From Longimicrobium sp. (GTDB lineage Bacteria > Gemmatimonadota > Gemmatimonadetes > Longimicrobiales > Longimicrobiaceae), in NCBI GenBank assembly GCA_036389795.1, contig DASVWD010000118.1:1-44266 (forward strand): a DNA stretch of 44,266 bases, given 5' to 3'. The notes under the pieces were generated by a model. It was not told where the DNA came from. It saw only the letters and a list, made by a program, of their open reading frames with translations, and searched no databases. Positions 1 to 44,266 of this stretch are shown piece after piece (the first letter of the stretch is position 1; every line of letters begins with the position of its first letter). The position numbers were made by a program, and so were the translations under genes.

Positions 1-58
1 CACCCATGTCGTGCTTTCGAGGGTTCGCGGACGGATGGTTGCTTCGACACCACCCATC

Positions 59-2875
59 TTACCGCGGCTCAAGAAGATGCGACATGGGTTCTTTCGTTCT
101 ATGCCCTCCAATGCTGATTTCAGGCGAATAACCAAGGATCAGAGCAGAGTTTATCGTGCATAAGTACCTAACGCTCTGCTCAATTGCATCGAACTCCAGA
201 CGCCAGACGTCTGAACCATCGATAGAAGGCAAAATTGTCTGTTCAAACCAGCTTCTCCATTCCAATAGATCTCCCTGCCCAGAGCTATTCAATAGGGAAA
301 CTCCGAGACGAGTGAAGGACCGTAGCAATGGAGTGACCACCATCTGCGCATTTGTGGCATCAACGAACAGGCGACTCGCAGCCGGCCTTATGCCTCCGCC
401 ACGAACGTCGACCGCGAACCCTCCGCGCCCCAAGAAAAATTCTTCTCGCTCGGCTGTCCCGGTCATAGGATCCCAGGAAACAATACCCGCTGGCAATCGA
501 ATCCCGTATAGGGCTAGTGCTTCAGTTGAATGGAAAAAACTAAACTCTCTCGCTAGGTCAACTTCGCGATCTGCCCATTCCATCCCCCCACGTAGTAGCG
601 CCTCAGCGGCCACCTTATCAGCATACCAAGGGATGGAATTCCGAGTGTCGTTCTTCAGCGATCTAAGGATCGCGAGTTGCTCGTCAGATGAGAAATTGCT
701 CCAAGCATGTGAAAAATATGGACTATCGAGCCCGTCGAAGGGGTTAGTCAATGTCGCAATCCCATCAGCAATCCTGGCAATTAAATCGGAACGAGTTATC
801 TTCAAATTAGATCTTCGGGCGCGATAGAGTTGGTTCACCTCCCCAACAAAAGAGGCAGCGCCTGAACAACTAAGATAACGTCCGATCTCCAGGTAACCAC
901 TTGATAGGCGAGCTTCGCCGGCCTCTCCGCGTAATAACCAGACCCATGCTTGTCCATCCAAATGTGAAGCGAACTCATATTGATCCAGCGGTACACGCAC
1001 AGGGACAAGGAGGGAATCTAATACTTTCGTAACACCCTGCTCATCAGTGTGTATCCGCATATCCCTGCCGAACTTGTCCAGTGCGCTGGGCTTGAGCTCT
1101 TCGTTACGCCATCTCCGTGTTGTAATCACGTTAACTTCACCGGAACTGCCGCGATATATACGCGTTTCGTATTCCACGTTTACAGCGAACAGATCAAGCA
1201 CCTTCAATACATCGATTTCGATGTCGGGGCGCAGATGCACGGTGATCCTCGTCCCCGGAAATCTCGGCGGCCCTTCTTCGGCGTCGCTGACAGGGCGTGC
1301 GGGAAAGTCGGTGCGCTCGGGCTCGGGGAGTTGCTGGATAGTGGAGTACTTTGTCGGGCCCTCAATCTCAATGTGGAGCGGCTGGCTTCCTACGCGGTAG
1401 GTCTCCACCTTGAACCTGTCCGCGACCATAAAGCAGGAGAGGATACCGATGCCAAACTGTGAGGTTGCCTCCAACTCGACGCCGGCTTCCGCGAGCCGCT
1501 GTCGCTCCACGTCGAACTCGGGGGATTTGTAGTAACTGCGGCCGACGCGCATGAAGTAGTTCTCGACGATCCGCCGCGACATCCCCATTCCGTTGTCTTG
1601 GAACACGATGCGCGGGTCCTTTGAATTGTCGGAGTAATCCCACACCGCGATGCGGGCCTCGTACGGCGCGCCGGCGGCCTTCGCGTGCGCCTCGCGGGTA
1701 CGACAGGCGTCGAGGGCGTTCTGGAGCAACTCGCGGAGGAAGAGACTGGGGTCCGGGTACAGGCTCTTGTCCATCAGCAGCTGCATGATCCGCTCGTAGT
1801 CCAGCTGGAAGCGGAACGCGCCCGCCAAGTAGCTCCGGTCCTCCATCTCCACCTGCCGCCGGTCCACCACCGGCGGCAGGTTCAGCTCGTAGCGCTCGGC
1901 GACGGGCTTCGGCGCCTCCCTGACCAGCACGCGGCAATCGCGCAGTTCGGCGTCGATCCAGTCCAGGAACTCCATCACGGCCACGTAGAACGCCGGGTGT
2001 GTGCACGGAGCCGCGTACCTCACCTCGTGCTCGTCCACGTGCCAGCCCTTCACCTGAAGGTGCTTGTTCCACTCCTCCCACGACTTCTCTTCGGTGAAGG
2101 CCAGGTGCTGGAAGACGGACACAGGCGTGCGTGACCGGTCGAAGTCCATGATGTCGGCCAGCCGGAGACAGCACGCCAGATATTGTTCGTTCACCGGGAC
2201 GCCGGGGAGTGGGCGGTTGGTCGCTAGACGGGCGACCGCCTTCTCCGGATTGCGCGGGTCGTTGCTCTCCAGCACACCCCACCCGTGGCTCTCGCAGACG
2301 CGCAGCACGGCGGGCGTTAGGTCCGTTCCGCGGAACTCCAACTTTCCCGCCAAGTGCTTCCTGACCACGTCCGCCGCGCGCTCCGGGTGCAGGCGGCGGA
2401 AGTATTCCGCCAGCAGCGCATCTTGGAGCGTGGCGGCGCGCAGGTGCTCGCCAGCCGCACGAGCCTTTGCCAGCAGCGCTGCGCGCTCTCCCTGTCCCGC
2501 CTCGAACCGTCGGTACCCGTCCGACACGAGCGCTGCCGTCTTCTCCGCGTCCGAAACGTACATCCCGGAGTCGTGGAGGAGCGCAGAGAGCGCCAGGATT
2601 GTTAGTTCTACCGCGTTCAGCCGCTTTAGCGTCTTCACGGGGATGAACCTCCCCATCAGGTCGATCAGGTTGCGGCTGTGCTGGATGTCGTGCTCCGTAT
2701 ATTGCCTGAACGTCTGCGGTATCTGCTTGAGTAGCGGTCCGATCGTCTCTGCCGCGCCGAGCACCATCGCGACGAGCTGCTCTACCTCAGCCTTCGAGAT
2801 GTCGTCCCGCCCCGCGCTTCGGCGAAGGTGGTTGAGCAGCGGGAGATTGGCGATCTGGTCGGCGTAGTGGGCCAT
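59..2875 (-). CDS. HD-domain protein fused to Hsp90-like GHKL ATPase
   Basis: The protein has two parts. Residues about 30-330 hold an HD-type metal-binding domain: a YTEHDIQH stretch (His about 62 and 66), LLHDSGM (His-Asp about 101-102) and a later LRLADIMDFD motif. Residues about 380-700 hold a GHKL/Hsp90-type ATPase with N-box RELLQNALDA, the DNGMGM ATP-lid motif near 427 and SQFGIGILS near 475. The C-terminal 300 residues are not recognised. HD plus Hsp90-like fusions are known as predicted effector/chaperone proteins of bacterial conflict systems; the actual activity here is unknown. No good Shine-Dalgarno precedes either start: this ATG opens MAHYADQI, and an in-frame ATG at 2989 would add 38 residues. 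The gene lies 160 bp behind the amidoligase gene on the same strand. The 3' half (about 59-1600) is noticeably less GC-rich than all neighbours, suggesting transfer. Confidence 0.82.
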   Translation of the reverse strand: MAHYADQIANLPLLNHLRRSAGRDDISKAEVEQLVAMVLGAAETIGPLLKQIPQTFRQYTEHDIQHSRNLIDLMGRFIPVKTLKRLNAVELTILALSALLHDSGMYVSDAEKTAALVSDGYRRFEAGQGERAALLAKARAAGEHLRAATLQDALLAEYFRRLHPERAADVVRKHLAGKLEFRGTDLTPAVLRVCESHGWGVLESNDPRNPEKAVARLATNRPLPGVPVNEQYLACCLRLADIMDFDRSRTPVSVFQHLAFTEEKSWEEWNKHLQVKGWHVDEHEVRYAAPCTHPAFYVAVMEFLDWIDAELRDCRVLVREAPKPVAERYELNLPPVVDRRQVEMEDRSYLAGAFRFQLDYERIMQLLMDKSLYPDPSLFLRELLQNALDACRTREAHAKAAGAPYEARIAVWDYSDNSKDPRIVFQDNGMGMSRRIVENYFMRVGRSYYKSPEFDVERQRLAEAGVELEATSQFGIGILSCFMVADRFKVETYRVGSQPLHIEIEGPTKYSTIQQLPEPERTDFPARPVSDAEEGPPRFPGTRITVHLRPDIEIDVLKVLDLFAVNVEYETRIYRGSSGEVNVITTRRWRNEELKPSALDKFGRDMRIHTDEQGVTKVLDSLLVPVRVPLDQYEFASHLDGQAWVWLLRGEAGEARLSSGYLEIGRYLSCSGAASFVGEVNQLYRARRSNLKITRSDLIARIADGIATLTNPFDGLDSPYFSHAWSNFSSDEQLAILRSLKNDTRNSIPWYADKVAAEALLRGGMEWADREVDLAREFSFFHSTEALALYGIRLPAGIVSWDPMTGTAEREEFFLGRGGFAVDVRGGGIRPAASRLFVDATNAQMVVTPLLRSFTRLGVSLLNSSGQGDLLEWRSWFEQTILPSIDGSDVWRLEFDAIEQSVRYLCTINSALILGYSPEISIGGHRTKEPMSHLLEPR

Positions 2876-3034
2876 GAGGGGCTGAATCAACACAAGGATG
2901 TTAGGGGAGGCGACTGAGAACCGCTCGGATGGAACGAGAAAAGCTAGAGCGAGTCCTCGCGAGGAGCAACAATTGAGAGCGTGGCTCATGCTACTACGCT
3001 CGTGTGCCGACCGCCTCGCCGCTCACGCGCTTCT

Positions 3035-5983
3035 TCACAGCCCCCGCCCCGCCCACGGCTCGTTCGCCTCCAGGCAGTCCATCAACTCGATGTAGATGCG
3101 GCGCGCGGCCTCGGTGAAGTCCTCGTCGCTGGCGTCGGCGAAGGGGAGGAGGGCGGCGCGGATGCGCTCGGAGAGGGTGCCGGTCTCGATCACCCGCTCC
3201 ACCAGGTCCAGGTACGGCGCCTCGGCCGGCTGGACGACCGTGCGCGCGCCCTCCAGCAGCCGGCGCAATACGTCGCGCACGTCGGCGCGCCCCGTCTCGT
3301 CGCGCTCCACCTCCAGGTGCGGGGCGGCGACCACGGCCGCGCTCCCGCGGTGGATCGACTCGCGGAAGTCCTCCACCAGCACCTCGTGCGGCGGCAGCCG
3401 GGTCCGCCCGGCGAGGAGCTCCCCGGTGAGGTGCTGCAGCGCGGAGCGCACGAAGGCGGCGACCGCCACGTCCATCTTCACGCACTCCTGCGTGTCCAGC
3501 ACCCGCACCTCCATCGCCCGGCGGCTGAAGCGCAGGATGGCGCCGCGCGTGTTGAAGAACTCGTGGCGGATGTGCTCCGTCCCCGGCTTCTTCAGCCGGT
3601 CGAGCGCGGCGTACATCGGCTGCAGGACGTCGCGCCGGTACGCGGCGAAGCTGTCCACGTACTCCGGCACGATCTGGCCGCAGCTCTCGGGGATGCGCGC
3701 CTGGTGCCGGAGGATCCACGCCATGCGCGCGTCCGCCGCCTCCTGCAGGTCTCCGTCGTGCATCGGGCTGCTGGCGGCCAGGGCGGGGAGGTAGGGGACG
3801 AGGAGCGCGGCCGCCGTGTGCATCGCCATCGTCTCGCGCTCGCTCCCGAAGGGGAGGTTCAGGTGCGCGGCGTGCACGTTCATCCACCCGTGCGTGCGCA
3901 CGTCGAAGAGCTGCGCGTAGGTGGTGTAGATGCGCAGCCCCGAGCGCGTCCACAGCCGCCCCTTCCGCGGGTCGAACCAGGGGTGCATCCCCGTGGGCAT
4001 CAGGCGCGCGTCGAACTCGTCGCGCAGCACCGCGGCGAAGCGCTGCAGCCCCTCCACCAGCGCGGCCTCGGCGTCCGCCAGCGAGCGCACCGGCTCCATC
4101 GTCTTCACCTCGAAGACGTGGTCGGCGATCTCGTTGGAGAAGCCCACCGCCCCCAGGTCCACGTCGCTCACCCCGCGCCCCGCCAGCACGCGGAAGGCGG
4201 GCTCCACCAGGGCAACCACGTTCAGGTCGCGGTCCACCGTGGGGTACTCCAGCTCCATCCCCGCCACCTCGAAGGCCCGCCACCTCCCCCCGCCGCCCGA
4301 AGCCGGCGCCACGCGGATCGGCGCGCGCATCCGCCGGAGCGCGGGCTCCGGCTCGTCGTCCCCCGGCGCGTCCGGCGCGGCGGGGGACACCTCCTCCACG
4401 CGGCGGACGAAGTACTCCACCAGGTCCTCGTAGACGGCGTTGCCGTCGGCCGTGTCCTCGTAGCCCACGTCGAGGTTGGGGTTGTCGTTGACCTCGATCA
4501 CCACCGGCCCGCGCGGCGTCTCCTTGAGGTCCACCCCGTAGAGCCCGTCGCCGATCAGCCGCGCCGCCCGGAGCGCCGTCTCCACCACCTCGGGCGGCGC
4601 CTCCCCGCGCGGCACGGCCTGCACCTTCCCGTAGCGCTCCGTCCCCCGCGTCTCGGTGCGGATCTGCCAGTGCCCGCGCGCCATGTGGTAGCGCGCCGCG
4701 AAGAGGAGCCGCCCCCCCAGCACGGTGACCCGCCAGTCGAACTCCGTGGGCAGCCACTCCTGCGCGATCAGCAGCGGCGAGCGGCGCAGCATCTCCCGCG
4801 CGCGCTCGAGGTACACCTCGCGCGACTCGCACTTGTGCACCGCCGCCGAGAACGAGCCGTCGGGGAGCTTGAGCACGAACGGCAGCCCCAGCTCCTCCAC
4901 CTGCTCCCACGGCGTGTGGGCGGTGAGGATGAGCGTCCGGGGCGTCGGCACCTCCTCGCGGCGGAGCAGCTCTTCCAGGAACACCTTGTTGGAGCAGCGG
5001 ATGATCGACTGCGAGTCGTCGACCACCGGCATGTCGAGCGCCTCGGCGCGCAGCGCGAACTGGAACGCCGGCTGGCTGACGCCGGTGAGCGCGCGGATGA
5101 AGAGCGCGTCGTACTCGGGGAGCTTGCGCAGGTCGCCCAGCCCGATGCGGTGCGCGTGCACGTTCATCCGCGCCGCCACGCGCTCCAGCCGGTCGATCGT
5201 CTCGGGGGACGAGGGGCTGAACGGGTCGCCGGGGTCCACGAGGACGGCCAGCGAGGCGCGCACCGTCTCGCGCGGGGCCTCTCTCCCGCGGCGGAGCACG
5301 CGCTGCTGGTCGGCCAGCGCCCCGCCCAGCCTCACCCGCTCCTCGGGGTGGAGGTGGTGCGGCGGCACGGCGGCCACCCGCGTCACCTTCCAGCACTCCT
5401 CCTCGTGCACCAGCTGCAGCCGCAGCACCGGCGCCGGCCACTCGCGGTAGACGGCCAGCGCCGCCCGCCCGAAGCGCGCGTCCGGGCAGCCGCCCAGGTA
5501 CACCAGCGTCTCCACCACCTCGTCGGGCCGCGCCTCGCGGTAGCGCTCCTCCCCCTCCTCGCGCCAGCACACCAGCGGCGCGGGGAAAGGGCGCCGCGTC
5601 GTCTCCTCCTCGCCGCAGTCCGGGTCCGGCTCGGCGGGCGGCGGCAGGCCCAGGGCGCGGCGGCGCGCGCGCATGTCGCCCGCGTCGACCGTGTCCACCC
5701 CCGCCTCCTGCAGGGCGCGGAAGCAGCCGTACGGCTCGGCCAGCCCCTGGATCGTCTCCACGGTGGGGATCACCGGCTGCCCGCGCGCGTCGGCCAGGAG
5801 CGAGACGTAGTAGCCCTTGCTCCCGTAGCGGGTGGAGCGGCAGAGGTTCACCACCACCGTGCGGCGGTCGGCCAGCTCCTCGCCGCCCTCCAGGTAGCGG
5901 TCGGCGTCGACGACGGACTCGGGCGGAAGGGCGGCGGCGTCCTGCGGATGGGAGACCACGACGAGCACGCGCCTGCGGCTCAC
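3035..5983 (-). CDS. Fused RLAN/RimK-like ATP-grasp ligase and GCS2 amidoligase
   Basis: A 982-residue protein predicted to form peptide or amide bonds using ATP. Residues about 1-200 match the RimK-like ATP-grasp N-terminal (RLAN) domain, with VVNLCRSTRYGSKGYYVSLL. Residues about 290-500 form an ATP-grasp ligase: FVLKLPDGSFS (nucleotide lysine), EWLPTEFDWRVTVL, and the metal-binding end GVDLKE...VIEVNDNPNLD. Residues about 580-960 are a glutamate-cysteine ligase family 2 (GCS2) domain starting with GMELEYPTVD and containing EVKTMEP and GMHPWFDP. In many genomes these two ligases are separate genes; here they are one chain. The start is GTG at 5983, preceded by GGAGGTG, and it overlaps the stop of the upstream peptidase gene as GTGA, so translation is probably coupled. 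A longer reading frame extends upstream but would run through the peptidase gene. Substrates are not predictable; family assignment is firm, pathway role is inference. Confidence 0.9.
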   Translation of the reverse strand: MSRRRVLVVVSHPQDAAALPPESVVDADRYLEGGEELADRRTVVVNLCRSTRYGSKGYYVSLLADARGQPVIPTVETIQGLAEPYGCFRALQEAGVDTVDAGDMRARRRALGLPPPAEPDPDCGEEETTRRPFPAPLVCWREEGEERYREARPDEVVETLVYLGGCPDARFGRAALAVYREWPAPVLRLQLVHEEECWKVTRVAAVPPHHLHPEERVRLGGALADQQRVLRRGREAPRETVRASLAVLVDPGDPFSPSSPETIDRLERVAARMNVHAHRIGLGDLRKLPEYDALFIRALTGVSQPAFQFALRAEALDMPVVDDSQSIIRCSNKVFLEELLRREEVPTPRTLILTAHTPWEQVEELGLPFVLKLPDGSFSAAVHKCESREVYLERAREMLRRSPLLIAQEWLPTEFDWRVTVLGGRLLFAARYHMARGHWQIRTETRGTERYGKVQAVPRGEAPPEVVETALRAARLIGDGLYGVDLKETPRGPVVIEVNDNPNLDVGYEDTADGNAVYEDLVEYFVRRVEEVSPAAPDAPGDDEPEPALRRMRAPIRVAPASGGGGRWRAFEVAGMELEYPTVDRDLNVVALVEPAFRVLAGRGVSDVDLGAVGFSNEIADHVFEVKTMEPVRSLADAEAALVEGLQRFAAVLRDEFDARLMPTGMHPWFDPRKGRLWTRSGLRIYTTYAQLFDVRTHGWMNVHAAHLNLPFGSERETMAMHTAAALLVPYLPALAASSPMHDGDLQEAADARMAWILRHQARIPESCGQIVPEYVDSFAAYRRDVLQPMYAALDRLKKPGTEHIRHEFFNTRGAILRFSRRAMEVRVLDTQECVKMDVAVAAFVRSALQHLTGELLAGRTRLPPHEVLVEDFRESIHRGSAAVVAAPHLEVERDETGRADVRDVLRRLLEGARTVVQPAEAPYLDLVERVIETGTLSERIRAALLPFADASDEDFTEAARRIYIELMDCLEANEPWAGRGL

Positions 5984-6762
5984 GCGCGCACCTCCGCCGG
6001 CCACACCTCCAGCAGCACGGCGTCGTAGGTGACGTCGCCCAGCAGGATCGAGTTGATGAGCCGCTCGGCGTTCACCCAGATGCGCGCCTCGGCCGCGTCG
6101 GGGAAGTACTCGAACGGGTCGAGGACGACGAGCCGCCGCCCCCACTGGTCGTAGCCGCTGATCACCACGAAGTGGCCGGTGGGGTCGCCGCGCACGTCGT
6201 CGTCCACCGACCGGTCGAGCATCTCGTCCCAGCGCTCGCGGGGGTGGCGGTAGAGGTAGGTGGCCGAGAGCCCGGCCAGGATCGGGTGCTCGCGGTCGAT
6301 GATGCGCTTCAGCAGCGAGGGCGTCAGCTCGTCGAACGCCAGCTCGCCTCCCATCTCCAGGAAGCGGATGTAGGCGCGGGCGGCGCGCAGGCGCTTGGCG
6401 TCCTGCAAAAAGGGGAAGCGCGCGTGGATCTTTTCCGCCAGCTGGTCGCGCGGCAGCTGCTCCCAGGTGGGGTCGAAGATGCGCAGGTCGTACGAGTAGA
6501 TGCGCGCGCGGAAGCCCCGCTTGAGCGCCGCGATGCCCAGGAAGACGGCCAGCGTCCCCCCGTCCTCGTTGCGCTCCAGCGCGTTGACGATCTCGTCCAT
6601 GTCCACCTGCAGCCCGTAGAAGTCGTAGACCTTCCGCAGGCAGGTGGGCCCGCACGACACGTCGTCGGGCTGCACGAAGCGCCGCACGGGGAGCTCGTGC
6701 GAGCTGCGCGAGTCCCGCGTGGCGCGCTCGTCCGGGGCGAGCACCGGGGGCGCGAACGCCAT
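5980..6762 (-). CDS. C39-like papain-fold cysteine peptidase
   Basis: A 260-residue protein of the peptidase C39-like family. The expected catalytic set is visible: Gln31 and Cys37 in QPDDVSCGPTC, His197 in TGHFVVISGY and Asp215 in VVLDPFEY. There is no signal peptide or transmembrane segment, and none of the ABC-transporter parts found in bacteriocin exporters, so it probably works in the cytoplasm. It is the first gene of a two-gene unit with the ATP-grasp/GCS2 fusion and overlaps it by four bases. That context suggests it trims, hydrolyses or transfers the peptide product of the ligase, which is inference. The start ATG at 6762 is supported by AGGAGAGG seven bases upstream; an upstream in-frame ATG at 6837 has no such signal. 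Confidence 0.85.
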   Translation of the reverse strand: MAFAPPVLAPDERATRDSRSSHELPVRRFVQPDDVSCGPTCLRKVYDFYGLQVDMDEIVNALERNEDGGTLAVFLGIAALKRGFRARIYSYDLRIFDPTWEQLPRDQLAEKIHARFPFLQDAKRLRAARAYIRFLEMGGELAFDELTPSLLKRIIDREHPILAGLSATYLYRHPRERWDEMLDRSVDDDVRGDPTGHFVVISGYDQWGRRLVVLDPFEYFPDAAEARIWVNAERLINSILLGDVTYDAVLLEVWPAEVRA

Positions 6763-6900
6763 CTTCCCTCTCCTAAGACCGATCCAACCGGCGAAGGCGC
6801 TTCCACTTGCGCCGCGAAGCCCCGGCGAGCGGAGCAACGCCCGTACCAGCGGGCGTCTCCGGACACGGGCGCCACCCCGCGTCTCTCCCGATCACGAAAG

Positions 6901-6964
6901 CCTCACACGGAGGAAACGGAGTCAACGGAGAACAGCAGGGGTTCTCCGTTGACTCCGTGTGAGG
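6901..6964. repeat. Inverted repeat, CACGGAG/CGCAGAG family, copy 1
   Basis: Imperfect palindrome running from CCTCACACGGAG to CTCCGTGTGAGG, with arms made of ACGGAG-like units. It begins 20 nt after the stop of the minus-strand gene at 6985 and would fold into a long hairpin in the transcript. It is one of seven related elements in this window, all just behind stop codons; likely a terminator or 3'-end element. Confidence 0.8.
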
Positions 6965-6984
6965 CTTTTCGGTAGAGGTTCGAA

Positions 6985-7791
6985 TCACACCCCGCAGCCG
7001 GCGGTGGCGAGCACCTGCTTGCGCAGCCCCGACAGCCGGTACACGGTGGTCCAGCCGCCCTCGTAGTACTGGCCGCGCGCGACGATCTCGTAGACGCCGT
7101 CGCCGTCCAGGTCCAGCACGGCGGCCAGGGAGTAGCGGTTGAGGATCTCCTCGTCGCTCGTTTTGGGGTGGTACTCCTCCTCCAGCATCACCGTGCGGAC
7201 GGCGCCCGCGACCACCTTGCGGACGAAGAGGAGCGAGTAGTCGCCCGCCTCCACCCGGATCCCGCGGTCGGTGCGGCCCGAGTGCGCGGAGATGATCATC
7301 TCGTCGGTGCCGTCGCCCTCCAGGTCCACACGCGTGGCCCCGGTCATCCGCACGCTCGGGTCGGCGATGCCGTGGCGGGCCAGCATCTGGCGGACGGACG
7401 CGACCCAGGGGTCCGAGGCCGGGTACACCTGCCGGGCCGGGCGGGGGAGCGCGTCCCCGGCCCCGCCGACGGCCACCTCGCCGCCCTGGCGCGCCGGCGA
7501 GAGCCCCACCGAGTAGGTGTCGGGGCAGGGGTCCTCGATCGACTTCGGCCGGCTCCCCGCCGACTCGCCCAGCAGCCGGCCGGCGCCGTAGACGCGGTAG
7601 CGCTCCCGCCCGCGCAGCAGGCGGGCCACCTGCTCCCCCGGCCGCCAGGCGCCGTTCACCGTGCCGCCCAGCAGGTAGCCGCTCTTCGCGTCCACCACCG
7701 GCCGCACCCGCGGCTGCGGCGCGCCGCCCACCCCCGCCGCCAGCAGCACCGCGCACCCCGCCAGCCGCACCGCGACGCAGGATCGCCGCAT
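6985..7791 (-). CDS. Secreted protein with VCBS/FG-GAP-like repeats
   Basis: A 268-residue exported protein of unknown function. The N-terminus MRRSCVAVRLAGCAVLLAAG is a signal peptide. Two calcium-loop-like segments, DLEGDGTDEMIIS and DLDGDGVYEIVARG, resemble the DxDGDGxxE repeats of VCBS/FG-GAP beta-propellers, but only two are present so a full propeller is unlikely. The start at 7791 is chosen because GGAGGTGG lies just upstream and the signal peptide begins there; the frame stays open further upstream into a repeat tract. The gene follows the dihaem cytochrome gene on the same strand, separated by a terminator-like hairpin, so it is probably transcribed on its own. A hairpin repeat closes the gene downstream. 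Confidence 0.72.
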   Translation of the reverse strand: MRRSCVAVRLAGCAVLLAAGVGGAPQPRVRPVVDAKSGYLLGGTVNGAWRPGEQVARLLRGRERYRVYGAGRLLGESAGSRPKSIEDPCPDTYSVGLSPARQGGEVAVGGAGDALPRPARQVYPASDPWVASVRQMLARHGIADPSVRMTGATRVDLEGDGTDEMIISAHSGRTDRGIRVEAGDYSLLFVRKVVAGAVRTVMLEEEYHPKTSDEEILNRYSLAAVLDLDGDGVYEIVARGQYYEGGWTTVYRLSGLRKQVLATAGCGV

Positions 7792-7819
7792 TCTCCACCT
7801 CCGTCCCAGGACCACCGCC

Positions 7820-7859
7820 CAAGATAAAAGTGCGTGGATGCCTCCGCACCCACGCACTT
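7820..7859 (-). terminator. Rho-independent terminator of the dihaem cytochrome gene
   Basis: Read on the minus strand, a perfect 10-bp stem (AAGTGCGTGG with CCACGCACTT, arms 7850-7859 and 7828-7837) with a 12-nt loop is followed by TTTTATCTT. It lies about 25 nt behind the stop codon at 7885. One arm is part of the heptamer repeat tract, so the repeat has supplied part of the terminator. Confidence 0.75.
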
Positions 7860-7880
7860 CGCACTTCGCACTTCGCACTG
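7853..7880. repeat. Heptamer tandem repeat CGCACTT, 4 units
   Basis: Three copies of CGCACTT and one CGCACTG in perfect 7-nt register. On the coding strand the tract reads as AGTGCGA units and starts four bases after the stop codon of the cytochrome gene (7885). Four other minus-strand genes in this window have the same kind of tract at their stop codon. Confidence 0.85.
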
Positions 7881-7884
7881 CAGT

Positions 7885-8787
7885 TCAGGCCTTCGGCGTC
7901 TCCTTCGCCGGCACCGTGCGCAGGTACATCCACAGCGCGCGGATCTCGTCGTCGGTCATCCGGCCGCTGGAGGCCCAGGGCATGGAGGCGTCGATCGCGG
8001 TGCCGCTGGGGCGGACCCCGGTGCGCAGGGCGCGGAAGAAGTCGGCCTCGCTCCAGTTCCCGAGCGCGGCCGGGGCCGGCGTCAGGTTGGCGGCCGGCGG
8101 ACCATTCGGGTCGTGCGAGGGCGCGCCCGCCAGGTCGGCGCCGTGGCACCCGGTGCACCCGCCCACCGTCGCCAGGTACCTGCCGTACTCGACGGTGACG
8201 CCCGGGGCGGCGGGCAGGCGCGGCGCGGAGTGGTCCATCTTCTCCGCCGGGACCAGCGGGAGCTGGCCGGCCATGTAGAGGGCGCGGCCCAGCGTGCGGA
8301 TCTCCGAGGCCGGCAGCTCGTTGTCCACCGGCGGCACCGTGCGCAGGTAGGCGATGATGGCGGCCACGTCCTGGTCGGAGAAGTGGTAGAACTCGGTGGA
8401 CGGCATGATGAAGAGCCCGCGCCCGTCCTGCCCGACGCCGTGGCGGATGGCGCGCTCCAGCGCCGCGTCGTCGTACTTCGCCAGCACGCCGCCCCGGCCT
8501 GAGGTGAGGTTGCTGGCGATGACCGTCCCCAGCGGGCCGGCATCGAGGAACCGCGTCCCGCCCAGGTTCGCCCCGTGGCAGTCGCCGCACTTGCCCACCG
8601 CGGTGGCCAGGTGCCGCCCGCGCTCCACCAGTCCCGGCGCGGGCTGCACGGAAAGCGGCGCGGCGGCGATCTGCAGCTCGCGCCGGAAGCGCATCTCGCT
8701 GGCGGCGTACACCACCGCGACGGCGGCGAGCACCACCGCGACCAGGCCGCCGACGCCGATGCCGGTTCGTTTGATCCACTTGCGCAT
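7885..8787 (-). CDS. Membrane-anchored dihaem cytochrome c
   Basis: A 300-residue cytochrome c with two haem-binding motifs, CGDCH at residues 67-71 and CTGCH at 211-215, each followed by a class-I cytochrome c fold (distal Met candidates in IMPST and SMPWA). An N-terminal hydrophobic segment at about residues 10-29 without a clear cleavage site would hold it on the periplasmic face of the membrane. Two-domain proteins like this commonly pass electrons between a dehydrogenase or quinol oxidase and a terminal oxidase; the partner here is not encoded next door, although a caa3 oxidase operon lies 7 kb away. The start has GGAG nine bases upstream. A sigma70-like promoter is visible about 160 bp upstream and a terminator with heptamer repeats follows. 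Confidence 0.88.
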   Translation of the reverse strand: MRKWIKRTGIGVGGLVAVVLAAVAVVYAASEMRFRRELQIAAAPLSVQPAPGLVERGRHLATAVGKCGDCHGANLGGTRFLDAGPLGTVIASNLTSGRGGVLAKYDDAALERAIRHGVGQDGRGLFIMPSTEFYHFSDQDVAAIIAYLRTVPPVDNELPASEIRTLGRALYMAGQLPLVPAEKMDHSAPRLPAAPGVTVEYGRYLATVGGCTGCHGADLAGAPSHDPNGPPAANLTPAPAALGNWSEADFFRALRTGVRPSGTAIDASMPWASSGRMTDDEIRALWMYLRTVPAKETPKA

Positions 8788-8950
8788 GAAGGTCGTCTCC
8801 GTCGGGGAAAGCGGGAGGGGGAAGCGAAGCGCCGCGGCCCGGGAGGTCGAGCCGGCGCGCGGAGGAGCGGGTGTCGGTGCGGGGCGATGCCCGGAGCGGG
8901 CCGGAGCTGCGGAAGCCGGAGCGGCCGGTGGACGCGCTCCGGAGCGCTAC

Positions 8951-8979
8951 AGGGTAAACGGCCGGTGGCGGCGCGTCAA
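8951..8979 (-). promoter_or_regulatory. Predicted sigma70-type promoter for the dihaem cytochrome
   Basis: On the minus strand TTGACG (8979-8974) and TACCCT (8956-8951) are separated by exactly 17 bp. The predicted transcript would start near 8944 and have a leader of about 157 nt before the ATG at 8787. The region 8788-8950 shows no other gene. Confidence 0.5.
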
Positions 8980-9076
8980 GGAATTCGTGCGGATCTCGAA
9001 GCGGCGCGCGGACTTGCGCCCATTCCGCGCCTCCGCGTGCGGCGGCCCGACGAGGGGGAGTGGGACGTGGATGTCC

Positions 9077-9139
9077 CATGCAGAGCAGCAGAGCCGGCAG
9101 AGGAACCCTGGTTCTCTGCTGACTCTGCTGCTCTGCGTG
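9077..9139. repeat. Inverted repeat, CGCAGAG family, copy 2
   Basis: Palindrome running from CATGCAGAGCAGCAGAG to CTCTGCTGCTCTGCGTG, 18 nt behind the stop codon of the FMN reductase gene at 9158. Same unit sequences and spacing as the other elements of this family. Confidence 0.8.
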
Positions 9140-9157
9140 AGACAGGCAGTTTCCCGC

Positions 9158-9748
9158 CTAGCCCGGTTTCGGCGCCAGCTTGAGGGTCCAGTCGGCCAGC
9201 GCCTCCAGGAGCCTGCGGACCCAGGTGCGCGTGGCCTCGTCGGTCAGGCGGCCCTCGGCGTCGAACTTCTCGTGGGCGCGGAAGACGAGCACCTCGGGCT
9301 GCGGCAGCGCGGGGGAATTGGTGAAGACGAACGCCTGGCGGAGCTGCGACTGCGCCCGCGCCGTCCCCGTCTGCCCCGGGCTGGCGCCGAAGAGCGCGGC
9401 CGGCTTCCCCGCCAGGGGCGAGCGCAGCGGCGGGCGCGACGCCCAGTCGATGGCGTTCTTGAGCACGCCGGGGACGCCGTGGTTGTACTCGGGCGTGGCC
9501 ACCAGGATGGCGTCCGCCCGCCGGATCGCCTCGCGGAAGCGCTCCACCGGCTCGGGGATCCCCGCGCGCTCCACGTCCTCGTCGAAGAGCGGGATGTCCT
9601 TCAGGTCGTGGATCTCGATGGTCATCCCCTCCGGTGCCAGTTCCCGTGCCGCGCGCAGCAGCATCCGGTTGTACGACCCCTCGCGCAGGCTCCCCGCGAA
9701 CCCCAGCACCGTCAGTGGCCGGCGGGCGACGTTGGTGGTCTCGGACAT
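9158..9748 (-). CDS. NAD(P)H-dependent FMN reductase, first copy
   Basis: A 196-residue flavodoxin-like reductase of the NADPH-dependent FMN reductase family, which uses NAD(P)H to reduce FMN, quinones, azo dyes or chromate by two-electron transfer in the cytoplasm. Visible motifs are GFAGSLREGSYNRML at the phosphate-binding loop (residues about 17-31) and TPEYNHGVPGVLKNAIDWAS (about 88-107). Length is normal for the family. The start ATG at 9748 gives the usual N-terminus; GGGACGGGGACAG upstream is only a weak ribosome-binding site. It sits between a cytochrome gene and the MarR/dioxygenase unit, a context that suits detoxification of quinones. A second, more distant member is encoded at 14715-15287. 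Confidence 0.92.
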   Translation of the reverse strand: MSETTNVARRPLTVLGFAGSLREGSYNRMLLRAARELAPEGMTIEIHDLKDIPLFDEDVERAGIPEPVERFREAIRRADAILVATPEYNHGVPGVLKNAIDWASRPPLRSPLAGKPAALFGASPGQTGTARAQSQLRQAFVFTNSPALPQPEVLVFRAHEKFDAEGRLTDEATRTWVRRLLEALADWTLKLAPKPG

Positions 9749-10250
9749 CTGTCCCCGTCCCTTCTTTTTCAGGTGTCGCCAACGACGAAACGGCGAACTG
9801 CTCGAACCACCGGTTTGGGCGTGTCCCTCCGCTGCGCTCCGGGCCGGGCTGCGCGCGCGGTAGGGCACGATACGACCGTGCCCAACCGCGCCGGGCCACC
9901 GCCGCCACATAACCCCGTGGCGGCGGCGTCCCGGCCCTCCGGGCGCGCATCCCTCACGCGGGTTTATCGTCGCGCGATTCCTCTCCCGCGACGACTTCGG
10001 TAGGGGCGAGCCTGCGAGTCCGTACGATGGCAGCCCCGGCACGTTGGCCCGCCTTCCGCGCACCCGCCGCCATCCTCCGGTCGAAGCATGCCTCGCCCCC
10101 GCGAGACCTCGCTCCGCACGTCACGAGCGAAGCGAGGAGGTCCCTCTCCCGCGCAGCGGGGGAGGGACAGGCGTGCCAGGCGCCAGGGAGGGGGCCCCCG
10201 CCTCGCGCCGCTCCCCGCCGAAGCGCGTTCGACCTTCCGCACTTCGCACT
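9749..10250. other. Intergenic region with short repeats, no gene seen
   Basis: No convincing gene. Within it, 10141-10167 forms a near-perfect hairpin (TCCCTCTCCCGC pairing with GCGGGGGAGGGA), and 10091-10140 contains a GAGCGAAGCGAGGAGG stretch of the kind often scattered between genes in this type of genome. At 10236-10250 two heptamers (CGCACTT) run directly up to the stop codon of the dioxygenase gene. Reading frames that cross this stretch look like artefacts of high GC. Confidence 0.6.
10236..10250. repeat. Heptamer repeat CGCACTT at dioxygenase stop codon
   Basis: Two CGCACTT-type units abut the stop codon with no gap: on the coding strand the TGA is followed at once by AGTGCGAAGTGCGG. 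It is a short member of the stop-codon heptamer family. Confidence 0.65.
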
Positions 10251-11321
10251 TCAGTGCAAAGGCGCCAGCCCCGCCTCGATCTCCTCCCGCTGCCCCTCCA
10301 GCCACGCCGGCAGCTGCAGCGCAGTCCCCAGCTCCGCCTCGCCCTCGTCCACCGTGAAGCCGGGGCCGTCGGTGGCGATCTCCAGCAGCAGCCCGTCCGG
10401 CGCGCGGAAGTAGATGCTGGTGAAGTAGTCGCGGTCCAGCACCGGCGAGACCTCCACCCCCAGCCCCAGCAGGTGGTCGCGCCACTCCATCTGCTGCTCG
10501 GCGCTCGCCGCGCGGAACGCCACGTGGTGCGTCTGCCCCACCCCGCCGCGCGCCCGGCGCCCGTTCGGCGGGAAGCCGAAGAGCGTGAACGAGCTGTGCG
10601 GCGCCACCGCGTGCCCGTCGTACGCGCCCCAGAACCAGTGCGGCATCGACGGGTCGTCCTGATTCACCGTGCGCTTGATCAGCCGCATCCCCAGCGCCTG
10701 CGAATAGAAGTCGTTCGCGCGCTCCACGTCGCCGGTGATGGCGCTCACGTGGTGGATGCCGTCCAGCGCCATGTCGGGGGTGATCGCCGGCACCGGCTCG
10801 GGCCAGGTGCGCGCCAGGATCGCCGCCTCGTCGCGGGTCCCCGCCAGGTTCTCCGCCCCCGGCACGATCTCCCGCCGCCCCAGCGCGTCCGCCGGCTCGT
10901 CGAGCGTGTAGCCGGGGCCCTTCGTGGCGATCTCCAGGATCTGCCCGTCGGGGTCGGTGAAGTAGATGCTGTGGAACCAGCGCCGGTCGTACGGCCCGCT
11001 CACCCGCACCCCGTGGTCGGCGAGGCGCCGCTTCCACTTCAGCAGCCCTGCTTCCGCCTCCACCCCCATCGCCACGTGGTGCACGCCGCCGACCCCCGGG
11101 TTCCCCCGCGGCGCGCCGCCCCAGTCGAAGAAGGTGAGCAGCGTCCCCGGGCGCCCCGTGCGGTCGCCGAAGTACAGGTGGTAGGCGCCCGGGTCGTCGA
11201 AGTTGACCGTGCGCTTCACCAGCCCCAGCCCCAGCACCCCGCGGTAGAAGTCCAGCGTGCGCTGCGCGTCCCCCGACACCATGGTCACGTGGTGCAGCCC
11301 CTGCGTCGCGAGCGGCGTCAT
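10251..11321 (-). CDS. Ring-cleaving dioxygenase (VOC/glyoxalase superfamily)
   Basis: A 356-residue protein with two vicinal-oxygen-chelate modules (about 5-150 and 170-335). Motifs LHHVTMVSGDAQRTLDFYR and IHHVSAITGDVERANDFYS begin each half, and metal-ligand candidates are His10/His11, GVHHVAMG, ILEIATKGPG and LLEIATDGPGF. The family includes MhqO/MhqA-type enzymes that open hydroquinone or catechol rings with Fe(II) and oxygen. The start at 11321 has GGAGAG upstream. The gene follows a MarR regulator after 56 bp, and an operator-like palindrome lies in that gap, so regulation by quinone-like compounds is likely but inferred. The stop codon is immediately followed by heptamer repeats. Confidence 0.9.
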   Translation of the reverse strand: MTPLATQGLHHVTMVSGDAQRTLDFYRGVLGLGLVKRTVNFDDPGAYHLYFGDRTGRPGTLLTFFDWGGAPRGNPGVGGVHHVAMGVEAEAGLLKWKRRLADHGVRVSGPYDRRWFHSIYFTDPDGQILEIATKGPGYTLDEPADALGRREIVPGAENLAGTRDEAAILARTWPEPVPAITPDMALDGIHHVSAITGDVERANDFYSQALGMRLIKRTVNQDDPSMPHWFWGAYDGHAVAPHSSFTLFGFPPNGRRARGGVGQTHHVAFRAASAEQQMEWRDHLLGLGVEVSPVLDRDYFTSIYFRAPDGLLLEIATDGPGFTVDEGEAELGTALQLPAWLEGQREEIEAGLAPLH

Positions 11322-11339
11322 CGTATTCTCTCCATCAAT

Positions 11340-11355
11340 GTTTCACTACTGAGAT
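11340..11355. promoter_or_regulatory. Predicted MarR operator upstream of the dioxygenase gene
   Basis: The 16-bp sequence GTTTCACTACTGAGAT agrees at 11 of 16 positions with the palindrome upstream of marR (11874-11889), sharing TCA--ACT-AGAT. It lies 19 bp before the dioxygenase start codon, a suitable place for repression. Confidence 0.5.
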
Positions 11356-11377
11356 ATCCGACCAAAACGAAAGCGGA

Positions 11378-11875
11378 TCACCCCTCCGCCTTCTCCCCCG
11401 CCGCCGGCGCCGCGCCCCCGGCCAGGGCGCGCAGCAGGCGGATGGCCTCGCGCTTCTCCTTCTTCCCCAGCCCCGAAACGGCCTGCTTGATGCGCGCGGC
11501 GTGCTCGGGGAAGATCCGGCGCACCAGCGCCTCGCCCGCGGACGTGAGCGCGGCGATGCGGGCGCGGCGGTCGCCGGGGCAGTCGCGGCGCTCCACCAGC
11601 CCCCGCTTCTCCAGCCGGTCCACCAGGTAGGTGATGCCGCCGCTGGAGACCAGGATGCGCCGCTGCACCTCGCCCAGCAGCATGGGGCCCTTGTGGAAGA
11701 GCGCCTCCAGCACCCCGAACTCGGCCGGCGTGAGCCCGTGCCGGGCCACGTCGTCCGCCACCTGCGCGGCGACCGCGTTGTAGGCCCGCGCCAGCGCGAC
11801 CCACGTCCGCAGCGCCAGCGTCTGCCCCTCCTCGCGGGTCTCCCCGCCCTCGGCCGGTTCGATGCGCGTATTCAT
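11378..11875 (-). CDS. MarR-family transcription regulator
   Basis: A 165-residue winged-helix regulator. The recognition region reads LLGEVQRRILVSSGGITYLV (about 67-86), followed by DRLEKRGLVERRDCPGDRRA, the beta-wing with the conserved D-x-R-x-R pattern and one Cys. Members bind palindromes as dimers and release DNA when they bind phenolic ligands or are oxidised. The start ATG at 11875 has no Shine-Dalgarno; instead the predicted -10 box lies 9 bp before it, so the mRNA may be leaderless. An operator-like palindrome overlaps the start codon, suggesting self-repression. The downstream dioxygenase gene makes a regulator/enzyme pair similar in logic to the MhqR regulon. Confidence 0.93.
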   Translation of the reverse strand: MNTRIEPAEGGETREEGQTLALRTWVALARAYNAVAAQVADDVARHGLTPAEFGVLEALFHKGPMLLGEVQRRILVSSGGITYLVDRLEKRGLVERRDCPGDRRARIAALTSAGEALVRRIFPEHAARIKQAVSGLGKKEKREAIRLLRALAGGAAPAAGEKAEG

Positions 11876-11889
11876 CTCAGGACTAAGAT
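11874..11889. promoter_or_regulatory. Predicted MarR operator overlapping the marR start codon
   Basis: ATCTCAGGACTAAGAT is a near palindrome (6 of 8 positions match between half-sites). It covers the marR start codon and the -10 box of the predicted promoter, so bound repressor would block transcription directly. Confidence 0.55.
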
Positions 11890-11912
11890 ATACGCCGTGT
11901 CAAGGGAGTCAA
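11885..11912 (-). promoter_or_regulatory. Predicted marR promoter
   Basis: On the minus strand TTGACT (11912-11907) and TATCTT (11890-11885) are 16 bp apart. Transcription would start about 3 nt before the ATG, which fits the lack of a ribosome-binding site. A second TTGACA lies at 11903-11898 but is too close to the -10 box to serve it. Confidence 0.5.
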
Positions 11913-12218
11913 GGCTTTCGGCCGGCGCTTCCTCGCAAGTCGATACGCTCCGGGTACAGCGCCGGGTGATGCCATTTGCGGAGGACTGTTCGAGCCCGAA
12001 GTCCGTAATTGAATGTCTCACACGGAGTCAGCAAGCGAATCCGCTGGAGCGCGGCACGTCGTTGTAAATACTTGATGTTTCGGTAGAGTCCGCGAAGTGA
12101 GCACCAGCTGCAGGGCACCGTGGCCGCGCTGCCTCGTGCGCGTGCAGACGGCCCGAAACCTGCCAGAACCCTGCGCCTACCCCCACGAGCCGCCGGAGCA
12201 TTCGCGGCTGGAGGCCCA
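11913..12218. other. Divergent intergenic region between marR and usp
   Basis: No gene is supported. At 12016-12038 lies a lone left half of the CACGGAG inverted repeat family (TCTCACACGGAGTCAGCA) without its partner arm. A weak promoter-like pair, TTGTAA and TAGAGT 16 bp apart near 12061-12088, could serve the universal stress gene. The stretch is somewhat less GC-rich than its flanks. Confidence 0.45.
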
Positions 12219-13055
12219 ATGCGGCTGCTGACGCTGAAATCGGTACTCGTCGCCACGGACCTCGGTGAGTCTTCCCCATCCGCACTCCGGAGCGCTGCCC
12301 GCCTGGCGACCCTCGCCGAGGCCAGGCTCCACCTGGTGCACGTCGCGGATCAGCCGGTCCCCGGTGACGAGTCCAGGCTGAGGGAGCTGTTCGAGGAGAC
12401 CGCGCCGGACGCTCCTGGACTCGAGAGCGCCCAGGTCGTGGTTGGCACGCCAGCCGAGGCGATCCTGGACCGGGCCGCCCGCGTCGATGCGGACGTGGTG
12501 ATCCTCGGGCCTCACCGTCGCGGCACCGGCCAGAAGGGAGAGCTGGGGGGCACGGCGGCGAGCGTCGTCCGTGCGGCCCCGTGTCCGTGCCTCGTCACGG
12601 CCATGGAGGTGCGCCTGCCGTTGGAGCGGGTCATCGCCGCGATCGACCTGTCGGAGGCAACCAGCGGGGTGCTGTCGGTCGCCCTGTCGTGGGCGTCGGC
12701 ATTGCGCCCGCGGGGTGGGAAGGCGCGGCTCACCGCGCTGCACGTCACCTCGAGCCCCGGCGAGGACACCGTGCGGCGGGTGCGCGAGGAGGTCGAGCGG
12801 GCTCGCGCGCGTGCCCGGGGTGCCGCCTTCGTGGAAATCGACGAGCGGTTGGGTCCTGGCTCCGACCCGGCCGAGGAGATCCTGCGGCGTGCCGCCTCGG
12901 AATCCGCCGATCTGCTGGCGGTCGGAACCCGTGGCGTGGAGCACGCGTCGTCGGGTCTGGGCAGTGTGTCGGCGGCCGTCGCGCGCGCGACGCCGTGCCC
13001 CCTGCTGCTGGTGCCGCCCGCGACCTGGATGGACCAGGACAGCAGGCGAGCCTGA
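12219..13055 (+). CDS. Universal stress protein with two UspA domains
   Basis: A 278-residue cytoplasmic protein of two fused UspA domains. Domain one starts with SVLVATDLGESSPSALRSAA and ends in the nucleotide-loop region ILGPHRRGTGQ; domain two starts with RVIAAIDLSEATSGVLSVAL and contains AVGTRGVEHASSGLGSVSAA, which fits the GxxG-9x-G(S/T) ATP-binding pattern better than the first. Such tandem proteins respond to starvation, heat or oxidative stress, often without known enzyme activity. The start ATG at 12219 has GGAGG five bases upstream, while a longer frame upstream lacks any signal. The gene stands alone on the plus strand. Confidence 0.93.
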   Translation: MRLLTLKSVLVATDLGESSPSALRSAARLATLAEARLHLVHVADQPVPGDESRLRELFEETAPDAPGLESAQVVVGTPAEAILDRAARVDADVVILGPHRRGTGQKGELGGTAASVVRAAPCPCLVTAMEVRLPLERVIAAIDLSEATSGVLSVALSWASALRPRGGKARLTALHVTSSPGEDTVRRVREEVERARARARGAAFVEIDERLGPGSDPAEEILRRAASESADLLAVGTRGVEHASSGLGSVSAAVARATPCPLLLVPPATWMDQDSRRA

Positions 13056-13158
13056 ACTCGTCCCCCTGTAGCCGACCAGCCCTCCAGCTGATGAAGCGCC
13101 GTATGCGGTTCGGGGCCGTTCACCGGAGCCGCGTCGATGCTGCCCGTCCGGGTGTCCG

Positions 13159-13443
13159 TCACCGCGGGCGCGTCGCTCGTCTGCCGCGCCGGGCGGCGGC
13201 TCCTCCCCCGGGTCGCGGTGTGTCGCGGGGCCGAGCGGCCCCTACCTTCCCCGCCCACGAGGGCGGATCACTCGCCGGGAACGAGTCGTCCAGCGTGTCG
13301 TCGATCGGGTCAGGGTACGGCCGGGGCTGGCGCGGCCCCCGCCGCGGGGCGGCCTTGCGATCGTCGGTCCGCTCCGCGCTCTCCTCGTCCCGCCTCGGCG
13401 CGTCGGGGCTCTGCTTCCTGCGGGAGGTCATGGTCTTGCCCAT
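13159..13443 (-). CDS. Small protein with DDSFPASDPPSW motif
   Basis: A 94-residue protein, mostly charged and disordered (Arg, Pro, Asp rich), whose only recognisable part is the segment DPIDDTLDDSFPASDPPSW near residues 45-63. This motif is characteristic of a widespread family of small uncharacterised bacterial proteins, which is why the frame is believed although GC-rich overlapping frames exist. The start at 13443 is preceded by GAGAG; an ATG four codons later is an alternative. It faces the universal stress gene tail to tail. Function unknown. Confidence 0.65.
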   Translation of the reverse strand: MGKTMTSRRKQSPDAPRRDEESAERTDDRKAAPRRGPRQPRPYPDPIDDTLDDSFPASDPPSWAGKVGAARPRDTPRPGGGAAARRGRRATRPR

Positions 13444-13904
13444 CTCTCGGAGGTAGACCGCCAGCGGAGGGCGCTGCCGACCGCAAGTGCGTTCCGGACT
13501 TGCGGTTGGACGTGCACACACCGCCCGGGCCTGCGCGCTGCATGAACCAGACCCCGGGGAGCGGCGCGGCGCGCCGGCGCGGAAGCCCGGCCGGCGCCCG
13601 CGAAGCCGGTACGCATCTCGGTCTCGTCGCGGTTCTCGCCGTGCGCCGCCCCGTGCGCGGGCCGCACGTCGGGCGGGCCGCCAGGTCCGAGGACCCGGTC
13701 CCCGGCCACGGCCGCCAGCGCGAAAGCCGCCTCCGGGTATCCATCGCGGCCGTCGTCGGGCAGTGGGGATACGAGGTCGAGACGGGCATCGGCGAGCACG
13801 GGATCGTCGCCTCGACGACGGTCGGAGACAGCGGCAGGGCCACCGGGTCGCGCGGATTTCGACGCGGTGCCGATCCAGGAGGACGACTTCCTTTCCGGGT
13901 CAGC
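13444..13904. other. Intergenic region, no gene supported
   Basis: About 460 bp between two divergent genes. Open frames exist on both strands, but none has a start signal or recognisable motif. AGGAGG occurs at 13877-13882, too far (about 22 nt) from the TRIC-family ATG to be its ribosome-binding site. No clear promoter was seen. Confidence 0.4.
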
Positions 13905-14531
13905 ATGCTTCACTACGTGTTCGATCTGATGGGGGTGGCGGTCTTCGCCGTCAGCGGCGCGCTCGCCGCCAGTCGCAAGGGGCTCGACCTGTTCGGCATC
14001 GTGGTGGTCGCGACGATCACCGGCATCGGCGGGGGCACACTGCGAGATCTGCTCCTGGACCGTCACCCGATCTTCTGGATGCTCGACCCCACCTACCTCG
14101 CCGTCACCTGTGTCGCCGCGTTGCTCACGGTGGCCTACGTGCGCCGTCGGCCCGCCCCGGGTCGCGCCCTCCTCGTCGCGGATGCGCTGGGCCTCGCCCT
14201 GTTCGCCATCTCCGGAGCGCGAATCGCGGAGGCCGCCGGATTCGCGCCGGTCATCGTCGTACTGCTGGGAACCATGACGGGAGTGGCGGGCGGGATTCTG
14301 CGAGACGTGCTGAGCGCCGAGGTCCCGCTCATCCTCCAGCGCGACATCTACGCGACCGCGGCGATCGCGGGGATCTCGGTCTACCTGCTGCTGCAGACGC
14401 TCGGCTTGCCACGGCCTGCAGCGGGCGTGGTGGGGATGGTCTCGGTGGTGCTGCTTCGGCTGCTCGCCATCGTGCGCGGCCTGAGCCTGCCCGTCATCCG
14501 TCCTCCCCACGAGCCCTCGTCACCTCCATGA
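13905..14531 (+). CDS. TRIC-family (UPF0126) membrane protein
   Basis: A 208-residue polytopic inner-membrane protein, typical length for the bacterial trimeric intracellular cation channel (TRIC)/YadS family. Two internal repeats are visible, each with the signature GGG or AGG plus RD: TGIGGGTLRDLLLDRHP near residues 43-59 and TGVAGGILRDVLSAEVP near 125-141. About seven hydrophobic segments can be counted. Bacterial TRIC homologues conduct monovalent cations, though some members are assigned to glycine transport. The ATG at 13905 matches the family N-terminus (FDLMGVAVFAVSGALAA). No close ribosome-binding site is visible, and no operon partner is present. Confidence 0.9.
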   Translation: MLHYVFDLMGVAVFAVSGALAASRKGLDLFGIVVVATITGIGGGTLRDLLLDRHPIFWMLDPTYLAVTCVAALLTVAYVRRRPAPGRALLVADALGLALFAISGARIAEAAGFAPVIVVLLGTMTGVAGGILRDVLSAEVPLILQRDIYATAAIAGISVYLLLQTLGLPRPAAGVVGMVSVVLLRLLAIVRGLSLPVIRPPHEPSSPP

Positions 14532-14714
14532 GGTCGTGCTTGTCCACGGCCGCCCCGCACGCGGACGGGTATCGCGCCACAGGCGGGGCCGCGCGCTGCG
14601 GCGGCAGCCTCCAGGTGCGGGCGGCCCTGGTCCCACCGCCCCGAAGAGCAGGAGCCGCTCGATCCTGGTCTGCGCAGGCAGGACGACTCTGACCGGGTCG
14701 ACGCGCGGCGCGCG

Positions 14715-15287
14715 CTACGCGTTCCGGGGCAGCACCGTGTAGACCCTCGTGATGAAGCCCTGCAGCTCCGTCATGAAGTCGCGGAGGAACTCGGCCGTGC
14801 CGTCGTCGGTGACTTCGCCGTCGCCGGTGATGAGGCCGGGGGTGAACTGGATGTAGGCCTCGGGCGCGTTCATCTGCGGGGAGTTGCAGAAGCCGAGAAT
14901 GCTGCGCAGGTGCTGCTGCCCGACCGCCGTCCCGATCTTTCCCGGCGAGGTGCCGATGACGGCGGACGGCTTGCGCGCGAAGGCGTTCTGGCCGTACGGG
15001 CGGCTCGCCCAGTCGATGGCGTTCTTCAGCCCGCCCGGGATCGAGCGGTTGTACTCCGGCGTGACGAAGAGCACGGCGTCCACCGCCGCGATGGCCGCCT
15101 TGAAGTCGCGGGCCACGGGGGGATAGTCCGCGTCGTAGTCGTAGCTGTAGATGGGGAGCCGCGACCAGTCGATCTCCTTCATCACCAGTCCCTCCGGGGC
15201 CAGCCGCGTCAGCGCGCGGGCGAGCTTCCGGTTGATCGATTCCCTGGCCAGGCTGCCGATGAGATATCCGACGGTGTAGGGGGTCAT
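14715..15287 (-). CDS. NAD(P)H-dependent FMN reductase, second copy
   Basis: A 190-residue flavodoxin-fold reductase. The phosphate loop is GYLIGSLARESINRKLA (about 7-23) and the second signature is TPEYNRSIPGGLKNAIDWAS (about 76-95). It shares this signature with the protein at 9158-9748, but the remaining sequence differs enough that this is not a recent duplicate. Likely role: two-electron reduction of quinones, flavins or metals in the cytoplasm. GGAGGA is placed well before the ATG at 15287. It is downstream of the respiratory operon on the same strand, 110 bp after its last gene. Confidence 0.92.
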   Translation of the reverse strand: MTPYTVGYLIGSLARESINRKLARALTRLAPEGLVMKEIDWSRLPIYSYDYDADYPPVARDFKAAIAAVDAVLFVTPEYNRSIPGGLKNAIDWASRPYGQNAFARKPSAVIGTSPGKIGTAVGQQHLRSILGFCNSPQMNAPEAYIQFTPGLITGDGEVTDDGTAEFLRDFMTELQGFITRVYTVLPRNA

Positions 15288-15397
15288 GACACTTCCTCCG
15301 GGCCGGGTTGCGGGGACCGGGTGCGCCGCCAGGACCGTGCCATGCCCCACCCCTCCTGCCGGAAGGCGGGCCATCGCACCGCCAGCTGCATCCCTGC

Positions 15398-15724
15398 CTA
15401 TCTGCAGAGCGGCAGCAGCAGGACCGCGAAGAGCTGCCACACGATGGCGACCGCCGCGACCGCGCCGGTTCCCAGCGTGAGGGCCATCCGGAACCGCCGC
15501 TCCGGCACCGCGCGCTGCCGGCGGTAGCGCCGCAGCGCGTGCAGCACGACCAGCGCGGCCGCGATCACCGTCACCCCCACCAAGCCGGCCTGGAAGGCGG
15601 TCCGCGTGGCGGCGTCCGCCCCGCCCAGCCCCAGCTGGCAGGCGACCGCCGTCGGGGCGTAGACGGCCAGCAGATGGACCGCCCACACGAAGAACCCGAA
15701 GACGGTGTCGAGCAGCGGCAGCAC
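15398..15724 (-). CDS. Small three-helix membrane protein of the oxidase operon
   Basis: A 108-residue hydrophobic protein with three predicted membrane helices (about 4-34, 46-68 and 79-106). It is the last gene of the respiratory operon, starting 37 bp behind the CtaD-CtaE fusion. The GTG at 15724 is preferred because GGGAGGAGC lies six bases upstream; an ATG at 15775 overlapping the previous gene has only a poor signal. The position suggests an accessory oxidase subunit or assembly factor, comparable to the small subunit IV of other aa3 oxidases, but no family signature is recognised. Confidence 0.65.
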   Translation of the reverse strand: MLPLLDTVFGFFVWAVHLLAVYAPTAVACQLGLGGADAATRTAFQAGLVGVTVIAAALVVLHALRRYRRQRAVPERRFRMALTLGTGAVAAVAIVWQLFAVLLLPLCR

Positions 15725-15761
15725 CGTCCGCTCCTCCCGCGTCTCCGCCCCCGCGGCGCGG

Positions 15762-18329
15762 TCAGGGGAAGGCATGGGGGAACCCCGCGACCAGCAGGAG
15801 GACGAGCACCGCCGCCGCGGCGGTGAACCGCCACCAGAGCAGGCAGACGTGCAGCGTGAGGCTCCGCCAGGAGTCCATCATCCCCAGCACCAGGCGCGCG
15901 CTGCACCAGAGCGCCATCGCGGCGCCGACCGCGACGTGCAGCCCCGTGTAGCCCAGGATCGTCCACACCGCCGCCCCGTAGGCGTGGCGGGTGGGATCGG
16001 CGAGCTCCGGCAGCCACTCCCGGCCCACGGCCAGCCCTCCCGCCGCGACCAGCGCCGAGACCGCCAGCGAGGCCATCGCGAGCGTACGCCGGTCGCGCCG
16101 GTTGAGGCGCGCCGCGGCCTCGAACGCCGCCCACCCCGCCACGACGAGCACGGCGCAGAGCGCGGGCTCCGCGAAGGCGGGGAGCTGCGACCTGTCGGGC
16201 GGCCAGTGCGGCGGCTGCGTGGTCCAGAGGAAGAGGTACGCGAAGACGAAGGAGGCGGCCACCGCCGCGTCGGAGACCAGGAGCACCGCCATCGCCCACC
16301 AGCCGACGCTCCGGCTGCCGCTGGCGTACAGCGGCAGCGCCACGCCCCGGCCCGCGTCCGCCGGCTCCCGCGGCAGCGCCCGGTCCAGCGACCACATCCA
16401 GTACAGGTACGCGGCCGCGGCGACGATGCTCGCGACGATGCCGACGCTCACCAGCTTGACGGTCATCGCCCCGAAGACGACGGCCGTGGCCACGGCGGCC
16501 ACGAAGGCCGTCCAGCCGGGGCCCGGGATGCGGAGGATCTGCTCCGGCTCGGCCGTCACCGGCGAGGTGACCAGCGCCTCGCGCTCCACGGTGGGCGCGT
16601 CGGGGAGGTAGCCGCGGCCGGACTCCTCGTCGTCCTGGAGCCTCGGCTGCTCCCAGAGCGGGTAGCGGGTGGTGACGGGGACCAGGCTGCGGAAGCCGTG
16701 CGGCGTCGTGGTCGCCACCCACTCCAGCGACGGCGCGCCCCAGGGGTTGCCGCCGGCCGGGCGGCCCCGGCGGAGGTGGCGCACGAAGTCGAGCGCGACC
16801 AGCAGCACGCCCGCCGCGAAGACGAAGGAGAAGACCGTGGCGGCCAGGTTCAGCGCGTCCCAGCCCATGCCGCCCGGATACGTGTACACGCGCCGCGGCA
16901 TCCCGCGCAGCCCCGTGAGGTGCATGGGGAGGAACGCCGCGTTGAAGCCCACGAACATGAGCCAGAACGCCCAGCGCCCCACGCGCTCGGAGAGGAGCCG
17001 CCCCGTCACGGCCGGCGTCCAGTAGTAGATCGCCGCGAAGAGCGGGAAGACCATCCCCCCGATCAGCACGTAGTGGAAGTGCGCGACCACGAAGTAGGTG
17101 TCGTGCACCTGCCAGTCGTACGGGACGGCGGCCACCATCACGCCGGTCACCCCGCCGATGGTGAAGATGCAGAGGAAGCCCAGGATGAAGAGCATGGGCG
17201 CGCGCAGCACCGGCCGCCCCTCCCAGAGCGTGGCGATCCACGCGAAGACCTGGATCCCCATGGGGATGGCGATGGCCGAGCTGGCCGCCGCGAAGAAGGA
17301 GAGCGACAGCACCGGGAGGCCGGTCGTGAACATGTGGTGGACCCACAGCCCGAAGCTCAGGAACCCCACCGAGAGCGCCGACAGGGTGAGCCAGGTGTAG
17401 CCGACCAGCCGCGCGCGCGCGAAGGTGGGGAGCATCATCGACACCATCCCCGCCGCGGGGAGGAAGATGATGTAGACCTCCGGGTGCCCGAACAGCCAGA
17501 AGAGGTGCTGCCAGAGGAGCGGGTCGCCGCCCCGGGCGGGGTCGTAGAACGGCATCCCGAAGGCGCGCTCCAGCTCCAGCAGGATGTCGGCCGCGATCAC
17601 CGTCGGCATCCCGATCATGATCATCGCGGCCGTGACCAGCATGTACCAGGCGAAGATCGGCATCCGGGAGAGCGTCATCCCCGGCGCCCGCGTCTTCAGG
17701 ATCCCCACCACCAGCTCGACCGCCGCCGCCACGGCGGAGATCTCCACGAAGCCGAGCCCCAGCACCCACACGTCGGTGTTGAGCCCGGGCGAGTGCTCGG
17801 GGCCGGTGAGCGGCGGGTACATGAACCAGCCGCCGTCCGGCGCCACCCCGAAGAACAGGGAGGAGAAGACCATCACGCCGCCCAGGGCGTAGCACCAGTA
17901 GCCCAGCGACGACATCCGCGGGAACGGCATGTCGCGCGCTCCCAGCATCCCCGGCAGGAGGAGGACGGCCACCGCCTCCACCACCGGCACCGCGAAGAGG
18001 AACATCATCACGGTGCCGTGCATGGTGAAGAACTGGTTGTAGGCGTCCGCGTCCAGGAAGGTGCTGCCGGGACGGGCGAGCTGGATGCGCATCAGCAGCG
18101 CGAGCACCCCCGCGGCCAGGAAGAAGACGAGGCCCGTGGCGATGTAGAGGAGGCCGACGTGCGTGTTGTTGACCTCGGTGAAGAAGCCGAAGCGGCGCGG
18201 GAACGCCCACGCGGCGCGGAGCCGCTCCAGCCCGTCCGGCCCGCTCGACTGCGGGTGGAGCGCGGGGACGGCAGCCGTCGAACTCGCGGCCGCCGGGCTC
18301 GCCGCGCTCCCCTCGGGGGGCGGCGTCAT
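15762..18329 (-). CDS. ctaD: Cytochrome c oxidase subunit I fused to subunit III
   Basis: An 855-residue fusion. Residues about 40-640 are haem-copper oxidase subunit I: His104 (haem a, FTMHGTVM), the CuB/D-channel element His282-Pro-Glu284-Val-Tyr286, His331-His332 (CuB) and His417/His419 in VVAHFHYVLIGG. Residues about 675-855 are subunit III (CtaE), with GWWAMAVLLVSD in place of the usual ...SE, so the conserved Glu appears as Asp. All catalytic ligands are present, so it should reduce oxygen and pump protons. It overlaps ctaC by ATGA. Fusions of subunits I and III are known in Thermus-type caa3 oxidases. Operon context with a PQQ dehydrogenase suggests use of electrons from that enzyme. 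Confidence 0.95.
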   Translation of the reverse strand: MTPPPEGSAASPAAASSTAAVPALHPQSSGPDGLERLRAAWAFPRRFGFFTEVNNTHVGLLYIATGLVFFLAAGVLALLMRIQLARPGSTFLDADAYNQFFTMHGTVMMFLFAVPVVEAVAVLLLPGMLGARDMPFPRMSSLGYWCYALGGVMVFSSLFFGVAPDGGWFMYPPLTGPEHSPGLNTDVWVLGLGFVEISAVAAAVELVVGILKTRAPGMTLSRMPIFAWYMLVTAAMIMIGMPTVIAADILLELERAFGMPFYDPARGGDPLLWQHLFWLFGHPEVYIIFLPAAGMVSMMLPTFARARLVGYTWLTLSALSVGFLSFGLWVHHMFTTGLPVLSLSFFAAASSAIAIPMGIQVFAWIATLWEGRPVLRAPMLFILGFLCIFTIGGVTGVMVAAVPYDWQVHDTYFVVAHFHYVLIGGMVFPLFAAIYYWTPAVTGRLLSERVGRWAFWLMFVGFNAAFLPMHLTGLRGMPRRVYTYPGGMGWDALNLAATVFSFVFAAGVLLVALDFVRHLRRGRPAGGNPWGAPSLEWVATTTPHGFRSLVPVTTRYPLWEQPRLQDDEESGRGYLPDAPTVEREALVTSPVTAEPEQILRIPGPGWTAFVAAVATAVVFGAMTVKLVSVGIVASIVAAAAYLYWMWSLDRALPREPADAGRGVALPLYASGSRSVGWWAMAVLLVSDAAVAASFVFAYLFLWTTQPPHWPPDRSQLPAFAEPALCAVLVVAGWAAFEAAARLNRRDRRTLAMASLAVSALVAAGGLAVGREWLPELADPTRHAYGAAVWTILGYTGLHVAVGAAMALWCSARLVLGMMDSWRSLTLHVCLLWWRFTAAAAVLVLLLVAGFPHAFP

Positions 18330-19306
18330 TTCAGCGACTCCAGGTACGCGGCGAGGGCGCGCAGCTCACCGCCCCGGAGCCGGTCGTAGGACTGCATCTG
18401 GTTGCCAGGCTTCAGGTGCTGCGCGCTCGCGATCCAGGCGGCGAGGTTGCCCACCCCGCCGGGAAGCGTCCCCGCCCCGATGCTGCGCCGCGCGCCCACC
18501 TGGGTGAGGTCCGGCGCGGTGCGGCCGTCGGCCACGCCGCGCACCGCGTGGCACCCGCCGCACCCCAGCTCCACGAAGAGGCGGCGCCCGGCGCGCAGCT
18601 CGGCCGTGGGCGGCTCGCGCGCCGGCTGGCCCAGCCGGGCGAGCCACGCGTCGAACTCCGCGCGCGGCAGCACGACCACGTCGAAGGCCATCAGCGCGTG
18701 CTGCCGGCCGCAGTACTCGGCGCACTGGCCGCGGTAGACGCCGGGCCGGTCCGCCTGGAGCACCAGGCGCGTGATCCGGCCGGGGATCATGTCCACCTTT
18801 CCCGCCAGGTTCGGCACCCAGAAGCTGTGGATGACGTCGTCGGCGTGCAGCAGCAGCTCCACTGGCTCACCGGCCGGCAGCCGGAGCTCGTTGGCGGAAG
18901 GGAAGGCGGCCGGGGCCCCGCCCCGCCGGTACGACATCTCCCACCAGTACTGGTGTCCCGTGACCTGCACGGTGAGCCGGTCGGGCCGGGTCGGCGCGCG
19001 CATCCCGTGGCCCACGCTGAAGACGTAGGGGAGGAGCGCCGTCAGGGTGAGGAGCGGGAGCGCGACGCCGCCGCCCCAGAGGAAGAGCCTGCGGTTCACC
19101 GGCCCCTCGCGCGGGCGCAGGAAGGGAAGGAGCGCGAGCACGCTCACCAGCAGGACCACCACCGCCGCGATCCCGTACATCACGATCCCCAGCCGGTGGA
19201 TGGACGCGGCCGAGGGCCCCGCCGGGTCGTGGACGGACTGCGGCCCGGCGCAGCCGGCCAGGAGCGCGAGGAGGAAGGGGGCGAGGCGCCGCGGGTCAGC
19301 GTTCAT
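18326..19306 (-). CDS. ctaC: Cytochrome c oxidase subunit II with fused cytochrome c (caa3 type)
   Basis: A 326-residue lipoprotein. The signal ends in LLAGC with Cys19 as lipid site; two membrane helices follow (about 38-62 and 73-98). The CuA centre is complete: His160, Cys195, Glu197, Cys199, His203 and Met206 within VYRGQCAEYCGRQHALM. A cytochrome c domain is attached at the C-terminus with CGGCH at 249-253. It accepts electrons from upstream cytochromes and passes them to subunit I in the next gene. It overlaps the cytochrome c gene by 11 bp and ctaD by 4 bp. Confidence 0.95.
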   Translation of the reverse strand: MNADPRRLAPFLLALLAGCAGPQSVHDPAGPSAASIHRLGIVMYGIAAVVVLLVSVLALLPFLRPREGPVNRRLFLWGGGVALPLLTLTALLPYVFSVGHGMRAPTRPDRLTVQVTGHQYWWEMSYRRGGAPAAFPSANELRLPAGEPVELLLHADDVIHSFWVPNLAGKVDMIPGRITRLVLQADRPGVYRGQCAEYCGRQHALMAFDVVVLPRAEFDAWLARLGQPAREPPTAELRAGRRLFVELGCGGCHAVRGVADGRTAPDLTQVGARRSIGAGTLPGGVGNLAAWIASAQHLKPGNQMQSYDRLRGGELRALAAYLESLK

Positions 19307-19712
19307 CCGGCGGCTCCAGCGTGTAGAGGTAGGCCGCCACGTCCCGGGCCTCCGCCAGGCTCATCCGCACGTCGGGCATCCCGGTGCCGGGGACGAAGGC
19401 GGGCGGGTCCTGGAGGAAGGCCACGAGGTTCCCCGGCGTGTTGGGGAGCTCCCCGGCGATGAAGCCCCGCCGCGCCATCCCGGCCAGCGGGGGGCCGGCC
19501 ACCCCGATGGCACCGCGCACTCCCGGGATCGAGTGGCACCCCCCGCAGCCGTGGGCGCCGCCGGCGAGCAGGGCCTGTCCCCGCGCCGGGTCGCCGCCCG
19601 CCACCCGCTTCCCCTCCGCGGCGTTCTCCGACCGGTCGCAGCCGCCCGTCACGGCGCACGCCAGGAAAACGGCGCCCGCGAGCACGGGGAGCCGCGTGCG
19701 CACGTGCGTCAC
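19296..19712 (-). CDS. Cytochrome c lipoprotein
   Basis: A 138-residue periplasmic monohaem cytochrome c. The lipobox is VTGGC with Cys25, and the haem motif CGGCH lies at 56-60, with methionine ligand candidates in GTGMPDVRM. The start is GTG at 19712, overlapping the stop of the PQQ dehydrogenase gene as GTGA; the frame is open upstream but that part lies inside the dehydrogenase gene. It probably carries electrons between the haem domain of the dehydrogenase and the cytochrome domain of CtaC, as the gene order suggests. Confidence 0.88.
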   Translation of the reverse strand: MTHVRTRLPVLAGAVFLACAVTGGCDRSENAAEGKRVAGGDPARGQALLAGGAHGCGGCHSIPGVRGAIGVAGPPLAGMARRGFIAGELPNTPGNLVAFLQDPPAFVPGTGMPDVRMSLAEARDVAAYLYTLEPPDER

Positions 19713-21610
19713 GGCGTGCCGCCCTGCAGCGTGCGCACGTACGCCGCGATCGCCCGGACGTCTTCGTCGCTCAATGGGGACGGGTGCAGGTCCGGCATGG
19801 GCGGGTTCGGGTTGCGGATGAACGCCGCGATGGCCGTCGTGTCCCGCCGCGTGCCGGGCACCAGCGCCGGGCCGCCGCCGCCGCCCTCGCCGTGCGACCC
19901 GTGGCATCCCGCACAGTTCTGCTCGTACAGGTCCACGCCCGCGACGCTCCCCGCCGGGATCACGCCCCGGGCGCCCACCCGCGGCAGCGAGATCGAGAGC
20001 GGGCCGTACGGCGGCGCCTCCAGCGCCATCACCACCACCTTGGGGCTCCCGGAGACGCCGAACGTGGACCGCGAGACGTTGCCGGAGGTAGTGGCCACGT
20101 ACTGCGTGCCGTTCACGCTGTAGGTGACGACGCCTCCCGCGATCGCCCCGCCGGTCTGCGTGGTGAAGAGGATCTTCCCCGTCGCCTTGTCGAACGCGTA
20201 GAAGTTGCCGTCCAGGTCACCCGTGAACAGGAGGCCGCCCGCCGTCGGCGTCACGCCGGCCACGACGGGCTTCGGCGTGCGGTACCGCCAGCGCACCCGT
20301 CCGGTGGCGCCGTCCACCGCGGTCACCCACCCCGTCGAGGCTTCCGCGGAATCGCCCTCCAACCCGGTGCCCATGTACAGCTGCCCGGGCTTGTACGCGA
20401 GCTGCTCGCCCTGGCCCAGCGTGAAGGTGGCGCACCAGTCCACGGTCCCCACGAAGATGGTCCCGCTGGCGGCGTCGTACGCGGGTCCGTTCCACTCCAC
20501 GCCGCCCAGCGCGCCGGGACAGGCGCGGATCCCTTCGGGCGTGGGCTTCTTGTCGGCGTTCAGGAGGGTGGTGATCGGCGTGGTGAACTCCGCCCGGTGC
20601 GTCGAGCGGTCCACGCCGAACAGGTTGCCGTCCTTGCCGGCGATCGCGACGCGCGGCCGGCCGCCACGAGGCGTGTAGAGCATGGGGGCGGCGCTCATGT
20701 CCCAGTCGAACCCGTCGTGCGGGACGGCCTGGAACCACCACTTGAGCGCGCCCGTCGCCGCGTCGAGCACCACCACCGAGTTGGTGAACAGGTTGTCCCC
20801 GGGGCGCGCGTCGGGCGCGAAGTCCGGGGCGGGGTTCCCCACCGGCACGAAGAGCTCGTTCGCGAGCGTGTCCAGCGTGTACGTGGTCCACATCGCCCCG
20901 CCGCCGCGCTCGGCGGTCGCGGGGATGTGCCAGGTCTCGGCGCCGCGCTCCGAGCCCATGGGGATGGTCCAGAACCGCCACTTCTCCCTCCCCGTGGCCG
21001 CGTCGAAGCCCATCACCCGGCCGCGGATCCCCCAGTCTCCCCCCGCCAGACCGATGAAGACCGTTCCGTTCCACGCGATCGGCGCGCTGCTCAGGAACTC
21101 GGCCACCGCGGGGTCGCCCACCTTCACGTCCCACACTTTCTCGCCGGTCGCGGCGTTGAACGCGGCGAGGCGCGTCCCGGGCATCCCGCGGTAGAGCCGG
21201 CCGCCCAGGTACGCCGCGCCGCGGTTGACCGCGATGGGGTCCTGCACCCCGGACGCGTCGACGTGGCGCCAGAAGACGGCGCACGTCGTCGCGTTCATGG
21301 CGACCGTGGTGTGGGAGGTGGTGAGGAACATGGTGTCGCCGACGACGACGGGCCCGGTCTGGAACGGCCCCTCCTCGCCCATGCGCAGCTCGCAGACGGT
21401 CTTGAGCTGCGCGACGTTGCGGGTGTTGATCTGGTCGAGCGGGGAAAAGCGCTGGCCGTCGTGGCTGTTGTTGTAGCCGAGCCAGCCGACGCTGTCCGAA
21501 GGTGATCGCGGGGAGTCGCCGCAGCCGGTGAGCGCGAGTCCCGCCACGAGGAGGGCGCGGGCTGCGAGACGCCCGCCGGTCGGGAACGGGCGCGGGGGAA
21601 GCTCGTTCAT
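19709..21610 (-). CDS. PQQ-dependent lipoprotein dehydrogenase with C-terminal cytochrome c
   Basis: A 633-residue quinohaemoprotein. The signal peptide ends in ALTGC (lipid Cys30). Residues about 40-545 form an eight-bladed PQQ propeller, recognisable by repeated AATGxxxW/F blades such as FDAATGREKWRF, LDAATGALKWWF and VDGATGRVRWRY, and by WNGPAYDAASGTIFVG. The C-terminus has a cytochrome c domain with CAGCH at 566-570. Such enzymes oxidise alcohols, sugars or aldehydes in the periplasm and hand electrons to their own haem. It is the first gene of an overlapping operon with a cytochrome c and a caa3 oxidase. GGGTGA lies before the ATG. Substrate cannot be told from sequence. Confidence 0.93.
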   Translation of the reverse strand: MNELPPRPFPTGGRLAARALLVAGLALTGCGDSPRSPSDSVGWLGYNNSHDGQRFSPLDQINTRNVAQLKTVCELRMGEEGPFQTGPVVVGDTMFLTTSHTTVAMNATTCAVFWRHVDASGVQDPIAVNRGAAYLGGRLYRGMPGTRLAAFNAATGEKVWDVKVGDPAVAEFLSSAPIAWNGTVFIGLAGGDWGIRGRVMGFDAATGREKWRFWTIPMGSERGAETWHIPATAERGGGAMWTTYTLDTLANELFVPVGNPAPDFAPDARPGDNLFTNSVVVLDAATGALKWWFQAVPHDGFDWDMSAAPMLYTPRGGRPRVAIAGKDGNLFGVDRSTHRAEFTTPITTLLNADKKPTPEGIRACPGALGGVEWNGPAYDAASGTIFVGTVDWCATFTLGQGEQLAYKPGQLYMGTGLEGDSAEASTGWVTAVDGATGRVRWRYRTPKPVVAGVTPTAGGLLFTGDLDGNFYAFDKATGKILFTTQTGGAIAGGVVTYSVNGTQYVATTSGNVSRSTFGVSGSPKVVVMALEAPPYGPLSISLPRVGARGVIPAGSVAGVDLYEQNCAGCHGSHGEGGGGGPALVPGTRRDTTAIAAFIRNPNPPMPDLHPSPLSDEDVRAIAAYVRTLQGGTP

Positions 21611-22027
21611 GGACGTTCACCCGCGTGAGGTGAGAACGGCCCCGTCGCTCCGGTGCGCCACCGGAAGCGTGCAGTGCGTGCACGCATTTCCAGGGCCGTG
21701 GCGCCCCCAACATGCACAGGCGCGGCGAGCGGTGAAACCGCGCACGCGGCAGGGAAAATCCGCGAGTCGCGACGCCGGAGGGGATCGCCCGCGGTGAGAT
21801 GCCGCGGGGTGTATCGCACAGCCTCCCGGCCGCAGGGGAGGGGCGCGGTTTTCCGCCGAAGCGACCTCGTGGCGGGCTCCGCGCCGGGTGCAGTTCCCTG
21901 GTGTGCGGGTGGCATCTGCGATGCGTCACCTCCGCGCGCCCCCGCCGACGTACGCGACGCCGGCAGGGGGGCGGAGCGACCTCACGCTTTCCGCGCGTGC
22001 ATCACCCTTCTCGACAGCGAGCCGTCC
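21611..22027. other. Divergent promoter region, no gene supported
   Basis: The 417 bp between the respiratory operon and the plus-strand reductase-like gene must contain both promoters, but no convincing -35/-10 pair was found. Open frames cross it on both strands without start signals. Confidence 0.4.
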
Positions 22028-23062
22028 GTGAACGTGACCATCGTCGGGCCCGGGAACATGGGCCGGGGCATCGCGACCCGCCTGCTGGCGGGCGGCCACT
22101 CCGTCGTCCTCGTCGGGCGGGACCGCGAGCAGGCCGAGGCGCTCGCCCGGGAGCTCGGATCGCACGCGACGGAGGGGAGCGGCGTCCGCGCGGCGGAGGG
22201 ACCCGGGGAAGCGATCCCCGCGAGCGACGTCGTCGTGCTGGCCCTGCCGTACCAGGCGACGCTGGCGTTCGTGCGGGAGTCGGGCGGGCTTCTCGCCGGC
22301 AATGTCGTGGTGGACATCTCCAACCCGCTGAACGAGCGCTTCGACGGCCTGGTCACCGAGGGCGGTCCCTCGGCGGCGGAGACGATCCGGGGGATGCTGC
22401 CCGGCGCGCGGGTGGTGAAGGCGTTCAACACCACGTTCGCGGGGACGCTGGTGACGGGGACCGTCGCCGGCCGCCCGCTCGACGTGTTCATCGCGGGGGA
22501 CGACGAGGAGGCCAACGAGCGAGTCGCCGGGCTGGTGCGCGCGGGCGGGATGCGCGCGATCCCGCTCGGGCCGCTGGAGCGCTCCCGCCAGCTCGAGGCG
22601 CTCGGGTTCCTGGGCATCGCCTCGCAGGAGCGGCTCGGCACCAGCTTCATGTCCGGCTGGAAGCTCCTCCTCCCCGGCACCCCCGCGGACGAGCCGCACC
22701 ACGGGTTCCCGAAGAACGCCGTCGTCGGCGTGTTCGACAACCCCGCCGCGGCGGCGGGGATCGCGAGCGCGTGCGCGGCGGCCGGGGTGGAGGACGCGGT
22801 CGAGGTTCTCTACGGAAGCCAGGGGAAGACCCACATCGCCCGGTCCATGGAGGGCGGCAGAGGGGTGCTGGAGATGCTGATGGGCTACGAGCACGAGCAC
22901 GCGGAGCGGCACCTGCGGGAGCTGGACGCGGGGCACGCCGTGGTGGTCGTCCAGACGGACGACGAGGCCATGGCGCAACGCGTCGGCGAGGTGATGGCCC
23001 GGCACGGCGGCCGCTTCGTCAACCGCTACACCCGGTGGGCGGCCGTCAGCGTGGTGCCGTAG
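22028..23062 (+). CDS. NADP-binding F420-reductase-like protein with stress-protein tail
   Basis: A 344-residue protein. Residues 1-230 follow the F420H2:NADP oxidoreductase-like Rossmann domain: VTIVGPGNMGRGIATRLLAG, then ISNPLNERF and the strand VVKAFNTTFA. Residues about 235-344 start with AVVGVFDNPAAAAGIASACA and resemble the YflT-type general stress domain. The pairing of a redox Rossmann domain with a stress-protein module in one chain is unusual. The GTG at 22028 is chosen because it gives the family N-terminus; no ATG is available in frame, and the ribosome-binding site is weak. No F420 genes are nearby, so NADP use alone is more likely. Confidence 0.8.
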   Translation: MNVTIVGPGNMGRGIATRLLAGGHSVVLVGRDREQAEALARELGSHATEGSGVRAAEGPGEAIPASDVVVLALPYQATLAFVRESGGLLAGNVVVDISNPLNERFDGLVTEGGPSAAETIRGMLPGARVVKAFNTTFAGTLVTGTVAGRPLDVFIAGDDEEANERVAGLVRAGGMRAIPLGPLERSRQLEALGFLGIASQERLGTSFMSGWKLLLPGTPADEPHHGFPKNAVVGVFDNPAAAAGIASACAAAGVEDAVEVLYGSQGKTHIARSMEGGRGVLEMLMGYEHEHAERHLRELDAGHAVVVVQTDDEAMAQRVGEVMARHGGRFVNRYTRWAAVSVVP

Positions 23063-23434
23063 TCCCGTGGAATCCGGAGGCGGAGCGGCGGGTCCCCACG
23101 AACGTCCTGTTCGGCAACCTGGTCGGTGAGCTGGATGCTTCCGGGAGGGATTCGAGCGTCCCATCCCGCGACATGAACCTGCGTACCGTCAAGGGGCCAG
23201 CCTCCGCTACGCGGCGAGGAACGCTTCGACCCGATCTGTGGCGGTGACGCACCCCACTGCGCGGAACCCGCTTCCGGGCCGGCCAGCGGCTCGTGGCCGC
23301 CCTCGCCGATCGGACAGGATCCGGAAGCAAGCCGGGGAAAATGGTAGGAAGCCGGCCCGCCGCCATCCGGACGCGACGAAGCCCGCGGCTCCCTCCCGAG
23401 CCGCGGGCCTCTCGTCTCGTCCGAACCGGCCGGG
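23063..23434. other. Intergenic region between converging genes
   Basis: No gene is supported. It contains the perfect 11-bp hairpin at 23381-23408 listed separately; otherwise no structure was recognised. Confidence 0.4.
23381..23408 (-). terminator. Strong hairpin terminator candidate
   Basis: GCCCGCGGCTC and GAGCCGCGGGC form a perfect 11-bp stem with a 6-nt loop, 27 nt behind the stop of the minus-strand gene at 23435. There is no T-tract, only TTCGTCGCG after it, so termination may be weak or factor-assisted. Confidence 0.5.
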
Positions 23435-24004
23435 TCAGCGGTTGGGCGCGGCGCCGCGGGTGCCGGGGCCGCGGAACTTGCCCTCCGCGAAGCCGCCGGT
23501 GTTGTAGCCGGCGTGGCCCCGCTCGTCGGTGGGGCGGCCGCGGGAGTCGTGGCGGCGCATCGGCGGCGCGTCGGGGCCCTCGGCGAAGCCCCACGAGCGC
23601 TCCGGCCCGCCGCGGCCCAGCGCCGGGCTGTGGGCGTTGTACTGCCGCAGGTAGGCGCTGTCGTAGCGAACCCCGCCCGAGCGCTCCCAGCGCGGCTCGT
23701 AGTCCACCTCGTAGCGCACCCGCTGCGCCGAGCGCATCCCGCCGCCGCCCTCGTACGCCTCGTGGTAGATCCCGTGGCGGTCGTAGCGGCCGTCGGGCCA
23801 GTCGTAGCGCCCGTCGAATCCGCCGTGGCCGCCCAGCTCGTACTGGTGGTGCAGCCGGTGGTCGCCGTAGGGCGCCTGGTGCGGGCCCGCGTCCATCCGG
23901 TACCCGTGGTAGGTGCCGTCGCGCCAGTTGGGGTCGGAGCGGTCGTCCCACCCCCACCCCGGGCCCATGCGCAGCCCCCGGTAGTCCAGTCCGTAGCGTG
24001 GCAT
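23435..24004 (-). CDS. Gly/Tyr/Arg/Asp-rich protein of unknown function
   Basis: A 190-residue protein with no recognised domain, no signal peptide and no membrane helix. It is very rich in Gly, Tyr, Arg, His and Asp with few aliphatic residues; short aromatic clusters such as MGPGWGWDDRSD, WPDGRYDRHGIYHEAY and GRGGPERSWGF recur. Such composition suggests an extended or disordered chain, possibly able to phase-separate or bind nucleic acid or metal, but this is inference. GGAGGAAAGC directly precedes the ATG, strong evidence for the start, yet that same sequence pairs perfectly with an upstream stretch. It is divergent from a DUF4383 membrane-protein gene. Confidence 0.75.
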   Translation of the reverse strand: MPRYGLDYRGLRMGPGWGWDDRSDPNWRDGTYHGYRMDAGPHQAPYGDHRLHHQYELGGHGGFDGRYDWPDGRYDRHGIYHEAYEGGGGMRSAQRVRYEVDYEPRWERSGGVRYDSAYLRQYNAHSPALGRGGPERSWGFAEGPDAPPMRRHDSRGRPTDERGHAGYNTGGFAEGKFRGPGTRGAAPNR

Positions 24005-24044
24005 GCTTTCCTCCTCCGTTTGAGCTTCCGCCGCGGAGGAAAGC
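24005..24044 (-). promoter_or_regulatory. Hairpin that hides the ribosome-binding site
   Basis: On the minus strand GCTTTCCTCC (24044-24035) pairs perfectly over 10 bp with GGAGGAAAGC (24014-24005), which is the Shine-Dalgarno of the Gly/Tyr-rich gene and touches its ATG. The loop is 20 nt. The arrangement resembles translational switches such as RNA thermometers; ligand or temperature response is untested. Confidence 0.55.
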
Positions 24045-24183
24045 AAGATTCCGGCCCGCGCATACGAAGAAAATCCTTGCCTGTCCGCGCCGTCCACCGC
24101 ACAGTTGTGCCGCGGTCACGGCAGGACGGCCCGGCAGGCCCCGCGTCGGGCCCCGGTCTTCACCCCAGCAGGGAGGAAAAGCC

Positions 24184-24585
24184 ATGAATCGTTCCACGGT
24201 CCAGACGGTCGCGCTCGTCTTCGGCGTGGTGTTCATCCTGGTCGCCATCCTCGGCTTCCTCACCGACGGCGGCACGAGCATGGGGGTGGAGGATCCCGGG
24301 CTGGTCCTCGGCCTCTTCCCCGTGAACGTGCTGCACAACATCGTGCACCTGCTCTTCGGGGTCTGGGGGATCGCGGCGTCGCGCCGGTGGGACGCGGCGG
24401 TGCAGTACTGCCGGATCGGGGGGATCATCTACATCGTGCTGACCGTCCTGGGCCTGATCGCCCCCACCACGTTCGGGCTGATCCCCATCGGCGGCAACGA
24501 CATCTGGCTGCACGCGCTGCTGGGGATCGCGCTGGCCGCGGTGGGCTTCACCGCCCGCCGCCCGGCGGGGGCCCCCACCTCCTGA
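24184..24585 (+). CDS. DUF4383 membrane protein
   Basis: A 133-residue inner-membrane protein with four hydrophobic segments (about 6-27, 44-66, 77-97 and 104-124). The motif VNVLHNIVHLLFGVWGIAAS is characteristic of DUF4383, a family of small membrane proteins of unknown role. GGGAGGAAAAGCC gives a strong ribosome-binding site for the ATG at 24184. It stands alone, divergent from the Gly/Tyr-rich protein gene. A GC-rich hairpin follows. Confidence 0.9.
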   Translation: MNRSTVQTVALVFGVVFILVAILGFLTDGGTSMGVEDPGLVLGLFPVNVLHNIVHLLFGVWGIAASRRWDAAVQYCRIGGIIYIVLTVLGLIAPTTFGLIPIGGNDIWLHALLGIALAAVGFTARRPAGAPTS

Positions 24586-24617
24586 GCCGCCGGAGCGCCG
24601 CGCAGGCGGGGAAGACC

Positions 24618-24655
24618 GGGGTCCGGGCGCCGCGCCCGGGCCCCGGCCCCGTTTT
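24618..24655 (+). terminator. GC-rich hairpin with short T run
   Basis: A 13-nt arm starting GGGGTCCGGGCGC pairs with the following GCGCCCGGGCCCC (one G-U pair), then GGCCCCGTTTT. It lies about 30 nt after the DUF4383 stop codon, so it is the probable terminator, although the T run is only four bases. Confidence 0.5.
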
Positions 24656-24723
24656 CGCCCGGGGCGCGGCGGATTATCTTCCCCCGCGACCCGTCTCCCG
24701 ACCTTTCGCCCGAGCCACGAGCC

Positions 24724-25518
24724 ATGCCGCAGCCCGTCGTCCAGGTCGACGCCTTCACCGAGCGCCCGTTCGCCGGCAACCCCGCCGCCGTGTGCCTCCT
24801 CCCCGCCGCGCGCGACGAGGGGTGGATGCAGCGCGTGGCGATGGAGATGAACCTCTCCGAGACCGCCTTCCTGGTGCGCGCGGACGACGGGTTCGGCCTG
24901 CGCTGGTTCAGCCCCGCGGTGGAGATCGACCTGTGCGGGCACGCCACGCTGGCCAGCGCGCACGTGCTGTGGGAGGACGGGCGGCTCCCCGCGGGCGCCG
25001 AGGCGCGCTTCCACACGCGGAGCGGCCTGCTCACCTGCCGGCGCGAGGGCGCGTGGATCTGGATGGACTTCCCCGCCAAGCCCGCCGAGCCGGCCGGCGA
25101 CATGCCCGAGCTGGGGCGCGCGCTGGGCGTGGAGCCGCTCTACGTGGGCCGCAGCCACTTCGACTACCTGGTGGAGGTCGACTCGGAAGACGCGGTGCGC
25201 CGCGTCCAGCCCGACCTGGCCGCCCTGCGCGCCCTGAAGACGCGCGGCGTGATCGTCACCGCGCGCGCGGCCAACGGCGGCGGCTACGACTTCGTCTCGC
25301 GCTTCTTCGCGCCGGGCGCGGGGGTGGACGAAGACCCGGTGACGGGCTCCGCGCACTGCGTGCTGGCGCCGTACTGGGCCGCCAGGCTGGGGCGCGCCGA
25401 CCTGACCGGCTTCCAGGCCTCGCGCCGCGGCGGCGTCGTGCGCGTGCGCCACGCCGGCGAGCGCGTGCACCTGGGCGGCCAGGCCGTCACCGTCATGCGC
25501 GGCGAGCTGCTGGACTGA
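24724..25518 (+). CDS. PhzF-family isomerase/epimerase
   Basis: A 264-residue protein of the PhzF family. Typical motifs are QVDAFTERPFAGNPAAVCLL at the N-terminus, the catalytic glutamate (Glu46) in NLSETAFL, and the second-half signature DEDPVTGSAHCVLAPYW near 205-221. PhzF itself isomerises a precursor in phenazine synthesis; most family members outside phenazine clusters have unknown substrates, and no phenazine genes are nearby. Length is slightly short of the usual 280-300. The ribosome-binding site is weak. It is separated from its neighbours by hairpins and a repeat, so it is probably transcribed alone. Confidence 0.92.
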   Translation: MPQPVVQVDAFTERPFAGNPAAVCLLPAARDEGWMQRVAMEMNLSETAFLVRADDGFGLRWFSPAVEIDLCGHATLASAHVLWEDGRLPAGAEARFHTRSGLLTCRREGAWIWMDFPAKPAEPAGDMPELGRALGVEPLYVGRSHFDYLVEVDSEDAVRRVQPDLAALRALKTRGVIVTARAANGGGYDFVSRFFAPGAGVDEDPVTGSAHCVLAPYWAARLGRADLTGFQASRRGGVVRVRHAGERVHLGGQAVTVMRGELLD

Positions 25519-25546
25519 CGCACGTCCATCGGGCGGCCTCCGTGAC

Positions 25547-25600
25547 GGGCGGCTGAAGCCGCGGCAACTACGGCAGGAAGCCTCCTGCGGAGGCTGCACG
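25547..25600. repeat. Short interspersed hairpin pair
   Basis: Two adjacent hairpins: CGGCT-GA-AGCCG near 25550 and a perfect 7-bp stem AGCCTCC-TGC-GGAGGCT at 25579-25595. The layout resembles short interspersed repeats of GC-rich bacteria. Only one copy is present in this window, so its repeat status is inferred. Confidence 0.4.
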
Positions 25601-25647
25601 GCGGCCATTCGCGCCGGACCGCATCCTTCCCGCGCGATCCCCACCCC

Positions 25648-27285
25648 ATGGTCCTCCCCCTCTCCTACTTCTTCGCCGTTGCCGCGAAAGCGGGGATCGC
25701 CGCGACGGCCGCCGCGTGCTCCGCCTACGACCTCCGGCGGGCGCGCGCCGGGCGGCCGATCTCGACGAGGATCAGGAAGCGCGTGGGACTGGGGCTCGGG
25801 GCGGCGGCGGTGGCGGCGTACTTCGCGGGCGCCGTCACGGGCCCGCCCCGCCCGCCGAACGTGTGGACGCGCTTCTACAACGTCTGGGACCAGTACCACT
25901 ACTTCGTCGGCGCGAAGTACTTCCGCGAGCTGCGCTACGACGGCCTGTACCGCTGCTCGGCCGTCGCCCTGGACGAGCTGGGCACCATCCGCTACGCGGG
26001 CGAAGACGGTCGTGCCGCCGCCGCCGACCTGCGGGCGGAGGTGCGCGCCCCAGGCCGGCTGATCCGCAGCCTGGTCGACGACAACTCGCTCGTCCCCGCC
26101 GCGGGCGCGCTGGCGGACCCCGGCGCGTGCCGCGCGCGCTTCACCCCCGCGCGCTGGGCGGCGTTCCGCGCGGACGTGCGCTTCTTCCGCCTCGCCGCCG
26201 GGCCGGACGTGTGGTGGCGGATGCAGCGCGACCACGGCTTCGTGGGGCCGCCCGCCTGGATGATCGCCGGGAGCACGCTGGCGCGGCTCCGGCCGGCGGG
26301 GACGCGCTGGCTCCAGTGGATGGCCGCGCTGGACCTGCTGCTGCTCGGGGGGATGGTCGCGGCGCTCTGGTGGGCATTCGGGTGGCGGGTGGCGGCCGTG
26401 GGGGCGGTGTTCTGGGGATGCCAGGCGTTCTCCACCTTCTTCTCCACCGGCGGCTCGTTCCTGCGGCAGGACTGGCTCTTCCTGCTGGTCCTCTCCGCCT
26501 GCCTCGCCCGGAAGCGGCGGTTCGCCCCGGCGGGCGCGGCGCTGATGGCGGCGGGGCTGATCCGCGTCTTTCCCCTGCTGCTGTTCGTCGGCGTCGGAGC
26601 CGCGGCGGCCGGGCGGCTGGCGCGGCGGCGGCGCGTGCCGCGGAGCTGGCTGCGCTTCGCGGCGGGGGCGGCGCTCGCGGCGGCGGTGCTGGTCCCCGCG
26701 GGCGCGCTGGTGGCCGGCCCGCGCGCGTGGCCCGAGTTCGTCTCCGCCGTGCGGCGGCTGGACCGTACGCCGCTCGCCAACCACCTGGGCCTGCGCGTCG
26801 TCCTCTCGCACGGCGTGGGGAGCGGGCCGGAGTCGGGCCGGATGAAGTACGCGGTGGATGCGTCGCGGCCGGACCCGTTCGCCCGCTGGAAGTCGCTGCG
26901 GCTGCGCAGGTGGGAGAGGCTGCGCCCCGCCGGCTATGTGCTGGCCGGCGCCTGCCTGCTGTGGCTCGCGTGGGTGGCGGGACGGAGTCGCTCGCTCTGG
27001 ATCGTGGAGGGGATTAGCCAGGTCTGCATCGTCCTCCTCGCGCAGCTCACGTCGTACTACTATTCCTTCCCCGTGCTGGCCGCGCCGCTCACCCGCGCGC
27101 GGCGGGGCCTCGAGGCGCCGCTGCTCGCCTTCGCCGCGGCGTCGCAGCTCGTCGCCGCCGCCTTCCGCTACCCGGACGACCGCTACGCCGCGCTGAGCGT
27201 CCTGGCGCTGCTCTTCACCCTCGGCCTCGTGGCCGCGTTCCGCGGCGAGGATTCCGGCCGGGAAGACGAACGAGGTGAACATTGA
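25648..27285 (+). CDS. Polytopic membrane protein, possible GT-C glycosyltransferase
   Basis: A 545-residue protein with roughly nine to eleven membrane helices. After the first two helices comes a long loop with [20 protein letters not shown], a D-x-Y-pattern loop reminiscent of the catalytic loop of membrane GT-C/GT87 glycosyltransferases; a second large loop follows at about 120-210. The family is not certain. The start ATG at 25648 has no clear Shine-Dalgarno. The gene heads a three-gene unit: its stop overlaps the TTG start of the lipoprotein gene (TTGA), which in turn overlaps the RidA gene. What joins these three functions is unclear. Confidence 0.72.
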
Positions 27286-27788
27286 GAACTGCCGCTCTCA
27301 TCCTGCTGCTCGTCGCGGCCGGCCTTGGCTGCGCTCGCCGGCAGGCCCCGGTCGAAGCCGCGCCTGCGCCCGCTCCCGCGCCCGCGCCGGCTCCGGGGCC
27401 CGCCCCCCGCCCGCAGCCGCCCGACCCGCTCGAAGCCATCCGGGTCTGCGTCGTCGCAGACGGGGAATTGAGGGAGGTGGAGGTCATGGTCGGTCCGGCC
27501 ACGAGCGCCACGAGCTTGAGGTCCCACCCTGCAATCGCGAGGTCCGGTCCCTACGCGGCGGACGCGCCGTGGTACGTCAGCCACGAGCCGATCGTCTACG
27601 AGGGCAGCCTGTACGTGAAGTACGGATTGCCGAGAGTGCTCGGCGTCGACGAGCTCAAGAGGATCGGAACGTTCCGGGGAATTCCCGTCTTCGGGGAAGT
27701 GGAAGCGAGCACCCGCCCGGACGTTCTCTACCTCCCGGTGCGTCCGGGATGCGAGTTCCATCCCTACCAGATCAGCGGGGTGAAATGA
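27282..27788 (+). CDS. Putative lipoprotein with Ala-Pro linker
   Basis: A 168-residue protein starting with TTG, supported by GAGGTG seven bases upstream and the TTGA overlap with the previous stop codon. The signal ends in AAGLGC, Cys17 being the likely lipid site. A low-complexity linker of Ala-Pro repeats covers about 22-50. The remaining 115 residues form a compact domain of unknown family with [20 protein letters not shown]. Overlap with the RidA gene (ATGA) implies coupled translation. A membrane- or envelope-facing role is likely, otherwise unknown. Confidence 0.72.
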
Positions 27789-28183
27789 CGCACCGCCAGA
27801 ACATCTCCAGCGGCGCCCCGTGGGAGCCGATCGTGGGCTACTCGCGGGCGGTGCGCGTGGGGCCGCACGTGCACGTGGCCGGCACCACCGCCATCGGGCC
27901 GGACGGCACGCTGGTGGGCAGGGGCGACGCGTACGCGCAGGCGGTGCAGGCGCTCAAGAACATCCAGGCGGCGCTGGAGAAGGCCGGCGCGCGGCTGGAA
28001 GACGTGGTGCGCACCCGCACCTTCGTCACCGACATCTCGCAGTGGGAGGCCGTGGGCCGCGCGCACGGCGAGTTCTTCCGAGACGTCCGCCCCGCCGCCA
28101 CCATGGTCGAGGTCACCGCCCTCATCGACCCCGACATGCTGGTGGAGATCGAGGCGGACGCGTACGTCGTCGGGGAAGGCTGA
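27785..28183 (+). CDS. RidA/YjgF/YER057c family protein
   Basis: A 132-residue member of the RidA family, trimeric enzymes that hydrolyse reactive enamine/imine intermediates of amino-acid metabolism. Visible features are [20 protein letters not shown] at the start, [13 protein letters not shown], the segment [11 protein letters not shown], and the C-terminal [20 protein letters not shown]. RidA proteins use an arginine near residue 105; here the region before MVEVTAL has an Arg ([11 protein letters not shown]), which fits. The ATG overlaps the preceding stop as ATGA, with GGGGTG upstream. Last gene of its operon, followed by a hairpin repeat. Confidence 0.92.
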
Positions 28184-28212
28184 TCTCCTACCGAATCCGG
28201 CAAAAGACTTTA

Positions 28213-28277
28213 CCTCACGCAGAGTCAGCAGAGTCAACGGAGAGGTCCTCTGCTGACTCTGCTGACTCTGCGTGAGG
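28213..28277. repeat. Inverted repeat, CGCAGAG family, copy 3
   Basis: A 65-bp palindrome, arms about 30 nt with two mismatches, from CCTCACGCAGAGTCAGCAGA to its mirror. It lies between converging genes, 29 nt behind the RidA stop; T-rich sequence follows on both strands (TGTTTTCC one way, TAAAGTCTTTTG the other), so it could terminate in both directions. Confidence 0.85.
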
Positions 28278-28339
28278 CTTTGGTGTTTTCCGGACCTGGT
28301 GTCATATCAGCCGGTACGGAACAAAGGATGGAACGTGAC

Positions 28340-28370
28340 GAGGGCCCGGTCATCGCGACCGGGCCCCTCG
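28340..28370 (-). terminator. Hairpin behind the M1 aminopeptidase gene
   Basis: GAGGGCCCGGTC and GACCGGGCCCCTC form a 12-bp stem with a 5-nt loop, three bases behind the stop codon at 28374. No T-tract follows. Confidence 0.55.
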
Positions 28371-28373
28371 CCG

Positions 28374-31016
28374 TCACTCCACCCTCGCGCCGGCAGCGCG
28401 GCGCACCGCCACCGTGCGCTCCAGCTCGTCTCTCGCCTGGAGCACCTTGCGGCGGATGTCGGGGGGGAGGTCGGCGCGCTCGGCGAGGAAGCGGTCGACG
28501 ATCGCCAGCGCCTCGGCGCTCGTGTGCCCGCCGGCGAAGGCGTTGATCCAGCGCGGGAGGAAGAAGATGCGGCGGTTGTCGCGGATCCACTGCAGCCGGT
28601 CGAGCGCCGGGCGCAGGTAGCCACGGGTGAGCGCCGCGTGCGCGGGGTCGTTGAAGGCGCCGAGCGACGCCGTCACCCACTCCTCGTTGAGCCGCGGGTC
28701 GTCCAGGTAGCGGCGGAAGTACGCCTCCTTGGCCGCCGGGTCGCGCTCGGCCGCGCCCGCCACGAACGCCCGCCGCTCGGCCTCGGGGGTGGAGTCGCGC
28801 GCCACCTCGGCCCGGTAGAGCGCCATCGCGTCGGGCTCGGCGAGCGAGACGAGGCGCTGCACGATGCTCCAGCGCGTGGGCTGCTTCACCGCCCCGCCGT
28901 CGAAGGGGCGCGTGCCGGCCAGGTACCCGCGCAGCACGGCGCGGGCGGCCGGGGTGCGCGCCGTCTCCACCAGCGCGTCCAGGCTGGCCTTGCGCATCCC
29001 GTACGGCAGCGCCGCGTCCGAGGCCCGCCTGGCCAGCAGCTCCTCCCAGGCGGGGAAGAGCCGCGCGGCGTCGGCGTCGGCCGCGTAGCGGGTGAGCGCG
29101 GTGGCCGCGCGGTCCAGGATAGTCGCGGCGATCTGCTCGTCGCGCTCGCGCGGCAGCTCGCGCAGGGCGAGCTCGGCGAAGCGCGCGGGCGGCAGCTCCG
29201 TCTCGCGCACCCGGTCCCACAGCGCCCCCCAGAGCATCGCCCGCAGCAGGTCGTCCTCCACCTGGCCGACGTGCTCCTCCAGGTACGCGGCGCTCCGGTC
29301 GTCCGGCAGGAAGAGCCCGTAGCCGTAGTCGCCGTCGTTCGCCCACACGTAGTCGGGCGCGGGGAGCCCCGCCGCGCCGCCCACCTCCGTCGCCTCGCCG
29401 GTGAGGGAGACGGTGAGCACCACGTCGTCGCGGTCCGCATAGGCCAGGCGCACGCGCACCTGCATCGGCCACCAGCCGCCGGGGTCGCCGGGGAGCGCGC
29501 GCGCCGGGCGCTGGGCCAGGGTGAGCCGGCGGATTCTCCCGCCGTCGGTCTCCAGGCGCGTGTCGACGCGCGGCATCCCGGCGCGCAGAATGTACTGCTC
29601 GCCGAAGGCATTGAGCGACCTTCCCGACGTCTCCTCCAGCGCCGCCAGCAGGTCGCGCCAGGTGGCGTTGGCGTAGGCGTGGCGGGTGAGGAAGAGGTGC
29701 AGCCCCGCGCGGAACGCCGAGTCGCCCACCAGGAAGTCGAGCTGCTTGAGGACCGAGGGCGCCTTGTTGTAGACGATCGGCCCGTAGTTGCTCTTCGCCA
29801 GGTCCAGGTTGGCCAGCTCCTGCCACACGGGCGTGGTCCCCGAGGTGGCGTCGACCCCGTACGCCAGCGGCTTGTTGCGCAGGAAGAAGGTCTTCCACGC
29901 GCCGGTGCCGGGGCGCAGCTCGTCCTGCATCTTCGCCGCCATGTAGGTGGCGAAGCCCTCCTTGAGCCAGAGGTCGTCGAACCACTCCATGGTCACCAGG
30001 TCGCCGAACCACTGGTGGGCCACCTCGTGGAAGATGGTGGCGTCGCGCCCCAGCTTCTGCGGCAGGGTGGGCGGCTCGCGGAAGACGAAGCCGCTCTCGT
30101 TGTAGAAGATGGCCCCCACGTGCTCCATCCCCCCGAACGGGAAGGCGGGCGCCAGCAGCAGGTCGGCCTTCCGGAACGGGAAGTCCACGCCGAACCAGCG
30201 CTCCAGCCAGCGCACCGCCTGGGCGTTGGTGGCCAGCAGCGTGTCGGCGTCCACCTCGCCGCGGCGCGAGGCGCGGCCGTAGAGCGTCATCGGCACGCGG
30301 TCGGCGGCCGGCGGGGCCCACGCCGTCCACGGCCCCGCGGCGAAGGCGGCCAGGTAGGTGGAGATCGGCTCCGTCTCGGCGAAGCGCCAGGCGACGGCGC
30401 CGCGGGCGGAGTCGCTCGCCTCCACCGGCCCGTTGGCGACCACCGTCCACCCGGCGGGCGCGGTCAGCCGCATGCGGAAGCGGGCCTTGAGGTCGGGCTG
30501 GTCGAAGCAGGGGAAGAGCTGGTTGGCGTCGGAGGGGACCAGGAGCGTGTAGAGGTAGCGCGACCCGTCCGTGCTGTCGTCGTAGCGGATGATGGACGCC
30601 CCGGCCGCCGCGATCTTCGCCCGGAAGTCGACCTCCACCGTGTTGGCGCCGGTGCGCAGCCACCCGGCGGGGATGCGCAGGTGCCCGTTCTCCCACGCGT
30701 GGTCGCGCACCTCCGCCCCGTTCGCCCGCACGCCGCCGAGCCAGGGGCCGCGGAAGTCCAGCACCAGGTCGCCCGCGCCGGCTTTGCGCTCGAAGGCGAT
30801 GCGGACGGAGCCGGGCGCCGTGTCGCGCTGGGTGAGGTCGAGCGCCAGCTCGTAGCGCACGCCGGAGAGCGTGGCCGCGCGCGTGCGCGCCAGCTCCAGG
30901 GAGATGCCGGGCTGCATCAGCCGATCGGGGCCGGGTGTGGGGGGCGACTGGGCCGCCGCGCCGCCGGCCAGCAGCAGCGCGGCGGCGCAGAGGCTCGCGA
31001 GTCTGGCGCAGCTCAT
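28374..31016 (-). CDS. Secreted M1-family aminopeptidase
   Basis: An 880-residue zinc metallopeptidase with a signal peptide (cleavage near AAAQ at 20-23). Zinc ligands and catalytic residues are HEVAHQWFG (His330, Glu331, His334) and Glu353 in LKEGFATY. The exopeptidase motif usually written GxMEN reads FGGMEHVG at 294-301, with His in place of Asn. The catalytic tyrosine is probably in NYGPIVYNK. A long helical C-terminal domain (about 600-870) matches the ERAP/PepN type. It would cut N-terminal residues from peptides in the periplasm. AGGACG precedes the ATG at 31016. It lies directly downstream of the array of plug-like proteins and on the same strand. Confidence 0.93.
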   Translation of the reverse strand: MSCARLASLCAAALLLAGGAAAQSPPTPGPDRLMQPGISLELARTRAATLSGVRYELALDLTQRDTAPGSVRIAFERKAGAGDLVLDFRGPWLGGVRANGAEVRDHAWENGHLRIPAGWLRTGANTVEVDFRAKIAAAGASIIRYDDSTDGSRYLYTLLVPSDANQLFPCFDQPDLKARFRMRLTAPAGWTVVANGPVEASDSARGAVAWRFAETEPISTYLAAFAAGPWTAWAPPAADRVPMTLYGRASRRGEVDADTLLATNAQAVRWLERWFGVDFPFRKADLLLAPAFPFGGMEHVGAIFYNESGFVFREPPTLPQKLGRDATIFHEVAHQWFGDLVTMEWFDDLWLKEGFATYMAAKMQDELRPGTGAWKTFFLRNKPLAYGVDATSGTTPVWQELANLDLAKSNYGPIVYNKAPSVLKQLDFLVGDSAFRAGLHLFLTRHAYANATWRDLLAALEETSGRSLNAFGEQYILRAGMPRVDTRLETDGGRIRRLTLAQRPARALPGDPGGWWPMQVRVRLAYADRDDVVLTVSLTGEATEVGGAAGLPAPDYVWANDGDYGYGLFLPDDRSAAYLEEHVGQVEDDLLRAMLWGALWDRVRETELPPARFAELALRELPRERDEQIAATILDRAATALTRYAADADAARLFPAWEELLARRASDAALPYGMRKASLDALVETARTPAARAVLRGYLAGTRPFDGGAVKQPTRWSIVQRLVSLAEPDAMALYRAEVARDSTPEAERRAFVAGAAERDPAAKEAYFRRYLDDPRLNEEWVTASLGAFNDPAHAALTRGYLRPALDRLQWIRDNRRIFFLPRWINAFAGGHTSAEALAIVDRFLAERADLPPDIRRKVLQARDELERTVAVRRAAGARVE

Positions 31017-31153
31017 GGGCGTCCTCGGTCGAGCATCACAGGTGCCACGGGTGGAAGCCCCGAATCTGGAGCCTCCACCCGTGGGACGGCAACCACAGGG
31101 GAACGGCAGGGGGACAGGGGATAGGGAACAGGGGACAGCCTGCACGACTTCTA

Positions 31154-31176
31154 CGCACTTCCGCACTCACGCACTC
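31154..31176. repeat. CGCACT repeat overlapping a stop codon
   Basis: Three CGCACT cores at 31154, 31162 and 31170, here 8 nt apart. On the coding strand the gene ends ...AGTGCGTGAGTGCGG, so the repeat itself supplies the last two codons and the stop of the gene at 31167. Confidence 0.6.
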
Positions 31177-31955
31177 CCCGACGGGAGCAGCCAGAGCACC
31201 ACGGCGGCGCAGGTGGGGAGGGCGCCGGATGCCCCGGCGCGGAAGCGGGGCGGCACCTCGTCGGCGCCGTAGGCCTCCACCGCGTCCACCCGCGCGGGGT
31301 CGATGCGGTCGAGCTCCGCGGCGGGGCGGAGCACTCCGTCCACCCAGAGCGCGGCCCGGCAGCGGCGGCCGTCCTCCAGCGCCGGGACGGTGAGCTCCAG
31401 CCCGCCCGCCGCGGGGCGGGCGACCTCCAGCCCCAGCAGGCCGCGCAGCTTCTCCGCCGTCCCGGCGCCGCGCCGCTCCGCGAACGTCTCGGCGGCGAGG
31501 AACGCGCCGACGCCCTCGCGCCGCCGGGCGAAGTACCCTTCGTCGATCAGGCGGCGCTCGCGCGCGGCTTCGGCCTCGTCCCAGAGCGGCGGGGCGGGCA
31601 CCAGCACCACGCTGTCCCTCGCCGGCGCCGGCTCGGCCCGCAGGTGCAGGCTCAGCCGCACGTTGGTGCCGATGTCGGCCGGGAGCGTCACCGGCATCGA
31701 GCGCAGCACGCCGTCCGCCCCCCGCGCCTGGATCTCGTAGCGGCCGTTCCCCGGCGCCTGCAGGCGGAAGACCCCGCGCGCGCTCGTGGCGGTGCTGTCG
31801 ACCACCGTCCCCGCGGTGTCGAGCAGCACCACGGGGATGTGCGCCAGCGGCCGGCCGTCGTCGCCCACGAGCTGGCCCCGGAGCGGCTGCGCCCCCAGCG
31901 GCGCGGCGGCGAGCACGGCGGCGAGGAGCGGGAGGAGGAAGCGGATCGGGCGCAT
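31167..31955 (-). CDS. Secreted carboxypeptidase-regulatory/plug-like protein, array member 1
   Basis: A 262-residue exported protein, the most diverged of the array. The signal peptide ends in AAPLGAQ. Residues about 25-105 are a carboxypeptidase-regulatory-like beta-sandwich (LRGQLVGDDGRPLAHIPVVL, DTAGTVVDS). The C-terminal part corresponds to the TonB plug of outer-membrane receptors: GRRCRAALWVDG, ARVDAVEAYGADEVPPRF and TCAAVVLWL, where the other members have CGAVVxWLK. The two Cys are kept. No beta-barrel follows. AGGAC precedes the ATG at 31955. It is separated from the next member by a hairpin repeat, and the M1 peptidase gene follows 150 bp downstream. Confidence 0.8.
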   Translation of the reverse strand: MRPIRFLLPLLAAVLAAAPLGAQPLRGQLVGDDGRPLAHIPVVLLDTAGTVVDSTATSARGVFRLQAPGNGRYEIQARGADGVLRSMPVTLPADIGTNVRLSLHLRAEPAPARDSVVLVPAPPLWDEAEAARERRLIDEGYFARRREGVGAFLAAETFAERRGAGTAEKLRGLLGLEVARPAAGGLELTVPALEDGRRCRAALWVDGVLRPAAELDRIDPARVDAVEAYGADEVPPRFRAGASGALPTCAAVVLWLLPSGSA

Positions 31956-32029
31956 GGAAGTGTCCTGCAAGGGAAGGCCGCGGCCGGGGTACGACATCAA
32001 GGTAACGACGAGAGAAGAAAACATCAGGC

Positions 32030-32097
32030 CTCACGCAGAGACGCAGAGACGCGGAGAACCCCCGGCAGTTCTCCGCGTCTCCGCGTCTCTGCGTGAG
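32030..32097. repeat. Inverted repeat, CGCAGAG family, copy 4 (near perfect)
   Basis: Two 30-nt arms (32030-32059 and 32068-32097) with a single mismatch and an 8-nt loop; each arm contains CGCAGAGA units 8 nt apart. It begins 21 nt behind the stop of the gene at 32119. On the minus strand TGTTTTCTTC follows closely, so it should terminate transcription. Confidence 0.9.
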
Positions 32098-32118
32098 AAA
32101 AAGCCTTCGAGGCCTCGG

Positions 32119-32898
32119 TCAGGCCGCCGGCGTCTTGAGCCACACCACGACGGCGCCGCAGGGGGCGCGGCCGCCGCGGTTGACGGGGCTGAAGCGCAGC
32201 GGCACCTCGTGGCCGTCGTAGACCTCCACCGCCTCCACGATGCCGGGGCTGATCCCGTTCAGTACCTCGGCCGGCATCCGCACCCCGTCGATCCACAGCG
32301 ACACGGTGCACCGCCGCCCACCGCCGCCCTGGGTGAGCACCCAGCCGCTGGAGCCCGACGGCCGGGCGAAGATGCGGCGGATCCCCTCGAACCGGTCGAC
32401 GGTGCGCGCTCCCGGGAGGCGGGCGAACTGCTCGCCGGTCATGAACACCCCCGTCCCCACCTTCTGCCGGTCGTAGAAGCCCGCGTTGCGCAGGTAGCGC
32501 TGCTCCTCGGCGCCCACCACCACCAGCGGGGCGAGCGCCACCGCGCTGTCGCGCCGCGCGGCCGCGGCCACCCGGCCGGAGCGCGTGTACATCTGCACCC
32601 GCACGGGATCGCGCCCCTCCACCCGCACCTCGCCGGTGGCCACCACGTCGCCCGCCAGCTCCGCGCGCACGGTGTACGCGGCGGGCGCGGGCGCCTGCAG
32701 CTCGAACCAGCCGTCGCCGCGCGTCTGCGTGCGGCCCACCTCGCTCCCCGCCGAGTCGACCAGCACGATCGTGGCGCGCGCCACCGGATGCCGCGAGCGG
32801 CCGTTCAGGAGCACGCCGTTCAGCAGCAGCTGCGCGGAGAGCGGCGCCGCGGCCAGGAGCCCGGCCGCGCAGAGAAGGGAGAGAACGATGCGTCGCAT
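32119..32898 (-). CDS. Plug-like secreted protein, array member 2
   Basis: A 259-residue exported protein with the array layout: signal peptide (LLAAAPLSAQ), regulatory-like sandwich at about 24-105 (LLNGRSRHPVARATIVLVDS), hinge NAGFYDRQKVGTGVFMTGEQ at about 136-155, and plug-like C-terminus with GRRCTVSLWIDG, IVEAVEVYDGHEVPLRF and PCGAVVVWLK. It is most like member 3, from which it is separated by 24 bp, so both are likely co-transcribed. The ribosome-binding site is weak. Its 3' end carries a long hairpin repeat. Function unknown; the missing barrel excludes a normal receptor role. Confidence 0.82.
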   Translation of the reverse strand: MRRIVLSLLCAAGLLAAAPLSAQLLLNGVLLNGRSRHPVARATIVLVDSAGSEVGRTQTRGDGWFELQAPAPAAYTVRAELAGDVVATGEVRVEGRDPVRVQMYTRSGRVAAAARRDSAVALAPLVVVGAEEQRYLRNAGFYDRQKVGTGVFMTGEQFARLPGARTVDRFEGIRRIFARPSGSSGWVLTQGGGGRRCTVSLWIDGVRMPAEVLNGISPGIVEAVEVYDGHEVPLRFSPVNRGGRAPCGAVVVWLKTPAA

Positions 32899-32922
32899 GC
32901 GCTGTATCGGTGGATTGGAAGA

Positions 32923-33726
32923 TCAGGAGTTGACCGGCGCCTTGAGCCAGAACACCACGGCGCCGCAGGGCGGGATGCCGGCGCGGTTGACGGGGCTGAA
33001 GCGCAGCGGCACCTCGTCGCCGTCGTAGACCTCCACCGCCTCCACGTCTTCGGGGCGGATCTGGTTGAGCATGTTGGCCGCCATCTGCATCCCGTCGACC
33101 CACAGGGACACGATGCAGCGGCGGCTGCCGCGGTGCGCGGAGCCCTGCTGGTACAGGATCCAGCCGTTCGTCCCCGCCGGGCGCGCGAAGACCTGGCGCA
33201 GCCCCTGGACGCGGTCGATGATGCGCGCCCCCGGGCGCGTCATGAACTGCTCGCTGGTGAGGAAGACGCCGGTGCCCACCCGCTGCCGGTCGTAGAAGCC
33301 CGCATTGGTCAGGTAACGCCGCTGCGCCTCCGCCACCGCCTCCAGCGGATCCAGCCGGATGGCGCTGTCTCCGCGCGCGGCCGCGGCCAGGGAGGTCGTG
33401 CGGGTGAGCATCTCCACCTCCACCGTCTCCCCCGGCGGCAGCCGCACCGTGCCGGTCACCAGCAGGTCGCCCGCCAGCTCGGCGCGCACGCGGTACACCC
33501 CGGGCTCGGCCGCGCGCAGCCGGAAGCGCCCGTCCGCGCGGGTCTGCGCGCGCGACACCTGGCCGCCCGCCGAGTCCAGCAGCACCACCACGGCGCGCGA
33601 CACCGGCTGGCGGGTGCGGCCGTCCAGCAGCATGCCGTCGAGCTCCTGCGCGGCGAGCGGCGCGGCGGACGAGAGCAGCGTGGCGGACGCGAGCGCGGAG
33701 AGGAGGAGTGTCGGGGTGCGGCGCAT
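32923..33726 (-). CDS. Plug-like secreted protein, array member 3
   Basis: A 267-residue exported protein: signal peptide ending APLAAQ, sandwich with LDGRTRQPVSRAVVVLLDSA, hinge NAGFYDRQRVGTGVFLTSEQ, then SRRCIVSLWVDG, DVEAVEVYDGDEVPLRFSPV and PCGAVVFWLK. Close relative of member 2 (both have VPLRFSPVNR before the final Cys). Only weak ribosome-binding signals precede the ATG at 33726. Confidence 0.82.
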   Translation of the reverse strand: MRRTPTLLLSALASATLLSSAAPLAAQELDGMLLDGRTRQPVSRAVVVLLDSAGGQVSRAQTRADGRFRLRAAEPGVYRVRAELAGDLLVTGTVRLPPGETVEVEMLTRTTSLAAAARGDSAIRLDPLEAVAEAQRRYLTNAGFYDRQRVGTGVFLTSEQFMTRPGARIIDRVQGLRQVFARPAGTNGWILYQQGSAHRGSRRCIVSLWVDGMQMAANMLNQIRPEDVEAVEVYDGDEVPLRFSPVNRAGIPPCGAVVFWLKAPVNS

Positions 33727-33822
33727 CGGGGGAGTCCCGTCGGGTGGGGTGGAGGGATCGCCAGGGCCCTTTCGCCTTCAACGTCTTCCGCCGGCCGATC
33801 CGGACGCGGGGCCCGGTCCCGC

Positions 33823-34641
33823 TCAGCCCTGCGGCCGCTTGAGCCAGAACACCACGGCGCCGCAGAGGTCGCCGTCGCGGGCCCTGCGCGGCGCGAGCCT
33901 CCGGGCGTGCACGTCCAGCGGCTCCATGAGGGGGACGAACCGCATCGGGATCTCGCGGCCGTCGTAGACCTCCACGGCCTCCACGTCCTCGGCGCGGATG
34001 TCGTTCAGCACCTCCTCCGTGCGGGGGAGCCCGTCCACCCAGATCGACACCCGGCAGCGGCCGCCCATGCGGCGCTGCAGGAGCACGTAGCTGTTGGCGC
34101 CCGCCGGGCGGTAGAAGATCCCCCGCAGCCCCTGCAGCGCGTCGATCGTGCGCGCCCCCGAGCGGGCCGCGAACTGCTCGCCGGTGAGGAAGACGCCGGT
34201 GCCCACCCGCTGCCGGTCATAGAAGCCCGCGTTGGTCAGGTAGCGCCGCTGCACCGCGGCGGTGGCCTCCAGCGGCTCCAGCGCGATCGCGCTGTCGCCC
34301 CGCGCCGCGGCGGTCAGCGGCCCCGCCTCCGTGCGCAGGTCGATCTGCACCGTTCCGCGCTCGCGGAGGAGCACCGTCCCCTCGGCCAGCCGCACGCCCT
34401 GCCGCTCGGCGCGCACCCGGTAGAGCCCGGCGCCCGCCGCCCGCAGGCGGAAGCGCCCGTCCGCGCGGGTCTCCATCGACGCGGCCACCCGCCCCGCCGA
34501 GTCCAGCAGCGCCACCGTGGCGCGGGAGACCGGCTCCGCGCTGCGCCCGTCCAGCAGCAGCCCGTCCACCACCTGCGCGGACGCGGCCGCCGGCGCGAGC
34601 AGCGCCGCGGCGGCCAGGGAGAGGCGAAGCTGTTTGCGCAT
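33823..34641 (-). CDS. Plug-like secreted protein, array member 4
   Basis: A 272-residue exported protein: signal peptide (LSLAAAALLAPAAASAQ), sandwich with LLDGRSAEPVSRATVALLDS, hinge NAGFYDRQRVGTGVFLTGEQ, then GGRCRVSIWVDG, DVEAVEVYDGREIPMRFVPL and LCGAVVFWLK. A 20-residue basic insertion (LDVHARRLAPRRARDGD) precedes the last Cys. It pairs best with member 5 (both share IDAL-GLRGIFYR). The ATG at 34641 is chosen because the signal peptide starts there; the frame is open further upstream into the next gene. Confidence 0.82.
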   Translation of the reverse strand: MRKQLRLSLAAAALLAPAAASAQVVDGLLLDGRSAEPVSRATVALLDSAGRVAASMETRADGRFRLRAAGAGLYRVRAERQGVRLAEGTVLLRERGTVQIDLRTEAGPLTAAARGDSAIALEPLEATAAVQRRYLTNAGFYDRQRVGTGVFLTGEQFAARSGARTIDALQGLRGIFYRPAGANSYVLLQRRMGGRCRVSIWVDGLPRTEEVLNDIRAEDVEAVEVYDGREIPMRFVPLMEPLDVHARRLAPRRARDGDLCGAVVFWLKRPQG

Positions 34642-34721
34642 TTCGATCCGAGGGAGAAAAATCTGCGGCTTCATCCGCGGGCCGGACGACCACCACGCCG
34701 GATTCGGCGGCAGCGCCGGCG

Positions 34722-35510
34722 TCAGCGCTTCGGCGCCCTGAGCCAGAGGACGACGGCGCCGCACGTCGAGCCGCTGCTGGCGCGCGCGAGCGGGACGAAG
34801 CGCGGCGGCACCTCGCTGCCGTTGTAGACCTCCACGGCCTCCACGTCCTCGGCCTCGAGGTCGTCGAGCACCTCGGGGTCGCGCTGCAGCCCGTCGATCC
34901 AGAGCGACACCCGGCAGCGGCCGCCGAAGCGGTGCTGGTAGATGACGTAGCTGCTGCCGTGCACGGCGTTGGCGGGCTCGTGCCGGTAGAAGATCCCGCG
35001 CAGGCCGCCCAGCGCGTCGATCACGCGCGCGCCGCCGCGGGCCGCGAACTGCTCGCCGGTGAGGAAGACGCCGCTGTTGAAGCGCTGCCGGTCGTAGAAG
35101 CCCGCGTTCACCAGGCGCCGCCGCTGCACCGCCGCGGTGGCCTCCAGCGGCTCCAGGGCCACCGCGCTGTCGCCGCTCGCCGCCGCCGCCAACCGCCCCG
35201 CGGAGCGCAGGTCGATCTGCACCGTCCCGCGCTCGCCGAGCACCACCATCCCCTCGGCCAGCGCCGCGCCCCCGCTCTCGGCGCGCACGCGGTAGAGCCC
35301 CGCCGCGCCGCGCAGGCGGAAGCGGCCGTCCGCGCGCGTCACCTGGCTGGCCACCGTGCGCCCGGCCGAGTCCACCAGCGCCACCGTGGCGCGGGGGATC
35401 GGCGCGCCGCTGCGCCCGTCCAGCAGCACCCCGTCCACCACCTGCGCCGCGGCGCCCGCGGGGACGAGGAGCGCGGCAGCCATCAGCCAGCCGCGAAGGT
35501 GTCTCAGCAT
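34722..35510 (-). CDS. Plug-like secreted protein, array member 5
   Basis: A 262-residue exported protein: signal peptide ending PAGAAAQ, sandwich with LLDGRSGAPIPRATVALVDS, hinge NAGFYDRQRFNSGVFLTGEQ (VGTG changed to FNSG), then GGRCRVSLWIDG, DVEAVEVYNGSEVPPRFVPL and TCGAVVLWLR. Close relative of member 4, which suggests a recent duplication. Upstream lies a long heptamer repeat that separates it from member 6. Confidence 0.82.
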   Translation of the reverse strand: MLRHLRGWLMAAALLVPAGAAAQVVDGVLLDGRSGAPIPRATVALVDSAGRTVASQVTRADGRFRLRGAAGLYRVRAESGGAALAEGMVVLGERGTVQIDLRSAGRLAAAASGDSAVALEPLEATAAVQRRRLVNAGFYDRQRFNSGVFLTGEQFAARGGARVIDALGGLRGIFYRHEPANAVHGSSYVIYQHRFGGRCRVSLWIDGLQRDPEVLDDLEAEDVEAVEVYNGSEVPPRFVPLARASSGSTCGAVVLWLRAPKR

Positions 35511-35606
35511 CCAGGCTCGACTCAGAAAAGGCCGCGCATCACCGGCATCCGTCAGAAACGAATGGATCGACCCCGTCCGGACACGCTTGGACAAACCGCA
35601 GTGCGT

Positions 35607-35720
35607 TAGTGCTCAGTCCCTAGTGCTTTAGGGTTGGCACTGAGGACCTAAGGACTAAGGACTAAGGACTAAGCACTAAGCACTAAGCACTTAGCACTCA
35701 GGACCCGGCACTCAGCACTC
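35607..35720. repeat. Long heptamer tract TAAGGAC/TAAGCAC with hairpin
   Basis: From 35649 at least ten 7-nt units run in register: three TAAGGAC, three TAAGCAC, then TTAGCAC, TCAGGAC, CCGGCAC and TCAGCAC. The tract stops three bases from the stop codon of member 6 (35724). Before it, 35612-35644 folds as nested stems CTCAGT/ACTGAG and CCCTA/TAGGG. This is the longest member of the stop-codon heptamer family here. Confidence 0.85.
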
Positions 35721-35723
35721 CCC

Positions 35724-37697
35724 TCACGGAATCGGCGTCTTCAGCCACACCACCACCGCGCCGCAGACGGTGCCGTTGCCCGCGTTGCGCACCGCGTTGG
35801 GGACCGCGACGTCCTGGAGCCCGGCGGCCGGGTCCTCCCGGTTGCGCCGCTCCGGGTCGGTCATGGACTGCCCGCCCATCTCCGAGTTGGCGACGGCGAA
35901 GCGCATCGGCACCTCGTCGCCGCTGTAGACCTCCACGGCCTCCACGTCGTCGGGATCGATCCGCTCCAGCTCCTTCACCGGCCGCTGCATGCCGTCCACC
36001 CACAGGAGCGCCACGCAGCGCCGCCCGAAGCGGTACTGGTAGAACGTCCAGTCGCCCTCCCCCCACCGCTGCTGCGGGGTGGGCCGGGCGTAGATGCCGC
36101 GCAGCCCCTGCAGCATGTCGAGCACCCGCGCGCCGGGGCGTCGCTTGAACTGCTCGCCGGTCAGGAAGGCGCCCGTCCCCACCCGCTGCCGGTCGTAGAA
36201 GCCCGCGTTGTTCAGCCGCCGCTGGGTGGCCGCCGCCGTGGCCACCAGCGGGCGCAGGCGGATGGCGCTGTCCGAGGCCGCGCTGGCGGCGGCCACCTGC
36301 TGGCGCGGCCGCCCCATCGACAGCGCCACCGTCTCCACCCGGCCGCGCTTCAGCTCCACCTCGACGGGGGTGGGCACCAGGATCAGCGAGTCGGCGCGCG
36401 GGTGCGAGAAGCTGACGGCGTAGCGCCCGTCGGGGACGTTCTCCAGCCGGAACGCGCCCGCCGAGTCGGTGACGGCGATGTGCTCGGTGCCCACCAGGAA
36501 CACCGTGGCCTCCGCCAGCCCCCGCGCCCGCGTGCTGTCGTAGACCACGCCGCTCACCGCCGCCCCGCCCGCCGGCTGCTCGGCGATCACCACCTGCGAC
36601 GCCGTCCGGAGCCCCGTCACCTCCGCCCCGTCCTCCTTCACGGCCACCAGGCCGACGGCGGACTGCGAGCGCAGGTTCTGCGCGTCGGGGGCGGCGGTGC
36701 CCATCACCGGCATGCGGATGTGGAAGCGGCGGACGAACCACACCCCGTCGGGCTGGCGGTCGAACTCCAGCCGGCCGCCCCAGGCGTGGCGCACCACTTC
36801 GCCGCGCGCCCCCCACCGGGTGCGGTCGACGTCCTGCTGCGGCACCTGCACGCGCGTGTACTCGAAGTCGAGCGACTTCAGCTCCGCCGTCTTCTCGTCC
36901 AGCCACAGCACGCCCTGGATGTCCGGCAGCCGGCGCCCGCGCACCGGCTCGAACGCCAGCCCCAGCAGCCCCGGCTTCTCCGCGTCGCGGTGCAGGCGGA
37001 AGCAGTGCCCGTCCAGGAACGGCTCCGAGAGCAGCACCTCGGCGTCGGGCGCGTAGTAGACCATCTCGCGCCCGTCGCGCTGCACGTACCCCTGCTCGGC
37101 CAGCCGGTCGGCCGGGAGCGAGCGGAAGGGGGTCACCTGCTGCATCCGGGCCGTGCGGGCCTGCTCGCGCTTGACGGTGAGCGAGGCGGCGTCCATCTCG
37201 CGGCTGTAGGTGCGCACGGTGAAGACGCGCGGCTCGTAGCGGCGCGTCCACTCGGCCGCCGTGAGCGCCTTGCGCGCCTCCTCCCACACCGTGGCCACCC
37301 GCGCCTCCGCGTCGGGGCGCACGCTGCACGCGCGCTCGCCCGCCTGCGCCACGATCCCCTCCAGCTGCACCACCTCGCCCTTCGCCAGCAGCTCGAACGG
37401 CTTCGTCTCCCCCAGCCCCAGCTCGATCGGGGTGGACACGGTGGCCACGCGCCCCACCCGCTCGGCGCGCACCCGGTACGTCCCCTGTTCCTGCGCCCGC
37501 AGCGTGAACTTCCCGTCGGGACGGGTCTGCGTGGTGGCGACCGGCTTCCCCGCGCTGTCCAGGAGCGACACCATGGCGCGGGAGACGGGGGCGCGGGTCG
37601 ACTCTTCCAGCAGCACCCCGTCCACGGTCTGCGCCGCGAGCGGGCGGCCGCAGCAGAGCGCCGCGGCGGCGAGGAGAAAGGTTCTTGCGTGGCGCAC
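35724..37697 (-). CDS. Large plug-like secreted protein, array member 6
   Basis: A 657-residue exported protein. After the signal peptide (GRPLAAQ) comes a sandwich domain (LLEESTRAPVSRAMVSLLDS), then a middle domain of about 230 residues opening with ACSVRPDAEARVATVWEEAR and containing SEPFLDGHCFRL and GVLWLDEKTAELKSLDFEYT, then a second sandwich (VSGVVYDSTRARGLAEATVF) and the plug-like end with NAGFYDRQRVGTGAFLTGEQ, GRRCVALLWVDG, DVEAVEVYSGDEVPMRF and VCGAVVVWLK. Before the last Cys is a 40-residue insertion. The start is GTG at 37697 with GAGG nine bases upstream. The middle domain is shared only with member 7 and is not recognised. Confidence 0.82.
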   Translation of the reverse strand: MRHARTFLLAAAALCCGRPLAAQTVDGVLLEESTRAPVSRAMVSLLDSAGKPVATTQTRPDGKFTLRAQEQGTYRVRAERVGRVATVSTPIELGLGETKPFELLAKGEVVQLEGIVAQAGERACSVRPDAEARVATVWEEARKALTAAEWTRRYEPRVFTVRTYSREMDAASLTVKREQARTARMQQVTPFRSLPADRLAEQGYVQRDGREMVYYAPDAEVLLSEPFLDGHCFRLHRDAEKPGLLGLAFEPVRGRRLPDIQGVLWLDEKTAELKSLDFEYTRVQVPQQDVDRTRWGARGEVVRHAWGGRLEFDRQPDGVWFVRRFHIRMPVMGTAAPDAQNLRSQSAVGLVAVKEDGAEVTGLRTASQVVIAEQPAGGAAVSGVVYDSTRARGLAEATVFLVGTEHIAVTDSAGAFRLENVPDGRYAVSFSHPRADSLILVPTPVEVELKRGRVETVALSMGRPRQQVAAASAASDSAIRLRPLVATAAATQRRLNNAGFYDRQRVGTGAFLTGEQFKRRPGARVLDMLQGLRGIYARPTPQQRWGEGDWTFYQYRFGRRCVALLWVDGMQRPVKELERIDPDDVEAVEVYSGDEVPMRFAVANSEMGGQSMTDPERRNREDPAAGLQDVAVPNAVRNAGNGTVCGAVVVWLKTPIP

Positions 37698-37848
37698 GAT
37701 CTTGCCTCGGTGAGGGAGAGGGGACGAAAGCACCTGCGTGGCATCGGGATAGGGACCGCGTGGGACGACAAACGTGCGTGTGGCGGCGTCTCGCGTCAAC
37801 CGCGAGCCGTCACCCCGAACGTCGTCCACGAACCGCAACTGCTTTCGT

Positions 37849-37928
37849 CTCACGCAGAGCCGGCAGAGTCAGCAGAACACATCACCCGACGCGGTTCCCT
37901 CCCGTTGACTCCGCTGACTCCGCGTGAG
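37849..37928. repeat. Inverted repeat, CGCAGAG family, copy 5
   Basis: Imperfect palindrome with a long central loop, from CTCACGCAGAGCCGGCAGAG to CTCCGCTGACTCCGCGTGAG. It lies 15 nt behind the stop codon of the gene remnant at 37944, the same distance as in intact genes. Confidence 0.75.
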
Positions 37929-37943
37929 TCCAGGCCGTTCGGG

Positions 37944-38041
37944 TCAGCTTGCCGGCTGCTTCAGCCAGACCACCACGCCGCCGCAGGGCCGGCCGTCGGC
38001 GCCGGCTCCCCGAGCCGGGGCGCGAGCCGCGCGGGCGCGTG
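37944..38041 (-). pseudogene. Coding tail of a lost plug-like paralogue
   Basis: Directly behind the stop codon of member 7, in another frame, the minus strand encodes RPCGGVVVWLKQPAS followed by TGA. This is the typical end of the array proteins (CGAVVxWLKxPA). Upstream of it the frame runs into member 7 and has no further similarity. It is followed by a hairpin repeat at the normal distance. Most likely the body of an eighth paralogue was removed or replaced by recombination and only the last 15-30 codons and the 3' element stayed. Confidence 0.72.
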
Positions 38042-39871
38042 TCACGGCTGGTTCGACGGCTTGGTCCAGATCACCAGCGCGCCGCAGTTCCAGTCGTCGC
38101 TGTAGTAGGGGTTGAAGCGTCCCGGGATCTCGTAGCCGCGGTAGAGCTCCACCGCCTCCACCTCGTCCACGGTGAGCCGGTTGAGGATCTGGTTGGACTC
38201 CTGCCGCCCGTCCACGAAGAGCGCGTAGTAGCAGCGCGTCCCGCGGTACGGCCGGTAGAGGGAGAACGCCTCGGAGGTGTGGGGCTCCACGTAGATGCCG
38301 CCCATCGCCATGATGCGGTCGAGCAGGCGCGCCCCTGGGAGCCTGGCGAACTCCTCGTGGGTGAGGTGCTTCCCGAAGCCGAGCCGGCGGCGGTCGTAGA
38401 AGCCGTACCGCTCCAGGCGCGGCCGCACCGGCTCGCCCACCGCCTCCACCGCGCGGAGCGCGATGGCGCCCCCCGGCTCGGCCGCCGCCGCCACCGGCCG
38501 GGGCGGCCGGCCCAGCGCCAGGTGCACCGTCTCCGCGCCCCGCGGCGTCACCTCCACCGGCAGCGAGGGCGCGGCCGTCGCCAGCTCCGCCGTGCGCGGG
38601 TGCTCGAAGGTGAGCACGTAGCGCCCCTCCGGCACCCCGGCGATCGTGAAGGCGCCCGCCGAGTCGGCGCGCGCTTCGTGCGCCGTCCCCGCCAGGAACA
38701 CCCGCGCCCCCACGAGCGGCGCGGCGCGCGTGCTGTCCCACACCACCCCCGCCACCACCGCGCCCGGTTCCGCCGCGAGGCCCGCCGGCGCCCCGTCGTC
38801 CGCCACCTCCACCACCTCGGCGCCGTCCTCCTTCACCGCCACCAGCCCCAGCTGCCTCCGGTGGTTCAGCAGGTTGCCGCCGTCGGGGCGCTCGTTCCCC
38901 ACCATCGGCATGAAGATGCGCCAGCGCCGCACGTACCAGGCGCCGTCGGGGAGCCGCGCGAACTCGATCCGCCCGCCCCACTCCACGCTCTGGCTCCGCG
39001 GGCCGATCCCCGTGTAGGCGTAGTCCACGTGCCGCAGCTCGGCGGAGCCCGCGTCCAGCCACAGCACCCCCTGCACGTCGGGGAGCCTGCGGCCGCGCAC
39101 CGGCTCGAACGCCAGCCCCAGCAGCTCGCCCCGGCGCTCCAGGCGGAAGCAGTGCGAGTCCAGGAACGCCTCCGAGAGCAGCACCTCCGCGTCGGGCGCG
39201 TAGAACACGTTCTCGGCGCCGTCGCGCCGCACGTAGCCGCCGTCGGCCAGCCGCTCGGCCGCCACGCTGCGGAACGGCGAGACCTGGCGCACCCGCGCGG
39301 GGCGCACGCTCTCGCGCAGCACGGTGAGCGAGGCCGGGTCCAGCTCGCGGCTGAACGCGCGCACCGTGAACACGCGCGGCTCGTTGCGGCGCGACCACTC
39401 GGCGGCCGCGAGCGCCTTGCGCGCCTCCTCCCACACCGCCGCCACCCGCGCCTCGCGGTCGGGGCGCACGCTGCACGCGCGCTCGCCCGCCTCCACCACC
39501 AGCGCGTCCAGCCGCACCGGCGCCTCGCGCGCCAGCAGCTCGAGCGCCACCGTCCGCCCCGCCTCCAGCGCGACCTCGTCCGAGACGGTGGCCGCCCTCC
39601 CCACCCGCTCCGCGCGCAGCCGGTACGTCCCCGCCGCCGGCGCGGTGAGCGTGAAGCGGCCGTCGGCGAGCGTCTGCGTCCCCGCCACCACGCGCCCCCC
39701 GGCGTCCAGGAGCGACACCATCGCCCGCGCCACCGGGGCGCGGCTCCCCTCCTCGCGCACCGTCCCCTCCACCGTCTGCGCCGCGGCGGGCGCGGCGAGG
39801 AGGAGGGCGCAGCAGGCGGCGGCGGAGCGGACGGCGGCGGTCGGGAGGCGCGGGGACGGGGCGTGGCGCAT
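38042..39871 (-). CDS. Large plug-like secreted protein, array member 7
   Basis: A 609-residue exported protein with the same domain order as member 6: signal peptide (APAAAQ), sandwich, a middle domain starting ACSVRPDREARVAAVWEEAR with SEAFLDSHCFRLE and GVLWLDAGSAELRHVDYAYT, second sandwich (VAGVVWDSTRAAPLVGARVF), and a diverged plug-like end: YGFYDRRRLGFGKHLTHEEF, GTRCYYALFVDG, EVEAVELYRGYEIPGRF and NCGALVIWTK. The final motif is closer to true TonB-receptor plugs than in the other members. GAGGTG lies eight bases before the ATG at 39871. It is the first gene of the array. Confidence 0.83.
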   Translation of the reverse strand: MRHAPSPRLPTAAVRSAAACCALLLAAPAAAQTVEGTVREEGSRAPVARAMVSLLDAGGRVVAGTQTLADGRFTLTAPAAGTYRLRAERVGRAATVSDEVALEAGRTVALELLAREAPVRLDALVVEAGERACSVRPDREARVAAVWEEARKALAAAEWSRRNEPRVFTVRAFSRELDPASLTVLRESVRPARVRQVSPFRSVAAERLADGGYVRRDGAENVFYAPDAEVLLSEAFLDSHCFRLERRGELLGLAFEPVRGRRLPDVQGVLWLDAGSAELRHVDYAYTGIGPRSQSVEWGGRIEFARLPDGAWYVRRWRIFMPMVGNERPDGGNLLNHRRQLGLVAVKEDGAEVVEVADDGAPAGLAAEPGAVVAGVVWDSTRAAPLVGARVFLAGTAHEARADSAGAFTIAGVPEGRYVLTFEHPRTAELATAAPSLPVEVTPRGAETVHLALGRPPRPVAAAAEPGGAIALRAVEAVGEPVRPRLERYGFYDRRRLGFGKHLTHEEFARLPGARLLDRIMAMGGIYVEPHTSEAFSLYRPYRGTRCYYALFVDGRQESNQILNRLTVDEVEAVELYRGYEIPGRFNPYYSDDWNCGALVIWTKPSNQP

Positions 39872-40108
39872 CGGCGGCACCTCGCGGGCGTGGGAGACGG
39901 GCGTCCCGGGAGTGGACGGAGGGAGGGCGCACCGCGTTGAACGTCTCCTGCAAACGAGTTGTGACGCGCCGGACGCCCTCCGCGCGGGATGGGCCAAGCC
40001 GCGCGTCCAACCCCGTCCCCGTTGCCGGCGTCCAAGAGTCCGCCGCGCACGCGCGGGCGCCGGACGCGGGTCCGGGGGCGGGCGGGGAGGCCGGCGGGGC
40101 GGAAACGG

Positions 40109-40137
40109 TTGCCGCCACGCCGATCCAGTGCTAAAAT
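40109..40137 (+). promoter_or_regulatory. Predicted promoter of the DUF5916 gene
   Basis: TTGCCG (40109-40114) and TAAAAT (40132-40137) are separated by 17 bp, the best sigma70-like match in the window. The transcript would start near 40144, giving a leader of about 67 nt. The rest of the gap 39872-40210 shows nothing else clear. Confidence 0.6.
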
Positions 40138-40210
40138 GGCAGCACTCTTACGCTTCGCTCACCCGCGTCCCGCTTCCCGCGCCACCCTTCCCCGAAGGCG
40201 AGAGCGACCG

Positions 40211-42925
40211 ATGTCTTCCACCGCGAAGCCCCGCCCGACCCTCCTCGCCGCGCTGGCCCTGCTCGCGTGCGGCGCGCTCGCCCCGGGGGCGGCCGCGGGG
40301 CAGGCGCACTCCGCCGGCCAGACCCCGCGCGTGCAGGCGGTGCCCCGCACCGGCGAGATCGAGCTGGACGGGAAGCTCGACGAGCCCGTGTGGCAGAGCG
40401 CCCCGCCGGCCACCGACTTCACGCAGCAGGACCCCAACGAGGGGAAGCCCGCCACCCAGCGCACCGAGATCCGCTTCGTCTACGACGACGAGGCGCTCTA
40501 CATCGGCGCCCGCATGTTCGATTCGCTGGGCGCGGCCGGCGTGCGCACCCGCCTGGCCCGGCGCGACCAGGACGTCGAGAGCGACAACGTGATGTTCGTC
40601 TTCGACACCTACCACGACCACACCGGGCGCACCATCATCCAGATCAACCCCTCGGGGGTGAAGTACGACGCCGGCCAGGCCTCGCCCTACGCCGACCCCT
40701 CGTGGGACCCGGTGTGGGCCGCCGACACCGGGGTCGACTCGCTGGGGTGGACGGCCGAGCTGCGCATCCCGCTCTCGCAGCTGCGCTTCCCGCGCGACTC
40801 GCTGCAGACCTGGGGGATGCAGATCTGGCGCTACGTCGAGCGGCTGAACGAGGTCTCGATGTGGTCGTTCTGGGGGAAGAACGAGTCGGGCGGTCCCGCG
40901 CGCTTCGGGCACCTGGAGGCGCTCCGGCTGCACGGCGGCGGCGGGCGGCGGGTGGAGCTCCTCCCCTACGTGGTGGCGCGCCGCTCGTACGAAGACCCCA
41001 GCGAGCCCGGCTCGCCCTTCGAGGACCGCGGCGAGAGCAGCATGCGCGTGGGCGCCGACGTCAAGGCGCTGCTCACCTCCACCTTGACGCTCGATGCCAC
41101 CATCAACCCCGACTTCGGGCAGGTGGAGGTGGACCCCGCGGTGGTGAACCTCTCCGACGTGGAGACCTTCTTCGAGGAGAAGCGCCCGTTCTTCGTGGAG
41201 GGGAGCGGCATCTTCGGCTTCGGCGACTTCAGCTGCTTCTTCTGCAGCAACGTCTCGTCGATGTCGCTCTTCTACTCGCGGCGCATCGGGCGGCGGCCGC
41301 AGGGGTTCGTGCGGCAGCCGGCCGCCTTCACCGATCTCCCCGACGCCAGCACCATCCTGGCCGCCGCCAAGATCACCGGCCGCACCGCCGGGGGGCTGCA
41401 GGTGGGGCTCCTGGACGCCTTCACCCGCCGCGCCGAGGCGCTCGCCATCTCGCCCGAGGGCGACCGCTTCAGCGAGGAGGTGGAGCCGGCCAGCAACTAC
41501 TTCGTGGGGCGCGTCAAGAAGAACTACCGCAACGGCAACCTCACCCTGGGACTGCTGGGCACCTCGGTGCTGCGCTCCTTCGACTCCGACGCGCTGGGCG
41601 ACTTCCTCCCCGGCCACGCCGAGGCGGTGGGCTTCGACTGGTTCAACTCCTGGAAGAAGCAGACCTACTCGTTCTTCGGCAACCTGGCCTTCAGCAACGT
41701 GGGCGGCGACTCGCTCTCCATCCTGCGCCTGCAGCGCTCCTCCGTGCGCTACTTCCAGCGCCCCGACCGCGACCACGGCGGCAACGGGCTCTTCTCCGAC
41801 CGCTTCGACCCCGGCCTCACCTCCCTGCGCGGCTTCGGCGGCTACGCGCGCCTGGCCAAGGACGCGGGGAGCTGGCTGTGGGAGACCGCGGTCAACTTCC
41901 GCAGCCCCGGCTTCGAGGTCAACGACCTGGCGTTCCTCTCGCGCGCCGACTACGTGTGGATGAACGCCAACGTGCTGCGCCAGTGGAACACCCCCACCCG
42001 CCGCTACCGCCGCTTCCTCTTCATCGTGGGCGGCCAGCAGCAGTACAACTTCGACGGCGACCTCACCGACCGGCAGGTGCACGGCTACCTGGGCGGCCAG
42101 TTCACCAACTACTGGAACTGGAGCACCTTCGTCATCGTGCGCCCCGAGCTCAACGACGACCGGCTCACCCGCGGCGGCCCGGTGGTGCGACGGGCGTCCT
42201 CCTGGAACTACTTCGTGAACCTGAGCACCGACTCGCGCAAGAAGGTGGTGCTCTCCACCAACCCCAGCGTCGGCCGCAACGCCGAGGGCGCCACCGGCTA
42301 CAGCGCCAACCTGAGCGTGCGGGTGAAGCCGGCGCCCAACATCGAGGTGTCGGCGGGCCCGGCGTTCAGCCACAACGAGAGCCGCGCGCAGTTCGTCACC
42401 GCCTTCGCCGACCCCGCGGCCGCCGAGTGGGGCGGCCGGCGGGTGGTGTTCAGCGACCTGTCGCAGAACACCCTGTCGATGAACACGCGGCTCAACTGGA
42501 CCTTCACGCCCACGCTCACGCTGGAGCTGTTCGCGCAGCCGCTGGTGGTGGCGGGCGACTTCGACCGCTTCAAGGAGTTCGCCGCCCCGCGCGAGCTGGA
42601 CAAGGTGGTGTACGACGCCACGCAGCTCACCCCGATCACGGGCGCGGACGGGCGCGTGGTGTCGTACTCGCTCGACGCCGACCGCGACGGCGACGAGGAC
42701 CTGCGCTTCGGCAACCCCGACTTCAACTTCCGGTCCTTGCGGGGCAACGCGGTGCTGCGCTGGGAGTACCGCCCCGGCTCCACGCTCTTCCTGGTGTGGC
42801 AGCAGGAGCGCAGCGTCACCGAGCCGTTCGGCGACTTCGCGCTCGGCCGCGACGGCGAAGCCGTCTTCGACGGCCGCCCCAACAACATCTTCGTCGTGAA
42901 GATGAGCTACTGGTTCGGCCGGTAG
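40211..42925 (+). CDS. DUF5916 outer-membrane protein with CBM9-like domain
   Basis: A 904-residue exported protein. After a signal peptide (about 1-30) comes a carbohydrate-binding family 9-like domain (about 40-240; IELDGKLDEPVWQSAPPATD, and YDDEALYIGARMFDS), then the DUF5916 region, a long series of amphipathic beta strands typical of an outer-membrane barrel, opening with TINPDFGQVEVDPAVVNLSD and EEKRPFFVEGSGIF. It ends with the aromatic FVVKMSYWFGR, as expected of barrels. Length is normal for the family. The ATG at 40211 has GAGAGCG upstream. It is divergent from the plug-like array, whose members lack a barrel; physical partnership is speculative. Confidence 0.92.
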   Translation: MSSTAKPRPTLLAALALLACGALAPGAAAGQAHSAGQTPRVQAVPRTGEIELDGKLDEPVWQSAPPATDFTQQDPNEGKPATQRTEIRFVYDDEALYIGARMFDSLGAAGVRTRLARRDQDVESDNVMFVFDTYHDHTGRTIIQINPSGVKYDAGQASPYADPSWDPVWAADTGVDSLGWTAELRIPLSQLRFPRDSLQTWGMQIWRYVERLNEVSMWSFWGKNESGGPARFGHLEALRLHGGGGRRVELLPYVVARRSYEDPSEPGSPFEDRGESSMRVGADVKALLTSTLTLDATINPDFGQVEVDPAVVNLSDVETFFEEKRPFFVEGSGIFGFGDFSCFFCSNVSSMSLFYSRRIGRRPQGFVRQPAAFTDLPDASTILAAAKITGRTAGGLQVGLLDAFTRRAEALAISPEGDRFSEEVEPASNYFVGRVKKNYRNGNLTLGLLGTSVLRSFDSDALGDFLPGHAEAVGFDWFNSWKKQTYSFFGNLAFSNVGGDSLSILRLQRSSVRYFQRPDRDHGGNGLFSDRFDPGLTSLRGFGGYARLAKDAGSWLWETAVNFRSPGFEVNDLAFLSRADYVWMNANVLRQWNTPTRRYRRFLFIVGGQQQYNFDGDLTDRQVHGYLGGQFTNYWNWSTFVIVRPELNDDRLTRGGPVVRRASSWNYFVNLSTDSRKKVVLSTNPSVGRNAEGATGYSANLSVRVKPAPNIEVSAGPAFSHNESRAQFVTAFADPAAAEWGGRRVVFSDLSQNTLSMNTRLNWTFTPTLTLELFAQPLVVAGDFDRFKEFAAPRELDKVVYDATQLTPITGADGRVVSYSLDADRDGDEDLRFGNPDFNFRSLRGNAVLRWEYRPGSTLFLVWQQERSVTEPFGDFALGRDGEAVFDGRPNNIFVVKMSYWFGR

Positions 42926-42935
42926 AGACAGAGCA

Positions 42936-42986
42936 TCACACGGAGGAAACGGAGGACCCCTTCCCTTCTCCGTTACCTCCGTGCAA
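42936..42986. repeat. Inverted repeat, CACGGAG family, copy 6
   Basis: Short palindrome with arms CACACGGAGGAAACGGAG and CTCCGTTACCTCCGTG, ten bases behind the DUF5916 stop codon. Closest to copy 1 (both use ACGGAGGAAACGGAG). Confidence 0.75.
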
Positions 42987-43009
42987 GACCAAGGCTGCCG
43001 AAGACCTGT

Positions 43010-43063
43010 CTCACGCAGAGTCAGCAGAGAACTACTCCGCTGACTCTGCTGGCTCTGCGTGAG
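43010..43063. repeat. Inverted repeat, CGCAGAG family, copy 7
   Basis: Second palindrome in the same gap, from CTCACGCAGAGTCAGCAGAG to CTGGCTCTGCGTGAG. The plus-strand flank GTTTTGTTTTCCGG is T-rich and resembles that of copy 3. It suggests that two elements of different sub-types were stacked behind one gene. Confidence 0.8.
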
Positions 43064-43102
43064 GCCGCTGTTTTGTTTTCCGGATTTTATGGGGAATCGA
43101 AG

Positions 43103-43133
43103 AGGGCGGCGCCGGAACACTCCGCGCCGCCCT
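43103..43133. terminator. GC-rich hairpin between converging genes
   Basis: AGGGCGGCGC and GCGCCGCCCT form a perfect 10-bp stem with an 11-nt loop, followed by TTCGCATTT. Together with the two repeats before it, it separates the DUF5916 gene from the oppositely oriented gene at 43186. Confidence 0.55.
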
Positions 43134-43143
43134 TTCGCATTTC

Positions 43144-43187
43144 CGTACCTCGTACTTCGTACCCCGTACTTTCGTACTCACGCACTC
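43144..43187. repeat. Heptamer tract CGTACTT reaching a stop codon
   Basis: CGTACCT, CGTACTT, CGTACCC and CGTACTT in 7-nt register, then TCGTACTCACGCACTCA. The tract merges into the stop codon of the gene at 43186; here GTAC replaces the GCAC of other copies. Confidence 0.8.
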
Positions 43188-43848
43188 ACTGCCCCAGCCA
43201 CTCCGCCCCCGCGTTCTCCGAGATCACCGCGCCGTTGCAGTTGGGGCCGGCGTACACCACGCCGGCGCCGTCGATGCTCACCGGGAGCGCGGAGCTCTCG
43301 ACCGAGCGGGGGAGCGCGCCGATGCAGAGGTGGCCCATCTCCAGGCTGGACACCTCGAAGCCGTAGTGCTTCCCCCCGGGGTCGCGCCACCGGGCCAGGT
43401 AGTCGTCCGCCGCGGGGTCGATGAGGTTGCGCGTGTAGGCGCCGTGCGACGCCATGTGGTCGCCCTGCAGCTCGTAGACCGTGCGCAGCCCGAGGACCGC
43501 CTCGCGCACCACCGCGCTGTCGGCGGCCGAGAGCCCCCGGTGCGCCTCGGCCTCGGCGTTCATCGCCAGCCGCGACGTGGCGAGCGCGGCCGCCATCCCC
43601 AGCAGCATCAGCAGGAAGATCCCGCCGCCCAGCACCACCCCCACCACCAGCATCGGGTGCGTACCCGCGGAGCGCGGGCCCAGCATCGCCCGCACCGGCA
43701 CCTCGCACGCGGGGCACGCCGCCGCCTCGCGCGACACCGGGCGCCCGCACCCCGGGCAGGGGACGATCTCCTCGCGCGGCCCGCCGCCGGGGCGGGGGCG
43801 GGCGGAAGAGGCGTACGCGGACTGGTTCAGGTGGCGGAACAGCGGCAT
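43186..43848 (-). CDS. Zinc-ribbon membrane protein with pilin-like C-terminal domain
   Basis: A 220-residue protein. Residues 31-49 have a double-CxxC zinc ribbon (CPGCGRP and CPAC), about 66-91 is one membrane helix, and the C-terminal 130 residues look like the globular part of a type IV pilin-like protein (ALGLRTVYELQGDHMASHGA, YLARWRDPGGKHYGFEVSS, CIGALP and GPNC with a likely disulphide). There is no standard prepilin leader, and the zinc ribbon in front of the helix is unusual for a pilin. The ribosome-binding site is weak. The gene lies 45 bp behind the DUF2752 gene on the same strand. Function unknown. Confidence 0.75.
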   Translation of the reverse strand: MPLFRHLNQSAYASSARPRPGGGPREEIVPCPGCGRPVSREAAACPACEVPVRAMLGPRSAGTHPMLVVGVVLGGGIFLLMLLGMAAALATSRLAMNAEAEAHRGLSAADSAVVREAVLGLRTVYELQGDHMASHGAYTRNLIDPAADDYLARWRDPGGKHYGFEVSSLEMGHLCIGALPRSVESSALPVSIDGAGVVYAGPNCNGAVISENAGAEWLGQ

Positions 43849-43893
43849 AAAGCGAACTGCGGAAGAGCGGAGGGAAGCCCCGCCCGCCGGCCC

Positions 43894-44266
43894 TCAGGGG
43901 GCCAGCAGGGTGAACGGGTGGACGGGGACGTTGCGCAGGACGGTGAAGACGAGGAAGAGCGCGGCGATGGCCCAGGTCACGCGCCCGGGCAGGTACGGCC
44001 GCGGGAGGCGGCGCGTGCCCGTGACCGCCTCCAGCGCGCGGCTGGCGAGCACGTACGCCAGGAACGGCGCCGCGGCCACCAGCAGCGCGTTGTAGCCCAG
44101 CGCCTCCAGGAAGTGCCCGTGCAGGAGGCTGTGCCCCGCCCGCAGCGCGCCGCACCCGGGGCAGTAGATGCCCGTGAGCACGAACAGCACGCAGCGCGGA
44201 TACCAGCCCACCTCCAGCGGGTTGAAGCGGTACAGCACGGCCGCCGCCGGGACCACGGCCCCGGCG
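43894..44266 (-). CDS. DUF2752 membrane protein, start uncertain at window edge
   Basis: At least 120 residues of a DUF2752 protein. The signature GIYCPGCGALRAGHSLLHGH (about 29-48) has the family's CPGCG...R..H pattern, followed by two membrane helices. A GTG at 44256 could be the start, but the frame stays open to the window end and the normal family N-terminus is only slightly longer, so the gene may begin outside. Function of the family is unknown; a nearby zinc-ribbon gene follows on the same strand. Confidence 0.8.
   Translation of the reverse strand, partial: AGAVVPAAAVLYRFNPLEVGWYPRCVLFVLTGIYCPGCGALRAGHSLLHGHFLEALGYNALLVAAAPFLAYVLASRALEAVTGTRRLPRPYLPGRVTWAIAALFLVFTVLRNVPVHPFTLLAP

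Follow-up and report, generated by a model that had tools for sequence, protein, structure and literature searches.

The seven consecutive minus-strand genes at 31167-39871 of the window (the whole stretch of DNA analysed, 44,266 nucleotides from Longimicrobium sp.) each encode the N-terminal half of an Oar/SusC-type transporter, the part that faces the periplasm; the chain ends where the barrel should begin. The array appears to be a local tandem expansion of a secreted, barrel-less TonB-receptor plug family in the Gemmatimonadota, whose members we call solo plugs. The explanation that we prefer, and hold tentatively, is that these proteins act as disulfide-stabilised, soluble periplasmic partners of TonB. 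To our knowledge, plugs have been studied almost only inside barrels.

A preliminary description of this DNA had reported the seven genes, and all their open reading frames are indeed intact. The best-placed starts are at 31955, 32898, 33726, 34641, 35510, 37697 and 39871, and the features are as follows.

31167..31955, minus strand: gene A; signal peptide, CarboxypepD_reg and plug module 31170-31592
32119..32898, minus strand: gene B; signal peptide, CarboxypepD_reg and plug module 32122-32544
32923..33726, minus strand: gene C; signal peptide, CarboxypepD_reg and plug module 32926-33363, with Cys204 and Cys254
33823..34641, minus strand: gene D; signal peptide, CarboxypepD_reg and plug module 33826-34290
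34722..35510, minus strand: gene E; signal peptide, CarboxypepD_reg and plug module 34725-35165
35724..37697, minus strand: gene F, with a GTG start; signal peptide, CarboxypepD_reg, middle region, second CarboxypepD_reg and plug module 35727-36266
36543..37340, minus strand: middle region of F, without a Pfam match over cut-off; common to G and to relatives elsewhere
38042..39871, minus strand: gene G; signal peptide, CarboxypepD_reg, middle region, second CarboxypepD_reg and plug module 38045-38467
38753..39487, minus strand: middle region of G

The gaps between genes range from 24 to about 345 bases, and no Rfam match was found in the array region. The array is flanked by genes for a DUF5916 protein (39989-42925) and an M1 aminopeptidase (28374-31166). 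All seven proteins have a signal peptide, judged by eye, with an AxA-Q-like end, and in all seven the CarboxypepD_reg sandwich scores over the Pfam cut-off. The simple layout first described, a sandwich followed by a plug, holds for A-E but not for F and G (657 and 609 residues), which carry the extra middle region and a second sandwich. The middle region comprises some 250 residues, starts with GERACSVRP in both proteins, and is common to other long relatives in other genomes. The motifs originally quoted stand as a consensus but not as fixed strings, since they drift, most in A and G; in A, the most diverged member, CAAVV replaces CGAVV and the TonB-box-like segment is gone. Both of the cysteines said to be kept were found in all seven proteins.

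Is the C-terminal module a true TonB-receptor plug? The claim of a plug domain without a barrel is borne out by profile, fold and Pfam evidence. When a profile of the module alone, built from 47 sequences, was compared with the PDB, accepting matches with E up to 0.1, all 29 matches were TonB-dependent transporters, Cir, PirA, PfeA, BtuB, FepA and TbpA among them. The N-terminal halves of B. theta XusA (9gbc, E 1.5e-22), RagA and SusC are covered in full by a profile of sandwich plus plug. The AlphaFold model of the gene C protein has a pLDDT of 85.4. Because Foldseek and VIA searches with the whole protein retrieved only the transthyretin-like sandwich domain and were uninformative for the plug, the plug of C was modelled alone (AF2, pLDDT 88.7). 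With this model, transporter plugs filled the 50 best Foldseek places (best E 4.4e-5, TM about 0.5), and VIA gave Z up to 8.5 over 109 residues, to FyuA. The predicted fold is thus plug-like; at TM about 0.5 and Z no higher than 8.5, the model comparisons show a plug fold plus real divergence. Against Pfam Plug (PF07715, cut-off 23.9 bits) short solo-plug relatives score 34-47 bits and eight fusions of plug and TonB_C, described below, 35-54 bits. The array lies near the cut-off, with D at 24.7 and F at 24.3 in the genome scan and at 23.0 and 20.2, respectively, in the protein scan; in the latter, C-F are borderline, and A, B and G match weakly or not at all, with no match for A and G. We conclude that identification of the module as a true plug is strongly supported.

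If the plugs are real, might they be what is left of transporters that have lost their barrels and are becoming pseudogenes? Truncated transporters are known in Xanthomonas (PMC1790865) and Anabaena (PMC2771747), and gene A is strongly diverged. However, the seven frames are intact and the members are not pseudogenes. The plug match ends 1-5 residues from the stop codon in all seven, and no barrel is encoded in frame downstream, where the next gene is that for the M1 peptidase. Nearly all members of the family end their chain at the same point, and throughout the phylum the family is a single clade with invariant residues of its own. This reading is largely refuted, and we regard it as extremely improbable.

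On a FastTree phylogeny with the cysteine columns removed, a split with support 0.86 sets 138 barrel-less plugs apart from 11 transporter plugs. The window members and their same-genus relatives form one clade (0.989), within which A-F are mutually nearest and again one clade (0.935), while G falls with the short arrays found in two related genomes (0.967). Long nucleotide copies within the array are 60-82% identical and in register; with the A-F clade, this places the paralogy of the array beyond chance. Long and short architectures are interleaved on the tree. The middle region was therefore probably gained or lost repeatedly. We set aside dN/dS among the seven as unreliable because of the extreme codon bias. 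Intergenic repeats lie in gaps around and inside the array, whose duplications they may have aided. Related copies, built on CTCACGCAGAG...CTCTGCGTGAG, lie at 28178-28312, 32030-32097, 37849-37930 and 43015-43065; the one between genes A and B is a 30-base inverted repeat (97%).

The earlier statement that no known system has such a run of barrel-less plugs proved too narrow, as most of the Gemmatimonadota genomes searched contain the family. With a single array protein as query, matches were found in 60 of 61 related genomes, some of them sandwich-only proteins or transporters. Counted as Pfam or profile matches rather than as curated genes, in genomes that are partly metagenome-assembled, clear solo plugs number 11 by plug profile in the window's genome, seven of them in the array, and 5-19 in each of six single-contig genomes, beside 12-39 transporters. 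In a genome of another class the plug profile matched only weakly, at the level of a transporter. In a public scan the named loci with relatives were Gemmatimonadota, save one 'uncultured bacterium', and a plasmid search outside the phylum returned no solo plug, its only matches being a Bacteroidota transporter and a Priestia sandwich protein. Other genomes also have small tandem arrays: adjacent solo-plug pairs less than 3 kb apart number 15, against 0.6 expected, and one genome has a run of five, the seven of the present array being the longest run seen. One solo plug elsewhere (L015:1501-2235) has a C-terminal hydrophobic segment that resembles a membrane anchor. No plug-only protein family was found described in the open-licence literature, and the solo plugs are apparently a large, uncharacterised family of the Gemmatimonadota.

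How might a plug stay folded outside a barrel? The isolated FepA plug behaved as unfolded (PMC11658791), so a plug without its barrel would need stabilising. Both cysteines of the pair are present in 93 of 93 solo plugs, and in none of 11 transporter plugs. In a wider set, 131 sequences have both, nine TonB_C fusions have neither, and the sole sequence with one is a fragment with an unaligned end. Mapped on the tree (those columns removed), the pair changes three times, each time as a unit. In the AlphaFold model of C, the two residues lie at the starts of predicted strands (203-210 and 255-261). Joint presence and joint loss, our main evidence, point to a disulfide. Fusions that lack both plug cysteines include L105, L106, L109, L112 and L116 (among L096-L120). 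Such loss in some fusions suggests that the fused domain can stand in for the disulfide.

The fusions bear directly on function. The first case was a relative whose 122-residue tail is a TonB C-terminal domain. Among 245 genomes of the class searched, 46 matches in 36 genomes, all of one family, run through plug and TonB_C in a single open frame. This family is the Gemmatimonadaceae by a matched record, that of genome G090, and is not the window's own. All eight fusions tested exceed the Pfam cut-offs for CarboxypepD_reg, Plug and TonB_C. On the tree the fusions form one clade (0.978), the lone non-fused member of which is cut by the edge of its locus. A TonB-box-like LxxVxV occurs in 63 of 93 solo plugs and 8 of 11 transporters, always at the position of the transporters' box; at any other nearby offset it never occurs in more than five solo plugs. 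In the AlphaFold model the segment lies inside a low-confidence, flexible linker. Taken together, fusions and box position assign the solo plug to the Ton system, in the fusion family at any rate. The fusions also favour a TonB role, near to the 'receptor competitor' idea of the preliminary description, over ligand binding; the suggestion of variable surface parts found no support.

What of the array itself? TonB_C (PF03544) is absent from all seven proteins. The strict TonB-box pattern is present only in B (LAPLVVVGA), and the segment is degenerate in most of the others (LEPLEATA in D and E) and lost in A. The same N-terminal part of M. xanthus Oar binds TonB1 in a two-hybrid test (PMC6434023), and work cited in PMC12204202 implicates the sandwich domain in the interaction with TonB in B. 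theta. The window's genome contains 29 barrel matches, all on contigs other than that of the array, and 14 TonB_C matches, three of which lie within 6 kb (C285:135475-140914). The array proteins may bind TonB. On the other hand, the plug scaffold could have been reused for something apart from TonB, for instance to scaffold protein-protein contacts or the cell wall in the periplasm, with the TonB_C fusions as one specialised branch. The degenerate box in most array members fits such reuse, as do the large middle region and second sandwich of F and G, the absence of a fixed gene neighbour and the location of most solo plugs away from transporters. Since the box-like position is nonetheless kept in 63 of 93 relatives and the fusion is conserved over 36 genomes, we consider reuse unlikely.

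Do the neighbouring genes identify a partner? On the co-occurrence with barrel proteins that had been proposed as a check, 8 of 51 solo loci lie within 5 kb of a transporter gene, where 3.4 are expected (p 0.02), a weak enrichment; there is no constant barrel neighbour. Among 98 genes neighbouring solo plugs we found no constant partner; seven encode transporters, five sigma-70 factors and three gamma-glutamyltranspeptidase. This bears on the proposal that the proteins are soluble, periplasmic and ligand-binding, the plug taking up a nutrient or metal complex to hand it on or to sense it. The isolated FepA plug does bind ferric enterobactin, with an affinity some 100-fold below that of the receptor (PMC11658791), and the number of paralogues would suit many ligands. 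Conserved transport or enzyme genes are, however, missing among those 98, no ligand motif was found, and transporters bind also through barrel loops, which are absent here; ligand binding seems to us quite unlikely.

Still less probable, indeed very unlikely, is that the array proteins are trans-acting corks, each of which stops up, from the periplasmic side, an outer-membrane pore made by another protein, in the way that the T9SS Plug closes SprA (PMC7463736). A constant barrel neighbour is wanting. Three barrels of the same genome have no Pfam plug match, yet on reading each has a plug-like stretch between sandwich and barrel. The related idea of trans-plugs for plugless barrels was dropped because of these stretches, there being no plugless barrel found for the array proteins to fill.

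We return to the reading of the solo plugs as TonB partners. The plug would be released into the periplasm, as its signal peptide suggests, and kept folded without a barrel by the disulfide. It would bind the TonB C-terminal domain via CarboxypepD_reg and, where kept, the TonB-box-like linker; once bound, it may adapt, buffer or compete for the TonB access of the real transporters. In the fusion family a TonB C-terminal domain has been joined to the same chain. The paralogues of the array would differ in partner or in regulation. By mimicking the TonB-facing half of a receptor, a solo plug could thus serve as TonB partner, adaptor or decoy, a role that we infer from sequence. A broader proposal, which we think doubtful, is that the Ton system of the Gemmatimonadota has a soluble arm that works without barrels, made up of solo plugs and fusions: the disulfide-stabilised receptor mimics would gate the transporters' access to TonB, and the fused form would be a periplasmic relay or a self-docked TonB.

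A natural barrel-less plug family with its own cysteine pair puts a soluble plug at the disposal of structural studies and of work on TonB binding; the fusion of plug and TonB_C provides a covalently joined receptor-TonB pair for structure solution. Plug-only annotations in the Gemmatimonadota are not to be taken for broken transporters.

How do the solo plugs compare with known systems? They resemble Oar/SusC-type transporters in their two N-terminal domains, which follow the same order and are joined by a TonB-box-like linker, and the profile match is full-length; the CarboxypepD_reg extension of the Oar-like subclass is present in all seven array proteins. They differ in having no C-terminal 22-strand barrel, in the cysteine pair, and in the signatures GFYxR, EVYxG..vP.qF and CGvivIWTR, which are absent from transporter plugs. 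The truncated TonB receptors, such as Anabaena all2620 (PMC2771747) and the Xanthomonas Ps-TBDRs (PMC1790865), also have a plug without a full barrel, but they are broken or split transporters, whereas the solo plugs are a separate clade with intact frames. The T9SS Plug of the SprA complex is, by its description, likewise a periplasmic 'plug' protein apart from its barrel (PMC7463736), although it is part of another secretion system. To proteins with a TonB C-terminal domain (PF03544) the likeness lies in the relatives of one family, which have TonB_C after the plug; the array members have none. The fusions start with a signal-peptide-like segment and a sandwich, whereas the usual TonB starts with an anchor and a proline-rich spacer.
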